64,000 nt of DNA from Longimicrobiales bacterium (lineage in GTDB: Bacteria > Gemmatimonadota > Gemmatimonadetes > Longimicrobiales > Gaopeijiaceae). Below, one piece after another: positions 1 to 64,000 of the stretch. The notes under the pieces are model-generated. The model saw only the letters and a program-made list of their open reading frames with translations. It made no database searches and was not told where the DNA came from. Positions within the stretch are counted from its first letter, which is position 1. Each line of letters starts with the position of its first letter. Made by a program: the position numbers and the translations under genes. The stretch lies in contig OY282361.1 in the NCBI GenBank assembly GCA_958295645.1, forward strand, positions 1,826,501 through 1,890,500. The letters run 5' to 3'.

Positions 1-317
1 CACACGAGATCCACGTGGCGGACGGTTCTGGACTTGGGGTCGATGTACTCGGTGTGCGTCTTGCGGAGTTCGCCGAGGTCCAGGCTGGCGACGACCTCCC
101 CGGCGACAACCTTTCCGAAGACATGCTTGCCGAGGAATTCGTTCACGATCCCCTTGTCGCCGTAGAACGCCTTGGCGCTCTTGTCCTTCGGCTGGTGAAT
201 CGGCTTGCGACGGAACTCGTTCGAGCGACGAGCGTCGCTGGCAGCCTCGTCCAGAGACGGTTGCTGCTCCGGCGGTCTTCGTCCTGGACTGGAGTCGCGG
301 GGGCCGGGCGCGGCCAT
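1..317 (-). CDS. Rpn/YhgA-like (PD-(D/E)XK) transposase-nuclease family protein, 3' end outside window
   Basis: The reading frame starts at an ATG at 317, preceded by GAGGAG eight bases upstream, and runs off the left edge after about 105 codons. A charged, Pro/Arg-rich leader of about 40 residues is followed by a segment with the layout of the N-terminus of Rpn/YhgA-like putative transposases: a DKSAKAFYGDKGIVNEFL stretch, then VVASLDLGEL and a RHVDLV segment where the family starts its nuclease fold. Rpn proteins are predicted recombination-promoting nucleases often found near defence genes. The catalytic D-ExK residues would lie largely outside the window, so activity cannot be judged. It is the last gene of a minus-strand run that includes the YhaN/YhaO pair. 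Family assignment is by my own recognition of the pattern. Confidence 0.5.
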   Translation of the reverse strand, partial: MAAPGPRDSSPGRRPPEQQPSLDEAASDARRSNEFRRKPIHQPKDKSAKAFYGDKGIVNEFLGKHVFGKVVAGEVVASLDLGELRKTHTEYIDPKSRTVRHVDLV

Positions 318-439
318 GGACGCCTCTCCTCACGGGCGTGGTCGGGGTTTCCAGCGGCCCCGGCCGACGGTGGTCTTCGGAGGACCTCGGGCTGGTCGTG
401 GAGGCTCGCCGGGGCTGCGTCCTTAATCGTCGCGATTCG

Positions 440-568
440 AAACGGGCGCTTCCATGGTTGGATGGGACTGGTTTGGTCCCTTATCAACAACCCGCTTCCC
501 TTCCGCGGACTATCCGCAAACGCCAAAGCATCATGGTAGATACCGTGTTCGGTCTGGATAACAAGATG
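440..568 (-). pseudogene. Fragment of a second DUF6338-type gene (C-terminal piece)
   Basis: Reading the minus strand from 568 gives HLVIQTEHGIYHDALAFA, then a K-G-S-G-L segment. These align without gaps to YILVQTENGTFYGSLAFA and the K-G-G-G-L segment near the C-terminus of the intact DUF6338-like protein at 6044-6625. No start codon, transmembrane part or proper end is present. The remnant begins about 30 bases after the stop codon of the YhaN-like gene. The rest of the gap between 317 and 597 shows nothing I can assign. It is most likely the relic of a duplicated or recombined DUF6338 gene. Confidence 0.6.
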
Positions 569-596
569 TCGTACGCCGTGACGCGGCGCACGCACC

Positions 597-3413
597 TCAA
601 CCCGAGCCCCGCTCCAGGGCGATGATCCGCGCGCCGAGGCTCTCCAGCTGGGCGGCCATGGCTTCGTGAACCGTGAAGAAGAACACCTGCCGGCTCTTCG
701 ACACTTCTTGAAGAAGCTCGAAGGACGAGGCTCGCCGTTCCGCGTCCCAATTGACCAGCGTCTCGTCCAAGATCAACGGGAGTCGTTCGTTGTCCTCGTC
801 CAAGTGGTCCACGATGGCTAGGCGAAGGGCCAGGTACGTCTGCTCCTTGGCTCCTTGCGACAAGGCGCCTTCCACCCTGCGGGGCTCGGGTATGGAGGGG
901 CCGCGCAGATAGAAGGACGAGTCGCCCACGTCTCCCACGACGATCCGGTCGTAGCGACCGCCGGTCATGCGGCGTAGGTGCTCTCCAGCCCGGCGCAACA
1001 AGGCAGGTTGATGCTCGTCCCTGAAGTCGCGATCTGCCCTTTCCACGATGCGAGCGAGAAGGAACGCACGATCCCGGGCCTCGCGGGCGTCGTCGATCTT
1101 GGTTCTCAGCACTTCCATCCGCCCTTCGACTTCGTCTGCGGACTCGCTTCGGCGCAGGTACTCGATGTCGCCGTCCAGTCGGCCGGAAGCTTGCCGCAAT
1201 TCCTTCGCCTCGCTGTCCAGACCCGCCTCAAGCCGGCGTTCTTCCTCCAGCGCCTCCTCCAGGCCGTCCCACGTGTCGGCCCCATTCGATTCGGTGGCGG
1301 CTTCGGCGGCCTCGATCTCCGTCTTGATTTCCTCCAAGCGAGGGTGCTCTCGCCGCAGGTCGCTCTCCAGCCGTGCAACATCGCTCAGCGCTTTGGCCCA
1401 CGCCACGGCCGCTTCGGCCCCCCGATCCACGTCGCCGTCCCCCAGTTCCAGCAGCCGGTCCTCCAGTTCCTTCACCGCCTGCGTCGCAGCCTCCTTCTGC
1501 GACTCGGCCTTGCCTGCTTCGGTCTCGGTCCATTCCAGATCTCTGCCTGCGGACTTGGCCTCCTCCCGCGCCGCCACTGCCGCCTCGAGGGCCGCGGCCA
1601 ATGCCGGTCTCCCCTTGCCCTCGCTCCAATCCACGCCGACGCCTGACGCCAGACGCTCAATCTTGGCGCGTTGTTCGTCCAGCCTGCGACGCTTGTCGTT
1701 CAGCGCTTCCAACCGCTCCCTTAGGTCGTGGCCGAGTTCCGACATGCGCGCCACGGCGGCCACCAGCTCGGGGCCGGGCCGCTCCAGCAGAGAAGGGAGC
1801 ACGGGGAACCCCGAGAGCGCGTCGCCAATCTTGGTCCGTGCCTCTTCCTCGGCCGCCCGCGCAGCCTGGATCCGGCTTTTCCTAGCGCGATTCAGAGCTA
1901 TCGCCTGCGTCGCCTCCTCCCGGGCTCGCGACGTCAGTTTCCGCCAGCGCAGCACGAGCGTCGCGCCCGTCCCCAGCAGAAGCGCCGCAGTACCCAGCAC
2001 CAAGACATAAGCCCAGACCGAGGAACCCGCTGCCCCAAGGAAGCCCGACACGCAGACGGCCAAGCCCATGACTGCCGTCGCAACTCCTGTCGCCAAGAGA
2101 GCCCGGCCCGGCGGGTTGCCGCTCGCCACACCTTCAGAGTCGCCGCCCCCCGAACCCGCCGGCATGTCGTGCGAACTCGCTTCGGCGAACCGGCGCTCGT
2201 CGCAAAGACGTTGATACTCGTCCACGCGCCTGCGAAGCTCATCCGCCAACAGAGGCTCCAAGGCGCTGTCCGGGACGTCGTCGAAGTCCACCGAGAAAAG
2301 GCGTTCCGCATGTTCGCGGCAACGTTGCTCGGCTTCGCGGGCCACTTGCTGCGCTTCCTTGACGCCCGCTTCCATTTCGCCCACGACGGCCTGGGACTCG
2401 ACGGCCTCGCGCAACTGGCCTTCGGCCTCTGCGATTTTCCGGTGCTCCGTCTCGTAGCGCTGAATCGTCGCGCGGGCGGCCGCCGCCCGGCGACGGTGCT
2501 CGGTCGCCCGCTCGTCGGCGTCTGCGACTTGGCTTCGCAACTCGGCCAGCCGTCCCTTGGGATCCGGCGGCAGGGCCTCCAGCAGGCTCGCGTCCGCATC
2601 CAATCCTTTAGGGGCGCCAGCCCGCAGTTCCCGAATACGGGCCAAGGTTCGCACCACGGGACGCAACCGCTGCAATCGATCGTTCAAGACGCATTGTCGT
2701 TCGCGAGTCGCCTCGAGCTTGGCCTCCAATGCGTGCAGGCTGGCCTTCGTCGCTTCCTGTTCGTTCGTCTTGGCTCGCAGTTCGTCGTCCCGCGCAATCG
2801 CCGCTCGCCGCTTCTCGTCCAACATGGCCAGCTCGGCCCTCAGAGCTCGGGAGACAGGAGGACGGCCCCGCCTGTCGCTCTTCCAGAACTTCTTGCCTTG
2901 GGCGTCGAACTCCTCCACCACGGCTCGCGCCGGCCGCAGGTCCTTGGCGCCGAGGGCGCCGATGAGCCGATCCTGCAACAGATTCCAGCTCTCGTCCTTC
3001 AACTCCGCCAAGTCCGGCAGCGAGACGGCATACACTTGGCCGAAGACGACTCGCGAGACATGAGCCGCTTCGTCCAAGGGCCGGTTGCGGATGTCCACGG
3101 CTTGGCCGTTCACGGACAGCGTCCCCCGTGGGGCCGACAAGAGCCGCCGAACCACCTCCACGACGACGCCGTCGTCCCTCGACAGCCGCGCCCAACCTTC
3201 TGCGTCGCCGCCGTCCCACGGCGTGTACGGGTGACGCTCTCGCGTCGCGGGCCTGAACCCGTACAACAGCGTGACGAGGAGCGAAAAGAACGTAGACTTG
3301 CCGCTCTCGTTGGGTCCCAGCACCACCACGATCGCCGGCAACGAAGACCCCGAGTCCGTCGCGAGGCCCCGCAAGCAACCAAACTGTTCCGCCCCAATGG
3401 CTTCGAACCTCAC
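597..3413 (-). CDS. YhaN/SbcC-like AAA ATPase (coiled-coil SMC-type)
   Basis: This 938-residue protein has an N-terminal nucleotide-binding half with Walker A GPNESGKST at residues 33-41. Long Ala/Glu/Arg-rich coiled coils follow. A short hydrophobic double segment lies around residues 440-490, as in YhaN proteins. The C-terminal half carries an ABC signature (ALSQGAKEQTYLALRLA) and Walker B LPLILDET. It starts at GTG 3413 and overlaps the upstream nuclease gene by 4 bp (GTGA), so the two are translationally coupled. SbcC/Rad50 relatives pair with an Mre11-type nuclease to process DNA ends and hairpins; YhaN/YhaO is the membrane-associated version. That this pair has a repair or defence role is inferred from family and context. 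Confidence 0.85.
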   Translation of the reverse strand: MRFEAIGAEQFGCLRGLATDSGSSLPAIVVVLGPNESGKSTFFSLLVTLLYGFRPATRERHPYTPWDGGDAEGWARLSRDDGVVVEVVRRLLSAPRGTLSVNGQAVDIRNRPLDEAAHVSRVVFGQVYAVSLPDLAELKDESWNLLQDRLIGALGAKDLRPARAVVEEFDAQGKKFWKSDRRGRPPVSRALRAELAMLDEKRRAAIARDDELRAKTNEQEATKASLHALEAKLEATRERQCVLNDRLQRLRPVVRTLARIRELRAGAPKGLDADASLLEALPPDPKGRLAELRSQVADADERATEHRRRAAAARATIQRYETEHRKIAEAEGQLREAVESQAVVGEMEAGVKEAQQVAREAEQRCREHAERLFSVDFDDVPDSALEPLLADELRRRVDEYQRLCDERRFAEASSHDMPAGSGGGDSEGVASGNPPGRALLATGVATAVMGLAVCVSGFLGAAGSSVWAYVLVLGTAALLLGTGATLVLRWRKLTSRAREEATQAIALNRARKSRIQAARAAEEEARTKIGDALSGFPVLPSLLERPGPELVAAVARMSELGHDLRERLEALNDKRRRLDEQRAKIERLASGVGVDWSEGKGRPALAAALEAAVAAREEAKSAGRDLEWTETEAGKAESQKEAATQAVKELEDRLLELGDGDVDRGAEAAVAWAKALSDVARLESDLRREHPRLEEIKTEIEAAEAATESNGADTWDGLEEALEEERRLEAGLDSEAKELRQASGRLDGDIEYLRRSESADEVEGRMEVLRTKIDDAREARDRAFLLARIVERADRDFRDEHQPALLRRAGEHLRRMTGGRYDRIVVGDVGDSSFYLRGPSIPEPRRVEGALSQGAKEQTYLALRLAIVDHLDEDNERLPLILDETLVNWDAERRASSFELLQEVSKSRQVFFFTVHEAMAAQLESLGARIIALERGSG

Positions 3414-4663
3414 GGGCGGCCGTACTCGTCCTTCAGCATCTTGGACACGATCTCTTCTTCACCGCCCTTCATCAGTCGCGCCAAGTAGGCGTCCAAAGCA
3501 CCGTCTCGGCTCGGGTCGAAGCCTGCAAAGTCGACAGGGCCCAGACCCAGGCGCCCACTGTCTCCCGCCGCAACCTCCTTGGCCAGCCCCAGAATCGCGC
3601 CGAGCACGTCTGGCCGACGCTCGTGTTCGCCGACGCGAACCAGCGGGCGCACCGCTGCTGTCCGAACCTCGGCCGCCAGGCAACCGAGCCTGCGGGTCAG
3701 CGCCTCCGCCAAGTACTCGGCCTCCTCGGGCTCCCGCAACTCGCACCACAAGGCTGCCGGGCCAGTCAACTCTATCACCGCCATCCATTCCGCCTCCGAT
3801 TCCGCGGGCTCTCCGGCCCGAGACTTCTTCCAAAGCCGGACAACGCGTTCCTCCAGCTGCTCCAGCGTCCGAACGTCTTCCAGTGCCGGCACCACCAACT
3901 CCTGCCAGCGCACGGGCGCGAAGGCTCGAAACTCGACCTGCGGCCGACGCGGATCGCTCAGGTCGACAAGCAACCCGCCCTTCGGACCCGTCTCGCGCGG
4001 GTTGCGACCTTGCAGATTGCCCGGATAGCGAATCGGCGGATCGTCCGACACTGCCTGCCGCCGATGCACATGCCCCAATGCCCAGTAGTGGAAGCCGGCT
4101 TGGCGCAAGTGGTCTACCTTGGACGGCGCATATGGTCCGTGCGCCCTCGCGTCGACGCCCAATACCTGGGTATGCAGCATCGCGACCTGGGGCAGCGGCG
4201 TGCCAGGCCTGGGTCGCATCGCCCGCGACAGATCCGCCTCCACGCCGGCGGTGGCGTGCCCTGCCGCGGCAACCCATCCCACTGGCTTCCCGTCCCGTCC
4301 CGCGACTGGAACCGTCCTGGGCTTCTCTTCCGCTACGACAATCGTGTTGTCCGGCCACGCCAGACGCCCGGATCGAACGGCGCTTCCAGGATCGTGGTTG
4401 CCTGTCGCGTAGACGACTGCCACCCCGGCTTGGTCCAGTCGAGCCAGTTGGTCCAAGAGGAATCGCTCCGTCGCGAACGACACGTGCGCGCCGTCAAAGA
4501 GGTCCCCCGCGATCAGCAGGGCGTCGACCTGTTCTTCCAAGGCGGTGTCCACGCACCGCTCGAGAGCGTCTCGGGACGCTTGGCGCAACCGGTTCCGCAC
4601 GGTGGAACTGCGGGCGGCGAAGCCTGTGTCGAGGTGAACGTCGGCGATGTGAAGGAAGCGCAA
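3410..4663 (-). CDS. YhaO/SbcD-like DNA repair metallophosphoesterase (exonuclease)
   Basis: The 417-residue protein contains the calcineurin-like phosphoesterase motifs in order: IADVHLD (D-x-H) at the N-terminus, AGDLFDG, YATGNHDPG and GHVHRRQ. These are the two-metal site of Mre11/SbcD nucleases. The best start is a TTG at 4663, because the D-x-H motif begins only seven residues later and no better placed ATG exists. The 3' end overlaps the ATPase gene, giving the usual nuclease-ATPase order. Upstream, 262 bases separate it from a frameshifted gene; I see nothing coding there. Confidence 0.87.
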   Translation of the reverse strand: MRFLHIADVHLDTGFAARSSTVRNRLRQASRDALERCVDTALEEQVDALLIAGDLFDGAHVSFATERFLLDQLARLDQAGVAVVYATGNHDPGSAVRSGRLAWPDNTIVVAEEKPRTVPVAGRDGKPVGWVAAAGHATAGVEADLSRAMRPRPGTPLPQVAMLHTQVLGVDARAHGPYAPSKVDHLRQAGFHYWALGHVHRRQAVSDDPPIRYPGNLQGRNPRETGPKGGLLVDLSDPRRPQVEFRAFAPVRWQELVVPALEDVRTLEQLEERVVRLWKKSRAGEPAESEAEWMAVIELTGPAALWCELREPEEAEYLAEALTRRLGCLAAEVRTAAVRPLVRVGEHERRPDVLGAILGLAKEVAAGDSGRLGLGPVDFAGFDPSRDGALDAYLARLMKGGEEEIVSKMLKDEYGRP

Positions 4664-4925
4664 GCTGTGTCACCTAAGGTCCGTGGAGGACGGCAGGGGC
4701 CGCCCTCCTCTCGACACTGTTGAGTGCCCCAGAAGCTCCTCAGGTCGCCCGGACCACGACATCATGGACATCTTGCGGACTTCTCCCGGACTCGGCGACT
4801 GCGCCAGAACATGCCCGTTCCCCAGGTGCCGTAGCCATGGCTCCACCGCACGGGCAAGGGGAGGTCGCCCAGTTGGCGACGTGGGGCACCGGAGGTCGAC
4901 GGCGTCGCTGGTCCGCACACCCGCA

Positions 4926-5722
4926 TCAGTCCTTGCCTTCAATCCAGACGCTGCTCTCGACAACAGCTTGGGCCGTCTGCGCAAGCAGGCGATCCAGAGC
5001 CTCCTGCCGAGCGAGTCCACCATGCGCAGCGGTGGCCACCGCGCGGTCGAACTGGGCGTAGAGATGCTCAACGACGTCGTAGTGTCCGTCCGCTTGGCCT
5101 TGAGGCTGATGCATTCCCACGATCTCCGCTGCCTTCGCCACGTGGTAGCACCAAATGAGTTCCCAGCCTGGAGTGGTGTCCCCCTCTTCGGCGGCGTCCT
5201 GCAAGAAGTCCGGTTCTTGATCGTTCTGGTCGCTACGCAGAGCGGCAACCTGTGCCTGCACTGCGTCGAAATCGTCCCGTCCGTTCTTTCGGAAGAGCAA
5301 CAGCCAAGCGTGCAACACGGTCGTCCACACGCGGTCCCCCAATGCGCGGAACGCAGATGAGCCTCCCCAAGTCCTCGTCGCGGAGAAGGCTCTGAACGTC
5401 GGCACCCCTGTCGCCGAGAATTCCCAGGCACCCGAGCCTGACAAGCGACTCGGCCCGCTCCACGGGCGATTCGGGAGGGGAAGCTCCCGGGCGATCTGAA
5501 AAGGCCGAGGCCGACGAACGCCGCACTCTCGGCACGTCGTTGTCGGCGATCGCGCGTCCAGTTCCAACACGCTGGCCGTGAAGCGAAGCTGGTCGTCGTT
5601 CTGGAAAGGGATGACGGGGTGGTGCCGAGGGCCGACGAGAGACGCCGCAGTTCCGCCTCGTCGGTGGCCTTCTGAACCCTGTCGGCATCCAAGCTGGCGA
5701 CGATCCAGGACTCGCCGCTCAT
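4926..5722 (-). pseudogene. Unrecognised protein gene broken by frameshifts
   Basis: The natural start is ATG 5722 (MSGESWIVASLDADR). After about 33 codons the protein-like sequence continues in a second frame (HHPVIPFQNDDQLRFTA), then a third (VERAESLVRLGCLGILG), then returns to the second (DRVWTTVLHAWLLLFRKNG) and ends at 4926 with SSVWIEGKD. The joined product would be about 265 residues, helical and acidic toward the C-terminus. Each piece looks like genuine protein in amino-acid composition, whereas the alternative frames are Arg/Ser-rich. I do not recognise the family with confidence. The breaks may be real decay or indel errors in the assembly. It lies between the small 80-residue gene and yhaO-like on the same strand. 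Confidence 0.55.
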
Positions 5723-5791
5723 GTCGGTGCTCCCACGAGACCTCGAAGGGCCGGACCGAGCACACGCTCGGCATCCCCGCCCGGCCTCCCT

Positions 5792-6034
5792 TCAGCCCTC
5801 GCCTGTCTTGACGGCTTCCGGCGCTTGTTCTGCGTCCGAGGACGGCGCGGGACTCTCCGGGAGGACAACCTCCGGCTCCACCGTAACACCGTCCACCACG
5901 ACCACCTTGGGGAACTGGTCTGGCGTCGGCGGACCAACCTCTCGCGGGCCCTCAAATCCGCCTCGTCGTTGCACGTCGACGCGCCCGAGGCGTGCCCGGA
6001 AACGCTCTCGAGGACCACTGGAATCTTTGGACAT
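5792..6034 (-). CDS. Small hypothetical protein, Pro/Glu-rich C-terminus
   Basis: This 80-residue frame begins at ATG 6034, nine bases after the stop of the DUF6338-like gene, and is preceded by TAGGAGAGATCG, a good ribosome binding site. The N-terminus is basic (SKDSSGPRERFRARLGRVD). The centre is a PDQFPKVVVVDGVTVEPEVV segment, and the tail is Pro/Ala/Glu-rich and probably disordered. No transmembrane segment or known domain is seen. Tight spacing suggests co-transcription with the DUF6338 gene and possibly the genes downstream. Confidence 0.55.
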   Translation of the reverse strand: MSKDSSGPRERFRARLGRVDVQRRGGFEGPREVGPPTPDQFPKVVVVDGVTVEPEVVLPESPAPSSDAEQAPEAVKTGEG

Positions 6035-6043
6035 CGATCTCTC

Positions 6044-6625
6044 CTAGGTTGAACGGTTGGACGGACTGATCTGAATGTAGCGAATCTGATCTTCATTTAG
6101 CAACAGGAATTCGGTCCCTGTCGCTTTCAGCTTCCCGTCGTTGGTCAGTGCCATGGGGTTCTTGACGACGAGCCCCCCTCCCTTACGTTGGGTGCCGGCG
6201 AATGCTAGAGAACCGTAGAACGTGCCGTTCTCCGTTTGTACCAAAATATAGCGGCGCTCCTTCGCCGTGTGGAACCATGTCCAGTCCCACGCGCTGTGAA
6301 ACAGCGATCGCCCCAGCCGTGAAACCCGACGTGAAGTCAAGACCCGGGCCAATCCGAACGACAACGCGACCGCCAACGCCGTATGAGCTACAATGCCCCA
6401 AAGAACGTCGATCGTCAGCTCCCCCCGTCCGAAGAGGAAGTCCTCGTAGCCCTGGAGAACGCCAAGCAGCAGCACCGGAAGGGCTGAAAGGAAGCCGATC
6501 ACTAGGGATCGCGCAATCGTTTCCCACGTAGCTCCGTCTTCGTCCGCCGAGAGGAACCGCAACGTGAGCAGGCCCACGTACCCTGGCAGGATCGCAATGG
6601 TCACGAACAACGCCTCAACGGTCAT
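6044..6625 (-). CDS. DUF6338 family membrane protein
   Basis: The 193-residue protein starts at ATG 6625 behind a GAGGTG ribosome binding site; a longer upstream reading frame is unsupported. Three hydrophobic segments are visible: residues 4-22 (ALFVTIAILPGYVGLLTL), about 40-60 (IGFLSALPVLLLGVLQG) and about 75-95 (ILWGIVAHTALAV-like). They are followed by a soluble C-terminal domain beginning near HSAWDWTWFHTAKERR, with a small beta-barrel-like segment (YILVQTENGTFYGSLAFAG). This layout, with the AWDW motif, is that of DUF6338 proteins of unknown function. A degraded relative of the C-terminal part lies at 440-568, at the other end of the yhaN/yhaO module. Confidence 0.7.
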   Translation of the reverse strand: MTVEALFVTIAILPGYVGLLTLRFLSADEDGATWETIARSLVIGFLSALPVLLLGVLQGYEDFLFGRGELTIDVLWGIVAHTALAVALSFGLARVLTSRRVSRLGRSLFHSAWDWTWFHTAKERRYILVQTENGTFYGSLAFAGTQRKGGGLVVKNPMALTNDGKLKATGTEFLLLNEDQIRYIQISPSNRST

Positions 6626-6949
6626 CTGGTCACACCTCGCTGATGAGTGGAGCGGCGGGACCACGGCACATGACGTCATCGGCATCCGCGGTCTCAAGCC
6701 TTCGATGCCGACGGCACGTCCTTGGCACCAGAGGAATGATAAGCACGATGGCAAGACGCGCACATGGTCGGGTGGGACGCCTGGACGTGCTGCGATCCGG
6801 CGGCGCGGACTGGCGACGACCCCGCAGTCACGAGGTGCGCTTGGTGTCGTAGGCGCCGCTGTCGCGGCTGATGGCGATGCTGAAACGGCTATTGCACGGC
6901 CACGACGTACGTCCGGTGCTCCATGGCCGGGCACCGGTGTGCCCCAGCC
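6626..6949. other. Gap without a recognisable gene
   Basis: About 320 bases between the DUF6338 start and the duplicated fragment at 6952. Frames in all directions are Arg/Pro-rich and lack protein-like composition, and I see no RNA gene, repeat or clear terminator. It contains whatever promoter drives the minus-strand run starting at 6625, but no confident -35/-10 pair was found. Confidence 0.4.
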
Positions 6950-6951
6950 AA

Positions 6952-7099
6952 GCTTATAACACGGCTGTCGTCGTTCCGCCTTGCCCTTACAAGTCGGTCC
7001 GCGTGGGGAAAAAGTCACCTTCGATGTGGTTGCAAATGAGATAGATTATGTCTTGTCAATGACGTCAAGCTTGGCCCAGATGCCACTGGATTCCCTTAC
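6952..7099 (+). pseudogene. Truncated, frameshifted copy of the coiled-coil membrane protein gene at 11357
   Basis: Bases about 6985-7099 match 11428-11540 at roughly 88 percent identity by eye. Shared stretches include TGGGG followed by TCACCTTCGA, GAGATAGATTATG, TTGTCAATGACGTC and GATGCCACTGGATTCCCTTA. One extra base in the A-run after GTGGGG breaks the frame. Just upstream, 6952-6985 also resembles 11222-11256, so the copy includes part of the upstream region with an internal deletion. Similarity stops abruptly at 7099, where the SIR2-type remnant on the other strand begins. Confidence 0.75.
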
Positions 7100-7371
7100 A
7101 TCTCCAACAGGTCTCGAAGTTGCATAAGTGGCTTACCACTTTCCAGAGCTGCGTCAAACACTTCAGTCAGTTCTTCGTCTTTCGTATAGTCGCCACCTAG
7201 GTCCGCATAGTCGCACAACATCCGACCGAGCTCGTGTGCGCTCGGAATGGACGTACCTTGTCTATTAGTAGCCGATGTAGAAAAGCCAGCACCGACAAGA
7301 AAGACACACTGGTTTCGCGAAAGCGCTCGGACAAAAATACGGTCGATCTCGGTCGTCAGGTCGGAAGGCAA
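7096..7371 (-). pseudogene. SIR2-like defence protein, N-terminal remnant (truncated)
   Basis: The 91-codon frame starts at a TTG at 7371 and contains CVFLVGAGFSTSATN followed by IPSAHELGRMLCDYA. This is the glycine-rich nucleotide-binding start of SIR2-like NADase domains found in anti-phage proteins. The domain normally continues for another 150 residues or more. Here the frame is cut at 7096-7101, exactly where the duplicated fragment of the 11357 gene begins, so the stop codon is supplied by foreign sequence. The lower GC of this piece contrasts with flanking DNA. Bases 7372-7546 upstream show no gene. Confidence 0.6.
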
Positions 7372-7546
7372 GAGATGGACGCCCGTTGGTTCGTCGTTGT
7401 GGACGACGAGGAGGCTCTATAGGAAATCCCGAGCGCGCCGCAGGAGCGTTGGCCGCAACCCAGGCTAAGAGAGAGCTGAGGTGCTCAGCTACGGCCGCCG
7501 AAGCCGCTTCCTCCCAGACCTCTCACCCCCCACCTCCCCCCTGACG

Positions 7547-8273
7547 CTAGACGGCACCGCTCCCACCACCCCCCGCAAGCACCACCGCTAGTTGGTCACC
7601 GATCTTCTGCAGCGCCACAGGCAGAGCCAGCCCAGCCAAATCATCCACGTGCACGACCAACGCCGACTCGGCGGCGGCCAAGGCCTGGGTCGCACACGGC
7701 AGAACCACGGGATGGTACGTAGCCCGCATGTGCGTGAAGGCATGGCGGATCGGCGGCGCCAAGCGAACAGAGGGCCGGAACCGCCCGCGGGGCGTCGCCC
7801 CCTCTCCCCCACCCCCAGCCCAGCAAGCCGCGCCCTTACCGCCGCCTCGATCGCGCCCCTCCAGCCGTTTCCCACTCGGCCGACGGGAACTCCCACATCC
7901 CCGCCAACAGGCCGTTTTCCGGGCGACGGACGACCAGGGTCCGGCCATGCCCGTCCACGGCTACGGCGCACACCACATGCCGGACCGGTCGCTTGAGCTG
8001 CGAGGCCGGTCGCTCCGCCACGGTGCCCGCCGCAAGGGCCCGGCAGCAGTCGGCGACGGGACAGACGCCGCATCGAGGCAATCTCGGCGTGCACACGTTG
8101 GCGCCCAACTCCATCAGGGCCTCGTTGAAGTCGCCGGGACGCTTCGGGTCCAGCAGCATGAACTCCGACACCAGTACCCGGTAGGACCTGCGCACTGTAC
8201 GCCAGGGCAGATCGCGCCGCGTCTCGTCGAAGTGGCGCAGAAGAGCGCGCCGAGACGCCTCGGTCGGCGTCAT
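7547..8273 (-). pseudogene. mutY: A/G-specific adenine glycosylase MutY, deleted and frameshifted
   Basis: The N-terminus is normal for MutY: LRHFDETRRDLPWRTVR, then YRVLVSEFML. The next residues jump directly to LDPKRPGDFNEALMELGANV. This skips about 120-130 residues that should carry the helix-hairpin-helix, the catalytic Glu and the catalytic Asp. The Fe-S cluster cysteines follow (CTPRLPRCGVCPVADCC), then the start of the MutT-like domain (VVRRPENGLLAGMWEFP). A frameshift near 7870 moves the rest (IRHAFTHMRATYHPVV and DDLAGLALPVALQKIG) into another frame. The product cannot be a functional glycosylase. Whether another mutY exists in the genome is unknown. Confidence 0.85.
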
Positions 8274-8400
8274 TGCTGTTGTCGCGGGGCGTCCTCGGCC
8301 CTCGCGCCTTCCTTGCCCTCGGCATTTCCCGGTTCCACTATTCCGCATCCGGTCCGTCGCCCTCCGATCCGTCGCCGCCAAGACCACGCCAGGCACCTCC

Positions 8401-10287
8401 ATGTCCAAGACGTGCTTCTCCCGCCGACTCCTGGGTACGGCCTTCGCCGCCGCCAGCTGCCGCCTCGCGAATCGCTGTCTCGCCGCCGTCCGCGCGACCC
8501 GCCTCCTCGCCCCGCTGGCGATCCTCGCCGCTTCATCCGCGGCCCTTGCCGCCCAGCAGCTTCCACAGCTTCCGCCCAGCACCGAGTACGGCGAGTACGC
8601 CGTCGGCGTCGCCACCGGGTTCGCCGTGGACAACCGGCAACGCTTCGACCCGTGGAACGCCGCGTACGGCCGCCCGCAGTACCGAGCGCTTCTGCGCCGG
8701 ATCGAGGCCAGCAAGCAAGTTCGCACAGTCGTCTTCCAGCTCTGGTATCCCTCGGCGGCGGACAGCGCCAGCGGGCGGCTGGCGGGTCCCCGATCTCCTT
8801 TTCCGGCAACCAGCGGGCGGCGCGCCAACCGGTACGACTTCTTCTTCCAGGACCCGGCCATGGCGCTTCGGGCCACCGCGCCGATGATCGACCCCGGCGC
8901 GGTGCACTCGGCGGACGTCGGCGCGCTGGCGGAAGCAGACGGTCCGGTCCGGCAAGCGACCCTGGAGGAGCTGGCCGGGCGGCTGGCCGACTGGTCGCAA
9001 GGCGCTTCGCAGGACGCATGGCCCGCGCAGGGCTCGTTCCCGCTGGTGCTCCTGGCCCACGGACTGGGGGGCAACCACGGCATGTGGGGCTCGCTGGGCG
9101 AGTTCCTGGCTTCGCACGGCTACATCGTGGCGGCCCCCACCTTCGTGTCCGACGGCGCACCGGCCGTGGTCTTCCACGACGAGGACTCGCCCTACGCCGC
9201 GCAGGCCGGTGCAGGCGAGCTTCGGCGCGCCTACGACCTGCTCGCGGGCGAGTTCAAGGTGGTGCCCTACTTCTACCGCCTGCTGTTCGGATACGAGGGG
9301 CGCGACGGCTTCGCGTCGCTGGCGGCCTTCGACCCGAGCGCGGCGGAGGCCGTGCCCGGCGGGGTGGAGCGAACCACCACCATGATGCGCAACCTGTTCC
9401 GGCAACGGGTGTCCGACGTCGGCTTGGTGCTCCACACGGTGCGCCTGCTGGGCGAGGAGCGCGAAGAGTGCGCCGCGGGGCTTTCGGCGATGGGCGCCAC
9501 CAGCGCAGCGAGGGACCATTGCGGCTTGCTGGAGGGCCGGGTCGGCGACGGACCCGCGGGCGTGGCCGGGCATTCCCTAGGCTCCATGACGGCCCAGATG
9601 GCGGCGAACCACCTGCCCGGCGTGGCCGCGGCCGCCGGCTTCAACAACGGGCCTCCCTTGACTTGGACGCCCGAGGAGATGCTGGCGGGAGAAGAGACCG
9701 CCGGCGGTCTGCCGGGGGGCGCCCGCAAGCCGCTGCTTCTCGTGATCGGCGACGAGGACGCTTTCGTGCAGCGGGTCTTCTCCGGCCTCTTCCAGTCCGC
9801 TCTGGCCCAAGCCGGCGGCGACCCGGCGGAGGCGTTTCCGCTGGAGGCCGAGCGCGCCGCGCCCGATCGCATGGAGAACCCCCAGCCGGTGGCGCTGAGC
9901 ACGTGGCGGCGCGCCCTCTCCGACCGCGTCCTGGTGACCGTGCGGGACGTGGACCACGACGTCATGGTGAACGACTTCCCGCGCCTCCTGCCGTGGCCGG
10001 CCTTCCAACGAGGCGAACTCCCCTTCGGCGCCGCCCCCCGCCAGCGCCGCCGCAAGCCGACAGGCGCCGAAGCCCTGGCCACCCGTCCCGCACCGGGCGC
10101 ACCCTACGCTCTCCTGGGATGGGCCGCCGCGGGCTCAACCGACGCCTACCTGCCCCACGTCGTCCGCGACTGGTACGTGCGCGCCTGGTTCGACTGGCAC
10201 CTGAAGGGCGACCAGACGGCGCGCCAGCGGCTGGCCAACGGCGATCCCTTCGGAGATCTGACGGACGTGCGGACGGAGCTGAAGTAA
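8401..10287 (+). CDS. Secreted alpha/beta hydrolase (PAF-acetylhydrolase/lipase-like)
   Basis: This 628-residue protein has a long basic N-terminus followed by a hydrophobic stretch (LLAPLAILAASSAALAAQ) that looks like a signal peptide, so it is probably periplasmic. The alpha/beta-hydrolase core is seen as VVFQLWYPSA, then LVLLAHGLGGNHGMWGS (oxyanion HG). The nucleophile elbow is GHSLGSMTAQM near residue 395. LLLVIGDEDAF carries the probable acid, and VDHDVMVNDFP a candidate catalytic His. This matches large serine esterases of the PAF-acetylhydrolase/dienelactone-hydrolase type. The start could be a few codons downstream. It stands alone, convergent with the remnant at 10490. Substrate cannot be inferred. 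Confidence 0.75.
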   Translation: MSKTCFSRRLLGTAFAAASCRLANRCLAAVRATRLLAPLAILAASSAALAAQQLPQLPPSTEYGEYAVGVATGFAVDNRQRFDPWNAAYGRPQYRALLRRIEASKQVRTVVFQLWYPSAADSASGRLAGPRSPFPATSGRRANRYDFFFQDPAMALRATAPMIDPGAVHSADVGALAEADGPVRQATLEELAGRLADWSQGASQDAWPAQGSFPLVLLAHGLGGNHGMWGSLGEFLASHGYIVAAPTFVSDGAPAVVFHDEDSPYAAQAGAGELRRAYDLLAGEFKVVPYFYRLLFGYEGRDGFASLAAFDPSAAEAVPGGVERTTTMMRNLFRQRVSDVGLVLHTVRLLGEEREECAAGLSAMGATSAARDHCGLLEGRVGDGPAGVAGHSLGSMTAQMAANHLPGVAAAAGFNNGPPLTWTPEEMLAGEETAGGLPGGARKPLLLVIGDEDAFVQRVFSGLFQSALAQAGGDPAEAFPLEAERAAPDRMENPQPVALSTWRRALSDRVLVTVRDVDHDVMVNDFPRLLPWPAFQRGELPFGAAPRQRRRKPTGAEALATRPAPGAPYALLGWAAAGSTDAYLPHVVRDWYVRAWFDWHLKGDQTARQRLANGDPFGDLTDVRTELK

Positions 10288-10383
10288 CTGCCGAGGCTAG
10301 GCATGGCCGAGGCGAAGCTGGCTGGCCCACCCACATTGCCGAGTACTGCGGAGAGGTCTCGGCGAGGGCGGCCGGCGGCGAGC

Positions 10384-10489
10384 CGATGTCCACGACGCTG
10401 TCTGCCTTCGTTCGAACCGGCGTCAGCGAGCCTCCCGGACCTGGGCACCGCGGCGCAAGCCAAACCCGCCAGCACGCAGACGACCTTGA
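10384..10489. repeat. Dispersed repeat, copy A
   Basis: About 105 bases here are similar to 15065-15171 in the same orientation. Both copies share ATGTCCACG, CGCTGTCT, TTCGA followed by CCGGCGTCAGCG, CGGCGCAAGCC or CCGCGCAAGCC, and CGCCAGCACGCAGACGACCTT at the right end. Both lie immediately downstream (minus-strand sense) of a minus-strand coding sequence. No transposase is associated. Confidence 0.65.
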
Positions 10490-10660
10490 CGTACGGCTGG
10501 CGCTCCAGCGTCATCGTGTCCCCGGTCCACTCCATGTAGTCGTTGAAGATCCGTTCGATCTCCTGCTCGCCGGCGGCACGCTGGTACCGCTTGAACCCCT
10601 CGCCCTGCCGTAAGCACTCCACTCCGGAAGCAGGCTCTTCAACGCGGCCAGGTCGTGGCG
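10490..10660 (-). pseudogene. C-terminal remnant of an unrecognised protein
   Basis: Protein-like sequence is read on the minus strand as RHDLAALKSLLPEWSAYG in one frame. After a shift it continues as GEGFKRYQRAAGEQEIERI, then NDYMEWTGDTMTLERQPYV up to the edge of repeat copy A. It resembles the charged helical end of a large nuclease or helicase-type protein, but I cannot name a family. The upstream part is absent, so only the tail survives. Confidence 0.35.
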
Positions 10661-11258
10661 GGCGCCCGGTTCGGGATCCGAAAGAGACACGTAACCCGGT
10701 CTCTAATGTCGCGATCCCTTTAGTTCGGATCGCCCAATTAGTATGTCAAGTGCGGCTCGCTCAGTCGTTGAACCCAGGGTGCCGGCAAGGCCTTGGCCAG
10801 CCCGAAGGGCAAGGTCGTCGCGGGGAACGGAAGCTCAAGCCTGGCTCTGCCCGAGGGGCACCATACCGATCTCTGATTTGCAGGCCAATTGGACGTGGCG
10901 AAAGCCGTCCTGAATCCAACTCCTGGCGGCGAAGTCGCGGAATCGGGGACAGGCGACGTGTAGGCAGAGACGCGCTTGTAGGTCCGGTCACGCCTGCGGA
11001 GCTCGAGCTTCGGCGCACTCGCGAGCGTGCGTATCCTTGGCGAGTCGGCCCAAGCACGGCATCTCCGGTGCCTTGAGCAGGTGGCCCTCCGGCGGCACTA
11101 CCAGCGATGTCGAACCTGGAGTCTCGCCCATGAGCTAGCGCGAACAGGTTAACGGCGTCAACGCACTCTCTCATTGGCCAACATCTCCTCTTGGGCCCCG
11201 CGGGGGAAGACCTGGGCATGCCTCGCCGAAGCTCATAGACGGCTGTGGTCATCCCGTC
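10661..11258. other. Gap without a recognisable gene
   Basis: About 600 bases between the remnant at 10490 and the promoter of the 11357 gene. A minus-strand frame starting near 11253 reads MTTAVYELRRGMP, resembling the first residues of the XRE/ImmA protein at 49717-50817. It then becomes Arg/Ser/Pro-rich and has no domain. I regard the interval as decayed DNA with nothing assignable. Confidence 0.35.
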
Positions 11259-11287
11259 TTGACGCCAGGTGTCGCCTGGGCTAGAAT
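11259..11287 (+). promoter_or_regulatory. Sigma70-type promoter of the coiled-coil membrane protein gene
   Basis: TTGACG at 11259-11264 is separated by exactly 17 bases from TAGAAT at 11282-11287, a near-consensus sigma70 promoter. Initiation would fall about 60 bases before the start codon at 11357. The spacer contains a small inverted repeat (CCAGG and CCTGG). Confidence 0.7.
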
Positions 11288-11356
11288 GGGATAGAGAGGA
11301 TCCGCCAAGCACCACGACACCTTCCATCACCGCCACCCGTGAGCCGGAGCAATTCA

Positions 11357-12358
11357 GTGATTTCCAAAGAGACACTCGACAGCCTGAAGACTAACATCGC
11401 ATCCATCACGAAGTATCAAGACAGCTCCCTTACAAGCCGGCCCGAGTGGGGAACGATCACCTTCGACGTGGTTGCCGCCGAGATAGATTATGCCTTGTCA
11501 ATGACGTCGAGCTTGGCCGAGATGCCACTGGATTCCCTTACGGATATTGCTGCCTCAGAGCTGTTCAACAGCATGCCGGACGTCGCGCAATTGCTTGATC
11601 AGATTGACAGCTTTGACGTTGAACAGGGTAACGCTTCTGCCACGCGTGACGAAACCGCCAGAGGACTCAAGGATGCAGTAGTCTATATGCATGAGCAGTA
11701 CGGCAAGTGGCTTCCTTATCTGGCGTTTCGACGTGGCGATACTGATGCAAATATCAACAAACTCAAGGACGCCGTCTCAACGGCACAAGAAAAGATGAGT
11801 GAAGTAGAGTCGTACATGCGTCAAAAACAAGACGAGGTGGACAACATCGTTGCTGCGGCGCGTGAAGCGGCGGCAAGTGCTGGCGTCGCTACATTCACAC
11901 ATGCGTTTGATAAAGAAGCTGATAAACTAGCCGAGACGTCCTCGAATTGGTTTTGGGGAACAATCGGGTGTTCCGTCGGAACTGTCGTCGCGATTGTCCT
12001 TCTGTATTTTTGGCCAAGCCTTCCTGCCGACGCAGACAACTGGGCGATTGTGCGGAACGTGTTTATGAAAGTATCTGCTGTAGCTGTGTTGCTCAACGGG
12101 TCAGTGTGGTGTGCGCGGATGTACCGCGCACTAGCCCATCAAGCAACCACAAACCGCCACCGAGCTTTGAGCCTGCAAACATTTCAAGCATTTGCGAGTG
12201 CTACTGACGACGACAGGACGCGGGATGCGGTCTTGCTGGCGGCCACAAAATGCATCTTTGCAAATACTTCCACTGGTCTTGTGGAAGAAGGTGGAAGTGT
12301 CCAGGACCCATCCGTTCAGTTCATGGAAATCGGAAAGAAGTCTAGCGAAGTGTCGTGA
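11357..12358 (+). CDS. Low-GC coiled-coil protein with two transmembrane helices, unknown function
   Basis: I chose GTG 11357 over GTG 11339 because GGAG sits seven bases upstream of it; the product is 333 residues. The N-terminal 150 residues are acidic and helical. A coiled coil follows near residues 135-185 (NKLKDAVSTAQEKMSEVES and following), then two hydrophobic helices, WGTIGCSVGTVVAIVLLYFW and, 15 residues later, VFMKVSAVAVLLNGSV. A short cytoplasmic helical domain (RHRALSLQTFQAFASATDD) and a C-terminal tail complete it. This architecture, a coiled coil anchored by a two-helix hairpin, recurs in membrane-associated defence proteins, but I know no exact family. GC is clearly below that of neighbours and AT-ending codons are frequent, suggesting transfer. 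A broken second copy lies at 6952-7099. Confidence 0.8.
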   Translation: MISKETLDSLKTNIASITKYQDSSLTSRPEWGTITFDVVAAEIDYALSMTSSLAEMPLDSLTDIAASELFNSMPDVAQLLDQIDSFDVEQGNASATRDETARGLKDAVVYMHEQYGKWLPYLAFRRGDTDANINKLKDAVSTAQEKMSEVESYMRQKQDEVDNIVAAAREAAASAGVATFTHAFDKEADKLAETSSNWFWGTIGCSVGTVVAIVLLYFWPSLPADADNWAIVRNVFMKVSAVAVLLNGSVWCARMYRALAHQATTNRHRALSLQTFQAFASATDDDRTRDAVLLAATKCIFANTSTGLVEEGGSVQDPSVQFMEIGKKSSEVS

Positions 12359-12386
12359 GCCTGTCAGGCGCGGGACTCAAGTCTTG

Positions 12387-13581
12387 TTAGCCTTCGGGTC
12401 GTGGTCGATGGCATCGCAGTACCATCCATGTTCGACGATAGTCAGCTTCCAGGTCGCAACACGTGAACGGCGCGTGGTAGTCCACCGTACGAGGAACCGG
12501 GCCGTCGGGAAGCGTATCGTCGGTGATCATGCGGCTGATGGTACCTGTCTGGAGGTTACAAACGTCTTCCCAGCCCAGAGAAACGGTGGAGCGGGTTCCG
12601 GTCGGCGCACGGATCGTGTAGCTCGTGTCGTTCTTGGCAGCCTTGCGGGGAAGGCCGACACGGGGCAGTCCCCTCGAAGCGTGAAGACGATGCGGCCGTT
12701 GGCGTCGTACCACGTGTCGGCTTCGTATTGGCGCAAGACGGGGAACTGGACTCGGTAGATGGTCAGTAGCTCTTCCAAGGTCAGGTCAAGGACCATTGCC
12801 GCCAGGACGTCGGTCTCCACGAGTGCTTGGCGGCGTACGTAGTCGGTTCGCAGGGCGGCGTCCCAACGCCAATCAGGGGTCAGCGTGCCAAAGTCGTTCG
12901 GGAGGCGGGAGTCGTCCTTCGCCCAGGCGTCCGCGCGCAAGCTGGTGATGGCGGGCGCAAGGGGCCGGAGACCAAGCACGCGCCGCGTCACCACATCCTC
13001 CAGTGCTCGTCCAGAAACGCAGGCAACGGAGGCGCCTCGCCGTGGAACTAGGCCCGGTGAAGCTTGATGGAGAGCGGATCGTCCCCCTCGGCGGCAGCGC
13101 CGTAGGCGTCCAGCACCAGCAACTGCGGCGCGCCCGAAGCGGCTCGGCCCGACGTAGCCCGTCCGGCGGCGCACAAAACGGGAATCTCGACGCCGTCGCC
13201 GAAGACGTGGTTGGCCGGCCGCCAGTCGTCCCCGTAGCCCAGCACCTGAAGAAAGCCACGGAACTAACGGCACTGCTCGGCGATCCGCTCGCTGTGGAGT
13301 TGGTGCACGGCCCGCCAGCCCGCTCGCCGCGCGAAGCCTTCGCGAAACCGCGTGTAGTCGCTACCCAGGGCGCGCAGGGATGCCGGGGGAGTCGCCGTCC
13401 GGCTGTTGGCGTCGGCAGAGCCGGTGCTGGCGCCGACGTCCCGGCCGCCCGTCGCCTCCTCCTGCCACCGCTTCACCGTGTCCTTGATGTCGCCGGTGAA
13501 GATCTCCGACAGATAGTGGTGGCTGTAGAACTCGTTCTCGTTGTGGATGCCGGCGAAGGTGGCGGCGGTGGCGAAGGCCAT
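12387..13581 (-). pseudogene. Eco57I-type restriction-modification/methylase protein, heavily degraded
   Basis: The start at ATG 13581 lies five bases after the Fic gene's stop. The N-terminal part is intact (HNENEFYSHHYLSEIFTGD). In-frame TAG codons interrupt it at about 13264 and 13045, where the reading would continue as [18 protein letters not shown] and [17 protein letters not shown] large central portion of the family, including the methylase motifs, is missing. The sequence resumes after a frameshift with the C-terminal part ([55 protein letters not shown]) and ends near 12387. These ends resemble large Eco57I-like N6-adenine methylase/endonuclease proteins of about 1400 residues. It is a clear pseudogene. 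Confidence 0.75.
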
Positions 13582-13586
13582 TCGGA

Positions 13587-14930
13587 TCAGGCCAGCCCGG
13601 CCCTGAACGCCTTCATCCGCTCCGTCCGCGCCCGGTAGCCGTCCGTCGTCCGCTCGACGAGGCCGACGTCGACCAGCCAGTTGAGGTCGCGGGTCAGCGT
13701 CTTGGTGGTCTTGCCGGCATACATCTGCGCTACCTTCGGAGCGAGCGTCGGGACGTCCCGCTTCTTGACCGGCGCTTCCGCTTGCGATAAAGAGAGCACG
13801 ACTTCCCGGCGACGGCGGGCCGCCGGGGTCTGCTTCTCGCGCCGGAACGTGTCAAAGACGAAGTGTTCCCAAGCCAGGCCCATCTGAACGCTCTCGACGT
13901 ACCTGCACTGCTCGGCGAGTCCGTCCACGAACCCTCGCAACGCGTACTCCGCGAACCCGAACACGTCGCCCCGCGCGTTGTCGCCCCCACTTCCCCTCAC
14001 CCGGCTGGACCTGGCCAGCTCCAGGTAGTACCGGCTGCGCGTGAGGTTGAAGTGGTTGCTCATCAGGTGCGCCGACGGCGACGGTATCCCGGCCCGGCCC
14101 AGCAGCATGAACTCGACGAGGCGCGCGGTCCGCCCGTTGCCGTCTCCGAACGGGTGAATCCAGGCAATGTAGAGATGGGCCAGGGTCGCCTTCAGGATGC
14201 CCTCGGCCATGCGGCGGCGGCGAGGGTCCTGAAAGGCGTTGTGCGTGGGGCGGCCGGAGGGCCTGCCGGCGACGTTCGCCGTGGAGTGGCCGGGGGTCGT
14301 CTCGGCGACGCTTCCGTCGGGGGCGTCGTTGGGTTCCGGCGAACCGGCCGATTCATGCGGGGCGGCCTCGGGGCCCGGCACGTCGTCCTCGTCCAGCCAG
14401 CGGCAGAGGCGGCTCAGCAGGTGGCCGCAGTCCTCTCTCGGCGCACCCGGGTACCGACCGACGCCGACCGGAAAGGCAGGCACTTCTCCCGGAACGACTC
14501 CCTCTCCCAGCTGCTCTTCCAGTCCCTTGAGCACCCGCCGGTTCGCGTCTGCGATCCAATCCGGCGTCAGCCGCGGGGGGGTTCCGCTCACAATCTCGCC
14601 GTGAATGTCCTTGTAGGCGTCCAAAATGTTGCGCACTTCCTGTTCCAAATACGTCCGCGACGGCGGCAGGTCGAGCGTCCCGTCCAGCGCTTGGGCCACC
14701 TGCTCCTCGGTCAGCGTGTTGTTCTCGATGGCGGTGGTCGCCTTCGCCCCTTTGACGAGGTACGTCCTGAAGAGCCCATAGGCGGCAGGGGGCGGCAGCA
14801 CGGCCCCCGCAACCTGCTCACAGAAGGCCACAGCCTGTCCCAGCAAGGACCACAGGCGTGGCGACGCCCGGTCGAAGTTGATCCTGAAGCTGATCCAAGG
14901 GTGGCTGGTCTCGTAGGCGCGAGGGGTCAT
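13587..14930 (-). CDS. Fic family protein (AMP-transferase fold)
   Basis: The 447-residue protein has the Fic core HPFGDGNGRTARLVEF near residues 260-275, matching HPFx[D/E]GNGRxxR with catalytic His. An N-terminal inhibitory motif, TTAIENNT, fits [S/T]xxxE[G/N], so the protein should be auto-inhibited by its own alpha-helix (class II). A low-complexity insertion of about 60 residues rich in Pro, Gly and Ser separates the N-terminal helices from the core. The C-terminus ends in a winged-helix-like segment (DLNWLVDVGLVERTTDGYRA). Fic enzymes transfer AMP or other nucleotides to target proteins. It is immediately upstream of the decayed Eco57I-type gene, so it may once have belonged to that system. 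Confidence 0.88.
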   Translation of the reverse strand: MTPRAYETSHPWISFRINFDRASPRLWSLLGQAVAFCEQVAGAVLPPPAAYGLFRTYLVKGAKATTAIENNTLTEEQVAQALDGTLDLPPSRTYLEQEVRNILDAYKDIHGEIVSGTPPRLTPDWIADANRRVLKGLEEQLGEGVVPGEVPAFPVGVGRYPGAPREDCGHLLSRLCRWLDEDDVPGPEAAPHESAGSPEPNDAPDGSVAETTPGHSTANVAGRPSGRPTHNAFQDPRRRRMAEGILKATLAHLYIAWIHPFGDGNGRTARLVEFMLLGRAGIPSPSAHLMSNHFNLTRSRYYLELARSSRVRGSGGDNARGDVFGFAEYALRGFVDGLAEQCRYVESVQMGLAWEHFVFDTFRREKQTPAARRRREVVLSLSQAEAPVKKRDVPTLAPKVAQMYAGKTTKTLTRDLNWLVDVGLVERTTDGYRARTERMKAFRAGLA

Positions 14931-15064
14931 TTCGGTACTGGTGGGTGTCTGCGGGCGCGGGGCGCACGGGATCGGCTAGGGCCGGGTCGGTGGATCCATC
15001 CGGTAAGTCGTTTCGGATTTCGAGTATCTGAAATGTCCCAACAAATGTCCCATTTCACAAGCCC

Positions 15065-15171
15065 AGATGTCCACGGCGCTGTCTCCCTTCCTTCGAGCCG
15101 GCGTCAGCGGGCCTTCCCAGACCCGTCCACCGCCGCGCAAGCCGACCCCCCGCCAGCACGCAGACGACCTT
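15065..15171. repeat. Dispersed repeat, copy B
   Basis: This is the second copy of the roughly 105-base element at 10384-10489, in the same orientation. It starts at ATGTCCACGGCGCTGTCT and ends at CGCAGACGACCTT, directly abutting the TAA stop codon of the Nmad2 gene. Internal differences include a C-run of six and a G/C-rich substitution in the middle. Confidence 0.65.
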
Positions 15172-16177
15172 AATGCTTCTCCAGGAAGACCGCTTCCCGC
15201 TGCCTGTCGCCTGGCCGTCGAGACCCGTCCAGCGCTTGCGCCAGCCGCATGGCCAGACCCTCCGCGTCCGCCGCGAACACCCGCCAGCCGGCCTTCTCGA
15301 ACGACGCCCTGTCGCTCTCGCCTTCGGGACGCAATACCGCGACCCCTTGCGCGGGCCACCCCAGCTCGGCTTCGGCCACGACCCGCCCGCCGACGACGAG
15401 TTCGCATCCAACCTCGGGAGCGGGATGGCCGGCTGCCGCGAGGAACTCCACCAACGGCCGCAAGCTCGGCGCAACGTAGCGCTCGGCTGCAGCCCAATCC
15501 TCCAACAGCGCAAGGCGGCGAGGCACCGTGGACGTTTCCGCGAGGTCCCCGACACGAGACGCGGCAGACGATCGCGACCCGCATCCGCCGCCTAGCCGGG
15601 ATTTCCGGTCCAGCGAATCCCCCCGAACGCCGTACTCTCCCCGGCCCCGCAGGGAGTGGTACCAGTCCAGGAATCCAGGCGCCAGCTCCCTGTTCTTGTC
15701 GCGGTTGTGGCCCGGCCCCTGACGCACGATTCCCGAGTACTCGGCCGGTACCCGGGGCCCGTCGCCGCCCCAATAGGTAAACAGATGGCCGACGAGCACT
15801 CTGTCGACGTCGGTGTCGCGCGAGATGTCGGCGCAGTCATGGTGGGGATTCGGCAGTTGGTCCCACTCCCGGACACCGGTTCTGCGATAGATGTTGTCCC
15901 CGTCCGCCCTCTCGTCCCGAGCGTCCACGACCGGCTTCTTGGCTTGAAGCCTCCGGTCGTGCCAATAGGCGTTCCACGTCAGTATCTCGTCCACACGCAT
16001 GACGTAGATCAGACAACCAGCTCGGCCCTTCGATGCGCTGCCGAAGCCGGCGATGTAGTCGCCTTTCTGCGCCGTCTTGCGGATCTTCGGCTTGCATGTC
16101 GCCAGCGTGCAGGCGCCGTGATAAGGGTTGGGCGCAAAGCCGGTGTCGTAGCGTACGACGTAGGAGTACAGATCCAT
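15170..16177 (-). CDS. Nmad2 (nucleotide modification associated domain 2) protein with extra C-terminal domain
   Basis: The 335-residue protein begins with MDLYSYVVRYDTGFAPNP, HGACTLATCKPKIRKTA and GDYIAGFGS. It continues with YVMRVDEILTWNAYW, GDNIYRR and LVGHLFTYWGGDGP. This is the conserved course of the Nmad2 domain (residues 1 to about 185), predicted to act in DNA base modification systems. After a Ser/Arg/Gly-rich linker, residues about 215-310 form a second domain (LEDWAAAERYVAPSLRPLVE, ELVVGGRVVAEAELGWPAQG, FEKAGWRVFA). Its layout recalls the end of helicase or Vsr/DUF559-type nuclease proteins. The stop codon touches repeat copy B. A nucleotide-modification role is inferred from the family; the fusion may be secondary. 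Confidence 0.75.
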   Translation of the reverse strand: MDLYSYVVRYDTGFAPNPYHGACTLATCKPKIRKTAQKGDYIAGFGSASKGRAGCLIYVMRVDEILTWNAYWHDRRLQAKKPVVDARDERADGDNIYRRTGVREWDQLPNPHHDCADISRDTDVDRVLVGHLFTYWGGDGPRVPAEYSGIVRQGPGHNRDKNRELAPGFLDWYHSLRGRGEYGVRGDSLDRKSRLGGGCGSRSSAASRVGDLAETSTVPRRLALLEDWAAAERYVAPSLRPLVEFLAAAGHPAPEVGCELVVGGRVVAEAELGWPAQGVAVLRPEGESDRASFEKAGWRVFAADAEGLAMRLAQALDGSRRPGDRQREAVFLEKH

Positions 16178-16327
16178 GTAGGCCTCGTTCCGCGTGTGGG
16201 TAAGTTGCGCGGGTCGGGAAAGTTACACGGACTTCGCGCCATCGTCCACGCCGACGCCGGGGGTGTCGCGCCAGCAGTAGATTGACTTGGCGCCTCCGTT
16301 CCCTTCTCCCACCTCGACCCCACCGCC

Positions 16328-19300
16328 ATGCACAACGTCCGACTCTCCCTTCGCCTCCTCCCCCTGGCCCTCTTCCCTCTCGCTGCGGCCACGTTCTTCG
16401 CGTTCGCAACCGCGCCCGCAGCCGCGCTCGCGTCCTCGTCCCGTCCCGCCATTGCGCAGGCCCAGCCTCCCGTCGCTCCTTCCGACTTCGCCGTCATGAA
16501 GGCGCGGAGCATCGGGCCGGCCGGAATGAGCGGGCGGGTCTCGGCCGTGGCGGTCAACCTGGACGACCCGACCATCATGTACGTCGGGGCCGCGACGGGG
16601 GGCGTCTGGCGGTCGCGCGACGGGGGGCTCGCCTGGCATCCGGTCTTCGATGAGCAGGCGGTGCTCGGGATCGGGGCGGTGGCGGTGGCGGCGTCCAATC
16701 CGGACGTGGTCTGGGTGGGGACGGGCGAGGGGAATCCGCGCAACTCGGCGGGGGTCGGCGCCGGGGTGTACCGGAGTCTGGACGGGGGCGACACGTGGCG
16801 GCGCATGGGACTGGAGGAGTCGGAGCGGATTCACCGCGTGGTGATTCATCCGGACGATCCTCGGACCGTGTACGTGGGCTCGATGGGGCCGGCCTGGAGC
16901 GACGGGGAGCAGCGGGGCGTGTACAAGACGACGGACGGGGGCGAGACCTGGGAGCGCGTGCTGTACGTGGACGCGGGGACGGGGGTGGCCGATCTGGTCA
17001 TGGACCCGGCCAACCCGGACAAGCTGTTTGCGGCGATGTGGTCGTTCAGGCGGTGGCCGTGGTTCTTCCGCTCGGGAGGGCCTGGGAGCGGCCTCTTCGT
17101 CACGCACGACGCGGGCGAGAACTGGACGCAGCTCGGGCCGGAAGACGGGTTGCCTGAGGGCGAGCTGGGCCGCATCGGCGTGGCGGTGTCGCGATCCGAC
17201 CCGGAGGTGGTCTACGCCTTGGTGGAAGCGGAGCGCAGCGAACTCCTTCGCTCGGACGACGGGGGCGCAAGCTGGCGCACCATCAGCGACGAGCCTGGGA
17301 TCGCGCCAAGGCCCTTCTACTACGCCGACATTCGCGTCGACCCGGCGAACGAGAACCGCCTCTACAGCCTGCACAGCGCGATTCGGGTCAGCGAGGACGC
17401 GGGGCGGACGTTCCGCACGGTGGTCCCCAGCCGCATCATCCATGGCGACGTCCACGAGCTGTGGATTCATCCGGACGACGGGCGCTTCATGATCATCGGC
17501 GAGGACGGCGGCATCGCGGTCACGCGCGACCGGGGCGAGAACTGGCGCTTCGTCGAGAATCTTCCGCTGGCGCAGTTCTACCACGTCAACGTGGACATGG
17601 CGGCGCCGTTCAATGTCTACGGGGGACTGCAGGACAACGGGTCGTGGTTCGGCCCCAGCACCGTCTGGGCGCAGCGCGGCATCATGAATCTGCACTGGAC
17701 CCGGGTCGGCGGCGGCGACGGCTTCGCCACCCTCCCGGACTTCCAAGACGACCGCTACGGCTATTCCATGTCCCAACAGGGCAACCTAGTGCGATTCGAC
17801 AAGGCCACGGGCAACCGCCGCGACATCAAGCCGGTGCATCCCGACGGCACGCGGCTGCGCTTCAGCTGGAACGCGGCGCTCGACCATCTACCTGGGCTCC
17901 CAGTTCGTGCACCGGTCCCGCGACGGAGGCGCCACCTGGGAGATCATCTCGCCCGATCTCACCACCAACGATCCCGAGAAGCAGCGGCGGGACCAAAGCG
18001 GCGGGCTGTCCATGGACGCCACCGGGGCCGAGAACCACACGACGATCCTGAGCATCGCTCCCAGCCCACTGGAGCGGGGACTGATCTGGGCGACGACCGA
18101 CGACGGCGCCGTTCAGATCACCCGAGACGACGGCGCGACCTGGACCGACGTGGGAGACCGCGTCCCGGAGGTGCCCGACGCGACTTGGGCGCCTCACCTG
18201 GAGCCCTCGAAGCACGATCCGGCCCGCGCCTACCTCGTTTACGACGACCACCGGCGGGGCAACTGGACGCCCTACGCCTACCGCACGGACGACTACGGGC
18301 GGAGTTGGCGCTCGGTCGCCGGGGGCATCCGCGGGTTCGTGCACGTGATCGAGGAGGACCCCGTGGAGCCCAACCTGCTGTTCCTGGGGACCGAGTTCGG
18401 CCTGTATGCGAGCCTGGGCGGGGGCGGCTCCTGGATGCCGTGGAGCGCCGGCCTGCCCCCGGCGCCGGTTCGGGCGCTCGTGGTCCATCCGCGGGACCAC
18501 GATCTCGTCGTCGGGACGCACGGTCGGGCGGCGTACGTGATCGACGACGTTCGCCCGTTGCGCGTTCTGGCCGCGGAGCCGGCGGCCGCCGAAGAAGGGC
18601 TTCGGGTCTTCCCGGCGGCGCCGGCGATCCAGTACGTCGAGGCCGAGGCGCAGGGCTACAGGTCCACGGGCCACGCAATGTTCATGGGGGACTTGCGGCC
18701 CTTCGGAGCCTTGATCCACTACTGGATGGCGGCGGGGGACGAATCGGGCGGCGACGCGGCCCGCATATCCATTCTCGACGCTTCCGGCGCCGTGGTGCGC
18801 GTGCTCTCTGGCACGGCCGAACGAGGCCTGAACCGGGCGGTCTGGGACTTGCGCATGGCCTTGCCGGACGAGGAAACGGGCGGCGAAGCAGGCATGGACG
18901 CCCAACGGGCAGGCCAGGCGGCCGGCGCCATGCCTGGACGGGGCGAACTCGGACCAGACTCGCCAACCGGACCATGGGTGTTGGCAGGCCGGTACGGAGT
19001 GCGGGTCGAGGCCGCGGGTCACGTCGCGGAGGGCAGCGTGGAGGTCGTCGCCGATCCGCGCCTCGACATCTCCGAGTCCGACCGCCGCGCGCGGATCGCG
19101 GTTCAGGTCGAAGCGGCCCGTCGGAACCTAGCGGCGTCCCACGCCTCGCGCCGTCTTTCCAGCATGATCGACGCGGTGGACCACGTGCTCGCGTCGCTCC
19201 CCGGCGACGACGATGCAGCCGACCTTCGCGAGCAGGGCCAGGAGTTGCGCCGCACGCTTGCCGCCTTGAACGAACGGCTGTTCGCCGGGCCGGCCTGCCA

Positions 19301-19544
19301 GGGCATCTGCGGAGGCACGACCGTCGCCGACCGAGTCCGCGCGCCCCTGCGCAAGCTGAACAGCGCTCTCGACGCCCCGACCGCCACCGACCGCCTGGCC
19401 ATTTCGCACGCCGAAGCTGCCTTGGAGGAGCTCCGAACGGCGCTCGCCTCGGCGATGGACGGGCCGGTCGAAGCCTTCCGCCAAGCACTAGCGGCCGCCG
19501 GCTACGACCCCTTGCCCGGAGGGACGGGACCGGCCCGGCAATAA
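16328..19544 (+). pseudogene. Sortilin/VPS10-type BNR-repeat propeller exoprotein, split by a frameshift
   Basis: The start at 16328 gives a signal peptide (hydrophobic to about residue 35), then repeated BNR/Asp-box motifs (SRDGGLAW, TTDGGETWERV, THDAGENW, TRDRGENWRF) of a multi-bladed propeller. At about 17880-17890 the frame breaks: FSWNAAL is followed by out-of-frame sequence. The expected continuation (TIYLGSQFVHRSRDGGATWE, then PDLTTNDPE) lies in the next frame and runs to 19544. Compared with relatives, about seven codons are missing at the break. The joined protein would be close to the 1,024 residues of the intact paralogue at 51278-54352. Whether the break is biological or a consensus error cannot be told here. 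Confidence 0.8.
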
Positions 19545-19562
19545 ACGGATCCGCCCCGGCAG

Positions 19563-19590
19563 TTGCCCGTTGCCGACAACCTGTTAGACT
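19563..19590 (+). promoter_or_regulatory. Candidate promoter of the PLP-enzyme gene with a long leader
   Basis: TTGCCC at 19563-19568 and TAGACT at 19585-19590, 16 bases apart, form a plausible sigma70 promoter. Transcription from here would leave a leader of about 165 bases before ATG 19761. The leader contains complementary blocks (GGCAGGC and GCCTGCC), but I recognise no riboswitch class in it. Confidence 0.3.
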
Positions 19591-19760
19591 TGTCGCCCAT
19601 CGTGGGCCGGCAGGCTTCGCCCACGTTCGCCGACCAAGCGCCCGACTCCTTCCGGGCCTGCCAGTCGCCGTCCGGCAAATCCGCCGCGGCGAACCCCCCG
19701 CAAGCGCGAGCCAGCACCCGCGTTGCATCCCCCGTTTCACAGTCGAGGAAAACACGACCG

Positions 19761-21035
19761 ATGCGAATAGAGACGAAGGCAGTTCACGCCGGCTACCAGC
19801 CGGAACCCACGACCAAGGCCGTCGCGGTGCCGATCTACCAGACCACCGCGTATGCCTTCGACGACACCCAGCACGGGGCGGACCTCTTCGACCTCAAGGT
19901 CGAGGGGAACATCTACACCCGAATCATGAACCCGACCCAGGCGGTGCTCGAGCAGCGCCTGGCGGCCATGGAAGGAGGCGTGGGCGCGCTGGCGCTGTCC
20001 TCCGGCCAAGCGGCGACGACGTACGCGGTCCTCACGATCGCGGAGGCGGGCGACAACATCGTCAGCACCTCGACCCTCTACGGCGGCACGTACAACCTGT
20101 TCGCCCACACCTTGCCGCAGCTCGGCATCGAGACCCGTTTCGCGGGACCCGGCGACCCGGGCGCCATCGCGGATCAGATCGACGAGAAGACGAAGGCGGT
20201 CTACTGCGAGTCCATCGGGAATCCGGCGGGCAACGTCGCCGACATCGCAGGCATCGCCGAGGCGGCCCACTCCCACGGCGTGCCGGTCATCGTCGACAAC
20301 ACCGTGCCCAGCCCCTATCTGTGCCGCCCCTTCGAGCACGGCGGCGACATCGTGGTCCATTCGGTCACGAAGTACATCGGCGGCCACGGGACCATCGTGG
20401 GCGGCGCCATAGTCGATTCGGGCAGTTTCGATTGGGCTACCAACCGGGAGCGGTTCCCCAGGCTCAACGAACCCGACGTCTCCTACCACGGCGTCGTCTA
20501 CACGGAGGCGGTGGGCGAACTCGCCTACATCGTCCGCGCCCGCGTGGTGCCTCTGCGCAACATCGGCGCCGCCGTGTCGCCCCACACCGCGTTCCTGGCC
20601 CTCCAGGGGCTGGAGACCCTGCCGTTGCGCATGGATCGCATCTGCGACAACGCGCTGGCCGCCGCCGAGCACCTCCGCAATCACCCGCAAGTCGAGTGGG
20701 TGCGCTACGCGGGACTCGCCGACAGCCCCCACAGGCCGTTGCTGGACAAGTACTGCGACGGACGCGCGGCAGGCATCCTGAGCTTCGGCATCAAGGGCGG
20801 CCGCGAAGCCGGCGCGCGGTTCATCGACGCGCTCGAGCTGATCACCCGGCTGGTCAACATCGGCGACGCCAAGTCCCTGGCGACCCATCCGGCCACGACC
20901 ACGCACCGCCAGCTCTCGCCCGAAGAGATGGAGGCCACCGGCGTCTCGGAGGACTTGGTGCGGCTCTCCATCGGCATCGAGCACATCGACGACATCGTGG
21001 AAGACCTCGATCGCGCTTTGGCGGCCGCACGGTAG
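19761..21035 (+). CDS. Cys/Met metabolism PLP-dependent enzyme (O-acetylhomoserine sulfhydrylase/MetY-like)
   Basis: The 424-residue protein starts at ATG 19761 behind GAGGAAAA; the longer upstream frame is non-coding leader. Family features are clear: VPIYQTTAYAFDDTQHG near the N-terminus, YTRIMNPT, LSSGQAATTYA, the aspartate in VIVDNTVPSPYLCRP, and the PLP-binding lysine in HSVTKYIGGHG. The C-terminus ends with VRLSIGIEHIDDIVEDLD. These fold-type I enzymes use O-acetyl- or O-succinyl-homoserine with sulfide, or run gamma-synthase or lyase chemistry. The DLF insert after QHGAD and the overall course fit the MetY group best. It stands alone between the BNR gene and a convergent methyltransferase. 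Confidence 0.88.
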   Translation: MRIETKAVHAGYQPEPTTKAVAVPIYQTTAYAFDDTQHGADLFDLKVEGNIYTRIMNPTQAVLEQRLAAMEGGVGALALSSGQAATTYAVLTIAEAGDNIVSTSTLYGGTYNLFAHTLPQLGIETRFAGPGDPGAIADQIDEKTKAVYCESIGNPAGNVADIAGIAEAAHSHGVPVIVDNTVPSPYLCRPFEHGGDIVVHSVTKYIGGHGTIVGGAIVDSGSFDWATNRERFPRLNEPDVSYHGVVYTEAVGELAYIVRARVVPLRNIGAAVSPHTAFLALQGLETLPLRMDRICDNALAAAEHLRNHPQVEWVRYAGLADSPHRPLLDKYCDGRAAGILSFGIKGGREAGARFIDALELITRLVNIGDAKSLATHPATTTHRQLSPEEMEATGVSEDLVRLSIGIEHIDDIVEDLDRALAAAR

Positions 21036-21065
21036 CCCGGCGACGGCGTACCTGCCCGGCCTCCG

Positions 21066-21794
21066 TCAGCGCTTCCGTCCCAGCACCGCGATCCGGCGTC
21101 GCAGGAGGGGGACGAAGCGTTGGCCCAGGCGCTCCAGGAGGCGGAGGCCGGGCAGGTGGGACTCGGCGAAGTAGGCCCGTTCGATCTCGAAGCCGGCCTC
21201 TGCGAGAAGGGCCTTCATGCGGGCCATGGACTTGTAGTCGACGTGGCTGGGGTCCCGCTTCAGGACGATCTCGTTGTTCTTGAGGACTTCCAGGAAGTGG
21301 CTGCGGCAGGGGGTCCACACTGCGAAGCGGCCGCCCGGCTTGAGGACTCGGAAGGCTTCGGCGGAGACGGCCTCCGAGTCGTCCGGGTACAGGTGCTCGA
21401 AGAGGTCGGCGGCCACCACCACGTCGAAGGCCGCGGCGGGAAAGCCGGTGTCGCGGGCGTCGCCCACGCGGAACTCGACGTTGTCGGCGCCTGTCTTGGC
21501 CAAGCGGGCGTTGCAATGGTCCACTGCGCGCTGCGAGAAGTCCAGCCCCACGACTTCCCTGGCTTGGCGGGCGATGCCATAGCTCATCGTCCCCCAACCG
21601 CAACCCAGGTCCAGCACGCGGTCCTCGGCGCCGGGCGCGTGGATGGCCAGCGCCATTCGGAGCCGGTATCGCTGGAACGGGCTGGCGAAGTCGTGCAGGT
21701 GCGCCGCGCCCTCGAAGTATTCGGATTCGTCGTAGTAGGACTTGCCGATGCGTTCGGCTGGGGCGGGCGTCTTCGGGGACGAATCCCGGGTCAA
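21066..21794 (-). CDS. Class I SAM-dependent methyltransferase (cyclopropane-fatty-acid-synthase-like fold)
   Basis: The 242-residue protein starts at TTG 21794, which overlaps the stop of the preceding small membrane gene as TTGA; no usable ATG lies before the conserved core. It has the SAM-binding motif VLDLGCGWGTMSYG near residue 60, then VVGLDFSQRAVDHCNAR, DVVVAADLFEHLYPDD (motif II) and VLKPGGRFAVWTP. The region before the core (SYYDESEYFEGAAHLHD) resembles the entrance region of CFA-synthase-like and C-methyltransferase proteins. The substrate is unknown. Confidence 0.85.
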   Translation of the reverse strand: MTRDSSPKTPAPAERIGKSYYDESEYFEGAAHLHDFASPFQRYRLRMALAIHAPGAEDRVLDLGCGWGTMSYGIARQAREVVGLDFSQRAVDHCNARLAKTGADNVEFRVGDARDTGFPAAAFDVVVAADLFEHLYPDDSEAVSAEAFRVLKPGGRFAVWTPCRSHFLEVLKNNEIVLKRDPSHVDYKSMARMKALLAEAGFEIERAYFAESHLPGLRLLERLGQRFVPLLRRRIAVLGRKR

Positions 21795-22066
21795 GGGCGA
21801 TCCTCGGCGTTGTCGCCACGGACGGGCCGGCCCAGCAGCTTCTCGGTGAAGTCCAGCCGGTCCTCCATGAGGGCGACCCGCTGGCTCAGCGTCTCGACGG
21901 TCTCGGCCAGCCAGCGCTGTTCGTCCCGATCGCCGCCGCTCACTGCCTTCGCGTCGAGCACGCGCCCGAGCCGTCTCACGATCGGCCATGCCAGAATCCC
22001 GCCGCCAATCATCACGATGGCCAGAATCGCGATCATGAAGCCGAACACGGCTTCCGTGTCAACCAT
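21791..22066 (-). CDS. Small membrane protein, PspB-like
   Basis: This 91-residue protein starts at ATG 22066 with a strong GGGGAGGGG ribosome binding site. One transmembrane segment covers residues 8-30 (FGFMIAILAIVMIGGGILAW). It is followed by a basic patch and a coiled-coil tail (ETVETLSQRVALMEDRLDFT) ending in a short acidic end. This is the layout of PspB/phage-shock-type and related small envelope proteins, but homology to PspB is not certain. It is translationally coupled to the methyltransferase downstream. Confidence 0.6.
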   Translation of the reverse strand: MVDTEAVFGFMIAILAIVMIGGGILAWPIVRRLGRVLDAKAVSGGDRDEQRWLAETVETLSQRVALMEDRLDFTEKLLGRPVRGDNAEDRP

Positions 22067-22214
22067 CGTCCCCTCCCCGTCCGGAAATCGGCGTGGCGGC
22101 GAAGCCACACGGCCGGGAAGCAGTTGGCCCTGGGAATCCATGCCGCCCCAACATCCTTAAGTTTAGCCCAGCGCCCGCGCAGATGTCCGACTCCCGTGCA
22201 ACTCGAGAAACGCC

Positions 22215-22304
22215 ATGAACGCACGCCAGCCCATGAAGGCACGCAGACCCACGAAAGCACGCCAAAGCATGAACACGCGTCGGCGCACGAACACGCGCCA
22301 GCCC
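22215..22304 (+). repeat. Five degenerate 18-bp tandem repeats encoding the N-region of the lipoprotein signal
   Basis: Five consecutive 18-base units begin with ATGAACGCACGCCAGCCC and translate as MNARQP, MKARRP, TKARQS, MNTRRR and TNTRQP. Each unit keeps the A-A-x-(G/A)C-(A/G)CG core. The repeat lies entirely inside the positively charged n-region preceding the hydrophobic signal. Confidence 0.7.
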
Positions 22305-24101
22305 AAGCTCCAGCGCACCCTCCTCGCCGTTTTCCCCGCGCTCGCCGGCCTTGCCGCCTTCTCCTGCGTCCCCGACGAGCCGGAGCAGGCTAGGCGCTCT
22401 TCGGCGGACGGCGGCGCAACCGGCGAGACCCTGTTCTCCAACGGCGTCGTCTGGACCGCCGATCCGGCCAACCCCCGCGCCGAGGCGGTCCTCGTCCGGG
22501 ATGGGGAAATCGTCTTTGCGGGAGCGAACGACGAGGCCGCCGGGATGGCCGGCGGGGACGCCCGGGTCGTCGACCTTGCGGGCAGGATGCTGCTCCCGGG
22601 CTTCGTGGACGCCCACATCCACCCGGCGGTGGCCGGCCTCCTGGGCTCCAAGCTGCAGGTGATCGGCTCCGAGACGGTGGCGGACGTGCAGGCGGCGCTG
22701 GCGGACTACGCGGCGGCGAACCCGGACGAGGAGACGCTGTTCGGCTTCGGGTTTCCCGGGGCGCTCAACACGGCCGTCAACTCCGCGGGGGTGCCGGGGC
22801 CGCATCGCGCCGACTTGGACGCCGTGGTCTCGGATCGTCCTGTGATGATTCTGGCCATTGACGCGCACAGCGCATGGCTGAACACGAAGGCCCTGGAGGT
22901 CGCCGGCATCGACGCCAGCACTCCCGACCCCTTGCCGGGGGTCCACTACTACCAGCGCGACGCCAACGGAGAGCCGACGGGCTGGGCCGTCGAGAGCAGC
23001 GCGTTCTGGCCGCTCCTGCCGCGTTTCGGCGTGGGCTCCGTGGAGGACTTTCGCGCGGCTCTGTCGGCGATGCTGCCGGAGTTGTCGGCGATGGGCGTCA
23101 CCAGCGTGTTCGACGCGGGCATCCCGGGGGGAGAGGCCACGCTGCGCAACGCGCTTCAAGCGCTGGCCGGCCTGGAGAAGGAAGGAGCGCTGCCCGTGCG
23201 CTACCGCACCACCGCGTACGTGGACAACCCGGCGACGAGCGGAGCAGAGGCGGCTGCTCTGGTCGGCGAGCTCAGGCGGGAGTTCGCCTCCGAGTTGGTG
23301 GACCTCCACACGGTCAAGATCGCCAACGACGGCACGTTCGAAGGGCTCACGGCGGCGGTGCTCGATCCGTACGCGGGCGGCGGCAGCGGCGCCGTGCTGC
23401 TCGAGGGAGAGACGTTCGCGCGGCTGCTGGGCGAGCTGCGCGAAGCCGGGGTGGACGCCCACGTGCACGCCATCGGAGACCGCACCTTCCGGGCCACGCT
23501 GGACGCCGTGGCCGCCGCCCGGAGCGCGGTGCCGGAGTCGGACGGCCGGGTCGTCATCGCCCACGCTATGCTCGCCGACCCGGCCGACATGGCCCGCTTG
23601 GGCGATCTGGACGTCATGATCCAGACCACGCCTCACTGGGCGCACGACTTGGCGGGCTCCTTGGCTCTGTATTCTCGCGCGCTGGGCGCCGAGCGCGGCG
23701 CGCGCATCATGCGCCTGAAGGATCTGTGGGAGGCCGCCCCGCTGGTCGCGTTCGGGGCCGACTATCCGGCCACCGGCCTGCCCTTCCCGCAAGCCTCGCC
23801 CCTGCACGGCATCGAGATCGGCGTCACGCGGCGCGCGCCGGGAGATGCGGACGGACCCCCTTACCCTCCCGCGGGCCAGTCCATGGCTCTGGAGGACATG
23901 CTGTTGGGCTACACTGCCAACGCCGCGCGCCAACTCCGGCTGGACGATCAAGCCGGGACCATCGCCCCCGGCAAGCAAGCCGACCTAATCGTGCTGGAGC
24001 GCAACCTCTTCGGCGTGCCCGCGCACGAGATTCACGCAGTCGCGGTCGACTTGACGATGTCGGCCGGGCGGATCGTGTTCAGCCGCAACGACGGCGAGTA
24101 G
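22215..24101 (+). CDS. Amidohydrolase 3 (YtcJ-like) lipoprotein
   Basis: The 628-residue protein begins with an unusually long basic N-terminus made of a degenerate 6-residue repeat, then a hydrophobic stretch ending in LAAFSC, a probable lipobox. The catalytic part has VVWTADPANPRAEAVLVRDG, GRMLLPGFVDAHIHPAV (metal-binding HxH), VKIANDGTFEG, HVHAIGDRTFRATLD, IAHAMLADP and FGADYPATG, ending with GTIAPGKQADLIVLERNLF. This is the YtcJ-like amidohydrolase_3 family of metal-dependent hydrolases of unknown natural substrate, here exported to the envelope. The real start may be one of the later Met codons in the repeat. It is transcribed divergently from the small membrane gene. Confidence 0.87.
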   Translation: MNARQPMKARRPTKARQSMNTRRRTNTRQPKLQRTLLAVFPALAGLAAFSCVPDEPEQARRSSADGGATGETLFSNGVVWTADPANPRAEAVLVRDGEIVFAGANDEAAGMAGGDARVVDLAGRMLLPGFVDAHIHPAVAGLLGSKLQVIGSETVADVQAALADYAAANPDEETLFGFGFPGALNTAVNSAGVPGPHRADLDAVVSDRPVMILAIDAHSAWLNTKALEVAGIDASTPDPLPGVHYYQRDANGEPTGWAVESSAFWPLLPRFGVGSVEDFRAALSAMLPELSAMGVTSVFDAGIPGGEATLRNALQALAGLEKEGALPVRYRTTAYVDNPATSGAEAAALVGELRREFASELVDLHTVKIANDGTFEGLTAAVLDPYAGGGSGAVLLEGETFARLLGELREAGVDAHVHAIGDRTFRATLDAVAAARSAVPESDGRVVIAHAMLADPADMARLGDLDVMIQTTPHWAHDLAGSLALYSRALGAERGARIMRLKDLWEAAPLVAFGADYPATGLPFPQASPLHGIEIGVTRRAPGDADGPPYPPAGQSMALEDMLLGYTANAARQLRLDDQAGTIAPGKQADLIVLERNLFGVPAHEIHAVAVDLTMSAGRIVFSRNDGE

Positions 24102-24155
24102 CCCGCGTTCCGGCGCCGTCGGCCGCCTGTTCGGGCCGGGCCGGGCGCATCGTCT

Positions 24156-25787
24156 TCAGCCGGGCGGAACCGTCTCTCCGGGCTGGGCGAGCCGGGGTGG
24201 AACCCGTGCCTGCGTGGCCTGCTCCAGGTCGTAGGCGTAGCCCAGCAGGGGGGCGTCCGACCACAGGTCCCCGACGAACGCGAGCACGAAGGGCGTGCCG
24301 TCCTCGTAATAGGAGAAGGGGACGGTGACGGTCGGGAGGCCCAGGTCGTTGACGATGTTGCTGGGCAGTTCGGCGTGATTGTTGGGGCGGTACTCGGGAC
24401 GCGCGGGGTCCTCGACCAACGGGCGGATGGGCTCTCCGGCCTGCGGGAAGAACAGCCCGTCCAGCGCGTGCTCCTTCAGGACGGCGCGGAACAGGCTTCG
24501 CATCTCTCGGCGCCAAGCCTGAAACGCGTCTCCTTCCTCGGTGGCGGAGGGGGCCGTGGGCGGGCTTCTCTCTCTTCCCCCGCGGAACTCGCGTCCCAGC
24601 AACGCCTCCCATTCCTCGATGCTGCGGAAGGCGGCGTCCTCGCCGAGGCCGAAGAAGTAGACGGCCATGTCGTGGCTGCCCGCCGACGGCACGCCCGGCC
24701 GCTCGCCGTACATCTCCGGCCAACCCGCGCCTTCGAACGGGTCTTCGACGACTTCGGCTCCGAGAGACTCGATCGCCCGAACGGCCTCGCGGTAGTGGCG
24801 TTCGGTCTCGGGCGCGAGCGGCAGGAAGGAGTCGCGCCATCCCTTCCCCACCAGCCCGAACCGCTTGCCCGCGAGCGCTCCCCGGCTCAGTCCAGCGGCG
24901 TATCCCGCTTCCGGAATGCGACCTTCGGCCGCATACGTGGCCAAGTCCTCCGGCGTCGGTCCCGCGATCACGTCCAGCGCCAGAGCCGCGTCGCGCACGG
25001 TTCGCGCCAGCGGTCCCACCACGTCGCGGTAGGTCGCGTCCATCGGGAACACGCCCTCGAGGGGCACCAGCCCAAAAGTGGGCTTGACGCCGACAAGCGC
25101 CTGTGCGGCGGCGGGATTCTGGATGGAACCGCCCGTTTCGGTCCCCAGGCCCAACACGGCGAAGCTGGCGTTGACGGCAGTGGCCGTGCCCCCGCTGGAT
25201 CCGCCGGGCACGCGGTCGGGCGCGTAGGGGTTGAGCGTCTCGCCCGCCACGCTGCTGCGCGTGCGCGTGCCGTGAGCGGCGAAGTCGGGCATGTTGGTCT
25301 TGCCCAGGACGATGGCCCCGGCGGCGCGGAGCCGCTCGACGACGGCCGCGTCGTCCCCGGGGATCATGTCCACGCCCCCCGTCTTCGAACTGAAGCCCTC
25401 GAACCCCACGGTGGTGACGAGCCCCGCGTAGTCGAGGTTGTCCTTGACGACGACGGGCACGCCGTGAAGCGGGCCGCGCGGACCCGTCGTCCGGATCTCG
25501 TCGTCGAGCCGCGCCGCCTGGGCCAGGGCCTCCGGATTCATGGAGACGAAAGCGTTGTAGAGCTCCTCGTAGCGGGCGATCCTGTCGAGAAAGGCGCGGG
25601 TCAGGTCGACGGCCGTGTATTTCCCCGCGCGGTAGTCCGCCTGCACTTGGGCGACGGTGAGCTCCACGACGTCGACGGCGGCGCCGGAGGCAACCGCAAC
25701 CTCTCCGTCGTCCCCGGACTGGGACGCGCCGCAACCCGAAAGAGCCGACGCGACGGCCAATCCAACGCAAACCCTGAACAGCAGCAT
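24156..25787 (-). CDS. Amidase signature family lipoprotein
   Basis: The 543-residue protein starts at ATG 25787 with GGAGGACGAGG upstream. The leader LLFRVCVGLAVASALSGC is a clear lipoprotein signal with lipobox LSGC. The amidase triad is present: lysine in GVPVVVKDNLDYAG, cis-serine in PGGSSGGTATA and nucleophile serine in GLGTETGGSIQNPA. Length and order are typical of bacterial amidases that cleave carboxylic amides; the envelope location suggests a scavenging or cell-wall role. It is divergent from the tesB-like gene with about 105 bases between. Confidence 0.9.
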   Translation of the reverse strand: MLLFRVCVGLAVASALSGCGASQSGDDGEVAVASGAAVDVVELTVAQVQADYRAGKYTAVDLTRAFLDRIARYEELYNAFVSMNPEALAQAARLDDEIRTTGPRGPLHGVPVVVKDNLDYAGLVTTVGFEGFSSKTGGVDMIPGDDAAVVERLRAAGAIVLGKTNMPDFAAHGTRTRSSVAGETLNPYAPDRVPGGSSGGTATAVNASFAVLGLGTETGGSIQNPAAAQALVGVKPTFGLVPLEGVFPMDATYRDVVGPLARTVRDAALALDVIAGPTPEDLATYAAEGRIPEAGYAAGLSRGALAGKRFGLVGKGWRDSFLPLAPETERHYREAVRAIESLGAEVVEDPFEGAGWPEMYGERPGVPSAGSHDMAVYFFGLGEDAAFRSIEEWEALLGREFRGGRERSPPTAPSATEEGDAFQAWRREMRSLFRAVLKEHALDGLFFPQAGEPIRPLVEDPARPEYRPNNHAELPSNIVNDLGLPTVTVPFSYYEDGTPFVLAFVGDLWSDAPLLGYAYDLEQATQARVPPRLAQPGETVPPG

Positions 25788-25891
25788 CCTCGTCCTCCGC
25801 TTCCGGGCCGGCCCCAACGCCCAGCTCCTTGGCGCAACCGCCGCACCGCACCATTTTAGCCCGGCCCGCACCCCCTCGCTATGCTCTCGAC

Positions 25892-26827
25892 ATGACCTCC
25901 CAACGGCTCGACCGGCAACCGTCCAGGCCCAGCTCGCCCGCCTCCCAGCCCGCCGAGGAGGCCGGCGATCCGTTCGGCTTCCTGGAACTGGAGCCCATGG
26001 GGCCGACCATCTTCCGGGGACGCAACCGCGACATCGGAGCCGGGCGCATCTACGGGGGCCAAGTGCTGGCCCAGGCGCTTGCCGCCGCCCGCCGCACCAT
26101 CGAAGACGAGGATCGCGACGCCCATTCGCTGCACGGGTACTTCATCCTCGAAGGCGACCTGGACGTCCCGGTCGTCTATTTCGTCGACCGGCTTCGGGAC
26201 GGCAGAAGCTTCGCCACGCGCACGGTCACCGCGGTCCAGCACGGCAGGGCCATCTTCACGGTCTCGGCCTCCTTCCACAAGACCGAAGAGGGCTGGGCGC
26301 ACCAAGCCCCGATGCCCGGCGTCCCGGCCCCGGAGGACTTGGCCTCCGACCTGGAGTGGGTCAGGCGGCACGCGCATCTCATCCCCCCGGACCGCCGGCA
26401 CGTGCTGACGCAGGACAGGCCCGTCGAGTACCGCGCCGTCGAACCGTACGACATCTTCGACCCCAAGCCGCGCCCGCCCGTCCGTCATATCTGGCTCAAG
26501 TCCGTGCGTCCGCTGGGCGACGACCCGGTGCGGCACCAAGCGGTTCTGGCCTACGCGTCGGACTACGGCATTCTCGCGACCGCCCTGCAACCCCACGGCC
26601 GAACCTTCCACGACCCCTCCCTGATGGCCGCCTCGCTGGATCACTGCATGTGGTTCCACCGTCCTTTCCGCGCCGACGACTGGCTCCTCTTCGCCATCGA
26701 GAGCCCGGTCGCTCAAGGCGCCCGCGGGTTCGCTCGCGGGGCCTTCTTCGCCCGGGACGGCACGCTCGTGGCCTCCGCCGCCCAGGAAGGACTTATCCGG
26801 CCCGTGAAGCCGAGGACTCTTCCATGA
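25892..26827 (+). CDS. Acyl-CoA thioesterase II (TesB-like)
   Basis: The 311-residue protein starts at ATG 25892. After a Pro/Ser-rich leader it shows the double hot-dog pattern: FRGRNRDIGAGRIYGGQVLA, HSLHGYFILEGDLDVPVVY, RSFATRTVTAVQHG and IFTVSASFHK in the first half. The second half has SLDHCMWFHRPFRADDWLLF, GARGFARGAFFARDG and SAAQEGLIR. The conserved Asp of SLDH and Gln of AQEG correspond to active-site residues of E. coli TesB. Thioesterase II hydrolyses acyl-CoA to free acid and CoA in the cytoplasm. A TATGCT element eight bases before the ATG would permit leaderless transcription. Its stop overlaps the next gene (ATGA). Confidence 0.88.
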   Translation: MTSQRLDRQPSRPSSPASQPAEEAGDPFGFLELEPMGPTIFRGRNRDIGAGRIYGGQVLAQALAAARRTIEDEDRDAHSLHGYFILEGDLDVPVVYFVDRLRDGRSFATRTVTAVQHGRAIFTVSASFHKTEEGWAHQAPMPGVPAPEDLASDLEWVRRHAHLIPPDRRHVLTQDRPVEYRAVEPYDIFDPKPRPPVRHIWLKSVRPLGDDPVRHQAVLAYASDYGILATALQPHGRTFHDPSLMAASLDHCMWFHRPFRADDWLLFAIESPVAQGARGFARGAFFARDGTLVASAAQEGLIRPVKPRTLP

Positions 26828-27405
26828 AGAACCGCTTCGAATCCGCCCTGACCTTCACCGACTATCTGGCAACGGTACGCCAGCACGAAGGACTCTGGCG
26901 CGCCGTCTACGAACGCGCCCGCCTGCCCGAAGACGTGCTGGAAGCCGCGCGGGCCATACCCGGCGTCTGGAGGCTACTCGCGCTGAGCGAAGACTGGTGC
27001 GGCGACGCGTCCAACATCTTGCCGGTGGTCGCCCGCCTTGCCGAGGCGCTGCCGGACGTGGAGCTGCGCCTGCTCTCGCGCGACGACAACCCCGATCTGA
27101 TGGACGCGCACCTGACGGGCGGCCGGAGCCGGTCGATCCCGGTGGTGATGCTTCTCGACGCAGAATGGAAGGAAGCGGCCTGGTGGGGACCCCGTCCGGC
27201 GGCCCTCCAGAAATGGGTGACGGGCGAAGGACTCCAACTCGAACCCGGCCCCCGCTACGCCAAGACGCGCGCCTTCTACGCCCGCGACAAGGGAAAGTCC
27301 ATCCTCGCCGAAGTCCTGGAGATGATGCAGACTGCGGCCCGAAGCGTCTCGCCGGCCGATCCGGCCTCCGGCGCGCCCCAACTCTCGACCCACTCTCGCC
27401 CCTGA
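26824..27405 (+). CDS. Thioredoxin-like family protein with a single active-site cysteine
   Basis: The 193-residue protein starts at ATG 26824, overlapping the tesB-like stop by 4 bp. The core is LLALSEDWCGDASNILPVVA, followed by VELRLLSRDDNPDLMDAHL and RSIPVVMLLD with the cis-proline of the thioredoxin fold. Relatives usually have the active site EDWCGDC; here the second cysteine is replaced by alanine (CGDA). Disulfide oxidoreductase chemistry by the usual two-cysteine route is therefore unlikely, and a monothiol or structural role is inferred. Confidence 0.8.
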   Translation: MKNRFESALTFTDYLATVRQHEGLWRAVYERARLPEDVLEAARAIPGVWRLLALSEDWCGDASNILPVVARLAEALPDVELRLLSRDDNPDLMDAHLTGGRSRSIPVVMLLDAEWKEAAWWGPRPAALQKWVTGEGLQLEPGPRYAKTRAFYARDKGKSILAEVLEMMQTAARSVSPADPASGAPQLSTHSRP

Positions 27406-27420
27406 CCACAGAAAGCCCCA

Positions 27421-28823
27421 TGCACATCCGCCGACTCGTCCCCGCCCTCCTCGCACGCACCTTCTCCTTCCGCGCCTTGCTGGCCGCGGCCCTCCTGCTC
27501 GCGCCCGCTCCCGGCCTCGTCGCGCAAGCCCGCGACTACCGCCCGGAGCACCCCTTCGGCACGTTGCGCGAACAGGCTCGGACCCAGCAGGCGTGGCTCG
27601 AAGAGCGTCTCGAGCAGAACCTTCCCATGCTCATGCGCAAGCACGGGGTGGACATGTGGGTCGTGACCATGCGCGAGTACAACGAAGATCCCGTGTTTCG
27701 CGCGCTCGTGTCGCCGACCACCTTCGCGGCCCGCCGCCGCACCATCTACATGTTTCACGACCGTGGGCCGGAGCACGGCGTGGAGCGGCTTGCTCTCGGC
27801 GGGACCTCGCAGGGGGGCGTCTACGAAGCCGTGCGCGCCACAGCGACCGCGCCGGACGGACGCGCCGCCGAGCTCTGGGGCAAGGACCAATGGGACCTCT
27901 TCGCGCGCATGGTGCGAGAGCGCGACCCGGCCAGCATCGCGGTCAACATCTCGCACGATCACAACTTCGCCGACGGGCTGACGGCCGGCGAATGGGAGCA
28001 GATGCGCGAGGCTCTGGGACCGGACTTGGCCGGCCGCGTGGTGCGCCGCCCGCTGCTGGCGATCGACTACCTGGCGATGCGCGTGCCGAGCATGTCGCCG
28101 GTGTATCGCCGCGCGCAGGCCATCGTCCACGACATCGTCGGCACGGCTTTCTCGAACGTGGTGATCGTGCCCGGACGGACGACGACCCAGGACGTCGTCT
28201 GGTGGATGCGCCAGCGCGTGCACGATCTGGGGCTCGGCAGCTGGTTCCAGCCGTCGGTGTCGGTGCAGCGCCGGGGCGCGTCCATGGCGGACTCGGTCGC
28301 GCCCGTGATCCAGCGGGGCGACGTGCTCCACTGCGACTTCGGCATCGTCGCGCTCGGCCTGGCGACCGACACCCAGCACATGGCCTACGTGCTGCGCGAC
28401 GGCGAGACGGAAGCGCCCGCGGGACTCCAGCGGGCGTTGGCCAACTCCAACCGCCTGCAGGACATCCTGCTCGAAGAGACCGTGGTGGGCCGAAGCGGCA
28501 ACGAGATACTCGCCGTCGTCCTCGAACGAATGCGCGACGAAGGCCTCGACGGCACCATGTACACGCATCCCATCGGCGACCACGGCCACGGCGCCGGACC
28601 CCTGATCGGCCTCTGGGACTACCAGACCGGCGTCCCCGGGCGCGGCGACCCGCCCGTGATCCCCAGCATGTGGTTCTCCACCGAGCTGCAAGTCACGACG
28701 CCGGTCCCGGAATGGGACGGACAGCCCGTGCGCATGGCCCAGGAGGAGGAAGCCGAGGTGACCGCCGACGGCGAGGTGCGCTGGGCGCTCCGGCGGCAGA
28801 CGGAGCTGCATCTGGTGCGGTGA
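27421..28823 (+). CDS. Secreted M24 family metallopeptidase (Xaa-Pro aminopeptidase-like)
   Basis: The 467-residue protein starts 15 bases after the thioredoxin-like gene. Residues 1-39 are a signal peptide ending VAQA, so it is periplasmic. A creatinase N-like domain follows (LPMLMRKHGVDMWVVTMREY). The pita-bread catalytic domain has candidate ligands in HCDFGIVALGLATDTQHMA (Asp and Asp), YTHPIGDHGHGAG (His), STELQVTTPVPEW (Glu) and AQEEEAEV (Glu). This matches M24 enzymes cleaving Xaa-Pro or related bonds. Probable operon with the two upstream genes, although the function is different. Confidence 0.87.
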
Positions 28824-28975
28824 GGCGGCGAATCGGCTAGGATCGTCGCGGTGGTCGCAAGCCGGCGGGTTGGGGCCCATGTAACCAAAACGGCCCCTCA
28901 TGGTATCTATGAGATACGCCGTCGCCAGATCCGCAGACACGACGGGCATGAAGGATGACTCGCACGGAGATGAAC

Positions 28976-30061
28976 ATGAACAGACTTTTCCACGTCAGCA
29001 CATCTGGTCGACAAACGTCGATGGTTCCCTTGCTCGCCCGTGCATTGGGGACATTGTGCATACTGGCGGTCGAGCCAATGGAGGGCCAAGCGCCCAGCCG
29101 CCAGTGGCTTGCCGAACCAATACTCGAGTATGCCATCGAGGACGAGGACGGCTCGTTGCTCGGCGATGTTCGCAGCATCAAGGGCAGCCCCGGCGGCGGA
29201 TTCGTAATTGCGGACTGGGGAGACTTCGCCATTCAGGCGTTCTCGTCTTCTGGCGAGCCGTTGTGGCGGGCTGGACGGGAGGGTCGGGGTCCAGGCGAGT
29301 TCCTGCAGATCATGCACATGGAATACGACGGCGACGAACTGGTCGTTCTCGACAACAAGAACCGGCGGCTGACCGCAATTAGCGAGACCGGGCAAGTGAC
29401 GTCCTCCCGGCCGTTGCCGGAAGGGGAAATGAATTCGGTGCTGCCGACCTTTCGCGCGGGCGAGAGAACGCTTAGGCCGCACACTGGAGGTCGCGATACG
29501 CTTTGGGAATCGGTGTCAGACGCCGGGACGGTGAACTTGGCTGTTCCCATGCCAAGCGCGATCTCGTTTGAGCACGACTTGGTGGGGTCGTCCTACACGA
29601 GCCGGGCCGGAGCCGGCGCTGTAGTCGCTTTCCGATGGTCGAGCCAGCTGATATTGGTGAACGACGACGGCCAGGTCGGAAACGTCGTGGACGGCGTCGA
29701 GCGGATTGCGTTTCCCGGCGTGAAGACCCAGGAAATGGACCCGGGCATCGAGGGCGTCGTGAAGATGGTGAGCACGCGCGTGGATCCTCGGGCTACGGAG
29801 GCTGCTGCGTCCGTAACGGCCAGCGGTCGACGAATCTTCGTGCTGTTTCGCGGCAGGACGGAGAACGCCGGGAGGATCGTCGACACCTACGGAGCGTCCC
29901 GCGGGGAATACCGAGGATCAATTCTGCTTCCTTCGAAGGTCGCCGACATTGCGATTCTGGAAGACGGACGCCTCGCGACGCTGGAGACGGACTTGTTCCC
30001 CGTCATCCGAGTGTGGACGATCGTCGACGCGCGGGACTTCGGCGATCGAGTGCTTGGCTAG
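28976..30061 (+). CDS. 6-bladed beta-propeller (NHL-like) exported protein
   Basis: I place the start at ATG 28976 because GGAG lies six bases upstream; ATG 28955 and 28970 are also in frame. The N-terminus to about residue 40 looks like an export signal. The body repeats blade-like motifs, for example GDVRSIKGSPGGGFVIADWG, IQAFSSSGEPLWRAGREGRG with PGEF, and VVLDNKNRRLTAIS. These are typical of 6-bladed beta-propeller proteins common in Gemmatimonadota and Bacteroidota. No enzyme active site is seen, and the binding partner is unknown. GC is slightly lower than that of flanking genes. Confidence 0.75.
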   Translation: MNRLFHVSTSGRQTSMVPLLARALGTLCILAVEPMEGQAPSRQWLAEPILEYAIEDEDGSLLGDVRSIKGSPGGGFVIADWGDFAIQAFSSSGEPLWRAGREGRGPGEFLQIMHMEYDGDELVVLDNKNRRLTAISETGQVTSSRPLPEGEMNSVLPTFRAGERTLRPHTGGRDTLWESVSDAGTVNLAVPMPSAISFEHDLVGSSYTSRAGAGAVVAFRWSSQLILVNDDGQVGNVVDGVERIAFPGVKTQEMDPGIEGVVKMVSTRVDPRATEAAASVTASGRRIFVLFRGRTENAGRIVDTYGASRGEYRGSILLPSKVADIAILEDGRLATLETDLFPVIRVWTIVDARDFGDRVLG

Positions 30062-30175
30062 GCGCGCGCCGAGCATGGCGCCGGTGCACCGTCGGCCCCC
30101 TAGGACGGCTCGGCCCATCCGGGGCAAGCGTCGCCCCGCGATCCCGGTTGCTTGACGCCCCGCGAATCGCACCGC

Positions 30176-30200
30176 ACTTTGTTCGGTATCCGAACAAAGT
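30176..30200. promoter_or_regulatory. 25-bp perfect palindrome, probable ROK operator (site 1)
   Basis: Arms ACTTTGTTCGG and CCGAACAAAGT are perfect reverse complements around a TAT centre. The site is 77 bases before the start of the CBM lipoprotein gene and 19 bases after a TTGACG hexamer at 30152. The same arms occur at 42550-42574 in front of the opposite operon. The nearest regulator is the ROK repressor encoded two genes downstream. Confidence 0.85.
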
Positions 30201-30276
30201 ATGGAAACGGCAGCCCGGCACAGGCGGGACGCGCCCGCCGCCACTGGCCGTTCCCGGGCAGAACCGGAGTGGAACA

Positions 30277-32172
30277 ATGACTTGGAGATCGTCCCGTGCG
30301 CTCGTCGCCGTCCCCGGCGCCGTCCTCTTGGCCTGCGCAGGCTGCACCAGAGACCTTGGAATGCTCGATCCCGCGACGCACCCCCCCGAGGCCGCCGTCT
30401 TCATCGACGGCTTCGGCCCGGGCGTCCAGTACTCGGCGTTCGGCGGCTCCAAGACCGACGCCCTGGACATCGAGCTCGACGACGTCTTCAGGGGGACCGC
30501 CGCTCTCAAGTTCACGGTTCCCGGGCCGGGCGACCCCTCCGGCGGCTACGCGGGAGGAGCATTCTACGCGGTCGCGCCGCGCGACCTGACCGGTTTCGAC
30601 GCGCTCACCTTCTGGGCGCGGGCCAGCACGTCGGCCGTCGTGAACACCGTGGGAATCGGCAACGACGCCAGCGGGACGTCGATGTTCACCGCCGAGCTGG
30701 CCGGGTTGCCGGTTTCGACGACGTGGGCCAAGTACGCCGTCCCGCTCCCCTTGGCCTCGAAGCTGGGCGCCGAGAAGGGGCTGTTCTTCATGGCCGAGGG
30801 CTCGGAGTTTCCGGTCGGGTACGACTTGTGGTTCGACGACGTCCAGTTCGAGCGCACCGGCACCATCGCGAGTCCCCGGCCGTCCATCGCTTCGCAGACC
30901 GTCAACGGCGAGGTCGGCACCTCGCTGAGCGTGGCGGGCACGCAAGTCGTCTTCGACGCCTCCGGGACGGACCGCACCGTGATCGCGTCCCCCTCCTACT
31001 TCACGTTCGCCTCTTCGAATCCGTCCGTGGCCGCCGTGGACGCGCTCGGCGGCGTGCAGCTCGTGGGACCCGGATCCGCCATGATCACGGCCCAACTCGG
31101 CGCAACTCCGGCCAGCGGCGCAGTCACCGTCAACGTCTCCACGCCTCCCGACGGCCCGCCGCCGACCCCCACGCTTCCCGAGGCCGACGTCATCTCGCTC
31201 TTCAGCGACGCCTACCAGGACGTCCCGGTGGACACGTGGTCGGCCGTGTGGGACCAAGCCGACGTGCAGGACGTGCAGATCGGCGGCGCGAACGTCAAGA
31301 AGTACACGAACTTGGCCTTTGCGGGCATCGAGTTCACCTCCAGCCCCGTGAACGCCTCGGCGATGACGGACTTCCACGTCGATCTCTGGACCTCCGACCC
31401 GTCGGCCTTCAGGATCAAGCTCGTCGACTTCGGAGCGAACGGGGCCTTCGGCGGCGGCGACGACACCGAGCACGAGCTGACGCTGAACACCGGCACCACG
31501 CCGCCCATCGCCGCCGGCACGTGGAACAGCCTCGACATCCCCATGGCCGCCTTCGCCGGCTTGGCGGCGCGGTCGAACTTGGCCCAGCTGATCATTTCCG
31601 GGGCCAGCCCGACCGTCTATCTGGCGAACGTGTACTTCTTCAAGACGACGCCGAACGCGCCCACCGAGCCCGCGCCGACGCCCACGCACGGCGCCGATCA
31701 CGTGATCTCGCTCTTCAGCGACGCCTACGACGACCGGACCGTGGACACGTGGTCCGCCGTCTGGGACCAGGCGGACGTCGAGGACGTGCAGATCCAGGGG
31801 GACGCCGTCAAGAAGTACACCAACTTGGTCTTCGCCGGCATCGAATTCACCTCGCAGCCGGTCGACGCCACCGCGGCGACGCACTTCCACATCGACGTGT
31901 GGACGCCCGATCCCACGAGTCCGCCCGTCAGCCTGCGCTTCAAGCTGGTGGACTTCGGAGCCGACGGGGCCTTCGGCGGAGGCGACGACGTCGAGCACGA
32001 GGTCGCGGTCAACGCGGGATCCGATCCGCCGCTCGCCACCGCCGCCTGGGTCAGCTACGACATCCCGCTGACCGAGTTCGCGAACTTGACGACCCGCGGA
32101 GCGCTCGCCCAGTTGATCCTCGTGGGCGAACCCAACACGGTGTACGTGGACAACGTGTACCTGCACCATTAG
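30277..32172 (+). CDS. Multi-domain carbohydrate-binding lipoprotein (tandem CBM-like repeats, SusE-like role)
   Basis: The 631-residue protein starts at ATG 30277 with GGAG eight bases upstream. A signal ending LLACAGC suggests a lipoprotein. Residues about 40-195 form a jelly-roll binding domain (ALKFTVPGPGDPSGGYAGGA, then YDLWFDDVQFERT). Residues 205-290 form a bacterial Ig-like (Big_2) domain (SSNPSVAAVDALGGVQLVGP). Residues 303-455 and 475-631 are two tandem copies of a CBM-like domain (ISLFSDAY, VDTWSAVWDQADV, VKKYTNL, RFKLVDFGADGAFGGGDD, AQLI, VYVDNVYLH), joined by a Pro/Thr linker. These repeats resemble C-terminal domains of beta-1,3-glucanases. No catalytic domain is present, so surface glycan binding is inferred. 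First gene of the operon controlled by the palindrome. Confidence 0.85.
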   Translation: MTWRSSRALVAVPGAVLLACAGCTRDLGMLDPATHPPEAAVFIDGFGPGVQYSAFGGSKTDALDIELDDVFRGTAALKFTVPGPGDPSGGYAGGAFYAVAPRDLTGFDALTFWARASTSAVVNTVGIGNDASGTSMFTAELAGLPVSTTWAKYAVPLPLASKLGAEKGLFFMAEGSEFPVGYDLWFDDVQFERTGTIASPRPSIASQTVNGEVGTSLSVAGTQVVFDASGTDRTVIASPSYFTFASSNPSVAAVDALGGVQLVGPGSAMITAQLGATPASGAVTVNVSTPPDGPPPTPTLPEADVISLFSDAYQDVPVDTWSAVWDQADVQDVQIGGANVKKYTNLAFAGIEFTSSPVNASAMTDFHVDLWTSDPSAFRIKLVDFGANGAFGGGDDTEHELTLNTGTTPPIAAGTWNSLDIPMAAFAGLAARSNLAQLIISGASPTVYLANVYFFKTTPNAPTEPAPTPTHGADHVISLFSDAYDDRTVDTWSAVWDQADVEDVQIQGDAVKKYTNLVFAGIEFTSQPVDATAATHFHIDVWTPDPTSPPVSLRFKLVDFGADGAFGGGDDVEHEVAVNAGSDPPLATAAWVSYDIPLTEFANLTTRGALAQLILVGEPNTVYVDNVYLHH

Positions 32173-32187
32173 GAAGGGCGCGACCCC

Positions 32188-33465
32188 ATGCGGGGATTCC
32201 CGCCCGTGTCGCCGCAGCGCGCCGGCGAGGGCCCGACGTCCGCGGCCGCGCCGGGAAGACCGCAGGAGAGGACGGCCGGGCGGCGGCGTCTGGCGGATGC
32301 GGTCCTCGAGCTGGTCTGGCGCCACAAGACCATCTCGCGAGCCGAGATCTCGCGTCTCACGGGAAGGTCGCGGTCCACGATCTCCGACATGGTCGCGGAC
32401 CTGCTGCAGACCGATCTGGTTCGCGAGGCGGGGAGCGGCCGCAGCCGAGGCGGGCGCCGTCCGGTCATCCTGGAGTTTCGCGACCATGCGCACGTGATCC
32501 TGGGCGTGGACATGGGCGCCACCCACGTCTCCGCCGCCTTGACCGACCTGCGGGGCCGCGTGCTGGCTTGGCACGACCGGATCCACGACGTGCGGGGAGA
32601 CCCCGAGGGCTCGGTGGCGCTGCTGTCCGAGCTCTGCGAGGCCTGTCTGGCCTCGAGGCCGGCCTCCGCGGGCGAGCTGCTGGGCATCGGCTTCGGGCTA
32701 CCCAGCCCGGTGGACCCGGCCAGTCCCGACCGCATCTCTCCGCGCGTGTTCCCCGCCTGGCGCGGGCAAAGAGTGTTCGGCGGACTGGGAGAGCGCTTCG
32801 GCGTTCCGGTGTACGCGGAGAACGACGCGAACCTGGGCGCGGTTGCCGAGCAGTGGTGGGGCAAGGCGGCCGGATCGGACAACTTCATGTACGTGAAGGT
32901 CGGCACCGGGGTGGGCGCCGGCATCGTCCTGAACGGCGAAGTGTTCCGCGGGGCCACCGGCGTGGCGGGCGAACTCGGCCACATCGTGGTGGACGGCTCG
33001 GGTCCGCCCTGCGTCTGCGGCAGCCGCGGCTGCTTGGCCACGTTCGTGGGAACCCGGGCCCTCGTGGCGCGCGCGAAGTCCCTCTTGAGACGCCATCCGG
33101 ACAGCATCCTGGCCGCGGCCGAGCCCGACATCGTCGCCATCGAGGACGCCGCGCTCGCCGGCGATCCGCTGGCAGTGGCCGTGACCGACGAAGCGGCGCA
33201 CTACCTCGGAACGGCCCTCGCAGGGATCATGAACCTGATGAACCTCGGATCGATCGTCGTCGGCGGCAGCCTCGCCCGGCTCGGAGAACGCCTCTTGGCT
33301 CCTCTCCGCGAGGCGGTGTTGTCGCGGACGCTGGTCGGCTCCGCCGCCTGCACCATCGACGCCAGCAGCCTGGGCCCTCGGTCCGTGGCCCTCGGAGCCG
33401 CCACGCACGTCCTCGTGGCTGCGCTGGCCGACCCTCGCCTCTTTCCTGGAGTGGAATCGCGATGA
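32188..33465 (+). CDS. ROK family transcriptional repressor (NagC/XylR type)
   Basis: The 425-residue protein begins 15 bases after the lipoprotein gene. Residues about 30-95 are a winged helix-turn-helix (ISRAEISRLTGRSRSTISDM, then LVREAGSGRSRGGRRP). The ROK domain follows with VILGVDMGATHVSAAL, FGLPSPVD, AENDANLGAVAEQWWG, KVGTGVGAGIVLNGEV, GELGHIVVDG and the zinc-binding cluster CVCGSRGC. ROK repressors release DNA on binding a sugar or sugar phosphate. The two identical palindromes in this locus are its likely operators, and placement inside the operon implies autoregulation. Its stop overlaps the GH16 start (ATGA). Confidence 0.9.
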   Translation: MRGFPPVSPQRAGEGPTSAAAPGRPQERTAGRRRLADAVLELVWRHKTISRAEISRLTGRSRSTISDMVADLLQTDLVREAGSGRSRGGRRPVILEFRDHAHVILGVDMGATHVSAALTDLRGRVLAWHDRIHDVRGDPEGSVALLSELCEACLASRPASAGELLGIGFGLPSPVDPASPDRISPRVFPAWRGQRVFGGLGERFGVPVYAENDANLGAVAEQWWGKAAGSDNFMYVKVGTGVGAGIVLNGEVFRGATGVAGELGHIVVDGSGPPCVCGSRGCLATFVGTRALVARAKSLLRRHPDSILAAAEPDIVAIEDAALAGDPLAVAVTDEAAHYLGTALAGIMNLMNLGSIVVGGSLARLGERLLAPLREAVLSRTLVGSAACTIDASSLGPRSVALGAATHVLVAALADPRLFPGVESR

Positions 33466-34265
33466 ACTCTCGCCACGCACTTACCCTTGCCGCTCTGGCC
33501 GCCGCGGCGGGGGCCGCCGGTTGCCAAGGCGGCGACGACGCTCCCCGCTGGCGGCTGGTCTGGGAAGACGAGTTCGAAGGACCCGCCGGCACGCTCCCCG
33601 ACCCGCGGCGATGGACGTTCGACGTCGGCGTGGACTGGGGCAACGCGCAGCTCGAATACGACACCGACCGCCCCGAGAACGTCTCGCTGGACGGGCAGGG
33701 CAACTTGGCCATCACCGCGCGCCGGGAGTCCTACCAGGGGCGGCAGTACACCTCGGGCCGCATCAAGACGCAGGGACTCTTCGAGCAGTCGGGGGGCAGG
33801 TTCGAGGCCCGCATCCGTCTGCCGTCGGGGCAAGGGATATGGCCGGCGTTCTGGCTTCTGGGCGCCAACATCGACTCCGTGGGCTGGCCGGACTGCGGCG
33901 AGATCGACGTGATGGAATACCGCGGCCAGGAGCCCTCCGTCGTCCACGGGAGCCTTCACGGTCCCGGATACTCCGGCGACAGGGCCGAGACCAGCCGCTT
34001 CGTCCTCGCGGGCGACCGCTTCGACACGGACTTCCACGTCTTCGCGATCGAGTGGACGCGCACGGGCATCGAGTGGTTCGTCGACGGCCAGCGCTACAAG
34101 ACCGTGCGGCGCGGGGACGTGTCCGGCCAGTGGGTCTTCGACGATCCCTTCTTCATTCTCCTCAACGTCGCCGTGGGCGGCAACTTCATCGGCCCGCCCA
34201 ACGAGGCCACGAGGTTCCCCCAGTCGATGCTGGTGGACTGGGTTCGCGTGCACAGCGGCGAATAA
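33462..34265 (+). CDS. GH16 endo-beta-glucanase (laminarinase-like) lipoprotein
   Basis: The 267-residue protein starts at ATG 33462, coupled to the ROK gene. Its signal ends AAGC (Cys21), a lipobox, so it is probably anchored in the envelope. The catalytic domain shows WEDEFEG, SGRIKTQGLF, GQGIWPAFWLLG, the GH16 signature GEIDVMEYRG with Glu147 as nucleophile, Asp149 and Glu152 as acid/base, then HVFAIEWT and FILLNVAVGGNF. These are features of bacterial endo-1,3(4)-beta-glucanases. No CBM is attached; binding may be supplied by the neighbouring lipoprotein. Laminarin-type substrate is inferred from family and context. Confidence 0.92.
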   Translation: MNSRHALTLAALAAAAGAAGCQGGDDAPRWRLVWEDEFEGPAGTLPDPRRWTFDVGVDWGNAQLEYDTDRPENVSLDGQGNLAITARRESYQGRQYTSGRIKTQGLFEQSGGRFEARIRLPSGQGIWPAFWLLGANIDSVGWPDCGEIDVMEYRGQEPSVVHGSLHGPGYSGDRAETSRFVLAGDRFDTDFHVFAIEWTRTGIEWFVDGQRYKTVRRGDVSGQWVFDDPFFILLNVAVGGNFIGPPNEATRFPQSMLVDWVRVHSGE

Positions 34266-34283
34266 CGAGCGACGGAGCAGACG

Positions 34284-36353
34284 ATGAGCGAGCACTACCG
34301 GACGGCGCCCGAAGACCGCATCTCCTTCCCGCGCAAGATCGCGTACGGGATCGGCGGTTTCGTCAACAATCTGCTCGCGTCGGCGATTGGCGGGATGAGC
34401 GTGCTGCTGATCCTGGTCCTGGGCATGGACCCGAGAGTCGTGGGCGTCCTGGGGAGCCTTCCCCGGCTGACGGACGCGATCACGGATCCGGTCATGGGCT
34501 TCGTGTCCGACCGGACCCGCTCCCGGTGGGGACGCCGCCGTCCATACCTGTTCGTCGGCGCAATCGCCTCCGGCATCGTCTTCGCCTTGCTGTGGCAGAT
34601 GCCCGCCCCGGCGCAGTTTCGCGTGAAGCTGGTGGACTACGGAGCCGACGGCGTCTACAGCGACGGCGAGACCGGCGAGGATCCCGGCTTCTTCGAACGG
34701 ATCGCCGACTGGGCCAGCGCCTTCGTGGCGACCGAAGCCATCGACGACGTGGAACACGAAGTGGTCGTCACGCCGCCGTCGCTCGTCACGGGCGCCTGGA
34801 TGCCCCTGGACATTCCGTTGAGCGACTTCATCGATCTGACCACCCGGGAGCACTTGGCCCAAATACTGATTTCCGGGGATCTCGAAGACGTCTACCTGGA
34901 CAACGTGTATCTCCACCGCTCGCCGGCGGAGGGCGTGGAGACCGCCGCCGTCCAAGAGGTGGAGGGGCTCGACGCGCCCGCGGCTCCCGCCGACTCGCCC
35001 TCGCGTCCCCCCGAAGAGGTCCTCTCCTTCTTCAGCGACGCCTACGACGACGTGGCCGTGGGCCGTTGGTCCACCGACTGGGACCGGGCCGACGTGGAGG
35101 ACGCCCAAATCGCCGGAAACGCGGTCAAGCGCTATTCCAACCTGAGGTTCGCGGGCATCGACTTCGGCGACCAGCCCGTGGACGCCTCCGGCATGACGCA
35201 CATTCACATGGACGTCTGGACGCCCAACGCAACCAGCGAGGGCCGGAGCGCCAAGTACTACTTCTGGTACTTCCTGATCGGGTCGATCGTCTTCTTCGTC
35301 GCCTACACCATCTTCGCGACGCCGTGGGTGGCTCTGGGCTACGAGCTGACGCCCGACTATCACGAGCGCACGCGGCTGATGGGCGTCCAGAACTTCATCG
35401 GCAACATTCCGTTCCTGATCGCGCCCTTCTTCTTGGCCATCGTCACCAATCCGGCGTGGTTCAGAAACCAGATGGAGGGCGCCCGGTGGCTCGCCGTCGC
35501 GGTCGGCGCGGTCGCAATAGGACTGGGCGTGATCCCGGCGATCGTCCTGCGAGAGAGAAACCAGCCTGCCACTGCGTCGGAAGGAAGCCTGCGGGACAAC
35601 ATCGCGGACTTCTTGCGCGGCTTGGTCCAGACGATCAAGTGCACTCCGTTTCTCATGTTGTGCCTCGCAACGTTCTTGATCTTCAACAGCTTCATCATGA
35701 TCTCGTCGTTCCAGATTTGGGTGTTCATCCACTACATCTACGGAGGGAGCGCAGTAGGCGGGGCTTGGCTGGCCGGCCTGGCGGGACTCGTGGGGCAGCT
35801 CTTCGGCTTCGTGGTGATCGTCTTCGTCACTTGGCTGGGCACGAAGGTCGGCAAGCGCCACGCGCTGGTCGTCTCGACGGCGGTCTCCATGGTCGGATAC
35901 GGAATGAAGTGGTTCTTCTACACGCCGGAGCATCCCATGCTGGCCCTCCTGCCGGCGCCCTTCATGGCCTTCGGGCTGGGGGGATTGTTCACGCTCATGG
36001 GATCGATGGTCGCCGACGTGGTCGACTTGGACGAGCTCAGCACGGGCGAACGCCGCGAGGGCATGTTTGGTTCGATCTACTGGTGGGTCGTCAAGCTGGG
36101 ACAGGCCCTTGCGCTCTTCGCAGGCGGCTTCCTGCTCGTCGCCACCGGCTTCGACGCAACTCCGGGCGTCGTCCAGAGCGAGCGGACGCTCACGCTGCTG
36201 CGCCTCTACGACGCCTTCGTGCCGCTGGCCGCCTCCGGCATTGCCTTGTGGGCGGTCCTCAAGTTCCCCATCACCGAGGAACGCGCACGGGAGACGCGCG
36301 AGGAACTGGAGCGGCGCCGGGGGGCGGCGGCGGCAGGACCGACGGCGGCGTAG
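34284..36353 (+). CDS. GPH-family MFS sugar transporter with a carbohydrate-binding domain inserted in a periplasmic loop
   Basis: The 689-residue protein starts at ATG 34284 behind GGAGCAGACG. Residues 15-107 are a typical GPH start: KIAYGIGGFVNNLL, DAITDPVMGFVSDRTRSRWG and RRRPYLFVGAIASG. After TM3 (FALLWQMP), where the loop should be a few residues, about 210 residues intervene (110-321) before the transporter resumes at YYFWYFLIGSIVFF. GYELTPDYHERTRLMGVQN follows. The insert is built of the same CBM-like domain found twice in the lipoprotein at 30277, but in permuted order: C-terminal half (FRVKLVDYGADG to YLDNVYLHR), Pro/Ala-rich linker, then N-terminal half (LSFFSDAYDDVAV to MDVWTPNAT). 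By topology the loop is periplasmic. Sugar import of beta-glucan oligomers is inferred from context. Confidence 0.88.
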   Translation: MSEHYRTAPEDRISFPRKIAYGIGGFVNNLLASAIGGMSVLLILVLGMDPRVVGVLGSLPRLTDAITDPVMGFVSDRTRSRWGRRRPYLFVGAIASGIVFALLWQMPAPAQFRVKLVDYGADGVYSDGETGEDPGFFERIADWASAFVATEAIDDVEHEVVVTPPSLVTGAWMPLDIPLSDFIDLTTREHLAQILISGDLEDVYLDNVYLHRSPAEGVETAAVQEVEGLDAPAAPADSPSRPPEEVLSFFSDAYDDVAVGRWSTDWDRADVEDAQIAGNAVKRYSNLRFAGIDFGDQPVDASGMTHIHMDVWTPNATSEGRSAKYYFWYFLIGSIVFFVAYTIFATPWVALGYELTPDYHERTRLMGVQNFIGNIPFLIAPFFLAIVTNPAWFRNQMEGARWLAVAVGAVAIGLGVIPAIVLRERNQPATASEGSLRDNIADFLRGLVQTIKCTPFLMLCLATFLIFNSFIMISSFQIWVFIHYIYGGSAVGGAWLAGLAGLVGQLFGFVVIVFVTWLGTKVGKRHALVVSTAVSMVGYGMKWFFYTPEHPMLALLPAPFMAFGLGGLFTLMGSMVADVVDLDELSTGERREGMFGSIYWWVVKLGQALALFAGGFLLVATGFDATPGVVQSERTLTLLRLYDAFVPLAASGIALWAVLKFPITEERARETREELERRRGAAAAGPTAA

Positions 36354-36405
36354 GACCGACGGCGGGGCCGCGGCGCCGGGCGCAACCAACGGCGTGATGC
36401 AGGCC

Positions 36406-37386
36406 CTAGCGCGGCCTCGCCCCTCCGGCGAACTGGCGGAGGCGATTCTTCCAGTGCTGCACGCGAGCCCGGCGGAGGCGTCGCCGACTCGTCTTCTGCC
36501 AGAACTCCTCGCTGACCAGCGACCCGTGGGCCAAAGGCTCGGAGAAGGGCAACGTCTCGATCCACATGCGGGCGGCCTTCATTACTTCTCGCTCCACTTG
36601 GTAGAGCAAGTAATTGTCCGGAACAGAACCGTTTCTGCGCGAGGCCAGCCCGGCCATCTCTGGGAGATCGACGTAGCGGACCAAACGATAGCGCTCTTCC
36701 AGGGGCTTCCAGAAGTCTGCGCGACCCTCGTCGGATGCAAGAAAAAGCGTACTGCCGTCGCCGACGCCACATGCACGCAGATAGGCTCCGACACTGTCAG
36801 GCTCCGTCATCGACGACGGGTATGTTCCGGCCTCTCTGTTCCCGACCCGGTCGACCCGGTCGCCCCGCCGGGCATGGACGGCGACGAAGCCGCCTTCGTC
36901 GAGCGCCGCCAAGCGATTCACGACGGACGCCGCCAGCGCCGCCACGTTGGCGGAGGGTGCAAGACGAAGCTGTGCGCGGGACAAGCCCTCCGGCGGCACT
37001 TGCCGACGAAACGGCGTCGACAGCCCGAAGCGCCGCACAATCCGCGGGGGGTCGGCCGCGTCCTGCGGCAGGGGGCTGCCCGGATCCAACACGAGCGTGG
37101 TCAGATCGGCGCCCGGCTCTTGATCCGCCAGCGGCAACGGATGCTCCCCCTGGGCATCGGCCAGCACGCTTCGCTCGAAGTCGAAGTACGTCTCCCACCG
37201 CCACTCGCGATCAATTCCGAAGTTGTAACGCGGGAGCAAGCAAAGTGGCGGGAGGGCCGCAAACCGGCCGGACGCCCGAGCCTCTCTCAGCAGGCAACCA
37301 AGATCGGAAACGGAGTGAAGCAGGCCGACCCGCATGAGCGCGGGCATCTCGTACTCCAAGTATCCGGAACCAAGCGCAGTGGGCAT
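36406..37386 (-). CDS. Fucosyltransferase-like protein (HxRRGD motif)
   Basis: The 326-residue protein starts at ATG 37386, directly after the TGA of the GH3 gene (TGAATG), so it is coupled to it. The centre has FVAVHARRGDRVDRVGN, matching the GDP-fucose binding HxRRGD-type motif of alpha-1,2/1,6- and protein O-fucosyltransferases. It is followed by STLFLASDEG and a conserved DNYLLYQVEREVMKAARMW helix, as expected in this fold. A sugar-transfer function is inferred; the real donor and acceptor are unknown. It is odd in a catabolic operon. It converges with the transporter gene, 52 bases apart. Confidence 0.6.
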   Translation of the reverse strand: MPTALGSGYLEYEMPALMRVGLLHSVSDLGCLLREARASGRFAALPPLCLLPRYNFGIDREWRWETYFDFERSVLADAQGEHPLPLADQEPGADLTTLVLDPGSPLPQDAADPPRIVRRFGLSTPFRRQVPPEGLSRAQLRLAPSANVAALAASVVNRLAALDEGGFVAVHARRGDRVDRVGNREAGTYPSSMTEPDSVGAYLRACGVGDGSTLFLASDEGRADFWKPLEERYRLVRYVDLPEMAGLASRRNGSVPDNYLLYQVEREVMKAARMWIETLPFSEPLAHGSLVSEEFWQKTSRRRLRRARVQHWKNRLRQFAGGARPR

Positions 37387-39273
37387 TCAGCAAGAATAGC
37401 GCAGGCCGTACCCCACGGGGAAGAGGACGTCGCCGGGCGGGTCGTCGCCTTGGGGATCGCTGGCGGGCCAAGCGAAGGGAAGCGTTCCGCGGAAGCCGGC
37501 CTTGCCGAAGAGGACGTCGGCGACGCCGCCTCCCTCGGAGCCGGGAAGCCAAGCCGCGACGAAGGCCGCGGAGTCGGCGAGTTCGCGGGTCGTCACCAAG
37601 GGGCGTCCGGACAGCAGGACGGTCACCACGGGCAGGCCTCGGGCGCGGGCGGACCGGATCGCCGCCAAGTCCTCGGGATGAAGGGCGGCGAGCTCCAGGG
37701 ACTGGCCGTAGGGCTGGAGCGTCTCCGCGCCTGCCGCGTCCTCGGGGCCTGCCGGCATCCGGGGCGCGCCGGGACGGACCGGGCTGGGGTCGCGGATGTC
37801 GCCCATCCCTTCGGCGTAGGGCCGCTCGCCGATCACCACCAAGGCCACGTCGAAGGCGCCGTCCGGGAGCTCGCCTGATCCGCTGGCGGCGGAACCGTCC
37901 TCGCCCAGCACTGCATGGGGAGCCACGGCCCGGACGCCCTCCCACACCGACGTGCCTCCCTCGATGCGGTCGTTTCCAGCCACTCCCTGCCACTCCACCG
38001 TGAAGCCGCCGCACTGGCTGCCCCGGTCGTGGGCGTTCTTGCCGGCCACTAGAATCCTGGCCGCCGGGTCCAGGGGCAGGATGCCGTCCTCGTTCTTGAG
38101 GAGGACCAGCGACCTGCGCACCGCCCGCCGGGCCGCCACTCGGTGGGCCGGGGACCCGAAGCTGGGGTGGTTGGACCACTTCCGCTGCGCGGGCCGGGGG
38201 CGGCCGAAGAGTCCGCAGGCGGCCTTGACCCGGAGGATGCGCCGCACCGCGTCGTCGATCCGTTCCATGGGCACGGCGCCGGACTGCACCTGGCTCGTCA
38301 ACGCGGAGATGAAGAGCCGCCACTGCTCGGGCACCATGAACATGTCGATGCCGGCGTTGGCGGCTTGGGCCACGGCCTCTCCGTAGTCTTCGGCCACTTG
38401 GTCGATGCCGTTCCAGTCGGAGACGACTAGGCCCGGGAAGCCCATCTCGCCCTTGAGCACGTCCTCGATCAGGTAGCGGTGCGCGTGGCAGCGCCGCTGG
38501 TTCCACATGCTCAGGGACACCATGACCGTGAGCGCGCTCGCCTCCAGAGCGTCCCGGTAGGGCATGGCGTGGACCCGGCGAAGCTCGTCCTCCGAGATCC
38601 TCGCGTCGCCCTGGTCCACGCCGGCCGTCGTGGCGCCGTCGCCCACCCAGTGCTTGGCGCAGGCGGCGATGCCGTCGGGCCCGAGCGAACCGTCGGAAGC
38701 GTCCTGGAGCGCGGCCACGATCCGGCCCGCGTACGAGGCCGCCACCGCCGGATCCTCCGAGAAGCTCTCGTAGGTGCGGCCCCAGCGGACGTCCCGGGCC
38801 ACTGCCAGCGTCGGCGCGAAGGTCCAGTCCACTCCCGTCGCCAGCACTTCGCGGGCGGTGATGCGCGCCGCCGCTGCCGCCAACTCCGGGTCGCAGGCCG
38901 CGCCCAGGCCGATGTTGTGGGGGAAGACGGTGGCGCCCAGCACGTTGTTGCTCCCATGGATGGCGTCCACGCCGTACAACACGGGAACGGGAAGCCGGCC
39001 GTCCTCTTCGAACATCGACGCGGCCCAGTACTCGTCGTTCATGGCCACCCAGTCCGCCGGGCGGTTGGCGCCCGGGGCCGACCCGCCGCCGCTCAGCACC
39101 GAGCCGATGTGGAACTCCCGCACCTCCGCCGGGCTCACGTGCATGCGCTCGGCCTGGGTCATCTGGCCGACCTTCTGGGCCAGCGTCATGCGGGACAGGA
39201 GCTGGCGGGCTCGCACCTCCGCTTCGGAGGCGCGGCCCGCCGGCGGAGGCGCGTCGGGCGCAGTCGCGGACAT
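37387..39273 (-). CDS. GH3 beta-glucosidase
   Basis: The 628-residue protein starts at ATG 39273. No signal peptide is apparent, so the enzyme is probably cytoplasmic. GH3 landmarks are present in order: LLSRMTLAQKVGQMTQAER, VPVLYGVDAIHGSNNVLGA, FPHNIGLGAA, WGRTYESFSED, CAKHWVGDGAT, the nucleophile region GFPGLVVSDWNGIDQ and LLKNEDGILPLD. The C-terminal domain ends with LPFAWPAS and FPVGYGLRYSC, lacking the fibronectin III domain of longer GH3s. It would release glucose from short beta-glucans imported by the transporter. It lies 29 bases downstream of the GH2-like gene. Confidence 0.92.
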   Translation of the reverse strand: MSATAPDAPPPAGRASEAEVRARQLLSRMTLAQKVGQMTQAERMHVSPAEVREFHIGSVLSGGGSAPGANRPADWVAMNDEYWAASMFEEDGRLPVPVLYGVDAIHGSNNVLGATVFPHNIGLGAACDPELAAAAARITAREVLATGVDWTFAPTLAVARDVRWGRTYESFSEDPAVAASYAGRIVAALQDASDGSLGPDGIAACAKHWVGDGATTAGVDQGDARISEDELRRVHAMPYRDALEASALTVMVSLSMWNQRRCHAHRYLIEDVLKGEMGFPGLVVSDWNGIDQVAEDYGEAVAQAANAGIDMFMVPEQWRLFISALTSQVQSGAVPMERIDDAVRRILRVKAACGLFGRPRPAQRKWSNHPSFGSPAHRVAARRAVRRSLVLLKNEDGILPLDPAARILVAGKNAHDRGSQCGGFTVEWQGVAGNDRIEGGTSVWEGVRAVAPHAVLGEDGSAASGSGELPDGAFDVALVVIGERPYAEGMGDIRDPSPVRPGAPRMPAGPEDAAGAETLQPYGQSLELAALHPEDLAAIRSARARGLPVVTVLLSGRPLVTTRELADSAAFVAAWLPGSEGGGVADVLFGKAGFRGTLPFAWPASDPQGDDPPGDVLFPVGYGLRYSC

Positions 39274-39302
39274 CGAGGAGCCTCTGGGTCGCTGGGGCCG
39301 CG

Positions 39303-42300
39303 CTACATGCCCACGTGGAGGTACGTGCGGATCTCCCACTCGCGCCCGTTGCCTCCGCCCGCGTCCGTGTTGCAGATCATGGCGCCGCGGCCGTCCGGCG
39401 CGCGCACGGGGCACCACCGCGGCGAGTGCTCGTTCAGCGATCGGAAGGCGGCTCGCACGCCGAAGCGGGTCTGGGGCATGTCGAACCACTCGGGCAGCCC
39501 CAGCGCGTAGGACACGTCGCCCATCAGCTGCAGCGGGAACGTCTGGTTGAAGTCCCGGTGGTAGTCGTAGGGACCCCAGTCGTTGACCCGGAAGTGAGCC
39601 TGGAACTTGATCGGCCCGCCGATGATCCGCAGATCCGTGCCGTAGCGGGTCACGACCCGCTCGTCGTTGCCGTTGGGCTCTCCCTTGCCGCCGTAGACGT
39701 TGGCGATCATGCCCACGCCCGAGGGCCGCTTGGACACCAGCCGCGCCTTCACTTCCCAGAGGCTCCGGGCCGGAGGCGCGCCGGGGAAGGCGAAGGTGGA
39801 GCGTCCGTCGGGGAGGATCCCGATTCCGGCGTCCTGGGTGGTGGCGAAGTTCCAGTAGACGAAGCCCATGGAGGCGGCGAAGGAGGCGTCTTCGCGCATG
39901 TCGCTGTCCCATGTGTACATCCAGGTAGCGGGCGTCGGGTCGTAGGTGATCAGCAGCTCGCCGGCCACCGTCTCCCGGTTCGCCCGCACGGCGAAGGGAT
40001 CGTCGATGACGTTGCGAGGCCGCGCCGGCGCCGGCGCGTCGGAGGGCACCGGACCCACCAGAGGCTTCCGCCACAGGAAGTTGGGCGCGAACTGCCAGTT
40101 CCCGTTCACCACGGCGAAGCCCGTGAGCAGGTTCCGCTGGTTGCCGGAGCCCGTGTCCTTCAAGGTCCAGCCGGTGAAGGTCTGGGTCTGGTCGTAGCCG
40201 CCGTCGGCCACCAGCCCCATGGCCGCGCCCTGCACGTACCAGCTGAGGCGCCCCTTGGTGAGCGTCATCTTCGCCTTGGCGCCGAACGCGTCGGACGACT
40301 TGATCCCGTCGCTGAGGACCCGGTAGTCGCCCGGATCGCCGTCCACGATCTGGAAGGCTTCGCCCTCCTTGGTGCTGCCGGACCAGATGCCGCCGAAGTC
40401 GAAGATCGTGGAGCCGCGGGTGGCCGTAATGTGCAAAGTGGCCTTCCGGGTGGGCGGCACCGGGATGGCGAAGGAACTCGTGGCGGCCCCCTGCTCCGCC
40501 AAGTCCTCCTGGAAGACGAAGGTCGTGCCGAACGGCCCGATGCTCGTCTGGTACTTGCCCAGAATCGCCGGGTTGGCGCCCCACCAGAGTTCCGGACCCA
40601 CGGCGACCTTGAGCCCGGACAGCCCTTTCTTGCCCTCGATCTCCATGCCCAAGGGCGCGGCGCCGTTGTAGATGTCCAGGTTGGGACCGTAGTTGGCTTC
40701 GGGGTACAGGCCGAAGAAGTCGCCTTCGTAGCCCCAGTGGTAGTGGCCCGTGCGGTAGAAGCCGTCCAGCCGGAACCAGCGGTCGTCCCAAGAGACGCTG
40801 GCCCGGTACACCTTGACCCGCTCGATGTCCTGGAGGCCGAAGGTCTGGCCGTCGGCCCTCACCACCCGCGTGCGTCCCCGGTTCTCGTAGAAGATCTCGT
40901 CGATGGGGTTGGACGGGACGTCGCCCAGAATGTTGACGGAGAGGTCGGCGACCAAGTTCTGGGTGGGCCGGGCGCGCATGTCCGCGTAGAAGGACTGCAT
41001 CTTGTCGAAGCCCTTGAAGCTGGGGTACATGGGCCGTTCGCCGCCCAGGTCCGGCGCCTTCTCCGGCGTGCTGACGTTGGTGCCGCCGGTGCTGAACGCC
41101 TCCAGCTCGATGCGCACTCCGCTCAGGTGCACCCGGTCGCGGGCCGTGGACAGCAGAGCGGCCCGGTCGCCCAGCGCCTGGAGCCCGGCGGCGGCCACGT
41201 CGATGCGGTCGAAGTGCTCGCGAATCGCCGCCAACGTCGTCCCCGGCGCGTAGGCGTCGAGCTCGTAGGCCTCCTTCAGGGCGTAGTAGGCGGCCCGGGG
41301 GTACAGCTCGTAGAGGTTGTTGTGAGCGGTGGGACCCTTGGCCACGATCCCCCACCACTCCTCGTTCATGTTGTTGTCGCCCTCCACGAAGTCCTCCGGG
41401 TAGGCGTCGTTGGCCCAGGAGGCGTTGGTGTCCTGGATGTCCAGCCGGTCCTCCTGGCCGAACTTCCACCAGCCGTCGGTCCACTGGAAGGTGAGGCCGC
41501 CGATGGAGTTGCCCACGAGCCCCTTGCCGGCCGACTGCTCGTATATCTCCCGCCACTGCTCGACGAGATACTTGGCCTGGGTGACCTGGTCCTCGCGCAT
41601 GTTCTTGGCGTCCCACACGTCGGCGCCGAACTCGGTGAACATGACCGGACGGCCCAGCTTGTCGTGGACGTCCTGGAACAGCTGGCCGAAGGAGATGCCC
41701 CGGTACACGTTGGCGCCGAAGACGTCCAGGTCGGGGACCTCCTCGGCGATGATTTCGATGTACTGGAGGTCGCCGTTCGCCATGGCGATCGGTCGGCCCG
41801 GGTCCTTCGACTTGATCATCCGCGCCACGTCTCCGAAGAGCGAGTACATGTAGCGCGCCCGCACCGCGTCGGCTTCGCCCTGCGGCAGGTCCTCCGTCTC
41901 GGCCGAACTCCAGACCAGCCCGTAGTTGTTCTCGTTGCCGAGAAGCCACATCAGCACGCCGGGGACGCCCTGGAACTCGTCCACGAGCGCCTCCACCTCG
42001 GCCATGACCACGGCTCGCGCGGCCGGATCCGAGTAGTCGGTGTTGGCGTTGAAGACGCCGTTCACGGTGACGCCGTAGCGGGCCACCGCGTGGTTCAGGA
42101 CCGTGAAGACCCCCCACTTCTCGTAGATGTAGCGCACCCACTTCGGCTGGATGCCGGCGTAGGCCCGGATCGCGTTGCCTCCCATCGCCTTCAGGACGGA
42201 CATCTCGCGGTCGATCCCCGCCTGGATGATCTCGTCGGGCTCCGACCAGAAGTTGTAGGAGTAGGTGGTGCCGACCGGGAAGTAGTCCCAGTTCACGCCC

Positions 42301-42476
42301 AAGACCATGAAGTCCTCGCCGTCGACCTGGAGTCTCGTGCCGGAGTCGTTCGACACGAGCCGGATGTCGGGCATCTGCTGGGCGGCGGCGGGCGCGCCAA
42401 GAGAGAGCGTGCCCAACAAGGCGAGGCTCGCGATGGCGAGGCCCGAGGTGGCGGTGGACTTGCGGATCGATGTCAT
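39303..42476 (-). CDS. Secreted GH2-like (clan GH-A) glycosidase with a large beta-rich C-terminal region
   Basis: The 1057-residue protein starts at ATG 42476 with AGGAAG upstream and has a signal peptide ending APAAAQQ. Residues about 40-350 form a TIM barrel: FMVLGVNWDYFPVG, MGGNAIRAYAGIQPKWVRY, the acid/base in WLLGNENNYG (Glu182) and the nucleophile in PVMFTEFGADVWD (Glu282), as in GH2 and relatives. Residues about 420-1057 have no Pfam domain I recognise; they are Gly/Trp/Tyr-rich with alternating hydrophobics (WDDRWFRLDGFYRTGHYHWG, KAKMTLTKGRLSWYVQG). This suggests a beta-barrel or multi-sandwich, and the chain ends IRTYLHVGM. First gene of the second operon, behind palindrome site 2. 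Beta-glucan substrate is inferred. Confidence 0.82.
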   Translation of the reverse strand: MTSIRKSTATSGLAIASLALLGTLSLGAPAAAQQMPDIRLVSNDSGTRLQVDGEDFMVLGVNWDYFPVGTTYSYNFWSEPDEIIQAGIDREMSVLKAMGGNAIRAYAGIQPKWVRYIYEKWGVFTVLNHAVARYGVTVNGVFNANTDYSDPAARAVVMAEVEALVDEFQGVPGVLMWLLGNENNYGLVWSSAETEDLPQGEADAVRARYMYSLFGDVARMIKSKDPGRPIAMANGDLQYIEIIAEEVPDLDVFGANVYRGISFGQLFQDVHDKLGRPVMFTEFGADVWDAKNMREDQVTQAKYLVEQWREIYEQSAGKGLVGNSIGGLTFQWTDGWWKFGQEDRLDIQDTNASWANDAYPEDFVEGDNNMNEEWWGIVAKGPTAHNNLYELYPRAAYYALKEAYELDAYAPGTTLAAIREHFDRIDVAAAGLQALGDRAALLSTARDRVHLSGVRIELEAFSTGGTNVSTPEKAPDLGGERPMYPSFKGFDKMQSFYADMRARPTQNLVADLSVNILGDVPSNPIDEIFYENRGRTRVVRADGQTFGLQDIERVKVYRASVSWDDRWFRLDGFYRTGHYHWGYEGDFFGLYPEANYGPNLDIYNGAAPLGMEIEGKKGLSGLKVAVGPELWWGANPAILGKYQTSIGPFGTTFVFQEDLAEQGAATSSFAIPVPPTRKATLHITATRGSTIFDFGGIWSGSTKEGEAFQIVDGDPGDYRVLSDGIKSSDAFGAKAKMTLTKGRLSWYVQGAAMGLVADGGYDQTQTFTGWTLKDTGSGNQRNLLTGFAVVNGNWQFAPNFLWRKPLVGPVPSDAPAPARPRNVIDDPFAVRANRETVAGELLITYDPTPATWMYTWDSDMREDASFAASMGFVYWNFATTQDAGIGILPDGRSTFAFPGAPPARSLWEVKARLVSKRPSGVGMIANVYGGKGEPNGNDERVVTRYGTDLRIIGGPIKFQAHFRVNDWGPYDYHRDFNQTFPLQLMGDVSYALGLPEWFDMPQTRFGVRAAFRSLNEHSPRWCPVRAPDGRGAMICNTDAGGGNGREWEIRTYLHVGM

Positions 42477-42549
42477 GACGGCGCTTCCTTTCGAGTGCCT
42501 TCCCGGCGCGAGGCTGGCTCGCCAATGCGGCCGGCGCAGTACTCGGGCA

Positions 42550-42574
42550 ACTTTGTTCGGTTGCCGAACAAAGT
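42550..42574. promoter_or_regulatory. 25-bp perfect palindrome, probable ROK operator (site 2)
   Basis: Arms ACTTTGTTCGG and CCGAACAAAGT flank a TTG centre, identical in both arms to the site at 30176-30200. It lies 74 bases upstream of the GH2-like start on the minus strand, nearly the same distance as site 1 from its gene. It is also about 180 bases before the DASS transporter on the plus strand. Confidence 0.85.
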
Positions 42575-42757
42575 GGACGCCCGCCCTTGCCGCTGTCAAG
42601 AACGCCCCCCTTGGCGAGCGCAGTCTCGGCAGGTCCCGTTCCTGGACAGGGGCGCGGCGGCGGGCCAGCTTATGCGCCGCCGGAACGCCTCGGAGCCGGG
42701 GCGGCCGGCTGAACGAGCGCATCCCCCAAGGCTCGTCCCCCCAACCGGAGCCGGTCG

Positions 42758-44299
42758 ATGGCGGCGGAGAAATGGTCCCCCAGCGGGGGCGGACGGATCG
42801 GGCTCTGGCTCGGCGTCGCGGCCTTCGTGGCGCTGATGGTCTTTCCAGTCGCGCCGGCCAACCTGCCCGCGAGCCGCATGGCGGCCGTCGCCGCGCTGAT
42901 GGCGCTCTGGTGGGTGACGGACGCCATCCCCCTGTTCGCCACCGCGCTCATGCCGCTGGTCCTGTACCCGCTCCTGGGAATCATGTCCGGGCACGACGTC
43001 GCGCCGATCTACTTCAACCACACGATCCTGCTGTTCTTGGGCGGCTTCATGATCGCGCTCACGATGGAGAAGTGGAATCTGCACCGGCGAATCGCGCTCT
43101 CCATCATCCACGTGGTGGGCGGCGGCCCGGCGCGCATCGTACTGGGCTTCATGATCGCCTCCGCGTTCCTCTCGATGTGGATCTCGAACACGGCGACGGC
43201 GGTGATGATGGTGCCCATCGGCTTGGCCATCGCCCTGCGAGTGGAAGACGAGGCGGGCCCAAAGGCGGCGCGGCCCTTCTCGGTGGGGCTCATGCTCGGC
43301 ATCGCCTACGGGGCGTCGGCGGGGGGACTCACCACGCTCGTGGGGACGCCTCCGAACTTGGCGTTCGAGCGCATCTTCGGGATTCTGTTTCCCGGCGCGC
43401 CCGGCATCGGACTCGGCCAGTGGATGGTGGTGGGCCTGCCCGTGGGGATCGTGTTGCTCGCCGTCGCCTGGCTGCTGATCACGCACGTGCTGTTTCGCGT
43501 GCCTGCGGGCGTGACCGTGGACCGGCGCGTCGTGGTGGAGGAGCGCAGTCGCATCGGGAAGATGGCGTACGAGGAGAAGGTGGTGTCCGCCGTGTTCGCC
43601 GCCACGGTGGCGCTGTGGGTCCTGCGCACCGACCTCAAGCTGCCGTTCGGGACCATTCCCGGATGGTCGGGGCTGCTGCCGTTCGGGGGCCTGATCGACG
43701 ACGGCACCATCGCCATCGCCATGGCGAGCATCCTCTTCTTCGTCCCCGCCCGAAACCGGGAGAGCGGCGCGGCCCGTGTCATGGGACCCGACGTCGTGCC
43801 GCGGCTGCCCTGGCACATCGTGCTGCTCTTCGGCGGCGGCTTCGCGCTCGCCGCGGGCTTTCAGCAGACCGGTCTGGCCCAGATGATCGGCGGCCAGTTC
43901 ACCGCCCTGGGCGGCGTGCCTCCGTTCCTGCTGATCCTTCTGGTGTGCGCCACGATCAACTTCCTCACCGAACTCACCAGCAACACGGCCACGACCGAGA
44001 TGATTCTGCCCATCCTGGCCTCGGTGGCCGTCGCGACCGGCACGCATCCGCTTCTGCTGATGATCCCCGCGACCCTGTCGGCCTCCTGCGCCTTCATGAT
44101 GCCCGTGGCCACGCCTCCCAACGCCATCGTCTTCGGCACCGAGCGCATCAAAGTCGGCGACATGGCGCGGACCGGCATTCTGCTGAACTTGGTGGGCGTG
44201 CTGGTGGTGGCGACGGTGGTCTACACGCTCGGACTCACCGTGTTCGACATCGACCCCGGGACGCTGCCCGGCTGGGCGGAGACGATGGCGCAACCCTGA
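42758..44299 (+). CDS. DASS (SLC13) family sodium:anion symporter
   Basis: The 513-residue protein starts at ATG 42758 and has about 11-13 hydrophobic helices. Two copies of the SNT signature of this family are seen, WISNTATAVMMVPIG and ELTSNTATTEMILPIL. AYGASAGGLTTLVGTPPNL and FMMPVATPPNAIVFGT are the matching substrate-loop repeats. DASS proteins import dicarboxylates, citrate or sulfate with sodium. The insertion between the two halves (residues about 260-300) is hydrophilic and cytoplasmic. The gene is divergent from the GH2-like operon; a link to glucan use is not evident. Confidence 0.9.
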   Translation: MAAEKWSPSGGGRIGLWLGVAAFVALMVFPVAPANLPASRMAAVAALMALWWVTDAIPLFATALMPLVLYPLLGIMSGHDVAPIYFNHTILLFLGGFMIALTMEKWNLHRRIALSIIHVVGGGPARIVLGFMIASAFLSMWISNTATAVMMVPIGLAIALRVEDEAGPKAARPFSVGLMLGIAYGASAGGLTTLVGTPPNLAFERIFGILFPGAPGIGLGQWMVVGLPVGIVLLAVAWLLITHVLFRVPAGVTVDRRVVVEERSRIGKMAYEEKVVSAVFAATVALWVLRTDLKLPFGTIPGWSGLLPFGGLIDDGTIAIAMASILFFVPARNRESGAARVMGPDVVPRLPWHIVLLFGGGFALAAGFQQTGLAQMIGGQFTALGGVPPFLLILLVCATINFLTELTSNTATTEMILPILASVAVATGTHPLLLMIPATLSASCAFMMPVATPPNAIVFGTERIKVGDMARTGILLNLVGVLVVATVVYTLGLTVFDIDPGTLPGWAETMAQP

Positions 44300-44311
44300 C
44301 CGGGCGAGGGT

Positions 44312-44403
44312 GCGCCTGCGCTCGGGCGGGTCCGACCAGGTCTTCGCGAGTCGTCCTTCCGGCGCTCCGGGTTCGCCTCGCCTGCGCCCGAGTCGGTCCG
44401 ACG
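44312..44403. repeat. Imperfect 25-bp direct repeat between convergent genes
   Basis: GCGCCTGCGCTCGGGCGGG followed by TCCGACC at 44312-44337 recurs as CGCCTGCGCCCGAGTCGG followed by TCCGAC at 44379-44403, with about four mismatches. It occupies most of the intergenic space between the DASS and Clp N-domain genes. Function unknown. Confidence 0.5.
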
Positions 44404-44404
44404 G

Positions 44405-44836
44405 CTACTCGTCCGTCGCCGGCTTCGGCGCCAACTCGCGTTCGAGGCGTTCTTCGTCCAGGCCCCATTCGGCCAGGACGCGTTGCGATTCGGGGTCTCC
44501 GGCGCGGGCCACGCCGAGCAGAAGGTGGACGCCGGTCGTGGCCGAGCTGTCGCCGCCGGCTGCGCTGACCTCCACGGCGGCGGCCAGCGCCTCGTGGGAA
44601 GCCGGCGAGAACGGGATGTGATTCTCGTGCGTGACCGGCAGATCGCAGAAGCCGGCCGGCAAGTCGTCCAGGTCGAGGTTCAGGCGCCGGACGGTCTCGG
44701 TGAGGGACGGGTCGCGCTGGGAGGCCACGCCCGCGAGCAGATGACGGGGCTCCACCATGGCGGCGTCGTCCCTGGCGGCAGCGGCGGCGGCGCGGTTCAG
44801 GGCGTGGACGGCGTCTTCGGCCAAGTTGACGCTCAT
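44405..44836 (-). CDS. Stand-alone Clp repeat (N) domain protein
   Basis: The 143-residue protein starts at ATG 44836. It consists only of the double Clp_N four-helix repeat: AVHALNRAAAAAARDDAAMV, EPRHLLAGVASQRD, HIPFSPASHEALAAA and TTGVHLLLGVARAGDPESQ. The last resembles the GTEHLLLGL signature of ClpA/ClpC N-domains. No AAA module is present. Such single-domain proteins are thought to bind adaptor or substrate partners of Clp. It lies 36 bases downstream of the DinB gene on the same strand. Confidence 0.75.
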   Translation of the reverse strand: MSVNLAEDAVHALNRAAAAAARDDAAMVEPRHLLAGVASQRDPSLTETVRRLNLDLDDLPAGFCDLPVTHENHIPFSPASHEALAAAVEVSAAGGDSSATTGVHLLLGVARAGDPESQRVLAEWGLDEERLERELAPKPATDE

Positions 44837-44872
44837 GGGTCTACAGGTGGCGGGGGCGGCTCGGCAACGGTT

Positions 44873-45358
44873 CTAGGCATAGGGCATCGGCGGCTCCTTC
44901 TGCAGGAGCCGGGCGTAGACGGCCAGCGAGCCGCGGTGGTGGGCGGTGTGGTCCACGACGGCGTTGACCACGGCGGCGCGAGGGGCGCCACCCATGATGC
45001 GCGCGTCGGGGATGGGGGCCGCGAGGCCGTCTGCCGAGGCGGACTCGACCGTCGCGACCGCGGCGTCGTAGGCGCGGTCGAACCACTCGGTCGCGGCGGC
45101 CAGCGACGTGACTGCGCGCGCGGCCGCGAGGTGCGACTCGAAGTCCATGTTCCAACCCTTCCCGAAGGCGCCCTCGACGAACCAGTCCACCGAATCGGCG
45201 GTGTGGGCCACCTGCGCCGCGACCGTGAAGAGACCCGGGCCGGGCGCGAATCCGGAGTCCTCCTCCGAGAAGGCGGACATCGTAGTCTTGAAGTACTTGC
45301 GGGACGTCTCGAGCTGGGAGACGAGCGCGGAGGCGGTTGGCACGGCTTCGGTATCCAT
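44873..45358 (-). CDS. DinB family protein (putative metal-dependent hydrolase)
   Basis: The 161-residue protein starts at ATG 45358. It is a four-helix bundle with the DinB histidines: QVAHTADSVDWFVEGAF (first His) and VVDHTAHHRGSLAVYARLL near the C-terminus, giving the usual three-His metal site. DinB-like proteins have diverse thiol-transferase and hydrolase roles and are often stress-linked; the exact reaction is unknown. It is divergent from the UPF0047-like gene. Confidence 0.8.
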   Translation of the reverse strand: MDTEAVPTASALVSQLETSRKYFKTTMSAFSEEDSGFAPGPGLFTVAAQVAHTADSVDWFVEGAFGKGWNMDFESHLAAARAVTSLAAATEWFDRAYDAAVATVESASADGLAAPIPDARIMGGAPRAAVVNAVVDHTAHHRGSLAVYARLLQKEPPMPYA

Positions 45359-45454
45359 GTGCGGAAGGGCTTCCTGGTTCCGGCGGGTTGCTCGCTCTTG
45401 GCGGGCTGCTGCTTTCCCGGCGGAGATTGGTCGGCTATAACTTAAATGAGGTTG

Positions 45455-45540
45455 CGGGGCCTCGAGAGGGAACGTGCGGGGCCTCGGAAGCAAGATGTCG
45501 GCCTCGGAGCAAGACGCCGACCTCGGAGCAAGACGCCGGG
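45455..45540. repeat. Short tandem repeat of about 20 bp upstream of the UPF0047-like gene
   Basis: Units GCCTCGGAAGCAAGATGTCG (45481), GCCTCGGAGCAAGACGCCGA (45501) and CCTCGGAGCAAGACGCCGGG (45521) are near-identical, and a weaker GCGGGGCCTCG unit precedes them at 45455 and 45476. The block lies in the 217-base divergent spacer between the DinB and UPF0047-like genes. Confidence 0.65.
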
Positions 45541-45575
45541 TCTTGTAGGAGACCGCCGAAACTGGGAGGATCGCC

Positions 45576-46673
45576 TTGGTCGTCGCCGACACAGCCGGAT
45601 CGCCTGCGGACGGACGCTTCCAGGCGGAGGTGCGGATCGAGCCGTCGGCGCGCGTCGAGATCATCGACATGCAGGAGCAGTTGGCGCGCGAGTTCGGCGA
45701 CGACTTCACCAAGCATCCGAAGGCGCTCTACGTCTCGCACCACACGACGGCCGGCTACCTCGATCAGCGCTTGGCGGCCCGGCTCAAGTACGACGGCGAG
45801 AACGTGCGCGACTTCCTGCGGGTCTTCCACACGCTTTTTCCGCCCGACGCCGGCTACGTCCACGACGAGATGCACCTGCGCCGCGAGCTGTCGGACGAGC
45901 AGCGCGCCACCGAGCCCAAGAACGCCGACTCGCACCTGACCTTCATGGGCGCCGGCCTGAAGAGCTGCGCCTCCTACGACCAGCGGGACGGCCATCCGGT
46001 GTGGTTCGTCGAACTCGACGGCGTGCACGACGCGGGGAAGCGGCGGCGGCGAACCACCGTGGTCGGCTACGGCGGCGAAGAGGAAGTTGCGCGCACCCAG
46101 ATCGAAGTGGAGGTGCCGTCTCACGCCATCGACGCCAGCAACCTGCGCGACCCCGAGCACGGTTTCATGGACCGGCTTCTGGCGCTGGCCCGCGAGCACG
46201 GAGTCTCGTTCGGGCGGTTCGACGTGTCGCTGGCCCCCGCCGAGCGCAACGCGGGCCTCACGGTCAACGAATACGAGACGCTGCTCATGAGCCACGACCT
46301 GCGCGAAGTGCTGGCCGACCCCTTCCGCTTCGTCGCCGAGAAGAGCAAGGCCGCGCTGATGGACCCCCGCTCGATCCCCGCGAAGACCGTCAACTACGCC
46401 CAGTACGACGCCGTCCAGCTGCTCAACAAGCTGCTCGACCGAATGGGCGTGCGACAGTCCGTCGTGGAGCGCATCGTCAACCGGGCGCTGGCTCTCCCCG
46501 TCTCGCACTTCCTGCGCATGAAGCGCGGCATCAGCCTGCCCGTGCTGGACCTGGGCGGCCACGGCGAGGGAGACATCCCCCGCGGGACGTACCAGAGTCC
46601 GATCCTGGTGCAATGGAAGGGTTCCAAGCGGCGGACGCGGGTGCTGGAGGTACGGCTTTATCGGTTTGTGTAG
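45576..46673 (+). CDS. UPF0047/YjbQ-like protein, long form
   Basis: The 365-residue protein starts at TTG 45576, seven bases after GGGAGG. The first 160 residues follow the YjbQ/UPF0047 course: VRIEPSARVEIIDMQEQL, ALYVSHHTTAGYLDQRLA, FPPDAGYVHDEMHLRRE, NADSHLTFMGAGLKSCASYD and HPVWFVELDGV, with conserved histidines on the expected strands. YjbQ proteins have weak thiamin-phosphate synthase-like activity and unknown true role. The remaining 200 residues (VVGYGGEEEVARTQIEVEVP, SFGRFDVSLAPAERNAGLTV) are an extension that I cannot name, so the total is over twice the usual 140 residues. Confidence 0.7.
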   Translation: MVVADTAGSPADGRFQAEVRIEPSARVEIIDMQEQLAREFGDDFTKHPKALYVSHHTTAGYLDQRLAARLKYDGENVRDFLRVFHTLFPPDAGYVHDEMHLRRELSDEQRATEPKNADSHLTFMGAGLKSCASYDQRDGHPVWFVELDGVHDAGKRRRRTTVVGYGGEEEVARTQIEVEVPSHAIDASNLRDPEHGFMDRLLALAREHGVSFGRFDVSLAPAERNAGLTVNEYETLLMSHDLREVLADPFRFVAEKSKAALMDPRSIPAKTVNYAQYDAVQLLNKLLDRMGVRQSVVERIVNRALALPVSHFLRMKRGISLPVLDLGGHGEGDIPRGTYQSPILVQWKGSKRRTRVLEVRLYRFV

Positions 46674-46780
46674 GGGGGCAGCAGCAGGGCGCCGACGTCA
46701 AACTGGGCTGCGCAAGGGTCAGCTCGCCGCCACGGAATGCCGTCCTTGAGCCGGACGACGGCTGTCCGGGGCTTGGGCCT

Positions 46781-47431
46781 TCATGAAAGGGCTCTCTCTC
46801 GAGGAAACCAGCTTTGTAGAGTGGCGACGAGTTCCTCGAACGACGGATCCCGGCAGTTGTCCAGATCTGCCGACTGCGCGAGCTTGCCAAACATACGTCC
46901 AGAAATCCGTCGATAACGACGTGCCGGTGCGTTCCAGTTCGCTTGCCTCATGGCCTCTTTCGGATCACGTGGCTTTGCATCGTCCTGGTGCCACAGGCCC
47001 CGACTGGCCAACCAACGCCGAAGCCCCTTGCCGTCGGCCCATCCCAGCAATTCTGATAGGCTAGCGAGATCGCCCCAAATCCAGGCTTCCAGTTCCGGCT
47101 TAATCACAATGACCTTTGCGCGATCGCTCCAACCACTTCGTGCGAGTTTTTCTTCAAGGTGCATCTGAAGATCCTCTCGATTGTCATTGCTGCCGCATCC
47201 ATCGTGATCAAAGACAACTAGGCATCGCCAATACCGATCCAAAAACGGTCTGAGGTAATGAACCGCATGTGCGCGACACCCGGGGTCCCTGCCAACGTGC
47301 CTATCAACGTCAAATTCAAATATGCTAGTCCGAAGTTCAGGGTGACGACGACACAACGACTCCATGGTTCGTTGGATGTGTTCGTCTGCCACCAAGACGA
47401 AGAGGTCTTTCTTGCGATTCGATTCGATCAT
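46781..47431 (-). CDS. TOPRIM-like protein of an ATPase-nuclease defence module
   Basis: The 216-residue protein starts at ATG 47431, overlapping the ATPase stop as ATGA. Acidic motifs suggest a TOPRIM-like fold: FVLVADEHIQRTMESL near the N-terminus (Glu17) and RCLVVFDHDGCGSND near residue 75 (Asp-x-Asp). KVIVIKPELEAWIWGD follows. The layout resembles RloB/AriB and MADS-type partners of ABC ATPases, which act as nucleases or effectors in anti-phage systems. GC is lower than in neighbours. Assignment to a named system is uncertain. Confidence 0.65.
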   Translation of the reverse strand: MIESNRKKDLFVLVADEHIQRTMESLCRRHPELRTSIFEFDVDRHVGRDPGCRAHAVHYLRPFLDRYWRCLVVFDHDGCGSNDNREDLQMHLEEKLARSGWSDRAKVIVIKPELEAWIWGDLASLSELLGWADGKGLRRWLASRGLWHQDDAKPRDPKEAMRQANWNAPARRYRRISGRMFGKLAQSADLDNCRDPSFEELVATLQSWFPRERALS

Positions 47432-48717
47432 TCGATGATTCCCTGGCCAAACAACACATTGATGTCGGCCGACTCTTGCCAACCAGCCAGGAATGGATGA
47501 CAGTCGCCTCGAACAATGTCCGCCTGCCCATCGCCCGTCTTCGCAAAGCACAGCACTTCTCTAGGAGATGCCATGGCCAGAAAAGCTGGCGAGTGAGTGG
47601 CTATCAATATTTGTGAGCCAAGAGCAGATGACGCAGAATCGTAGATTGGCTCTAGCGCTAATGGATGTACGCCGTTCTCCGGCTCTTCAAGAAGCACGAT
47701 CTTGTCTTCCGAGGCTAGGTATGCAACCAACATCGTTGCCAAGAAACGCAGTGTGCCATCGGAAACCATCCATGACGGCACTTCGACTCCCGTGCTGTAC
47801 TTCAGCATCAAGTAGCGCGTGAGATCTTCTGGTCGCTCGACAATGCGAATATCAACGAGATCGTCAAGTACAGTGCGAACATGTTGCAACCATTGATCAT
47901 ACACGTCTGAGTCGGTTTCCTGTACATGTTTGATAAGCCAAGGAAGCTTGGCACCGCCTCTTGACAGGAATTCGCTGGTCGATCTTGCGGTACTGGGTTG
48001 ACGCATCTTAACACTCTCGAGAAACACAGGGTTGACGTGTCCAGAAAGCAAAGAGAACACGTACATGGACACCGGAAATCTAGACTTGTCAAGGAATCGA
48101 AGATGAGATACTAGCGGATCTATCAGAAGTTGGCCAGATATCTCACGGAGAGGCGTCTCTCCGTGCATCGTTCCCGGCTCTTGATCTTCGGCAGCAACTT
48201 TGAGTCGATGCCCGCGACCGCTCTCCAGCACAACCAGCGCATTCTCGCGCTGACCCTCGGTCAAGATCGTCCTGGGCGGCCGTGCCGGCTCGGGAAACGA
48301 CTTTCGCGAGGTCTGCGACAAAGCTGGTGTGGGACAGCCAGCGATCAGTGTTCCCCGTTCACAATGGATATGCGGAAGATCGTCGATCTCTCGAACTGCG
48401 ATCTCGTAGCGATACGTGTGGAAACCGCACTCGGCGGGCAACCGGTCACGCAAGTTCAGAGGGATATGGAAATCGAGCGCAAGCTGGAAGCCCAAACCCT
48501 CACGTGGCCTGTTCCACACTAGATCCTGAAAGTTGTAGGTCCGGTTCGCGACCGCCTTTTCCAACCCGTCCCGGACGAAGTCGCCCAGGAACGACACCAC
48601 GTCGAAGAGCGTGCTCTTCCCGCTGGCGTTGCGGCCGATGAGGACGTGGAAGCGGTCGAGAGCCACGTCCACGTAACGGAGACAACGGTAGTTGAGGGCT
48701 CGGATGCGAGTGATCAT
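47428..48717 (-). CDS. AAA15/21 ABC-type ATPase (RloA-like) of a two-gene defence module
   Basis: The 429-residue protein starts MITRIRALNYRCLRYVDVAL and has Walker A LIGRNASGKSTLFD at residues 27-40. VSDGTLRFLATMLVAYL stands for the signature region. Walker B/D-loop is KIVLLEEPENGVHPLAL, and the H-motif is ILIATHSPAFLAMASP. This is the OLD/RloA-type single-chain ABC ATPase fold, with a middle coiled region. The downstream gene is coupled by a 4-bp overlap. ATPase plus TOPRIM pairs detect phage and trigger an effector (PARIS, RloAB and related). AT-rich codons mark likely transfer. Confidence 0.8.
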   Translation of the reverse strand: MITRIRALNYRCLRYVDVALDRFHVLIGRNASGKSTLFDVVSFLGDFVRDGLEKAVANRTYNFQDLVWNRPREGLGFQLALDFHIPLNLRDRLPAECGFHTYRYEIAVREIDDLPHIHCERGTLIAGCPTPALSQTSRKSFPEPARPPRTILTEGQRENALVVLESGRGHRLKVAAEDQEPGTMHGETPLREISGQLLIDPLVSHLRFLDKSRFPVSMYVFSLLSGHVNPVFLESVKMRQPSTARSTSEFLSRGGAKLPWLIKHVQETDSDVYDQWLQHVRTVLDDLVDIRIVERPEDLTRYLMLKYSTGVEVPSWMVSDGTLRFLATMLVAYLASEDKIVLLEEPENGVHPLALEPIYDSASSALGSQILIATHSPAFLAMASPREVLCFAKTGDGQADIVRGDCHPFLAGWQESADINVLFGQGIIE

Positions 48718-48819
48718 TGGCGAGTGTCGACGGGAATGAGACTACAGCACGGCGGGTTGGTACACGCTGGAGGTTGCGGGGGCATGAGATAGATGGGTCG
48801 CGAGACCGGTTTCGAGTAG

Positions 48820-48836
48820 GATAACCACTGATTATC
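48820..48836. promoter_or_regulatory. Imperfect palindrome upstream of the ATPase-TOPRIM module
   Basis: GATAACCACTGATTATC has 5-base perfect arms (GATAA and TTATC). It sits about 100 bases upstream of the ATPase start, next to an AT-rich CATAATAGAG stretch that contains a possible minus-strand -10. It could be an operator, but one weak palindrome in 175 bases is little evidence. Confidence 0.25.
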
Positions 48837-48893
48837 GAATCATAATAGAGCCGCCCCAAATCCCGAAAAGGAATGCTCGGCGATTCCCCCGGT

Positions 48894-49670
48894 TCAGACC
48901 AGCGACTTCCCCTGTGCGCCGTCCACGGCGATGCAGGCCCCGGTGATCAGACTGGCCCGCTCCGACGCGAGGAAGGCCACGACGTCCCCCACTTCGCGGG
49001 CCCGGCCGAACCGGCCGAGGGGCAGGTTGACCGCCACGAACGCCTTCATCCCCTCGGGATCCGCCTTCACCCTCTTGTCCCAGCTGCCGCCTTCGAAGCG
49101 GATGGAGCCGGGCGCAACGCAGTTGACGCGGATGCCTTCGGGGGCAAGCTCCAGCGCCATGATGCCGGCGGCGGAAATCAGCGCCGACTTGGTGGCGTTG
49201 TAGATCGACAGGCCCGGGCCGCCCTTCTCCCGCCCGAAGACCGACGACACGAACACGATGGAGCCGCCCCCGGCTTCGCGCATCAGCGGCACGGCCGCCC
49301 GGCAAGCCCGCAATCCCGACAGCACGTTGAGCTGGATCACGTCGAGCCAATCTTCGTCCGTGGTCTCCTCGAACCGGCCTCGCCGGTTGCCGCCCACGTT
49401 GTTGACCAGCACGTGGAGCGCTCCGAAGCGTTCGGCGGCGGCCTCGACGAACGTCGTTGCGCCCGATGGACTCGCGACGTCCACCGGCACGGCCACCACC
49501 TCGGCTCCGGCATTTCGAAGGGATTCCGCGGCGACTTCGAGCCCGGCGGCATCGCGGGCGCACACGGCCAACTTCGCGCCCTCCTCGGCCAACGAACGCG
49601 CGATGGCGAACCCCAGCCCGCGGCTGGCCCCGGTCACCGCGGCAACTTTGCCTGCGAGCTTCAGGTCCAT
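48894..49670 (-). CDS. Short-chain dehydrogenase/reductase (SDR)
   Basis: The 258-residue protein starts at ATG 49670; longer in-frame extension is not protein-like. It has TGASRGLGFAIARSL (cofactor-binding TGxxxGxG), VLVNNVGG (NNxG), the catalytic triad SS and YNATKSALISA (Ser, Tyr, Lys) and VNCVAPGSI. These features make it a classical SDR, probably NADP-linked given Arg after the glycine motif. Substrate unknown. It lies 46 bases downstream of the XRE/ImmA gene. Confidence 0.9.
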   Translation of the reverse strand: MDLKLAGKVAAVTGASRGLGFAIARSLAEEGAKLAVCARDAAGLEVAAESLRNAGAEVVAVPVDVASPSGATTFVEAAAERFGALHVLVNNVGGNRRGRFEETTDEDWLDVIQLNVLSGLRACRAAVPLMREAGGGSIVFVSSVFGREKGGPGLSIYNATKSALISAAGIMALELAPEGIRVNCVAPGSIRFEGGSWDKRVKADPEGMKAFVAVNLPLGRFGRAREVGDVVAFLASERASLITGACIAVDGAQGKSLV

Positions 49671-49716
49671 GAACTTGCCCGCACTATGCCTGGAGCCCGA
49701 CGGGGCCATTGGGAAG

Positions 49717-50817
49717 TCATGACCGGCCCCGTTCGTCGGACCAGCGCAACTTCGTCTTGAGCGAGTTGAGGTTGCTATTCCAAGGCACCCGTTTTTCATG
49801 CTGGAGTCTCCCGACCACAATGCCAGGCGGTATGCCTTGGTCGTCCGCAAAGCGACGGACTGCGTCGCACCCAAGATCTTCCTGACCGACGAACTGCCGC
49901 CACATGGGTTGCGGGATCAGGAAGTTGGCGGCCCACCGGTTTGCCTCGTCTTCCATGGCATCATCGCTCCCGCGTGGCTCGTCGATGAAGACTCTCCGCT
50001 TGCCATGAAGGAGGATGTGGGCGGCCTCATGAAACATGCTGAACCAGAGTTGGTCATCCGTCTTGTGGCGCGCCGTAAGGGCAATGACAGGATTGCGGGC
50101 CGATGGCCACCATGCCGCACCACTCAGCCGCATGCCGGAAAACGGCTTGACAACGGCCAACGCAACACCGGCAGAATTGCAGAGCGCCTGTGACTTTGGC
50201 AGGGCTCCGGGCGACCATGTCCGGGTAAGCTGACGGATGCCCATCAATGACTCGTAGAACGCCTTCTTGTCGTATTCCGCACATTCTTGCTTGGCAGCAC
50301 GAACCTCGACCGTCCTATGCCAAACGGCGAACGCATCCCGGTTGCTTTCGAAGCTCGGCGAATGGCGGTACGCGACAGCCACCTTGCCATAGCGGTCCTT
50401 CCAAGCCGATACCGATGCCACGCCAAAAAAGGAAAGCAACTCGGATACGCTGCCCTTGCCGGTGGTTACGGCAATGAGCCGCCGTTTCCCCATTTCCTTC
50501 ACCGGGAAGCGTCGTACCCAGGCCACGCTGTCCTGGATTCGCTCGTCGTCCGCCAACCTCGTGCGATGAAGCCGGTAGTCGGATTCCATGCCAAGCCATA
50601 TGTGGGCGCCGACAGCGAGCACGCGTTCCAGCTGCAGGGCGGTTTCGGGCTCGAGCGAAGCTTTTCCGGCGATGATGTCGCTGATCAGTTTCGGGGACCG
50701 CCCACAGCGACGCGCGAGTTCTGCCTGAGAAAGCCCGTGCGCCGCTAGACGTTCGGCCAGTACCGATCCGGGCGCGACGGCGTAGTCGGGCCGGTAGCCA
50801 TAAGTCGCTGTGGTCAT
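49717..50817 (-). CDS. XRE-family regulator fused to ImmA/IrrE peptidase (HigA-like antitoxin)
   Basis: The 366-residue protein starts at ATG 50817. Residues about 20-75 are a Cro/C1 helix-turn-helix (LAERLAAHGLSQAELARRCG, then SPKLISDIIAGKASLEPETA). The C-terminal half has the ImmA/IrrE zinc-peptidase motif FHEAAHILLHGKRR, with ANRWAANFLIP as the downstream conserved block. This fusion is typical of large HigA-like antitoxins paired with RelE/HigB toxins. The toxin gene is just upstream. Binding to the inverted repeat at 51204 and auto-repression are inferred. It could alternatively be a free-standing regulator that cleaves a partner. Confidence 0.85.
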   Translation of the reverse strand: MTTATYGYRPDYAVAPGSVLAERLAAHGLSQAELARRCGRSPKLISDIIAGKASLEPETALQLERVLAVGAHIWLGMESDYRLHRTRLADDERIQDSVAWVRRFPVKEMGKRRLIAVTTGKGSVSELLSFFGVASVSAWKDRYGKVAVAYRHSPSFESNRDAFAVWHRTVEVRAAKQECAEYDKKAFYESLMGIRQLTRTWSPGALPKSQALCNSAGVALAVVKPFSGMRLSGAAWWPSARNPVIALTARHKTDDQLWFSMFHEAAHILLHGKRRVFIDEPRGSDDAMEDEANRWAANFLIPQPMWRQFVGQEDLGCDAVRRFADDQGIPPGIVVGRLQHEKRVPWNSNLNSLKTKLRWSDERGRS

Positions 50818-50854
50818 GGTTCGGTTTCCTCCGAGTCCGGTCGGCTTCGCATCC

Positions 50855-51193
50855 CTACTTGTGGTAGTCGACTACTTTGACCACCGTCACCGCAACGACC
50901 CGATCCGTGTCGATCCCGCCGTCGGGCCGAAGGTGAGGCGGATCGCGATTAGGCTTGAAGATCAATCGCTTTGGATGGACGAGGTCTACGGCGTACTGGC
51001 CGATTCGGTCTCCTTTGAGTTGGTGTCTCCTCTCTGGCTTGGCAACGGGCACGTCCGACAGCGTCTTCGCGTTCTTCAGGACGGCAAGGCGGTTCATGAT
51101 GACGGTCGCCATGCGGTCTCCGTATTTCCGCTTTAGCCGCTGTTCCGAGTTGAAAAGCTTTGCGAGCGAGCGCCTTGCGAATCCGATGTCCAC
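50855..51193 (-). CDS. RelE/HigB-like toxin
   Basis: The 112-residue protein starts at GTG 51193 (VDIGFARRSLAKLF). A longer frame to 51235 would read through the inverted repeat. KLFNSEQRLKRKYGDRMATV and IMNRLAVLKNAKTLSDVPV are helical, followed by strand-like RRHQLKGDRIGQYAVDLV and RLIFKPN. This is the HigB/RelE killer course, a ribosome-dependent mRNA interferase family. Toxin-first order and 37-base spacing to the antitoxin fit higBA-type loci. Confidence 0.75.
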   Translation of the reverse strand: MDIGFARRSLAKLFNSEQRLKRKYGDRMATVIMNRLAVLKNAKTLSDVPVAKPERRHQLKGDRIGQYAVDLVHPKRLIFKPNRDPPHLRPDGGIDTDRVVAVTVVKVVDYHK

Positions 51194-51203
51194 GAGTCCC
51201 GTC

Positions 51204-51232
51204 GTTATCGTTACCTGTTGGGTAACGATAAC
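51204..51232. promoter_or_regulatory. Perfect inverted repeat, probable operator of the toxin-antitoxin pair
   Basis: Arms GTTATCGTTACC and GGTAACGATAAC are perfect 12-base reverse complements with a 5-base centre (TGTTG). It ends 11 bases upstream of the toxin GTG. Such a site next to the first gene is the normal place where the HTH antitoxin represses its own promoter. It is AT-richer than surrounding DNA. Confidence 0.8.
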
Positions 51233-51277
51233 CACCCATTCGCCCCGCGTCCATCCCCGGCCTACCGGTACCGCACC

Positions 51278-54200
51278 TCACGACCCGTCCGACACGCGGG
51301 CCCGCAGCAGCCGCTCCAGAGTGCGGACGTGCTCGTCCAGGGCCGTGCGCAGTTGCTCGTAGCGGCGCATCGCGTCCTGGCCTGGGGCTTGATCCGCGCG
51401 GTCCAGGTTGCCGTAGAGGTACTGGAGCTGGTCCACGAGCATGGGGCGCGAGTAGCGGACCGGGACGGTTGCCAGTTCGCGCTCAACGGCTTCGATCTCG
51501 GCCGCCAAGGCGCCTCCGCCGCGCTGTCGCGCCTCGGCGATGCGGTGCACGGCTAGCCTGGCCTCGCTCAGCGCGTCCCTCGTCTGGAGAGCCAGGTGCA
51601 GCTGCCGCCGCACGTCGTCTTCGGTGGCGCCGTTCTCGGCGCTGCGGGGGTCCATGAGCACTTCGAAGGTCTGCGAAGCGGTCCAGCCGTCGGTCGAGAG
51701 CCGCGCCGTGTAGGCGCCGGGCGCCACCATCGGACCGCCGCGCCCTGCCCGCTGGGGCCGGGGATCCCAAGGGCCGGGGTAGGAGAGGTCCCATACGAAG
51801 CGGTGCGCGCCCGAACTGGACGGCAACCTAGGAGTACCGAAGCGCTCCAGCCGCCACTCCCTCATGCCGGGCTCGGCGGGGACTTCGTACTCGCCTGGGC
51901 CTTCGCTCGAAAACGCGCGCACGAGGGAGCCTTGGGCGTCGAGGATCTCGAGCGTCACCGGCCCGGCGGCGACATCGCCCAGGAAGTAGTCGACGGCGGC
52001 GCCGGCCGGGGGATACTCGGGCTCGTGGGGGGCACGGCGGCCGAATCCTCTTCCGTAGCGGAGCCGGTGGGCGTCTCGGACGGGGAACAAGTGCGCCGCG
52101 GCCTCTGCCGTCGCCGCGTCCAAGGAGCGCATGAGCGTCAGGTTGTCCAGTATCCAGAAGCCCCGCCCCATCGTCGAGAGGGCCAAGTCGCCTTGCACGA
52201 CCTTGATGTCGGTGACCGGCGTGACCGGCAGGTTCAGCTGGAAGGGCTGCCAGGCGCCGCCGTCGTCGAACGAAACGAACATGCCGAACTCGGTGCCCAG
52301 GTAGAGCAGGCCCTCCCGCTCGGGGTCCTCCCGGACGACGCGCACGGGATGATCGGCGGGCACGCCGTTGGCGCCGGTCGTGATCCGGATCCAGGTGCGG
52401 CCGTAGTCGGTGGTTCGGAAGACGTAGGGGGCGAAGTCGCCCAGCTGGTAGCGGAGGACGGCCACGTACGCCTTGGCGGGGTCGTGGTGCGACACCTCGA
52501 TGGTCTGCACGCGGCCGTAGGGACCCAAGCCGGGCGGGGTCGCGTCGGTCCAGTTCTGCCCGCCGTCCCTCGTGACGTGCACCGGGCCGTCGTTGGCGCC
52601 CGTCCAGATCACGCCAGGCTCCAGCGCCGATTCCTGGATGTCGTAGAGGACCGAGAAATGCTCCTCGCCGGTCACGTCCAGGGTGATGGGCGCGCCGGAG
52701 ACGACCTGGGTCTCGGGCGTGAAGGCAGTGAGGTCCGGAGAGATGGTCTCCCAGTTCTCGCCGCCGTCGGTGGTCACGTGCACGAACTGCGAGCCGTGAT
52801 AGACCCTGTCGGGGTCGTGGGGCGAAACGTGGATCGGCGCGACGCGCTGGAAGCGGTACTCCAGGTCCTTGGGGTTGTGGCCGTACAGATTGCCGAAGCC
52901 GACGTAGTACTGCTTCTCCTGTCCCGTGCGCCTATTGTAGAGCCCGAAGCGGCCCTTGCAGTTCGCGTAGACGATGTCGGGGTCGCCGGGCTTGGGCACG
53001 ACGGGGCCGGTCTCGCAACCGCCGTGGGCCTCCCAGGCGCTCTGCGAGCCGCCCGGTTCGGGGCGTTCCGGCAAGCTGGGCACCGAAATGGTCGAATTGT
53101 CCTGCTGCCCGGCGTAGAGCCGGTAGGGGAAGTCGTCGGAGACGTCCACTTGGTAGAGTTCGGCGGTCGGCTGGTTGTACTGCGTGGACCAGGTCTCGCC
53201 TCCGTCCAGGGACACGTTCGCGCCGCCGTCGTTGGACTGGACGAGGATGTCCGGGTGAAGGGGATTGATCCACATGTCGTGGTTGTCGCCGTGCGGTACC
53301 GGGCGCGGCGTCCAGGTCTCGCCTCCGTCCGTGGACTTCCAAAAGCCTTCGGTCATCCCCCAGAGCACGTCGGGGTCCGCGGGATGAGCTTCGAGGTTGG
53401 TGTAGTAGAACGGGCGGGTTCGGATCGGCCCGAAGTCGGTGACTTGGCGCCAGGTGACGCCCCGGTCGTCGGAGCGGTAGACGCCGCCGGTGTCCGCGGG
53501 CGCCTCGATCAGGACGTACACCCGATCCGGGTCGGCGGGGCTGACCGCCAAGTCCGACTTGCCGCGCAAGCCCGTCGGGAGGCCGTTCGTGGCCTGTTCC
53601 CAGGTGTCGCCGCCGTCGGTGGAGCGGTACACGCCGCCTTCCAGGGCCCCCGAGACGATCGTCCACGGCTTCCGCTCGCCGCGCCACATGGTCGCGTAGA
53701 GGGTGGACGGGTCGTCCGGCGCGAACTCCAGGTCCACTGCGCCGGTGCTGTCGGAGACGAAGAGGACTTGCTCCCAGTTCGCCCCGCCGTCGGCGCTGCG
53801 GTAGACGCCGCGCTCGGGGTTCGGCGCGAACGGACTTCCGATCGCCGCGACGTACACGAGGTTCGGATCCTCGGGATGGATCAGGACCGCTCCCGCGTTG
53901 CCGGTTCGCTCCAGGCCGACGTGCTCCCAGCTGGTTCCGCCGTCGGTGGACTTGTAGACGCCCTTGCCGATGATCACGTTGCTACGGATGCCGTCGGACC
54001 CCGTGGCCACGTAGACGACGCCGGGGTCGGAGGGGGCCACCCGGATGGCGCCGATGGACGCCGTGGCGAAGAACCCGTCCGAGACGTTGTGCCACGAATG
54101 GCCGTAGTCCGTGGTCTTCCAGACGCCGCCGCCCGTGGCTCCCATGTAGAACGTGGACGGTTGCTCGGCGTGTCCGGCGACGGCCGTGACCCGCCCGCCC

Positions 54201-54352
54201 CGGGAGGGCCCGGCGTAGCGGTAGCGGAGTCCCGCGAACAGTTCCGGCGAGTAGTCTTCGCCGCTGCTCTGGGCTTGGGAGGGTTCGGGTTGGAGGAGGC
54301 ACAGCGCGACCGCCAGGAAGGCGATGCTGCGCAGGCTGGGAGACCTTCTCAT
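51278..54352 (-). CDS. Sortilin/VPS10-type BNR-repeat propeller exoprotein
   Basis: The 1024-residue protein starts at ATG 54352 with AAAGGAATCTC upstream. A signal peptide ends QPEPSQAQSS. Many Asp-box blades are visible: FYMGATGGGVWKTTDYGHSW, KGVYKSTDGGTSWEHVG, GVYRSADGGANWEQVL, GVYRSTDGGDTWEQA, GFWKSTDGGETWTPR and HVTRDGGQNWTDA. They are followed by a Gly/Pro-rich beta domain and a helical C-terminus (DVRRQLHLALQTRDALSEAR). These proteins are abundant in Gemmatimonadota; the ligand is unknown. No sialidase catalytic residues are evident, so binding or processing of extracellular material is inferred. Confidence 0.87.
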   Translation of the reverse strand: MRRSPSLRSIAFLAVALCLLQPEPSQAQSSGEDYSPELFAGLRYRYAGPSRGGRVTAVAGHAEQPSTFYMGATGGGVWKTTDYGHSWHNVSDGFFATASIGAIRVAPSDPGVVYVATGSDGIRSNVIIGKGVYKSTDGGTSWEHVGLERTGNAGAVLIHPEDPNLVYVAAIGSPFAPNPERGVYRSADGGANWEQVLFVSDSTGAVDLEFAPDDPSTLYATMWRGERKPWTIVSGALEGGVYRSTDGGDTWEQATNGLPTGLRGKSDLAVSPADPDRVYVLIEAPADTGGVYRSDDRGVTWRQVTDFGPIRTRPFYYTNLEAHPADPDVLWGMTEGFWKSTDGGETWTPRPVPHGDNHDMWINPLHPDILVQSNDGGANVSLDGGETWSTQYNQPTAELYQVDVSDDFPYRLYAGQQDNSTISVPSLPERPEPGGSQSAWEAHGGCETGPVVPKPGDPDIVYANCKGRFGLYNRRTGQEKQYYVGFGNLYGHNPKDLEYRFQRVAPIHVSPHDPDRVYHGSQFVHVTTDGGENWETISPDLTAFTPETQVVSGAPITLDVTGEEHFSVLYDIQESALEPGVIWTGANDGPVHVTRDGGQNWTDATPPGLGPYGRVQTIEVSHHDPAKAYVAVLRYQLGDFAPYVFRTTDYGRTWIRITTGANGVPADHPVRVVREDPEREGLLYLGTEFGMFVSFDDGGAWQPFQLNLPVTPVTDIKVVQGDLALSTMGRGFWILDNLTLMRSLDAATAEAAAHLFPVRDAHRLRYGRGFGRRAPHEPEYPPAGAAVDYFLGDVAAGPVTLEILDAQGSLVRAFSSEGPGEYEVPAEPGMREWRLERFGTPRLPSSSGAHRFVWDLSYPGPWDPRPQRAGRGGPMVAPGAYTARLSTDGWTASQTFEVLMDPRSAENGATEDDVRRQLHLALQTRDALSEARLAVHRIAEARQRGGGALAAEIEAVERELATVPVRYSRPMLVDQLQYLYGNLDRADQAPGQDAMRRYEQLRTALDEHVRTLERLLRARVSDGS

Positions 54353-54486
54353 GAGATTCCTTTCTGGGAGCGAGGCGGGGAAGCGCCGGGTCCGCCATCC
54401 GGACACGAACGGCTGCTGCCCCGAACGCGGCTCAATTGCGTTGGACACGATGTCGCGGCGCTGGGCGCGAACGCCTGCCCGTCAAC

Positions 54487-55320
54487 TTACGCCGCCCCCG
54501 CGGCTTGGAACAGGATGCAGTCCGCGTCGTAGCGCGCTTCGAGAAGCGCTCTGTTGGCGGGCGTCAGGCGGCCGGCGGCGGCGGTGCGCGCCTCCTTCAA
54601 GGCTGCCGGGGCCGCGCGCCAGCCCGCCATGGTGTTGAACAGGGGCAGCGGCCGCGCGGGCATTCCGAGCTTGTCCGCAACCACCTGCCAGTCGGTCTCG
54701 ATATTCTCCAGACGGCCTACGAAATCGGGCGGACGGCCGTCTTCGCTGCGGATCTGCAGGCGCTGGGACAGGAAGTGGCGGTCGGCGAAGTCGTCCGAGC
54801 CGTAGCGCGTGTTCAGCCAGCGACAGAAGGCGTCGAAGGAGAGCGTGCGCGCCAGTCCGGGAAACCGGGCGAACAAGTCCTGGCGCTTCGCCCTCTTGGC
54901 GCGGCGTTGTTCTCCGCGGCAGAGCTGGTGGGCGAAGTGCAGCTCCCGGTGGAACGACAGGGCGCGTCCGAAGGGATGACGGACGAACGCGAAGCTGAAG
55001 TACTCCGCGGCTTCGGGGTGCATGGCCCGGACCTCCGAGATGCTCCGGCCGCGGAGGACGCGGGCGTCCGGGTCGGCTTCCAGCAGGGCCGACATGATGC
55101 TACGCGAAGCCACCTTCGGGTTGCAGGTCCACAGGCAGCGCAACTTGCGGGACACGATCTTCTCGGCGCCCAGGTCCGGCCCGCCCGACGCCGCCCGGGC
55201 CACCCTCCGGGCTTCGCCGGTCTCGCCCCTCGCCAACGCGGAGAGGATGTCCTTGACGGCGAACGGGCGAGACGCGATGGCCGCCAGCCGGCTCGCCTTG
55301 CTCCGAAGGCCGGAACTCAT
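54487..55320 (-). CDS. Carbohydrate sulfotransferase (sulfotransferase family 2)
   Basis: The 277-residue protein starts at ATG 55320, overlapping the preceding glycosyltransferase stop (ATGA). LRCLWTCNPKVASRSIMSAL is the PAPS-binding 5'-phosphosulfate loop (NPKVASRS), and YFSFAFVRHPFGRALSFHRE is the 3'-phosphate-binding segment (FVRHPFGRxLS). These are the two signatures of family-2 sulfotransferases. It would transfer sulfate to the glycan made by the operon. Final gene of the coupled chain, 134 bases before the BNR gene. Confidence 0.85.
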   Translation of the reverse strand: MSSGLRSKASRLAAIASRPFAVKDILSALARGETGEARRVARAASGGPDLGAEKIVSRKLRCLWTCNPKVASRSIMSALLEADPDARVLRGRSISEVRAMHPEAAEYFSFAFVRHPFGRALSFHRELHFAHQLCRGEQRRAKRAKRQDLFARFPGLARTLSFDAFCRWLNTRYGSDDFADRHFLSQRLQIRSEDGRPPDFVGRLENIETDWQVVADKLGMPARPLPLFNTMAGWRAAPAALKEARTAAAGRLTPANRALLEARYDADCILFQAAGAA

Positions 55321-56807
55321 TGCAACCCCGAATCGCTCCTGGCGCCTCGCGACGACTCCGGAGGAACGGCGGGGGCGTCGGCGATGCCGGCGAGCGCCGG
55401 AGCCCAGCCGCGCACGACCGTCTCCGCCTTGCTCATGAAGTAGTCGTCCGCCTCCTCCCACGTGTGGCCGCTGCGCCGCCGAACCATCAGGTACCCCGAG
55501 CCGTGAATTCGATAGACGCACCCGCGCGCCCGCAACACGGCTTCGACGAGCCGCTTGTCCACGGCCCGACGCACTGGCGGCCAGCCGCCGGCCCGGGCGA
55601 GGTCGCAGCGCGAGATCAACAGGGTGCCGCCCGTCCAGGTCAGGGTCCGGTAGTCTTCCCCGGTCCCGCTGTGCAGATGCACGGTGCAGTCCAAGCCGGA
55701 CAAGTACACGAATTCCAGGCCCTTGCTCACTAGCTGGGCTCGCGAGTATTCGTGCCCGAGCACTAGGTCCCAGACGTGCTCGGCGTCGTAGAGGTCGTCG
55801 TCGTCCATCTTGGTGAGCAGGGCGCCGGTCGAAGCGGCGGTGGCCGCGTTCAGGACGGCGCCCAGCGACTCGCGAGCCGCGACGCGCACCACCTTGGCTG
55901 GATGCGGCAGTTCCGCGGCCTGGCGTTCGGCGTCGGTGAAGCCTTCGCCGTGCAGCGCGAGCACCAGCTCGAGCCGGGGATAGGTCTGCTTCGCGACCGC
56001 GCCGAGCGCTCGCGCGAGGAAATCGGGGCGCCGGGTCGCCAACAGGACCGAGACCAGCGGGAGGGGGCCGCCTAGGCCGCGTTGCCGGGCGCGCGCCGGA
56101 AGCGAGTGGTCGCGAAGCGCGATGCGGCGCATCCGGATGCTGTGCTGCTCCCGCTCGGCGGCGTCCATGCCGGCGGGGCTCCTGGTCATGAGGCGGTGGA
56201 GTTCGCCGCCGACGAGTTGCGCCAAGCCGGGGCCGCCGTCCGCCAAGTGCACCAAGGTCCCGGCGCCGACGAGGCGGAGGAGAGCGCCTGCCCGGGCGGA
56301 GGCGTCCCGGTGGAAGGCCTCCGCGTCGACCACGTGATGCATCCGTCGCAGCCGCAGCAGATGGCTGGAGCGCACCACGCAGTCCGCTTTCGCCTCCGGC
56401 GGCAACCGCCCGAGCGGGCCGAGCGCAGCGACGCGGTTCTCGGCGGCGCGGCGCCAGCGAATGGGGTTCCACGTCCACGGGTCGAACGGGGGCGTCGGCT
56501 CGAAGCCCGAGGGCGGCGAGGCCTTTCCCGGCAAGCGGGAGGACGTTCCGGGTCTTTGTGCGCTTGCCGGAGCGATGCGCGGGCGCTTCGGCGCAGTCCA
56601 CGCTCGTGCCGGGTCGATCCGCGCGCCGTGGAGCAGCCGGCCCAATGCGGTGTGCGCGAGGCGCCAGCGCAACAAGCGTCTCCGGTTGGCCGCGCGCCAT
56701 GCGGTGGTGGCCAGCCCCGCACGGGTGTGCGCACCCAAGGCCTGGAGAAGGCACCCGGCGCGGGCGCGGCCCGGCCGCGACCCGGTTGACGCCCGGCCGG
56801 GCGTCAT
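55317..56807 (-). CDS. GT2-type glycosyltransferase with an extra N-terminal domain
   Basis: The 496-residue protein starts at ATG 56807 (ATGA overlap). Residues about 250-480 are a GT-A domain: PLPLVSVLLATRRPDFLARA, then LGAVAKQTYPRLELVL and the metal-binding LLTKMDDDDLYDAEHVW. TWTGGTLLISRCDLARAGGW and RAVDKRLVEAVLRA are the acceptor-side motifs. The first 240 residues are Arg/Ala-rich and not assigned. Sugar donor and acceptor are unknown; synthesis of a surface glycan is inferred from the operon. Confidence 0.8.
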   Translation of the reverse strand: MTPGRASTGSRPGRARAGCLLQALGAHTRAGLATTAWRAANRRRLLRWRLAHTALGRLLHGARIDPARAWTAPKRPRIAPASAQRPGTSSRLPGKASPPSGFEPTPPFDPWTWNPIRWRRAAENRVAALGPLGRLPPEAKADCVVRSSHLLRLRRMHHVVDAEAFHRDASARAGALLRLVGAGTLVHLADGGPGLAQLVGGELHRLMTRSPAGMDAAEREQHSIRMRRIALRDHSLPARARQRGLGGPLPLVSVLLATRRPDFLARALGAVAKQTYPRLELVLALHGEGFTDAERQAAELPHPAKVVRVAARESLGAVLNAATAASTGALLTKMDDDDLYDAEHVWDLVLGHEYSRAQLVSKGLEFVYLSGLDCTVHLHSGTGEDYRTLTWTGGTLLISRCDLARAGGWPPVRRAVDKRLVEAVLRARGCVYRIHGSGYLMVRRRSGHTWEEADDYFMSKAETVVRGWAPALAGIADAPAVPPESSRGARSDSGLQ

Positions 56808-58402
56808 TGCCCTCGGACGCGCGGGCTCGGCCTCGCGAACCGCAGGCAGACGTGGACCGACCACTTGAGCCAAGCCCATGCTCCGGAGGGGCTTCGAGCG
56901 TGCCGAAGGGAGTCGAGCAGGCGCCTTCGTTTCGAGTACCGCGCGGCGGGCGCCGGATCGGCCCGGCCTTCGCCTCTGGAGGCGATCCTCAGCCGAGCCG
57001 CCGACAACGTCCGGGCGTCGCCGAAGTCCTCTGGCGCGCCGCCCGTCCGAGCCGCCCGGTGAAGCGCCCAAGCGCGCGCGACCGACACGCGCCCGCCGCC
57101 GGGCAAAGTCGCGGCGGCCACGGCGGCGGCGCCCAGTCCAGTGCGCAACCGACGCACCAAACCTCTCGCGAAGATCGCCTCCGACGGGATCGTCACGTGA
57201 AACGGCGAGGCCGGAAACTCCCGCAACGCGCCGCCCGGCTCCGAGATGCGCACTCGCGGATCCGAACCGAACGCCTCCTCCAGCCGTGCGGCGCGCTCCT
57301 CGCCGGATGCCACTTCCCCGCCGGACGCCACCTCCCCGCCGGACTCGCGGCGGGTCTCGATTCGCACGACAAGATCGTGGACGCGGTCGGCCAGAAGCGT
57401 CGCCGCCGCCTCGACGATCGCTGCGGCCGACAGACCGTCGGCGCACAAGGTCACGACGAATTCCGGCACGACGAAGACCCGGCCGGGCCGGACGCCGCGA
57501 AACAGCGGGTGAGCGATCAGCTGAGCCGCCTTCTCGTGCTGGACGCGGCTTCCCCGGCGGTGGCGTTCCTCTTCCCAGCGGCCCTGGTGCCAGGCGGCGG
57601 CATCCCGTGCCGGCACCAGCAAGCCGCCTCGCACGTACGCCCGGTACGCGAGTTCCGTGTCCTCGTATCCCCAGCGCGTGAACGACTCGTCGCTGCCGCC
57701 CAGTTGGCGATAGAATTCCCTGCGGATGCCGAAGTTGTTGCCGACGATCGCCATGAACATGCGGTCGTCCTTGGACTTCAAGTCGCCGGTGCGCAACAGG
57801 AGGTCCTCGATTCGCGGCGGATCCACCGGCCGGCCGGCAACCAAGTCGCGCAGGGAGCCTGGGCGCCGCCCGATCGCGCCAGCGTCCAAGTCTGCCACGT
57901 CGACGAAGGACGTCAGTCCCAAGGTGAGGGCGTCGGAGACCACGTGATGCCAACGCGCATGAGCGGCGACCCAGCTGGCATCGACGAGGATGTCGCTGTC
58001 CAGAAACAGAAGGATGTCGTGGGAGGCCGCGCGCGCACCCGTGTTGCGAGCCCGCGCCAAACCGAAGCCCCGCCGCTCCTGGCGCACCAGCTTCGCGGCA
58101 GGGCCGGCGGCGGGGACACGGTCCAACGGCGGGTCCGAACCATCGTCCACGACCACGATCTCGAACAAGTCGCGCGGGTACGATTGGCGACCGAGAGCCG
58201 CCAGCGTCTTGGGCAGCGCAGCGGCGTGAGTCTGGTAGTACGGCACGATCACGCTCACGGGCAAGGCGGGCGCGAAGGCGCCGGGCTCCGCCACCTCCAC
58301 CTGACTCCAGTCGTTGCAACGAACGGTGGAGGGGCCGGGGAGATTGGCGGGGAGGGATTGGCGCGGCTCGTGGGGCGCTTCCCGCGGGCAGCCGCTGCTC
58401 AC
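56804..58402 (-). CDS. GT2-type glycosyltransferase
   Basis: The 532-residue protein starts at GTG 58402, overlapping the GT39 stop (GTGA). The GT-A fold is at residues about 48-280: PVSVIVPYYQTHAAALPKTL, FEIVVVDDGSDPPLD, NTGARAASHDILLFLDSDIL (DxD), NNFGIRREFYRQLGGSDESF and RWGYEDTELAYRAYVRG. The C-terminal 230 residues form a separate region with a small repeat (SGGEVASGGEVASG). No transmembrane segment is evident. It acts on cytoplasmic sugar nucleotides; the product is unknown. Confidence 0.85.
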   Translation of the reverse strand: MSSGCPREAPHEPRQSLPANLPGPSTVRCNDWSQVEVAEPGAFAPALPVSVIVPYYQTHAAALPKTLAALGRQSYPRDLFEIVVVDDGSDPPLDRVPAAGPAAKLVRQERRGFGLARARNTGARAASHDILLFLDSDILVDASWVAAHARWHHVVSDALTLGLTSFVDVADLDAGAIGRRPGSLRDLVAGRPVDPPRIEDLLLRTGDLKSKDDRMFMAIVGNNFGIRREFYRQLGGSDESFTRWGYEDTELAYRAYVRGGLLVPARDAAAWHQGRWEEERHRRGSRVQHEKAAQLIAHPLFRGVRPGRVFVVPEFVVTLCADGLSAAAIVEAAATLLADRVHDLVVRIETRRESGGEVASGGEVASGEERAARLEEAFGSDPRVRISEPGGALREFPASPFHVTIPSEAIFARGLVRRLRTGLGAAAVAAATLPGGGRVSVARAWALHRAARTGGAPEDFGDARTLSAARLRIASRGEGRADPAPAARYSKRRRLLDSLRHARSPSGAWAWLKWSVHVCLRFARPSPRVRGQ

Positions 58403-60021
58403 GGCCGCACCTCGTCGGCAGCATTCGCTTTGTAGACGGAGACGCGTCCGTCGTCGTAGAGGAGCGAGTAGCGGTCTTCGACCCAGTTGCCGAAATCGTC
58501 GCCGAAGTCGTCGGTGGGTCGGGCGGCGTAATTCCGGATGAAGCCGTGAGGCTCGAACAAGCCGCCGCCCGTGGACCTGGCCACGAGATAGGCAGGGTTC
58601 GAGTCCATGGCTTCTCCAAGCACGTCCGGAGCGAGATAGCCCGACTCGACGAGCGGCCTGATGATGAAGGGCTTGCTCAAGTCTCCAGGATAAGCCAGGG
58701 GAGTTGCTGGTTCCAAGTCAAGATACCACGAGACGATGACGGGGTCGATTGGCCAGACGGCGTCGCCGGGTCGGCGGTCCGCCGCCACCACCTCGGCCGC
58801 GCGCTGGAGAGGACGATCCGGCGGCGCCTGCGTCCAGCCGTGCAAGCCGTCCGCGAACACGGCGCCCGACCCCGCGAACGCAACCAGCACCGCGAGGGTC
58901 CGCAAGCGTCCCGCAACGGGCGCAGACAAGCTTCTCGCCTGGCGAAAGGTCCAGTCGGCGCAGCGCGCATAGTACACGAAGCCAATTGGACTTGCGAGAA
59001 ACGCATAGTGGCGTTGCGAAGTCCCGCCGATTGCGATGCAAGCGAGGATTCCACCGAACGCACAAGCCAAGAGCGCTTCCTCCGCGCGTCCGGCGGCAAC
59101 CGGTCTGCGTCCCGAACTCGACTGCCCCTTTCCGGATCTCCGCCTCGTCCCCAAGAAAGTCGCCGCAGCCACCGCGGCGCCCAGCGCCAGCAAGCCGGAG
59201 ACCGCCGGCCTGTTCTTCGCCATGATCCAGAGCAACTCGAACCACGCAACCACCGTCTCGCCTACGGTCATTTTTCCGCCGTAGGAAAGCGGGACGTCGA
59301 TCATGGTAACTCTCAGGGCCGAGAGGGCGTCCGCCTGCCAGTAGAGGAAGAACAGCAGGCAAGGAAGAACCAGTCCCCCGGCCGAGAACAGCAAGGCCGG
59401 CTTCCATCCCGTGCTCCATCGCGGCCGGAAAAGCGCGGCGAACACGAGCCACCCGCCAAGCGCAACGGCCGGAATCGCCAGATTGAGCCGCGTCAGAGCA
59501 GCCGCCGATGCGAGGACGCTCGCCGCCGCAACCGCCGGGAGCCGGTCCCTCTTGGCCAGGAGAAGCCACAACGCGCCCATGAAGAGGGCTATCGCCGGAT
59601 GGTCCGTCAGCGTGGCCTGTCCGACGTGGCCCGCCGCGTCCACGGCAATCATCAAGCCCGCGGCACCGGACGACACGGGACCTGCCCAGCGGCGCGCCAC
59701 GGCGAACGTGGCGACGCACAGCATCAGCACGGAGAGGTCGCCGAAGAGCCGCACGACCCGCAACGTCTCTCCGAAGAGCGCGAACGCACCGGCGAGCATG
59801 TAGAACAAACCCGCCGGCTTGATTTCGAAAAGTCCCACGTTCGGCAGGTTTCCGTCGAGAACGTGGCCGGCCCGCAAGACGAAGGTGTCTTCGTCGATGT
59901 GGAGACTTTCCTTGTCCAGGCTCTCGATTTGAGTGCCGCAGACCGCAAGGGCGAAGACGAGCGTCCAGAAGACGCCGCTGTTCAGCCACCGATTCGCCGG
60001 GACCCGCCCCAGCCATGTCAC
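58399..60021 (-). CDS. GT39-type membrane glycosyltransferase (ArnT/PMT-like), tandem copy 1, no poly-G tract
   Basis: The 540-residue protein starts at GTG 60021 (GTGA overlap with copy 2). It has about 10 hydrophobic helices. The catalytic N-terminal loop has SLHIDEDTFVLRAGHVLDG with the Asp-Glu pair, followed by LFEIKPAGLFYMLAGAFALF. The C-terminus is a periplasmic domain (YSLLYDDGRVSVYKAN). GT39-type enzymes use polyprenyl-linked sugars to modify lipids, proteins or glycans. In this copy the region after the start reads WLGRVPANRWLNSGVFW with no homopolymer, unlike copies 2 and 3. Confidence 0.85.
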   Translation of the reverse strand: MTWLGRVPANRWLNSGVFWTLVFALAVCGTQIESLDKESLHIDEDTFVLRAGHVLDGNLPNVGLFEIKPAGLFYMLAGAFALFGETLRVVRLFGDLSVLMLCVATFAVARRWAGPVSSGAAGLMIAVDAAGHVGQATLTDHPAIALFMGALWLLLAKRDRLPAVAAASVLASAAALTRLNLAIPAVALGGWLVFAALFRPRWSTGWKPALLFSAGGLVLPCLLFFLYWQADALSALRVTMIDVPLSYGGKMTVGETVVAWFELLWIMAKNRPAVSGLLALGAAVAAATFLGTRRRSGKGQSSSGRRPVAAGRAEEALLACAFGGILACIAIGGTSQRHYAFLASPIGFVYYARCADWTFRQARSLSAPVAGRLRTLAVLVAFAGSGAVFADGLHGWTQAPPDRPLQRAAEVVAADRRPGDAVWPIDPVIVSWYLDLEPATPLAYPGDLSKPFIIRPLVESGYLAPDVLGEAMDSNPAYLVARSTGGGLFEPHGFIRNYAARPTDDFGDDFGNWVEDRYSLLYDDGRVSVYKANAADEVRP

Positions 60022-61664
60022 GGCCGTGCCCGGTCGGCCGCGTTCGCCTTGTAGACGGAAACGCGTCCGTCGTCGTAGAAGAGCGAGTAGCGGTCTTCGA
60101 CCCAGTTGGCGAGATCTTCGGCGCGTCGAGCATCGTACTTTCGGATGAAGCGGTTAGGCCTGAAAAAGCCGACGACCGTGGACCTGACCACGAGATAGGC
60201 GGGGTTCGAGTCCATGGCTTCTCCAAGCACGTCCGGAGCGAGATAGCCCGACTCGACGAGCGGCCTCATGATGTAGGGGTCGGTGAAGTCTCTAGGATAA
60301 GCCAGAGGAGTTGCCGGTTCCAAGTCAAGATACCACGAGACGATGACGGCGCGGACTGGCCACACGGCGTCGCCGGGCCGGCGGTCCGCCGCCACGACCT
60401 CGGCCGCGCGGCGGAGAGGGCGATCCGGCGGCACCTGCGTCCAGCCATGCAAGCCGCCTGCGAACACGGCACCCGCCCCCGCGAACGCAACCAGCGCCGC
60501 GGTGGTCCGCAAGCGTCCCGCAACGGGCGCCGACAGGCTTCTCGCCCGGCGAAAGGTCCAGTCCATGCAACGCGCATAGTACACGAAGCCAATTGGCATT
60601 GCGAGAAACGCATAGTGGTTGTGCGCGCCCCCGCTGGTTGCGAGGCAAGCGACGATTCCACCAAACGCGCAAGCCAAGAGCGCTTCTTCCGCTCGTCCGG
60701 CGGCAACCGGTCTGCGTCCCGAAATCGACGGCTCATTTCCCGCTCTCCATCTCGTCCCCAAGAAAGTCGCCGCAGCTGCCGCGGCGCCCAGCGCCAGCAA
60801 GCCGGAGACCGCCGGTCTGTTCTTCGCCATGATCCAGAGCAGTTCAAACCACGCAACCACCGTCTCGCCTACGGTCATTTTTCCGCCGTAGGAAAGCGGG
60901 ACGTCGATCATGGTAACTCTCAAGGTCAAGAGGGCACCCGCCTGCCAGTAGAGCAGGAACAGCAGACAAGGAAGAACCAGTCCCCCGGCCGAGAACAGCA
61001 AGGCCGGCTTCCATCCCCTGCTCCACCGCGGACGGAAGAGCGCGGCGAACACGAGCCATCCGCCGAGCGCTACGGCCGGAATCACCAGATTGAGCCGCGT
61101 CAGAGCGGCCGCCGATGCGAGGACGCCCGCCGCCGCAACCGCCGGGAGCCGGTCCCTCTTCGCCAGGAGAAGCCACAACGCGCCCATGAAGAGGGCTGTC
61201 GCCGGATTGTCCGTCAGCGTGGCCTGTCCGATGTAGCTCGCCGCGCCCACGGCAATCATCAAGCCCGCGGTGCCGGACGACACGGGACCCGCCCAGCGGC
61301 GCGCCACGGCGAAGGTGGCGACGCACAGCATCAGCACGGAGAGGTCGCCGAACAACCGCGCGACCCGCAACGTCTCTCCGAAGAGCGCGAATGCACCAGC
61401 GAGCATGTAGTACAAACCCGGCGGCTTCATGTCGAAAAGTCCCACGCCCGGCAGGTTCCCGTCGAGAACGTGGCCGGCCATCAAGACGAAAGTGTGTTCG
61501 TCTAAATTGAGCCATTCCGTGTCCAGGTTCTCGATCTGAGTGCCGCAGACCGCAAGGGCGAAGACGAGCGCCCAGAACACGCGGCTGTTCGGCCACCGAT
61601 CCCCCCCCCCCCCCCCCCCCTCTCTCTCCGTGCCCGTGTCACGGCCGTGCCCGGTTAGCCGCAT
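60018..61664 (-). CDS. GT39-type membrane glycosyltransferase, tandem copy 2, poly-G tract of 20
   Basis: The body from RWPNSRVFWALVFALAVCG to the C-terminus is homologous to copy 1 along its length: DEHTFVLMAGHVLDG, LFDMKPPGLYYMLAGAFALF and the periplasmic tail. The start is ambiguous because of the C20 tract at 61601-61620. ATG 61664, inside the end of copy 3, is in frame with 20 Gs. GTG 61642, which makes the usual 4-bp overlap, would be in frame only if the tract length were divisible by three. As assembled the coupled GTG start is out of frame. Expression may therefore switch with tract length. No other break is seen. Confidence 0.78.
   Translation of the reverse strand: MRLTGHGRDTGTEREGGGGGGDRWPNSRVFWALVFALAVCGTQIENLDTEWLNLDEHTFVLMAGHVLDGNLPGVGLFDMKPPGLYYMLAGAFALFGETLRVARLFGDLSVLMLCVATFAVARRWAGPVSSGTAGLMIAVGAASYIGQATLTDNPATALFMGALWLLLAKRDRLPAVAAAGVLASAAALTRLNLVIPAVALGGWLVFAALFRPRWSRGWKPALLFSAGGLVLPCLLFLLYWQAGALLTLRVTMIDVPLSYGGKMTVGETVVAWFELLWIMAKNRPAVSGLLALGAAAAAATFLGTRWRAGNEPSISGRRPVAAGRAEEALLACAFGGIVACLATSGGAHNHYAFLAMPIGFVYYARCMDWTFRRARSLSAPVAGRLRTTAALVAFAGAGAVFAGGLHGWTQVPPDRPLRRAAEVVAADRRPGDAVWPVRAVIVSWYLDLEPATPLAYPRDFTDPYIMRPLVESGYLAPDVLGEAMDSNPAYLVVRSTVVGFFRPNRFIRKYDARRAEDLANWVEDRYSLFYDDGRVSVYKANAADRARP
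61601..61620. repeat. C20 homopolymer (poly-G on coding strand) at the start of GT39 copy 2
   Basis: Exactly twenty C bases, flanked by CCACCGAT and TCTCTCTCCG. On the coding strand it is a poly-G run about 22 bases after the coupled GTG and 44 after ATG 61664, encoding polyglycine in one frame. The CTCTCT stretch beside it is itself a short dinucleotide repeat. Confidence 0.9.
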
Positions 61665-63261
61665 TCGCCTTGTAGACGGAAACGCGTCCGTCGTCGTAGA
61701 AGAGCGAGTAGCGGTCTTCGACCCAGTTGGCGAGATCTTCGGCGCGTCGAGCATCGTACTTTCGGATGAAGCGGTTAGGCCTGAAAAAGCCGACGACCGT
61801 GGACCTGACCACGAGATAGGCGGGGTTCGAGTCCATGGCTTCTCCAAGCACGTCCGGAGCGAGATAGCCCGACTCGACGAGCGGCCTCATGATGTGGGGC
61901 CGGCTCAAGGCTTCAGGAAAAGCCAGGGGAGTTGCCGGTTCCAAGTCAAGATACCACGAGACGATGACGGGGTCGATCGACCACACGGCGTCGCCGGGCC
62001 GACGGTCCGCCGCCACGACCTCGGCCGCGCGGCGGAGAGGGCGATCCGGCGGCGCCTGCGTCCAGCCGCGCAAGCCGTCCGCGAACACGGCGCCCGACCC
62101 CGCGAACGCAACCAGCGCCGCGAAGGTCCGCACGCGTCCCGCAACGGACGCGGACAAGCTTCTCGCCCGGCGAAAGGTCCAGTCCATGCAGCGCGCATAG
62201 TACACGAAGCCAATTGGAATTGCGAGAAACGCATAGTGGGGGGCCGCGGTCCCGCTGGTTGCGAGGCCAACGACGATTCCACCGAACGCGCAAGCCAAGA
62301 GCGCTTCCTCCGCGCGCCCGGCGGCAACCCCTCTGCGCCCCGAATTCGACGGCCCATTTCCGGCTCTCCGCCTCGTCCCCAAGAAAGTCGCCGCAGCCAC
62401 CGCGGCGCCCAGCGCCAGCAAGCCGGACACCGCCGGCCTACTCTTCGCCATGGTCCAGAGCAGTTCGAACCACGCAATCACCGTCTCGCCCACGTTCATT
62501 TGCCCGCCGTAGGAAAGGGGGCTGTCGATCATGCCAACCCTCAAGGCCAAGAGAGCGTCCGCCCGCCAGTAGAGAAGGAACAGGAGGCAAGGAAGAACCA
62601 GGGCCCCGGCCGAGAACAGCAACGCCGGCTTCCATCCCGTGCTCCATCGCGGCCGGAAGATCGCGGCGAACACGAGCCATCCGCCGAGCGCGGCGGCCGG
62701 AATGGCCAAGTTGAGCCGCGTCAGCACAGCCGCCGACGCAAGCACGCCCGCTCCGGCAACCGCCGGGAGCCGATCCCTCTTCGCCAGGAGAAGCCACAAC
62801 GCGCCCATGAAGAGGGCTGCCGACGGATTGTCCGTCATCGTGGCCTGTCCGGTGTGGCCCGCCGCCAACACGGCAATCATCAAGCCCGCGGCGCCGGACG
62901 ACACGGGACCCGCCCAGCGGCGCGCCACCGCGAACGTGGCGACGCACAGCATCAGCACGGAGAGGTCGCCGAACAACCGCGCGACCCGCAACGTCTCTCC
63001 GAAAAGAGCGAACGCCCCGGCGAGCATGTAGTACAAACCCGGCGGCTTCATGTCGAAAAGTCCCACGCCCGACAGGTTCCCGTCGAGAACGTGGCCGGCC
63101 ATCAAGACGAAAGTGTGCTCGTCGATATGGAGAGCCTCCGTGTCCAGGCTCTCGATCTGAGTGCCGCAGACCGCAAGGGCGAAGACGAGCGCCCAGAAGA
63201 CGCCGCTGTTCGGCCAGCCCCCCCCCCCCCCCCCCCCCCCCCCGCCCGGATCCCTCGCCAT
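61639..63261 (-). CDS. GT39-type membrane glycosyltransferase, tandem copy 3, poly-G tract of 26
   Basis: The 540-residue protein starts at ATG 63261, two bases after the stop of copy 4. With 26 Gs the frame reads MARDP, ten glycines, then WPNSGVFWALVFALAVCG, so this copy is ON as assembled. The remainder follows the family: TEALHIDEHTFVLMAGHVLD and LFDMKPPGLYYMLAGAFALF. About 230 bases encoding its C-terminus are identical to the equivalent stretch of copy 2 (61664-61895 versus 60044-60274), indicating recent gene conversion. It ends with a GTGA overlap to copy 2. Confidence 0.85.
   Translation of the reverse strand: MARDPGGGGGGGGGGWPNSGVFWALVFALAVCGTQIESLDTEALHIDEHTFVLMAGHVLDGNLSGVGLFDMKPPGLYYMLAGAFALFGETLRVARLFGDLSVLMLCVATFAVARRWAGPVSSGAAGLMIAVLAAGHTGQATMTDNPSAALFMGALWLLLAKRDRLPAVAGAGVLASAAVLTRLNLAIPAAALGGWLVFAAIFRPRWSTGWKPALLFSAGALVLPCLLFLLYWRADALLALRVGMIDSPLSYGGQMNVGETVIAWFELLWTMAKSRPAVSGLLALGAAVAAATFLGTRRRAGNGPSNSGRRGVAAGRAEEALLACAFGGIVVGLATSGTAAPHYAFLAIPIGFVYYARCMDWTFRRARSLSASVAGRVRTFAALVAFAGSGAVFADGLRGWTQAPPDRPLRRAAEVVAADRRPGDAVWSIDPVIVSWYLDLEPATPLAFPEALSRPHIMRPLVESGYLAPDVLGEAMDSNPAYLVVRSTVVGFFRPNRFIRKYDARRAEDLANWVEDRYSLFYDDGRVSVYKANAANRARP
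63218..63243. repeat. C26 homopolymer (poly-G on coding strand) at the start of GT39 copy 3
   Basis: Twenty-six C bases, at the same position relative to the gene as the C20 tract in copy 2, followed by GCCCGGATCC. On the coding strand it lies 18 bases after ATG 63261 and encodes polyglycine. The length may be uncertain if read from noisy long reads. Confidence 0.88.
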
Positions 63262-63262
63262 G

Positions 63263-64000
63263 TCACGGCCGCACCTCGTCGGCCGCGTTCGCCTTGTAGA
63301 CGGAGACGCGTCCGTCGTCGTAGAAGAGCGAGTAGCGGTCCTGTACCCACTTGCCGAAATCTTCGGCGCGTCGAGCATCGTAATTCCGGATGAAGTGGGG
63401 AGGTTCGAACGAGCCGCCGCCCGTGGACCTGACCACGAGATGGGCAGGGTTCGAGTCCATGGTTTCTCCAAGCACGTCCGGAAAGAGATAACCGGACTCG
63501 ACGAGCGGCCCCATGATGAAGGGCTTGCTCAAGTCTCCAGGATAAGCCAGAGGACTTACCGGTTCCAAGTCAAGATACCACGAGACGATGACGGGGTCGA
63601 TTGACCACACGGCGTCGCCGGGCCGGCGGTCCGCCGCCACGACCTCGGCCGCGCGGCGGAGAGGGCGATCCGGCGGCACCTGCGTCCAGCCATGCAAGCC
63701 GCCCGCGAACACGGCACCCGCCCCCGCGAACACAACCAGCGCCGCGGTGGTTCGCAAGCGTTCCGCAACGGGCGCCGACAAGCTTTTCGCTTGGCGAAAA
63801 GTCCAGTCCGCGCAACGCACATAGTACACGAATCCAATTGGACTTGCAAGAAACGCATAGTGGCGAAGCGCGACCCCGCTGGTTGCGAGGCAAGCGACGA
63901 TTCCACCGAACGCGCAAGCCAAGAGCGCTTCCTCCGCGCGGCCGCCGGGAGCAGCGTCCTGCTCCATCGCCGGCGCCGCGGCCTCGGGCTTCCTCCGCGC
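63263..64000 (-). CDS. GT39-type membrane glycosyltransferase, tandem copy 4, 5' end outside window
   Basis: The frame is open to the right edge, with the last 245 residues in the window. They correspond to the second half of the family: AEEALLACAFGGIVACL, HYAFLASPIGFVYYVRCADW, WTQVPPDRPLRRAAEVVAAD and the tail DDGRVSVYKANAADEVRP. The C-terminal region is closest to copy 1 (NAADEVRP end), whereas copies 2 and 3 share another ending. Whether it has its own poly-G tract cannot be seen. Confidence 0.82.
   Translation of the reverse strand, partial: ARRKPEAAAPAMEQDAAPGGRAEEALLACAFGGIVACLATSGVALRHYAFLASPIGFVYYVRCADWTFRQAKSLSAPVAERLRTTAALVVFAGAGAVFAGGLHGWTQVPPDRPLRRAAEVVAADRRPGDAVWSIDPVIVSWYLDLEPVSPLAYPGDLSKPFIMGPLVESGYLFPDVLGETMDSNPAHLVVRSTGGGSFEPPHFIRNYDARRAEDFGKWVQDRYSLFYDDGRVSVYKANAADEVRP

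What the first reader, a model, noticed from the sequence alone, without database searches (positions are those of the whole stretch)
15170..16177. Nmad2 domain joined to a domain resembling a helicase or nuclease tail
The second domain (GRVVAEAELGWPAQGVAVL, then FEKAGWRVFA) looks like the C-terminus of a larger DNA-acting enzyme. The Ser/Arg/Gly-rich junction suggests a recent fusion, perhaps by deletion between neighbouring genes of a modification-restriction system.
Basis: partly seen in the sequence, partly recalled or inferred. Interest (0 to 1): 0.5.

Follow-up and report, generated by a model that had tools for sequence, protein, structure and literature searches.

The report
Nmad2 fused to ARMADA helicase tail
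This gene looks like a leftover of two broken phage-defence systems: one small complete protein has been joined in frame to the very end of a giant helicase, most likely by DNA loss inside a decaying defence island.

Summary
Confirmed: window 15170-16177 (-) is one open frame of 335 codons. Residues 3-176 match Pfam Nmad2 (E 2.4e-52). Residues about 215-327 match, in frame, the last ~120 residues of a 2,124-2,169-residue DEAD/Zn-binding helicase. That helicase fits ArmC of ARMADA Type II, a DISARM-related anti-phage system (PMC12458937); the tail is its terminal, catalytically dead Vsr-type domain. Remnants of ArmA, ArmB (about 1,290 codons lost) and ArmD and an intact Fic gene lie within 9 kb; a genome of the same family carries all of these at full length. 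The fusion's stop codon is made by out-of-frame ArmA DNA. No other fusion was seen in 88 Nmad2 homologues read to their stops or in 120 other genomes of the family. Nmad2 normally sits in a TIR-Nmad2-MazG operon; this genome has no TIR (ThsB) or MazG_C match. Best reading: a deletion or rearrangement scar between two neighbouring defence systems, probably without function. Side result: Nmad2 is predicted to be YTH/ASCH/EVE-like, possibly a reader of modified bases (suggestive only).

The parts
15608..16177 (-). Nmad2 domain, aa 1-190, essentially full length
   Evidence: PF18753 E 2.4e-52; 45 of 50 columns that are at least 90% conserved in 80 homologues are kept
15536..15607 (-). junction / linker, aa 191-214; the Nmad2-ArmC breakpoint lies in here
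   Evidence: Nmad2 homologues end at about aa 190-205; the ArmC match starts at 15535
15173..15535 (-). C-terminal domain of an ArmC (YprA-like) helicase, aa 215-335; the last residues go beyond the end of ArmC homologues
   Evidence: ArmC_G160 aa 2047-2169, 47%, E 2.6e-21; ArmC_G057 42%
15170..15172 (-). TAA stop, lying in out-of-frame ArmA DNA (ATT AAG)
   Evidence: sequence
15066..15171 (-). last codons (KVVCVLAG) and 3' flank of an armA gene, repeat of 10385-10487
13587..14930 (-). intact Fic-family gene, SoFic-like in PADLOC
   Evidence: PF02661 E 6.3e-11; PADLOC SoFic E 1e-42; 84% identical to the Fic between ArmA and ArmB in G160
12417..13581 (-). armB (PglX-like methyltransferase) pseudogene: head and tail with about 1,290 codons missing and a frame change
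   Evidence: ArmB_G160 aa 1-181, 1473-1582, 1570-1654 in different frames
10464..10655 (-). armA (SNF2-type helicase) C-terminal remnant
   Evidence: ArmA_G160 aa 875-934, 59%, E 8e-16
7336..7546 (+). armD (UvrD/GajB-like) fragments
   Evidence: ArmD_G160 aa 247-284 at 7336-7452, aa 742-763 at 7481-7546; DNA 78-84% to G160 at 7390-7546

Best explanation
The ORF is a chimeric relic gene. An Nmad2 gene (from a TIR-Nmad2-MazG defence operon) and the armC gene of an ARMADA Type II system were brought together by loss or rearrangement of the DNA between them. One breakpoint fell at the end of Nmad2, the other in the linker before the last domain of ArmC, and the frame happened to be kept. A second joint just after the ArmC end brings in the 3' end of armA, whose out-of-frame codons supply the stop. 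Shown: identity of both halves, their common frame, remnants of all four Arm genes nearby, absence of Nmad2's usual partners, no other copy in the sets searched. Inferred: deletion as the physical mechanism, and that the product is at most a leftover. If it is still made, it most likely folds as an Nmad2 domain (predicted YTH/EVE-like nucleic-acid binder) with a nuclease-dead Vsr-type appendage, without TIR effector, helicase motor or methyltransferase, so it should not defend the cell by either parent mechanism.
For: Nmad2 half and ArmC half in one frame. ARMADA II gene set intact and in order in G057, full length but split in two blocks in G160 of the same family. ArmA, ArmB, ArmD remnants with visible internal loss in ArmB. 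Island DNA shared with G160 at 75-95% in shuffled order. No other ArmC in the genome. No ThsB_TIR or MazG_C match in the genome, with MazG_C found in both other family members that have Nmad2. All 80 genomic and 8 viral Nmad2 homologues stand alone; 1 of 121 family genomes has the fusion.
Against: The ancestral order Nmad2 then armC on one strand was not found in any relative; only a distant analogue (L050). The frame is intact and most conserved Nmad2 residues are kept, unlike ArmB next door, which would also fit a gene still in use. The ArmC tail is only 47-50% identical to that of G160, so the true parent gene is unknown. No read-level check of the assembly was possible.
Confidence: 0.78

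Rival explanations
1. A functional new two-domain protein: the fusion is kept because the ArmC terminal domain gives Nmad2 a DNA- or partner-binding surface, a reader plus nuclease-fold protein shaped like a modification-dependent restriction enzyme but without catalysis of its own.
For: Intact frame and coding-like composition throughout; Nmad2 keeps 45 of 50 conserved columns; Nmad2 is predicted to be YTH/ASCH/EVE-like, and PUA-type reader plus nuclease is a known architecture (PMC7897488, start of abstract only).
Against: Seen once only; operon partners missing; tail lacks the acidic/Gly motif of the active Vsr domain; tail predicted with low confidence; neighbours are pseudogenes.
Confidence: 0.1
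2. Not a deletion but an insertion or capture: a fragment of armC was copied or moved to the end of an unrelated Nmad2 gene by recombination or a mobile element.
For: Two ArmA 3' ends in the window and duplicated ArmA/Fic pieces in G160 show copying and shuffling of fragments; ARMADA itself is not described with Nmad (0 occurrences in PMC12458937).
Against: No full ArmC remains in the genome as a donor; internal loss is directly seen in ArmB.
Confidence: 0.22
3. Assembly error joining two loci.
For: Repeats and paralogous fragments lie close by.
Against: The genome is a single 2.89 Mb contig, 95.7% complete; the joint is in frame and inside a region of matching remnants.
Confidence: 0.04

Closest known systems
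Nmad2 (Pfam PF18753) of TIR-Nmad2-MazG operons
   Same: N-terminal 190 residues are a full Nmad2 domain
   Different: Homologues stand alone at 188-237 codons; here a 120-residue foreign tail is added and TIR and MazG_C are gone
ArmC of ARMADA Type II (YprA-like helicase, PMC12458937)
   Same: C-terminal ~120 residues match the last, inactivated Vsr-type domain
   Different: About 2,040 residues of helicase core, Zn-binding module and active Vsr domain are missing
Modification-dependent restriction enzymes such as VcaM4I (EVE-HNH)
   Same: Order of parts: predicted PUA-type domain, then a nuclease-fold domain; VcaM4I is listed by Foldseek (E 0.18)
   Different: The nuclease-fold part is of Vsr type and appears catalytically dead; reader function untested
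DISARM class 1 helicase DrmA with N-terminal EVE-like domain
   Same: Joins a modified-base-reader type domain to YprA-family helicase parts (PMC12458937 section 9); DrmAB is listed by Foldseek (E 0.061)
   Different: Here no helicase core is present

Membership tests
Nmad2 (PF18753) | Sequence match over the curated cut-off | tested here: met
   177.8 bits against 26.1, profile 4-185 of 200
Nmad2 (PF18753) | Conserved residues kept | tested here: met
   45 of 50 columns conserved in at least 90% of 80 homologues; the homologues miss 2.1 on average
TIR-Nmad2-MazG operon | TIR and MazG_C genes beside Nmad2 | tested here: not met
   No seed match beside it in the window; no ThsB_TIR or MazG_C match in the whole genome; MazG_C control positive in 2 of 5 Nmad2 genomes
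ARMADA Type II | All four genes ArmA, ArmB, ArmC, ArmD (each needed in E. coli, PMC12458937 section 6) | tested here: not met
   Only remnants of each in the window; no other ArmC in the genome
ArmC (YprA-like helicase) | DEAD helicase core and Zn-binding (MZB/DUF1998) module | tested here: not met
   No such Pfam match in the ORF; only ArmC aa 2047-2169 aligned
ArmC (YprA-like helicase) | Terminal inactivated Vsr-type domain | tested here: met
   47% identity to ArmC_G160, E 2.6e-21; Vsr label taken from PMC12458937, not independently proved; fold model of the tail is of low confidence
Modification-dependent restriction enzyme | PUA-superfamily reader domain | tested here: inconclusive
   Foldseek rows mostly ASCH/YTH/EVE, best of these E 0.061; VIA Z 8.8 over 131 residues at 3.4 A
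Modification-dependent restriction enzyme | Catalytically competent nuclease domain | tested here: not met
   Motif of the upstream Vsr domain (D-G-W/F) absent from the tail in the alignment of five ArmC homologues and in the window

The most novel reading that the evidence does not exclude
The chimera is expressed and useful: a YTH/EVE-like modified-base reader (Nmad2) carrying ArmC's terminal Vsr-type domain, a modified-DNA-binding protein newly built from the ruins of two defence systems, and so an early step on the route by which modification-dependent nucleases or DISARM-type reader-helicases arise.
Probability: 0.1. Interest if true: 0.6.

Novelty: new variant of a known kind. Interest (0 to 1): 0.33.

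Why it matters
It is a worked example of how domain fusions arise in defence islands: an in-frame scar between two recognisable systems, with full-length counterparts of the ARMADA Type II genes in a related genome. It also shows what Nmad2 normally travels with (TIR and MazG_C) and suggests a fold that would make a role as reader of modified nucleotides testable. The fusion by itself is probably without function.

Tried and rejected
Genome-contig scan with the full fusion gave 45 pattern hits and no relative; tail searched in the wrong frame (my slip); its hits in 28 genomes are disregarded; no tail match in 72,556 plasmid records; 15 plasmid records match the Nmad2 half; seen as a listing only; no NCBIfam match for the fusion; one viral hit (L130), whose ORFs read as phage structural genes, dropped; no viral relative of the ArmC tail. 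In reading I first thought the 15066-15171 repeat might be a mobile element; it is ArmA 3'-end DNA. Nmad2 as an ARMADA component: rejected, ArmC/YprA in 1 of 89 Nmad2 loci, 0 'Nmad' in PMC12458937. A weak ArmD match at 14432-14172 (E 8e-5) lies inside the Fic gene and was left out; no PDB sequence match for the ArmC tail profile. Loci L029 and L030, fetched for the weak tail hits, showed no recognisable Arm-type gene row and were not searched further. In one search one of 89 Nmad2 loci (L139) was dropped (frame under 170 codons or an unknown base). Alignment A5 used 80 of the 88 homologues, A6 63 of 88; no promoter- or terminator-like site at 14900-16500.

Papers: PMC12458937 read as abstract, sections 5-9 and passages; PMC13192584, PMC13092281, PMC11846954 (about Nmad5), PMC9503650 and PMC7641849 as passages only; PMC7897488 as the start of its abstract in a listing. 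Searches in this library listed no paper that I recognised as treating an Nmad2-ArmC fusion or the Nmad2 fold; supplements and papers outside the library were not seen. That the PADLOC 2023 library predates the ARMADA name is my inference.

Full report
What is there. Window 15170-16177 on the minus strand is one open frame of 335 codons. Residues 3-176 match Pfam Nmad2 with E 2.4e-52. Searched alone in the right frame against 395 genomes of the phylum, the tail (aa 200-335) matches 5 genomes including its own; the two strongest others are the C-termini of giant open frames, G160 (50%, E 5.6e-23) and G057 (39%, E 6.8e-8), and two are weak (G310, G169). An earlier search in a wrong frame is disregarded. 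The ArmC match starts at aa 215 and runs in the ORF's own frame, so the fusion is real and in frame. The ORF's frame has the best codon score of the six in every window inside it. The halves differ in base composition: 64% G+C for Nmad2, 71% for the tail.

What the tail is. The giant proteins (2,169 and 2,124 aa) score as DruE-like in PADLOC; the one of G057, scanned with Pfam, has DEAD, Helicase_C and MZB (MrfA Zn-binding) domains. In G057 the row is SNF2/DrmD-like helicase, 1,671-aa methyltransferase, giant helicase, UvrD/GajB-like helicase, all on one strand. Only the G057 giant helicase was scanned; that of G160 is its full-length tblastn match (37-39% identity). This gene set and order is what PMC12458937 (abstract and sections 5-9 read) names ARMADA Type II: ArmA, ArmB, ArmC, ArmD. 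The assignment rests on gene set, order and the paper's text; I had no ARMADA models to test it. The paper says that Type II ArmC proteins often carry inactivated EEP and Vsr domains after the predicted active Vsr domain. The window's tail fits the last of these: it shares the AEAELAW ... AVL ... AGW pattern of five ArmC homologues, and where the upstream Vsr domain has a D-G motif in the same alignment the tail has none. Its predicted order of helices and strands (H E E E H E H) fits a PD-(D/E)xK core, but at low confidence.

What surrounds it. Mapping Arm proteins of G160 and G057 onto the window finds ArmB residues 1-181 at 13581-13000, 1473-1582 at 12973-12641 and 1570-1654 at 12680-12426 in another frame: about 1,290 codons are gone and the rest is frameshifted. 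ArmA residues 875-934 lie at 10655-10464, short ArmD pieces at 7336-7546, and a Fic gene at 13587-14930 that is 84% identical to the one between ArmA and ArmB in G160. At DNA level stretches of the region are 75-95% identical to G160 in shuffled order; the ArmC tail is 70%. G160, of the same family, holds ArmA, Fic and ArmB on one strand and ArmC and ArmD on the other, at full length. Right after the fusion's last codons the DNA encodes, in another frame, IKVVCVLAG, the C-terminus of ArmA; the fusion's TAA is part of those codons. So at least two joints bound the ArmC tail.

What Nmad2 normally travels with. All 80 genomic homologues stop 188-237 codons after the match start, median 203; the 8 of 9 viral ones that passed a length filter are of like size. 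A tight same-strand upstream neighbour could be called in 54 of 89 loci, of which 42 match ThsB_TIR; a downstream one in 32 of 89, of which 22 match MazG_C. By tblastn with three seeds each, 72 of 89 loci hold a TIR relative, 57 a MazG_C relative, 79 one or both. The two other Nmad2 genomes of the window's family both have MazG_C within about 1.5 kb of Nmad2. The window's own genome matches neither family, so Nmad2 here is an orphan. ArmC/YprA relatives occur in 1 of 89 loci: in a Gallionella contig (L050) MazG_C, Nmad2, TIR_2, a YprA-type helicase with C-terminal DUF559 and an SNF2 helicase lie in one row on one strand. That is the geometry a deletion would need, but in a distant organism and with another helicase subtype.

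Uniqueness. Of 121 genomes of the family only the window's own has the fusion; G275 and G069 have Nmad2 alone and G160 the full ArmC. The scan with the fusion found nothing. Nmad2 was found in 6 of 390 genomes of the phylum; the five others show no ArmC-like tail on reading. No metagenome scan was available, so rarity is shown only for the collections searched.

Fold of Nmad2. AF2 gives mean pLDDT 91.7 for the Nmad2 half alone. Foldseek's two best rows are an ATP sulfurylase (E 0.014 and 0.05), followed mostly by ASCH, YTH and EVE proteins, with DrmAB and VcaM4I among them; none is under E 0.001. VIA-align puts YTHDC1 first, Z 8.8 over 131 residues at 3.4 A, and the 50 rows shown are YTH domains as far as their labels and residue ranges tell. 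The tool's own note warns that a best Z of 7 to 8 is typical for models without a clear match. So this is suggestive, not proof. If right, Nmad2 would be a candidate reader of modified nucleotides.

Interpretation. The simplest history is a decayed island in which a TIR-Nmad2-MazG operon and an ARMADA Type II system lay side by side, and loss or rearrangement of the DNA between them fused Nmad2 in frame to the last domain of ArmC. Internal loss is directly visible in ArmB; for the fusion itself the ancestral arrangement was not found, so capture of an ArmC fragment remains possible. The intact frame and the kept Nmad2 residues (45 of 50) leave room for a product that is still made; the single occurrence, missing partners and dead nuclease motif argue against function. 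Both halves are known families; only the joint is new.

Noticed in passing
window 15608-16177; models m8e3ccbb3cf1b and m6c0973079e88: The Nmad2 domain is predicted with high confidence and its nearest solved folds are YTH, ASCH and EVE domains, i.e. readers of modified bases; individual Foldseek E-values are not significant.
   Followed up: partly
L048-L127, L134-L142: Nmad2 is usually flanked by a ThsB-type TIR gene and a MazG/MazG_C gene: 79 of 89 loci hold one or both. This looks like a defence operon of its own.
   Followed up: partly
L050:7529-20573: Gallionella contig with MazG_C, Nmad2, TIR_2, a YprA-type helicase with DUF559 tail and an SNF2 helicase in one row on one strand.
   Followed up: partly
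window 13587-14930 and L046:6611-7891: A Fic-family gene sits between ArmA and ArmB in G160 and next to their remnants in the window, 84% identical; Fic is not mentioned in the ARMADA paper's main text.
   Followed up: partly
window 7006-7099 and 11448-11541: Direct repeat, 87% identical, apparently two copies of a gene of the 339-aa coiled-coil type ORF at 11339-12358 (+), one of them broken.
   Followed up: no
window 8401-10287: Hydrolase-like gene 95% identical in DNA to G160 although it sits between shuffled island pieces.
   Followed up: no
window 16328-19544: A gene with BNR/sortilin-like repeats seems split by a frame change near 17870-17910; real or sequencing error is not known.
   Followed up: no
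L046:8004-9372: In G160 a second ArmA C-terminal piece and a short Fic piece lie between ArmA and Fic, signs of tandem duplication and loss.
   Followed up: no

Follow-up and report, generated by a model that had tools for sequence, protein, structure and literature searches.

A circularly permuted CBM-like domain in the TM3-TM4 turn of a predicted GPH sugar symporter from Longimicrobiales

We describe a predicted GPH-family sugar symporter whose turn between transmembrane helices TM3 and TM4 holds one full period of a CBM-like repeat, running in the order C-terminal half, linker, N-terminal half. The gene lies in the window, by which we mean the whole 64,000-nucleotide stretch of DNA from a Longimicrobiales bacterium that was analysed, and the same repeat occurs in register in a lipoprotein of the same cluster. 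Our best explanation is that a domain derived from the tandem array was gained once and acts as a tethered capture domain for beta-glucan oligosaccharides. We put the probability of this reading at roughly 0.6; binding and hand-over are inferred and there are no binding data.

Results

A GPH transporter interrupted after TM3

The transporter, its insert and the parts of the insert are located as follows.

34284-36353, + strand: GPH/MFS_2 sugar symporter with an inserted domain, 689 aa (PF13347, AlphaFold2, Foldseek)
34539-34592, + strand: TM3, residues 86-103, in-to-out; AlphaFold2 helix, preceded by the Arg-rich cytoplasmic loop DRTRSRWGRRRP
34605-35237, + strand: insert, residues 108-318, about 211 aa, delimited by comparison with insert-free homologues
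34617-34916, + strand: C-terminal half of the CBM-like repeat, residues 112-211, canonical strands 5-9, HMM positions 78/94-157 (AlphaFold2)
34665-34745, + strand: added segment with a predicted helix, residues 128-154 (about 27 aa), inside the C-terminal half and found in transporter inserts only
34917-35012, + strand: linker, residues 212-243, homologous to the inter-repeat linkers of tandem arrays
35013-35225, + strand: N-terminal half of the CBM-like repeat, residues 244-314, canonical strands 1-4, HMM positions 2-77 (AlphaFold2)
35250-35348, + strand: TM4, residues 323-355; AlphaFold2 helix

The protein matches Pfam PF13347 with 194.2 bits (cut-off 27) in two stretches, the break falling after TM3, and with NCBIfam TIGR00792 (gph) it scores 176.1 bits, below the cut-off of 231.35, in a match that the insert likewise splits. 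AlphaFold2 models the full transporter with a pLDDT of 87.8 and a pTM of 0.84, and Foldseek superposes the helical bundle on MelB (TMt 0.75) and MFSD2A (TMt 0.81), with which it has the GPH (MFS_2, PF13347) sequence family and the predicted MFS fold in common. On the strength of PF13347 and the modelled fold, membership of the GPH family is likely; cation-coupled sugar transport is inferred. Positive-inside reasoning on the AlphaFold2 helices assigns the TM3-TM4 turn to the periplasmic side. As the insert-bearing transporter is the sole strong PF13347 match in the genome, no insert-free copy substitutes for it.

The insert is bounded by P107, the last shared residue on the left, and E319, the first on the right; the empty site reads LWQxP followed directly by (E)GRS. 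Insert-free homologues have LWQxP-x-GRS-E at this place, whereas filled sites read LLWQMP-A-P-(A/T)-Q-(F/L)R.KLVD ... WTP....-EGRS. Compared with 82 insert-free relatives, in which the TM3-TM4 turn is very short, the turn of this transporter is longer by 211 residues.

The insert is a circular permutant of the lipoprotein repeat

An alignment that crosses the linker matches the insert to the repeats of the lipoprotein at 30277-32172 with 48% identity (E 2.5e-48). Scored with a repeat HMM that had been built iteratively from 191 full-length matches, the insert runs through positions 94-157 and then, after the linker, 2-77, and the strand FRVKLVD (positions 78-93) lies at its very start, so that one complete repeat period is present and no part is missing. 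The insert is therefore a circular permutant: both halves are homologous to the repeat and their order is swapped, by the HMM and by the AlphaFold2 strands (5-9, then 1-4). The cut in the repeat falls where a short loop joins canonical strands 4 and 5. Between the two halves lies a linker that resembles the natural inter-repeat linkers. In relatives, the insert-internal linker TAAPTPTVPAEDVISFFS and the array linker EPAPTPTHGADHVISLFS have an APTPT-type stretch in common, and array linkers (..APTEPAPTPTHGADHVISLFSDAY) are likewise similar to insert-internal ones (..TAAPTPTVPAEDVISFFSDAYDD in relatives); this likeness matches what is predicted for an out-of-register slice of a tandem array.

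The original prediction, made from the sequence alone, had claimed an interruption after TM3, a permuted order and a Pro/Ala linker, and all three are present in the open reading frame. Its proposal of one repeat length taken out of register was upheld by the HMM order and the homologous linkers. Its borders, 34611-35246, are refined here to 34605-35237, and it had overlooked the roughly 27 extra residues of the C-terminal half (128-154).

In the AlphaFold2 model the C-terminal half of the insert contributes strands 112-118, 156-162, 173-178, 191-198 and 202-211, and the N-terminal half strands 246-250, 270-276, 279-285/289-293 and 306-313; all nine strands of the canonical repeat are thus present in one jelly roll, in permuted order. 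The model joins the domain to TM3 by 8 residues and to TM4 by 9. With TM3 ending at 103 and TM4 starting at 323, both ends of the domain are predicted to lie at the membrane. As a prediction, then, the claim of a single folded domain anchored at both ends is borne out, and the structural check suggested beforehand returned one jelly roll, not two unfolded halves. Two cautions apply to the model: the alignment given to AlphaFold2 took in out-of-register array slices, and without a PAE the model does not fix how the domain is oriented to the sugar path.

The canonical repeat is modelled with a pLDDT of 95.3 and nine strands. Its nearest folds in the PDB are CBM11 and CBM30 (E 2e-6 to 1.5e-5, TMq 0.59-0.68) at only 10-14% identity, and no credible sequence homologue of the repeat was found in the PDB. 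When 64 repeats were compared with Pfam, six gave weak matches to SGBP_B_XBD and one to CBM_11 (E 0.11). Without a significant Pfam or PDB sequence match, membership of the CBM11 or CBM30 sequence families is not met.

A segment specific to the inserts and selection on the domain

All inserts carry 20-32 residues between GADGV and DDVE, where lipoprotein repeats have none or few. AlphaFold2 places a helix at 136-145 in this segment with low confidence. The hydrophobic moment of its best 14-residue stretch exceeds more than 95% of shuffles in 16 of the 21 distinct inserts; the remaining five fall below that level, the window's own (about 93%) among them. The segment would probably pack on the membrane or on the transporter and orient the domain.

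The insert evolves under purifying selection, with dN/dS values of 0.23-0.42 against 0.08-0.21 for the membrane core in eight clean pairs of close relatives. Two further pairs were left out: L115/L125, as the assembly of L125 has a frame shift in the gene, and L118/L119, as the insert border of L118 is misplaced. Most residues conserved in the arrays are kept in the inserts (S6, Y12, K40, Y42, W70, D87, W119, D153 and N154, and also W20 and Q140, in repeat numbering). W24 survives in only 61% of inserts, and D18, T19, E51 and T149 are changed consistently across them; specificity may therefore have shifted or weakened. Purifying selection and this pattern of kept and changed residues together indicate a domain that is maintained and specialised.

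Distribution of the insert

We found the insert in 22 complete genes, spread over 20 genomes, and in one fragment (G026), always at the same site. These 21 genomes represent five genera and two families, and three of the assemblies are single contigs; a class-wide sample of 394 genomes contained no further carriers. The other 82 transporters in our tree, from Gemmatimonadota, Pseudomonadota, Calditrichota, Ignavibacteriota, Myxococcota and others, have a 3-residue TM3-TM4 turn and no insert. With the insert columns left out of the alignment, the transporter tree groups the carriers in one clade (SH-aLRT 99), whose sister is an insert-free gene on a long branch (L145), and no sampled gene within the clade lacks the insert. 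The inserts also form one clade in the domain tree (support 100), nested among array repeats.

Two genomes, G016 (L111/L112) and G017 (L113/L114), each encode two diverged insert-bearing transporters. In genus g85 (L139-L145), three genomes (G190, G336 and G198) have an insert-bearing gene nested among the genes of another family, and the insert-free gene of a fourth (G379) is sister to the insert clade; this pattern suggests lateral transfer or replacement. Larger inserts were considered for Calditrichia/KSB1 loci with matches of about 2700 bp and were rejected, since the complete transporters there have a 3-residue turn. In these loci (L079, L084-L086 and L088, Calditrichota/KSB1) the extra upstream part of the tblastn matches is possibly a neighbouring repeat protein.

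The gene cluster and the putative donor

The transporter belongs to a cluster with the following members.

30277-32172, + strand: probable lipoprotein resembling surface glycan-binding proteins, with two in-register C-terminal CBM-like repeats; likely donor lineage
32188-33465, + strand: ROK-family regulator (PF00480, E 1.5e-55)
33441-34265, + strand: GH16 glucanase (PF00722, E 1.9e-24), with the motif GEIDVME seen in the sequence
37387-39780, - strand: GH3 enzyme; best NCBIfam match exo-beta-1,3/1,6-glucosidase, below the model cut-off
39303-42722, - strand: GH2-like TIM-barrel protein (PF02836, E 2.7e-07), conserved in synteny

The order lipoprotein-ROK-GH16-GPH, facing GH3 and the GH2-like gene, is conserved with or without the insert, so the array probably adjoined the acceptor before the insertion event. 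From their families, the GH16, GH3 and GH2-like proteins are inferred to serve beta-glucan use, with a laminarin-type beta-1,3-glucan as the likely substrate. Within this genome only the transporter and the lipoprotein, which is encoded three genes upstream, contain the domain. The lipoprotein is akin to surface glycan-binding proteins of the SGBP-B type, which are also lipoproteins built of several beta-sandwich domains and encoded in glycan-use clusters, and the repeats give weak SGBP_B_XBD matches; it differs in that the repeats belong to a largely unannotated family. This family of roughly 157-residue repeats is large (141 repeats in related loci); it has no clear Pfam or NCBIfam model and a high-confidence CBM11/CBM30-like jelly-roll prediction.

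Discussion

Based on these observations, we propose a single gain of a CBM-like jelly-roll domain in the TM3-TM4 turn of a GPH symporter. An out-of-register slice of the tandem array is the likely origin of the insert. In this view a piece of about 550 bp would have been copied locally, since insert-bearing and insert-free relatives alike have the array on the same strand, 2-3 kb upstream. The cut between strands 4 and 5 would bring the new ends close together and so may have permitted splicing into a helix-helix turn. A Leu/Ile-Trp-x-Pro motif is found at the join (CTC TGG CAG CTG CCG in the acceptor, CTG/ATC TGG ACC CCG in the repeat), and this microhomology may have set the register, although the event is old and the similarity only suggestive. 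The donor repeat itself could not be traced: the halves show a mean identity of 52-57% to array positions in the same locus, whichever position is taken, and in the domain tree the inserts lie near the middle and last repeats without a clear sister.

Two other histories deserve mention. That the exact donor cannot be identified leaves room for a domain permuted elsewhere as a single module, end-joined and re-cut, and inserted later; we regard this as very unlikely, because the halves are joined by a linker with homology to the natural inter-repeat ones, a free-standing permuted copy is absent from this genome and the arrays are located in the same cluster. An assembly chimera of the lipoprotein and transporter genes might be suspected from a domain common to two genes within about 6 kb. 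It is all but excluded by the 22 complete homologues that carry the insert at this site, which also rule out chance: the same junctions recur in 20 other genomes, single-contig ones included, at 62-78% protein identity, and the insert has diverged from the local array repeats. The original prediction would have fallen had the insertion been absent from all related genomes, and this did not come to pass, as 21 genomes carry it.

What might a permuted CBM-like domain do on a symporter? In our proposal the co-encoded GH16 and GH3 enzymes would release beta-1,3-type gluco-oligosaccharides, which the periplasmic domain would bind and keep beside the outward-open permease; it would thus play the part of a solute-binding protein while being covalently attached. 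Tethered capture is the simplest role, given a CBM-like domain fixed periplasmically on the only strong GPH match of the genome. The capture of glucan oligomers and their hand-over to the permease, already suggested by the original prediction, are plausible from fold and gene context and remain inferred and untested.

The main rival, which stays possible, is that the domain binds no sugar and serves for docking, bringing a partner (GH16, GH3 or the lipoprotein array) to the permease. It draws support from the extracellular domain of PepT1/PepT2, which is proposed to recruit trypsin and whose removal causes no appreciable loss of transport (PMC4597091), so that an inserted domain need not serve substrate capture; from the insert-specific changes at array-conserved sites and the insert-specific segment; and from the conserved partners in the cluster. 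Against it, W20, W70, W119, K40, Y42, Q140 and most conserved glycan-binding-like residues of the repeat are kept, and no partner interface has been demonstrated. A gate, lid or stability element, altering the transport cycle without binding glycan or partner, is unlikely: motion of the domain could be passed to the helices through its short links with TM3 and TM4, but a CBM-like fold with retained conserved aromatics would be an odd choice and positive support is lacking. The domain might finally be a nearly neutral passenger that has no role and folds without harm in its periplasmic turn, in favour of which one may cite its dN/dS above that of the membrane core and the loss of W24 in some inserts. 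We consider this very unlikely, since the insert is kept in five genera under clear purifying selection and no loss was sampled inside the clade.

Both a domain inserted in an MFS loop and a permuted insert derived from a tandem array have precedents. Mammalian PepT1/PepT2 are MFS importers that likewise carry a beta-sandwich in an extracytoplasmic loop, as our transporter does in its TM3-TM4 turn; the likeness is by analogy and homology is not claimed. They differ in being eukaryotic peptide transporters with two Ig-like, trypsin-binding domains (PMC4597091), neither carbohydrate-binding-like nor described as permuted. The swaposin domain, the plant-specific insert of aspartic proteases, is likewise circularly permuted and inserted in an unrelated protein, and its permutation has been explained by duplication in a tandem array (PMC3320104). 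Our insert probably arose by the same route, known as 'permutation by duplication', for which swaposin serves as the textbook case (PMC3320104). Swaposin is a helical saposin domain in a soluble protease, whereas in our case a membrane transporter received the domain and its own gene cluster encodes the likely donor family. With CBM11 and CBM30 the canonical repeat has the jelly-roll fold in common; it lies outside their sequence families, is permuted in the transporter, and its beta-glucan binding is inferred. In the open-access literature searched we found no described case of a carbohydrate-binding domain in an MFS loop, nor the combination of an inserted MFS domain with an array-derived permutation; within that scope, the original statement that no transporter of this design had been described holds.

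MFS symporters are usually thought to find their sugar by diffusion. A bolder reading, for and against which we would wager equally, is that of a symporter with its own attached glycan-binding domain, taken from the array of its cluster and later furnished with an amphipathic helix. If true, it would be a one-polypeptide counterpart of uptake that depends on a solute-binding protein, and the built-in domain would show how a secondary transporter can gain substrate capture; insert-free relatives in the same gene cluster serve as a natural control. As a circular permutation that arose in nature the case is also well defined, with acceptor, empty site, likely donor family and array linkers all known, and it offers a suggestion as to why a permuted domain can be accommodated in a helix-helix turn.

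Two genes of the window merit a further comment. Between the transporter and GH3 lies a gene for an O-fucosyltransferase-like protein (36406-37386, - strand; PF10250 below cut-off), found only in G037 among the relatives compared. The GH2-like protein (39303-42722, - strand; 1139 aa), conserved in the cluster, has an N-terminal TIM barrel and about 640 C-terminal residues without a Pfam match; by eye this C-terminus resembles an outer-membrane beta-barrel, and a glycosidase-barrel fusion is possible.

Follow-up and report, generated by a model that had tools for sequence, protein, structure and literature searches.

Long poly-G/C tracts in tandem glycosyltransferase and defence genes as candidate phase-variation sites in a Gemmatimonadota genome

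The locus considered here raises the question of whether two exceptionally long poly-G tracts, located at the starts of tandem glycosyltransferase genes, could form a phase-variable glycan switch, as was proposed in an initial annotation. Repeat-driven phase variation is chiefly known from animal pathogens and commensals, and glycan genes represent a classic target of poly-G contingency in Campylobacter. The window, i.e. the whole stretch of 64,000 nucleotides analysed, spans bases 1826501-1890500 of a genome assembled as a single contig (2,885,659 bases, 95.7 % complete). Both tracts, C20 at 61601-61620 and C26 at 63218-63243, are present exactly as first noted. They occupy matching places just 3' of the start codons of glycosyltransferase copies 2 and 3, while copy 1 lacks a tract. 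The array and its neighbouring genes, all of the window features on the reverse strand, are as follows (window positions, unless genome positions are stated).

54487..55461, minus strand: sulfotransferase (Sulfotransfer_2), last in the gene run
55317..56378, minus strand: second family 2 glycosyltransferase-like gene, in the same gene run
56804..58402, minus strand: gene for a family 2 glycosyltransferase, immediately downstream of copy 1; the stop and start codons overlap
58399..60021, minus strand: PMT_2 glycosyltransferase copy 1, without tract, GTG start
60018..61664, minus strand: PMT_2 glycosyltransferase copy 2, from ATG 61664, with GTG 61642 as alternative start
61601..61620, minus strand: poly-G tract near the copy 2 start, G20 on the coding strand, 5' flank GAGAGAGA
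61639..63261, minus strand: PMT_2 glycosyltransferase copy 3, from ATG 63261, with GTG 63266 as alternative start
61640..61642, minus strand: start codon GTG of copy 2, which overlaps the stop codon TGA of copy 3 (GTGA)
63218..63243, minus strand: poly-G tract near the copy 3 start, G26 on the coding strand
63259..63266, minus strand: junction GTGACATG, with the copy 4 stop and the two copy 3 starts, GTG and ATG, which differ in frame
63263..64000, minus strand: 3' part of glycosyltransferase copy 4, without tract, running past the window end
Genome 1893010-1893020: G11 tract of copy 5; copy 5, then a fragment, lie upstream of copy 4

The tandem arrangement of tracted copies was correctly recognised, but the window displays only part of the array, which goes on through copy 4 and copy 5 to a fragment. 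It comprises five full tandem copies and the fragment (genome 1884902-1893505), with the window edge cutting through it. When copy 3 is used as reference, the other four copies are 83-88 % identical. Across the five copies the tract lengths are 0, 0, 11, 20 and 26, with the tract at a homologous site in the three tracted copies. The label 'GT39' given to these genes rests on the Pfam PMT_2 family. It stands for copies 2 and 3 (31.8 and 35.4 bits, respectively, against a cut-off of 26.1), while copy 1 is borderline, scoring just under the cut-off at 26.0 bits. Sequence searches yielded no relative of the array glycosyltransferases with a solved structure, and the AlphaFold model, for which the input consisted of three near-identical sequences, was poor (pLDDT 31). 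No homologue of the array was found among 95 other genomes of the family (E 1e-20) or in named genomes, and the comparative case therefore depends on genes elsewhere in this genome. The two family 2 glycosyltransferases and the sulfotransferase encoded downstream in the same orientation suggest a sulfated surface glycan as the product of the array, which, judged from the gene families, is a fair guess. Rfam and tRNA searches of the window returned no matches. At 49717-51235, a helix-turn-helix and metallopeptidase-like ORF lies beside a short HigB-like ORF, and by eye these could form a toxin-antitoxin pair.

The reading frames described for the two window copies were borne out by a frame table. 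In copy 2, ATG 61664 is open when the tract length N is 2 mod 3 and GTG 61642 only when N is 0 mod 3; in copy 3 the same holds for ATG 63261 and GTG 63266, respectively. Copy 5 follows copy 3, with its ATG open at N = 2 mod 3 and its GTG at N = 0 mod 3, and in copies 2, 3 and 5 alike N = 1 mod 3 shuts both starts. Thus, each tracted copy has two start codons in different frames, which leaves it open in two of the three length classes and closed in the third, and a single-base change can close it, as is expected of the reading frame of a contingency locus. Both window tracts, as well as the G11 tract of copy 5, are 2 mod 3 as assembled, although these states are provisional, since any sequencing platform may miscount homopolymers of 20-26 G and the lengths could be wrong by one or two bases. 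Most of the copy-copy junctions read GTGACATGG, in which the upstream TGA stop overlaps a GTG start and an ATG follows in another frame. At copy 2 the junction is GTGACACGG instead. As copy 2 therefore lacks the ATG of GTGACATGG, an 'on' state at N = 20 needs ATG 61664, which lies within the end of the upstream gene. Copy 2 would be off as assembled if GTG is the sole start used, and its real start is uncertain. The tract-free copy 1 is in the GTG frame and the tract-free copy 4 in the ATG frame, which indicates that both starts may be functional; the start choice suggested here for the tracted copies is deduced from the sequence. The first predicted membrane segment of copy 3 covers residues 21-39, and the open-state tract is a glycine stretch ahead of it. 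The length of such a stretch in the N-terminal tail should matter little.

Tracts of this length are far beyond what chance would produce. Within the window, G/C runs have lengths of 1-7, followed by the runs of 20 and 26 alone. Of the seventeen G/C runs of at least 9 in the genome, five measure 9-10, one measures 11 and eleven measure 14-26, with none at 12-13; A/T runs of 10 are absent genome-wide. Extrapolation of the run-length decay in the window gives an expectation of ~0.02-0.3 runs of at least 14 in the whole genome, against the eleven observed, and the repeat length of a contingency locus is thus in evidence. High G+C content alone is no explanation, as closed genomes of the family with similar G+C lack such runs, the longest G/C run being at most 11 in two (G055 and G082) and at most 14 in a third (G004).

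The eleven long tracts lie in or near copies 2 and 3 of the array, members of an SGNH hydrolase/AlgX-like family, the gene of an initiating sugar transferase, a Type ISP-like restriction-modification gene and a PDC-M33 gene, with four unassigned. Those outside the array are listed here by genome position.

33310-33330 (L031 6311-6331): G21 in the PDC-M33A defence-candidate gene; G041 counterpart at L203 2975-2995
329244-329261 (L032 6245-6262): C18 in the Type ISP-like gene, between the helicase and methyltransferase parts; G041 counterpart C26 at L206 3013-3038
559138-559153 (L033 6139-6154): C16 on the coding strand, ~11 bases 5' of the ATG of a Bac_transf initiating sugar transferase
1790915 and 1794888 (L035 6416-6430 and 10389-10406): poly-C tracts right at the starts of SGNH/AlgX-like genes
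331791, 1275615, 2196804 and 2425576: four tracts without a clear gene link

The SGNH hydrolase/AlgX-like genes form a second tandem family of four copies, two of which carry tracts. The two tract-free copies begin with ATGTCGGCCCGCGACTCG. One of the others begins with ATG-C18-GACTCGGCG, in frame but with a broken 3' part, and the other with ATGCGAG-C15, in frame. Among the tracts without a gene link, the C21 at 2425576-2425596 (L038 6077-6097) is situated between two direct repeats, ~80 bases upstream of a TATAAT-like site preceding an SNF-family symporter gene, and could be a promoter-type switch.

Comparison with a genome of a related genus (G041) is most informative for the two defence genes, in which the tracts are found at the same codon position in both orthologues. 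The C18 tract divides the Type ISP-like gene (Mrr nuclease, helicase, methyltransferase) into two frames in the present genome, while the G041 orthologue, with C26, is read as one uninterrupted frame of 1507 aa, to which the halves here show 93 % and 90 % protein identity. Judged from the sequence of the present genome alone, lengths of 2 mod 3 would restore a single frame, and the 26 bases of G041 belong to this class. The combination of an Mrr nuclease, a helicase and an N6-methyltransferase in a chain of ~1500 aa, intact in G041 and split by the tract here, places the gene with the Type ISP enzymes. The PDC-M33A gene shows the reverse, with its frame intact here and broken in G041 at the matching site, where the tract is likewise G21 with a slightly different flank. 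Opposite frame states at the same sites in two assemblies fit slipped-strand phase variation and count against an artefact. Distant orthologues of the Type ISP-like and PDC-M33A genes (G008, 51 %; G082, 43 %) have no tract, and the tracts thus look like a feature of this lineage.

Several further observations concern these genes and relatives. Neighbours of the PDC-M33A gene include one that resembles Schlafen/AlbA and one with a weak match to SspD. In G041, the methyltransferase part of a second Type ISP-like gene contains a G24 that is in frame (L210 2976-2999), an Eco57I-type gene with G22 looks frameshifted (L202 3003-3024), and further long tracts precede a sulfotransferase paralogue and the gene of a large protein that looks secreted. 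In another genome of the family (G040), a gene whose product looks secreted carries a C21 (L199 2455-2475) immediately behind its start codon (ATGCGAAACCT) and lies near genes for beta-propeller-like (DUF5128) proteins.

Poly-G/C tracts mostly within reading frames, and a switching by slippage that we infer here, are shared with Campylobacter (PMC6321876). In a collection of C. jejuni and C. coli, 9G and 10G make up 52 % and 30 % of poly-G tracts, respectively (PMC6321876). By comparison the array tracts of 11-26 are long, and tracts above 15 had already been remarked on as unusually long. Campylobacter furthermore has a low G+C content, in contrast to 67 % in this window, and differs from the present genome, where one tandem array holds several near-identical copies, each tracted independently. 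Homopolymer tracts inside restriction-modification genes are shared with Helicobacter pylori, in which G13/G14 tracts in specificity-subunit genes act as switches; its Type ISP frameshifts are however not at repeats (PMC3936762), while the Type ISP-like gene here has a tract. Type ISP enzymes such as LlaGI combine an Mrr nuclease, helicase and methyltransferase in a single chain (PMC4872093, PMC4666363). Unlike these, the gene described here incorporates a poly-C tract, out of frame in this genome and in frame in G041.

Taken together, the claim of a candidate phase-variable glycan switch is upheld by tract lengths beyond chance, homologous sites among paralogues and dual start frames, as well as by similar tracts in other polysaccharide and defence genes and by orthologues in opposite frame states. 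The window tracts are very probably slippage-prone contingency repeats belonging to a genome-wide set, and from their sequence they would be expected to switch in living cells. The location of the sites at the starts of polysaccharide genes and within defence genes matches that of known contingency loci. Three other explanations were weighed. That the tracts are sequencing or assembly artefacts, arising for example from dark-cycle poly-G or homopolymer miscalls, would agree with the error-proneness of homopolymers of at least 20 and with the draft genomes of the family, in which poly-G is often seen within 100 bases of either contig end and is sometimes clustered. This is nevertheless improbable, as the runs here are internal to a single 2.9-Mb contig with unique flanks, occur at homologous sites in paralogues and recur at the same codon position of two orthologues in another assembly, where lengths or flanks differ; moreover, artefacts are not expected to pick gene starts and defence genes. 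Poly-G runs near contig ends (~100 bases), often in series, were observed in G019, G068, G078, G108 and other drafts. These may be artefacts or genuine tracts at which short-read assemblies break off, and since many are at contig ends, poly-G counts in draft relatives were set aside as evidence.

It is equally unlikely that the tracts are real but merely tolerated glycine linkers, drifting by threes and playing no role in switching. In the assembly, each of the three array tracts has a length of 2 mod 3 that leaves the ATG frame open, and several other in-gene tracts are also in frame, which would suit such drift. However, the defence genes include orthologues that are out of frame (Type ISP-like here, PDC-M33A in G041), the tracts kept are pure homopolymers and not mixtures of glycine codons, and some of the other tracts encode proline or precede genes. 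Marginally less credit still is given to the tracts as marks of recombination or gene conversion, left as by-products of copy shuffling in tandem arrays. Near-identical copies do make up both arrays, the segment before the tract of the SGNH C15 copy duplicates an internal piece of the gene, and a short duplication lies ahead of the tract in copy 5. Similar tracts are nonetheless found in genes without a tandem array, although recombination could still add variation.

Under slippage of contingency repeats, the poly-G run would gain or lose bases during replication, and the change in length would decide whether the body of the glycosyltransferase is in frame with its starts; single cells would thereby turn individual copies of the array on or off at random. 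In the readable length classes, the run would contribute no more than glycines, varying in number, to the short N-terminal tail that precedes the first membrane helix. An array in which three copies would be switchable and two fixed could thus, together with the neighbouring genes for a sulfotransferase and two family 2 glycosyltransferases, generate cell-to-cell variation of a surface glycan. The genome-wide set would also take in the SGNH/AlgX-like, initiating sugar transferase, Type ISP-like and PDC-M33 genes. The taxonomic placement is based on the nearest named relatives of one window protein, which are mainly Gemmatimonadota MAGs, several of whose isolate names we take to be sponge-derived. 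On balance, a wider reading is favoured, in which a Gemmatimonadota lineage, probably sponge-associated, uses genome-wide slippage at unusually long tracts as bet-hedging, affecting both surface-glycan enzymes and phage-defence enzymes (Type ISP-like, PDC-M33), with the tandem, near-identical glycosyltransferases providing combinatorial glycan states.

While the mechanism is already known, a literature search found, in the papers it covered, no report of phase variation in Gemmatimonadota or sponge symbionts, and its occurrence in this phylum appears to be unreported. If true, glycan and phage-defence switches would occur together in an uncultured lineage of high G+C content, and phase variation would be extended to a new phylum. 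The tracts furthermore provide concrete sites at which natural switching could be measured from existing long reads, without the need for culture.
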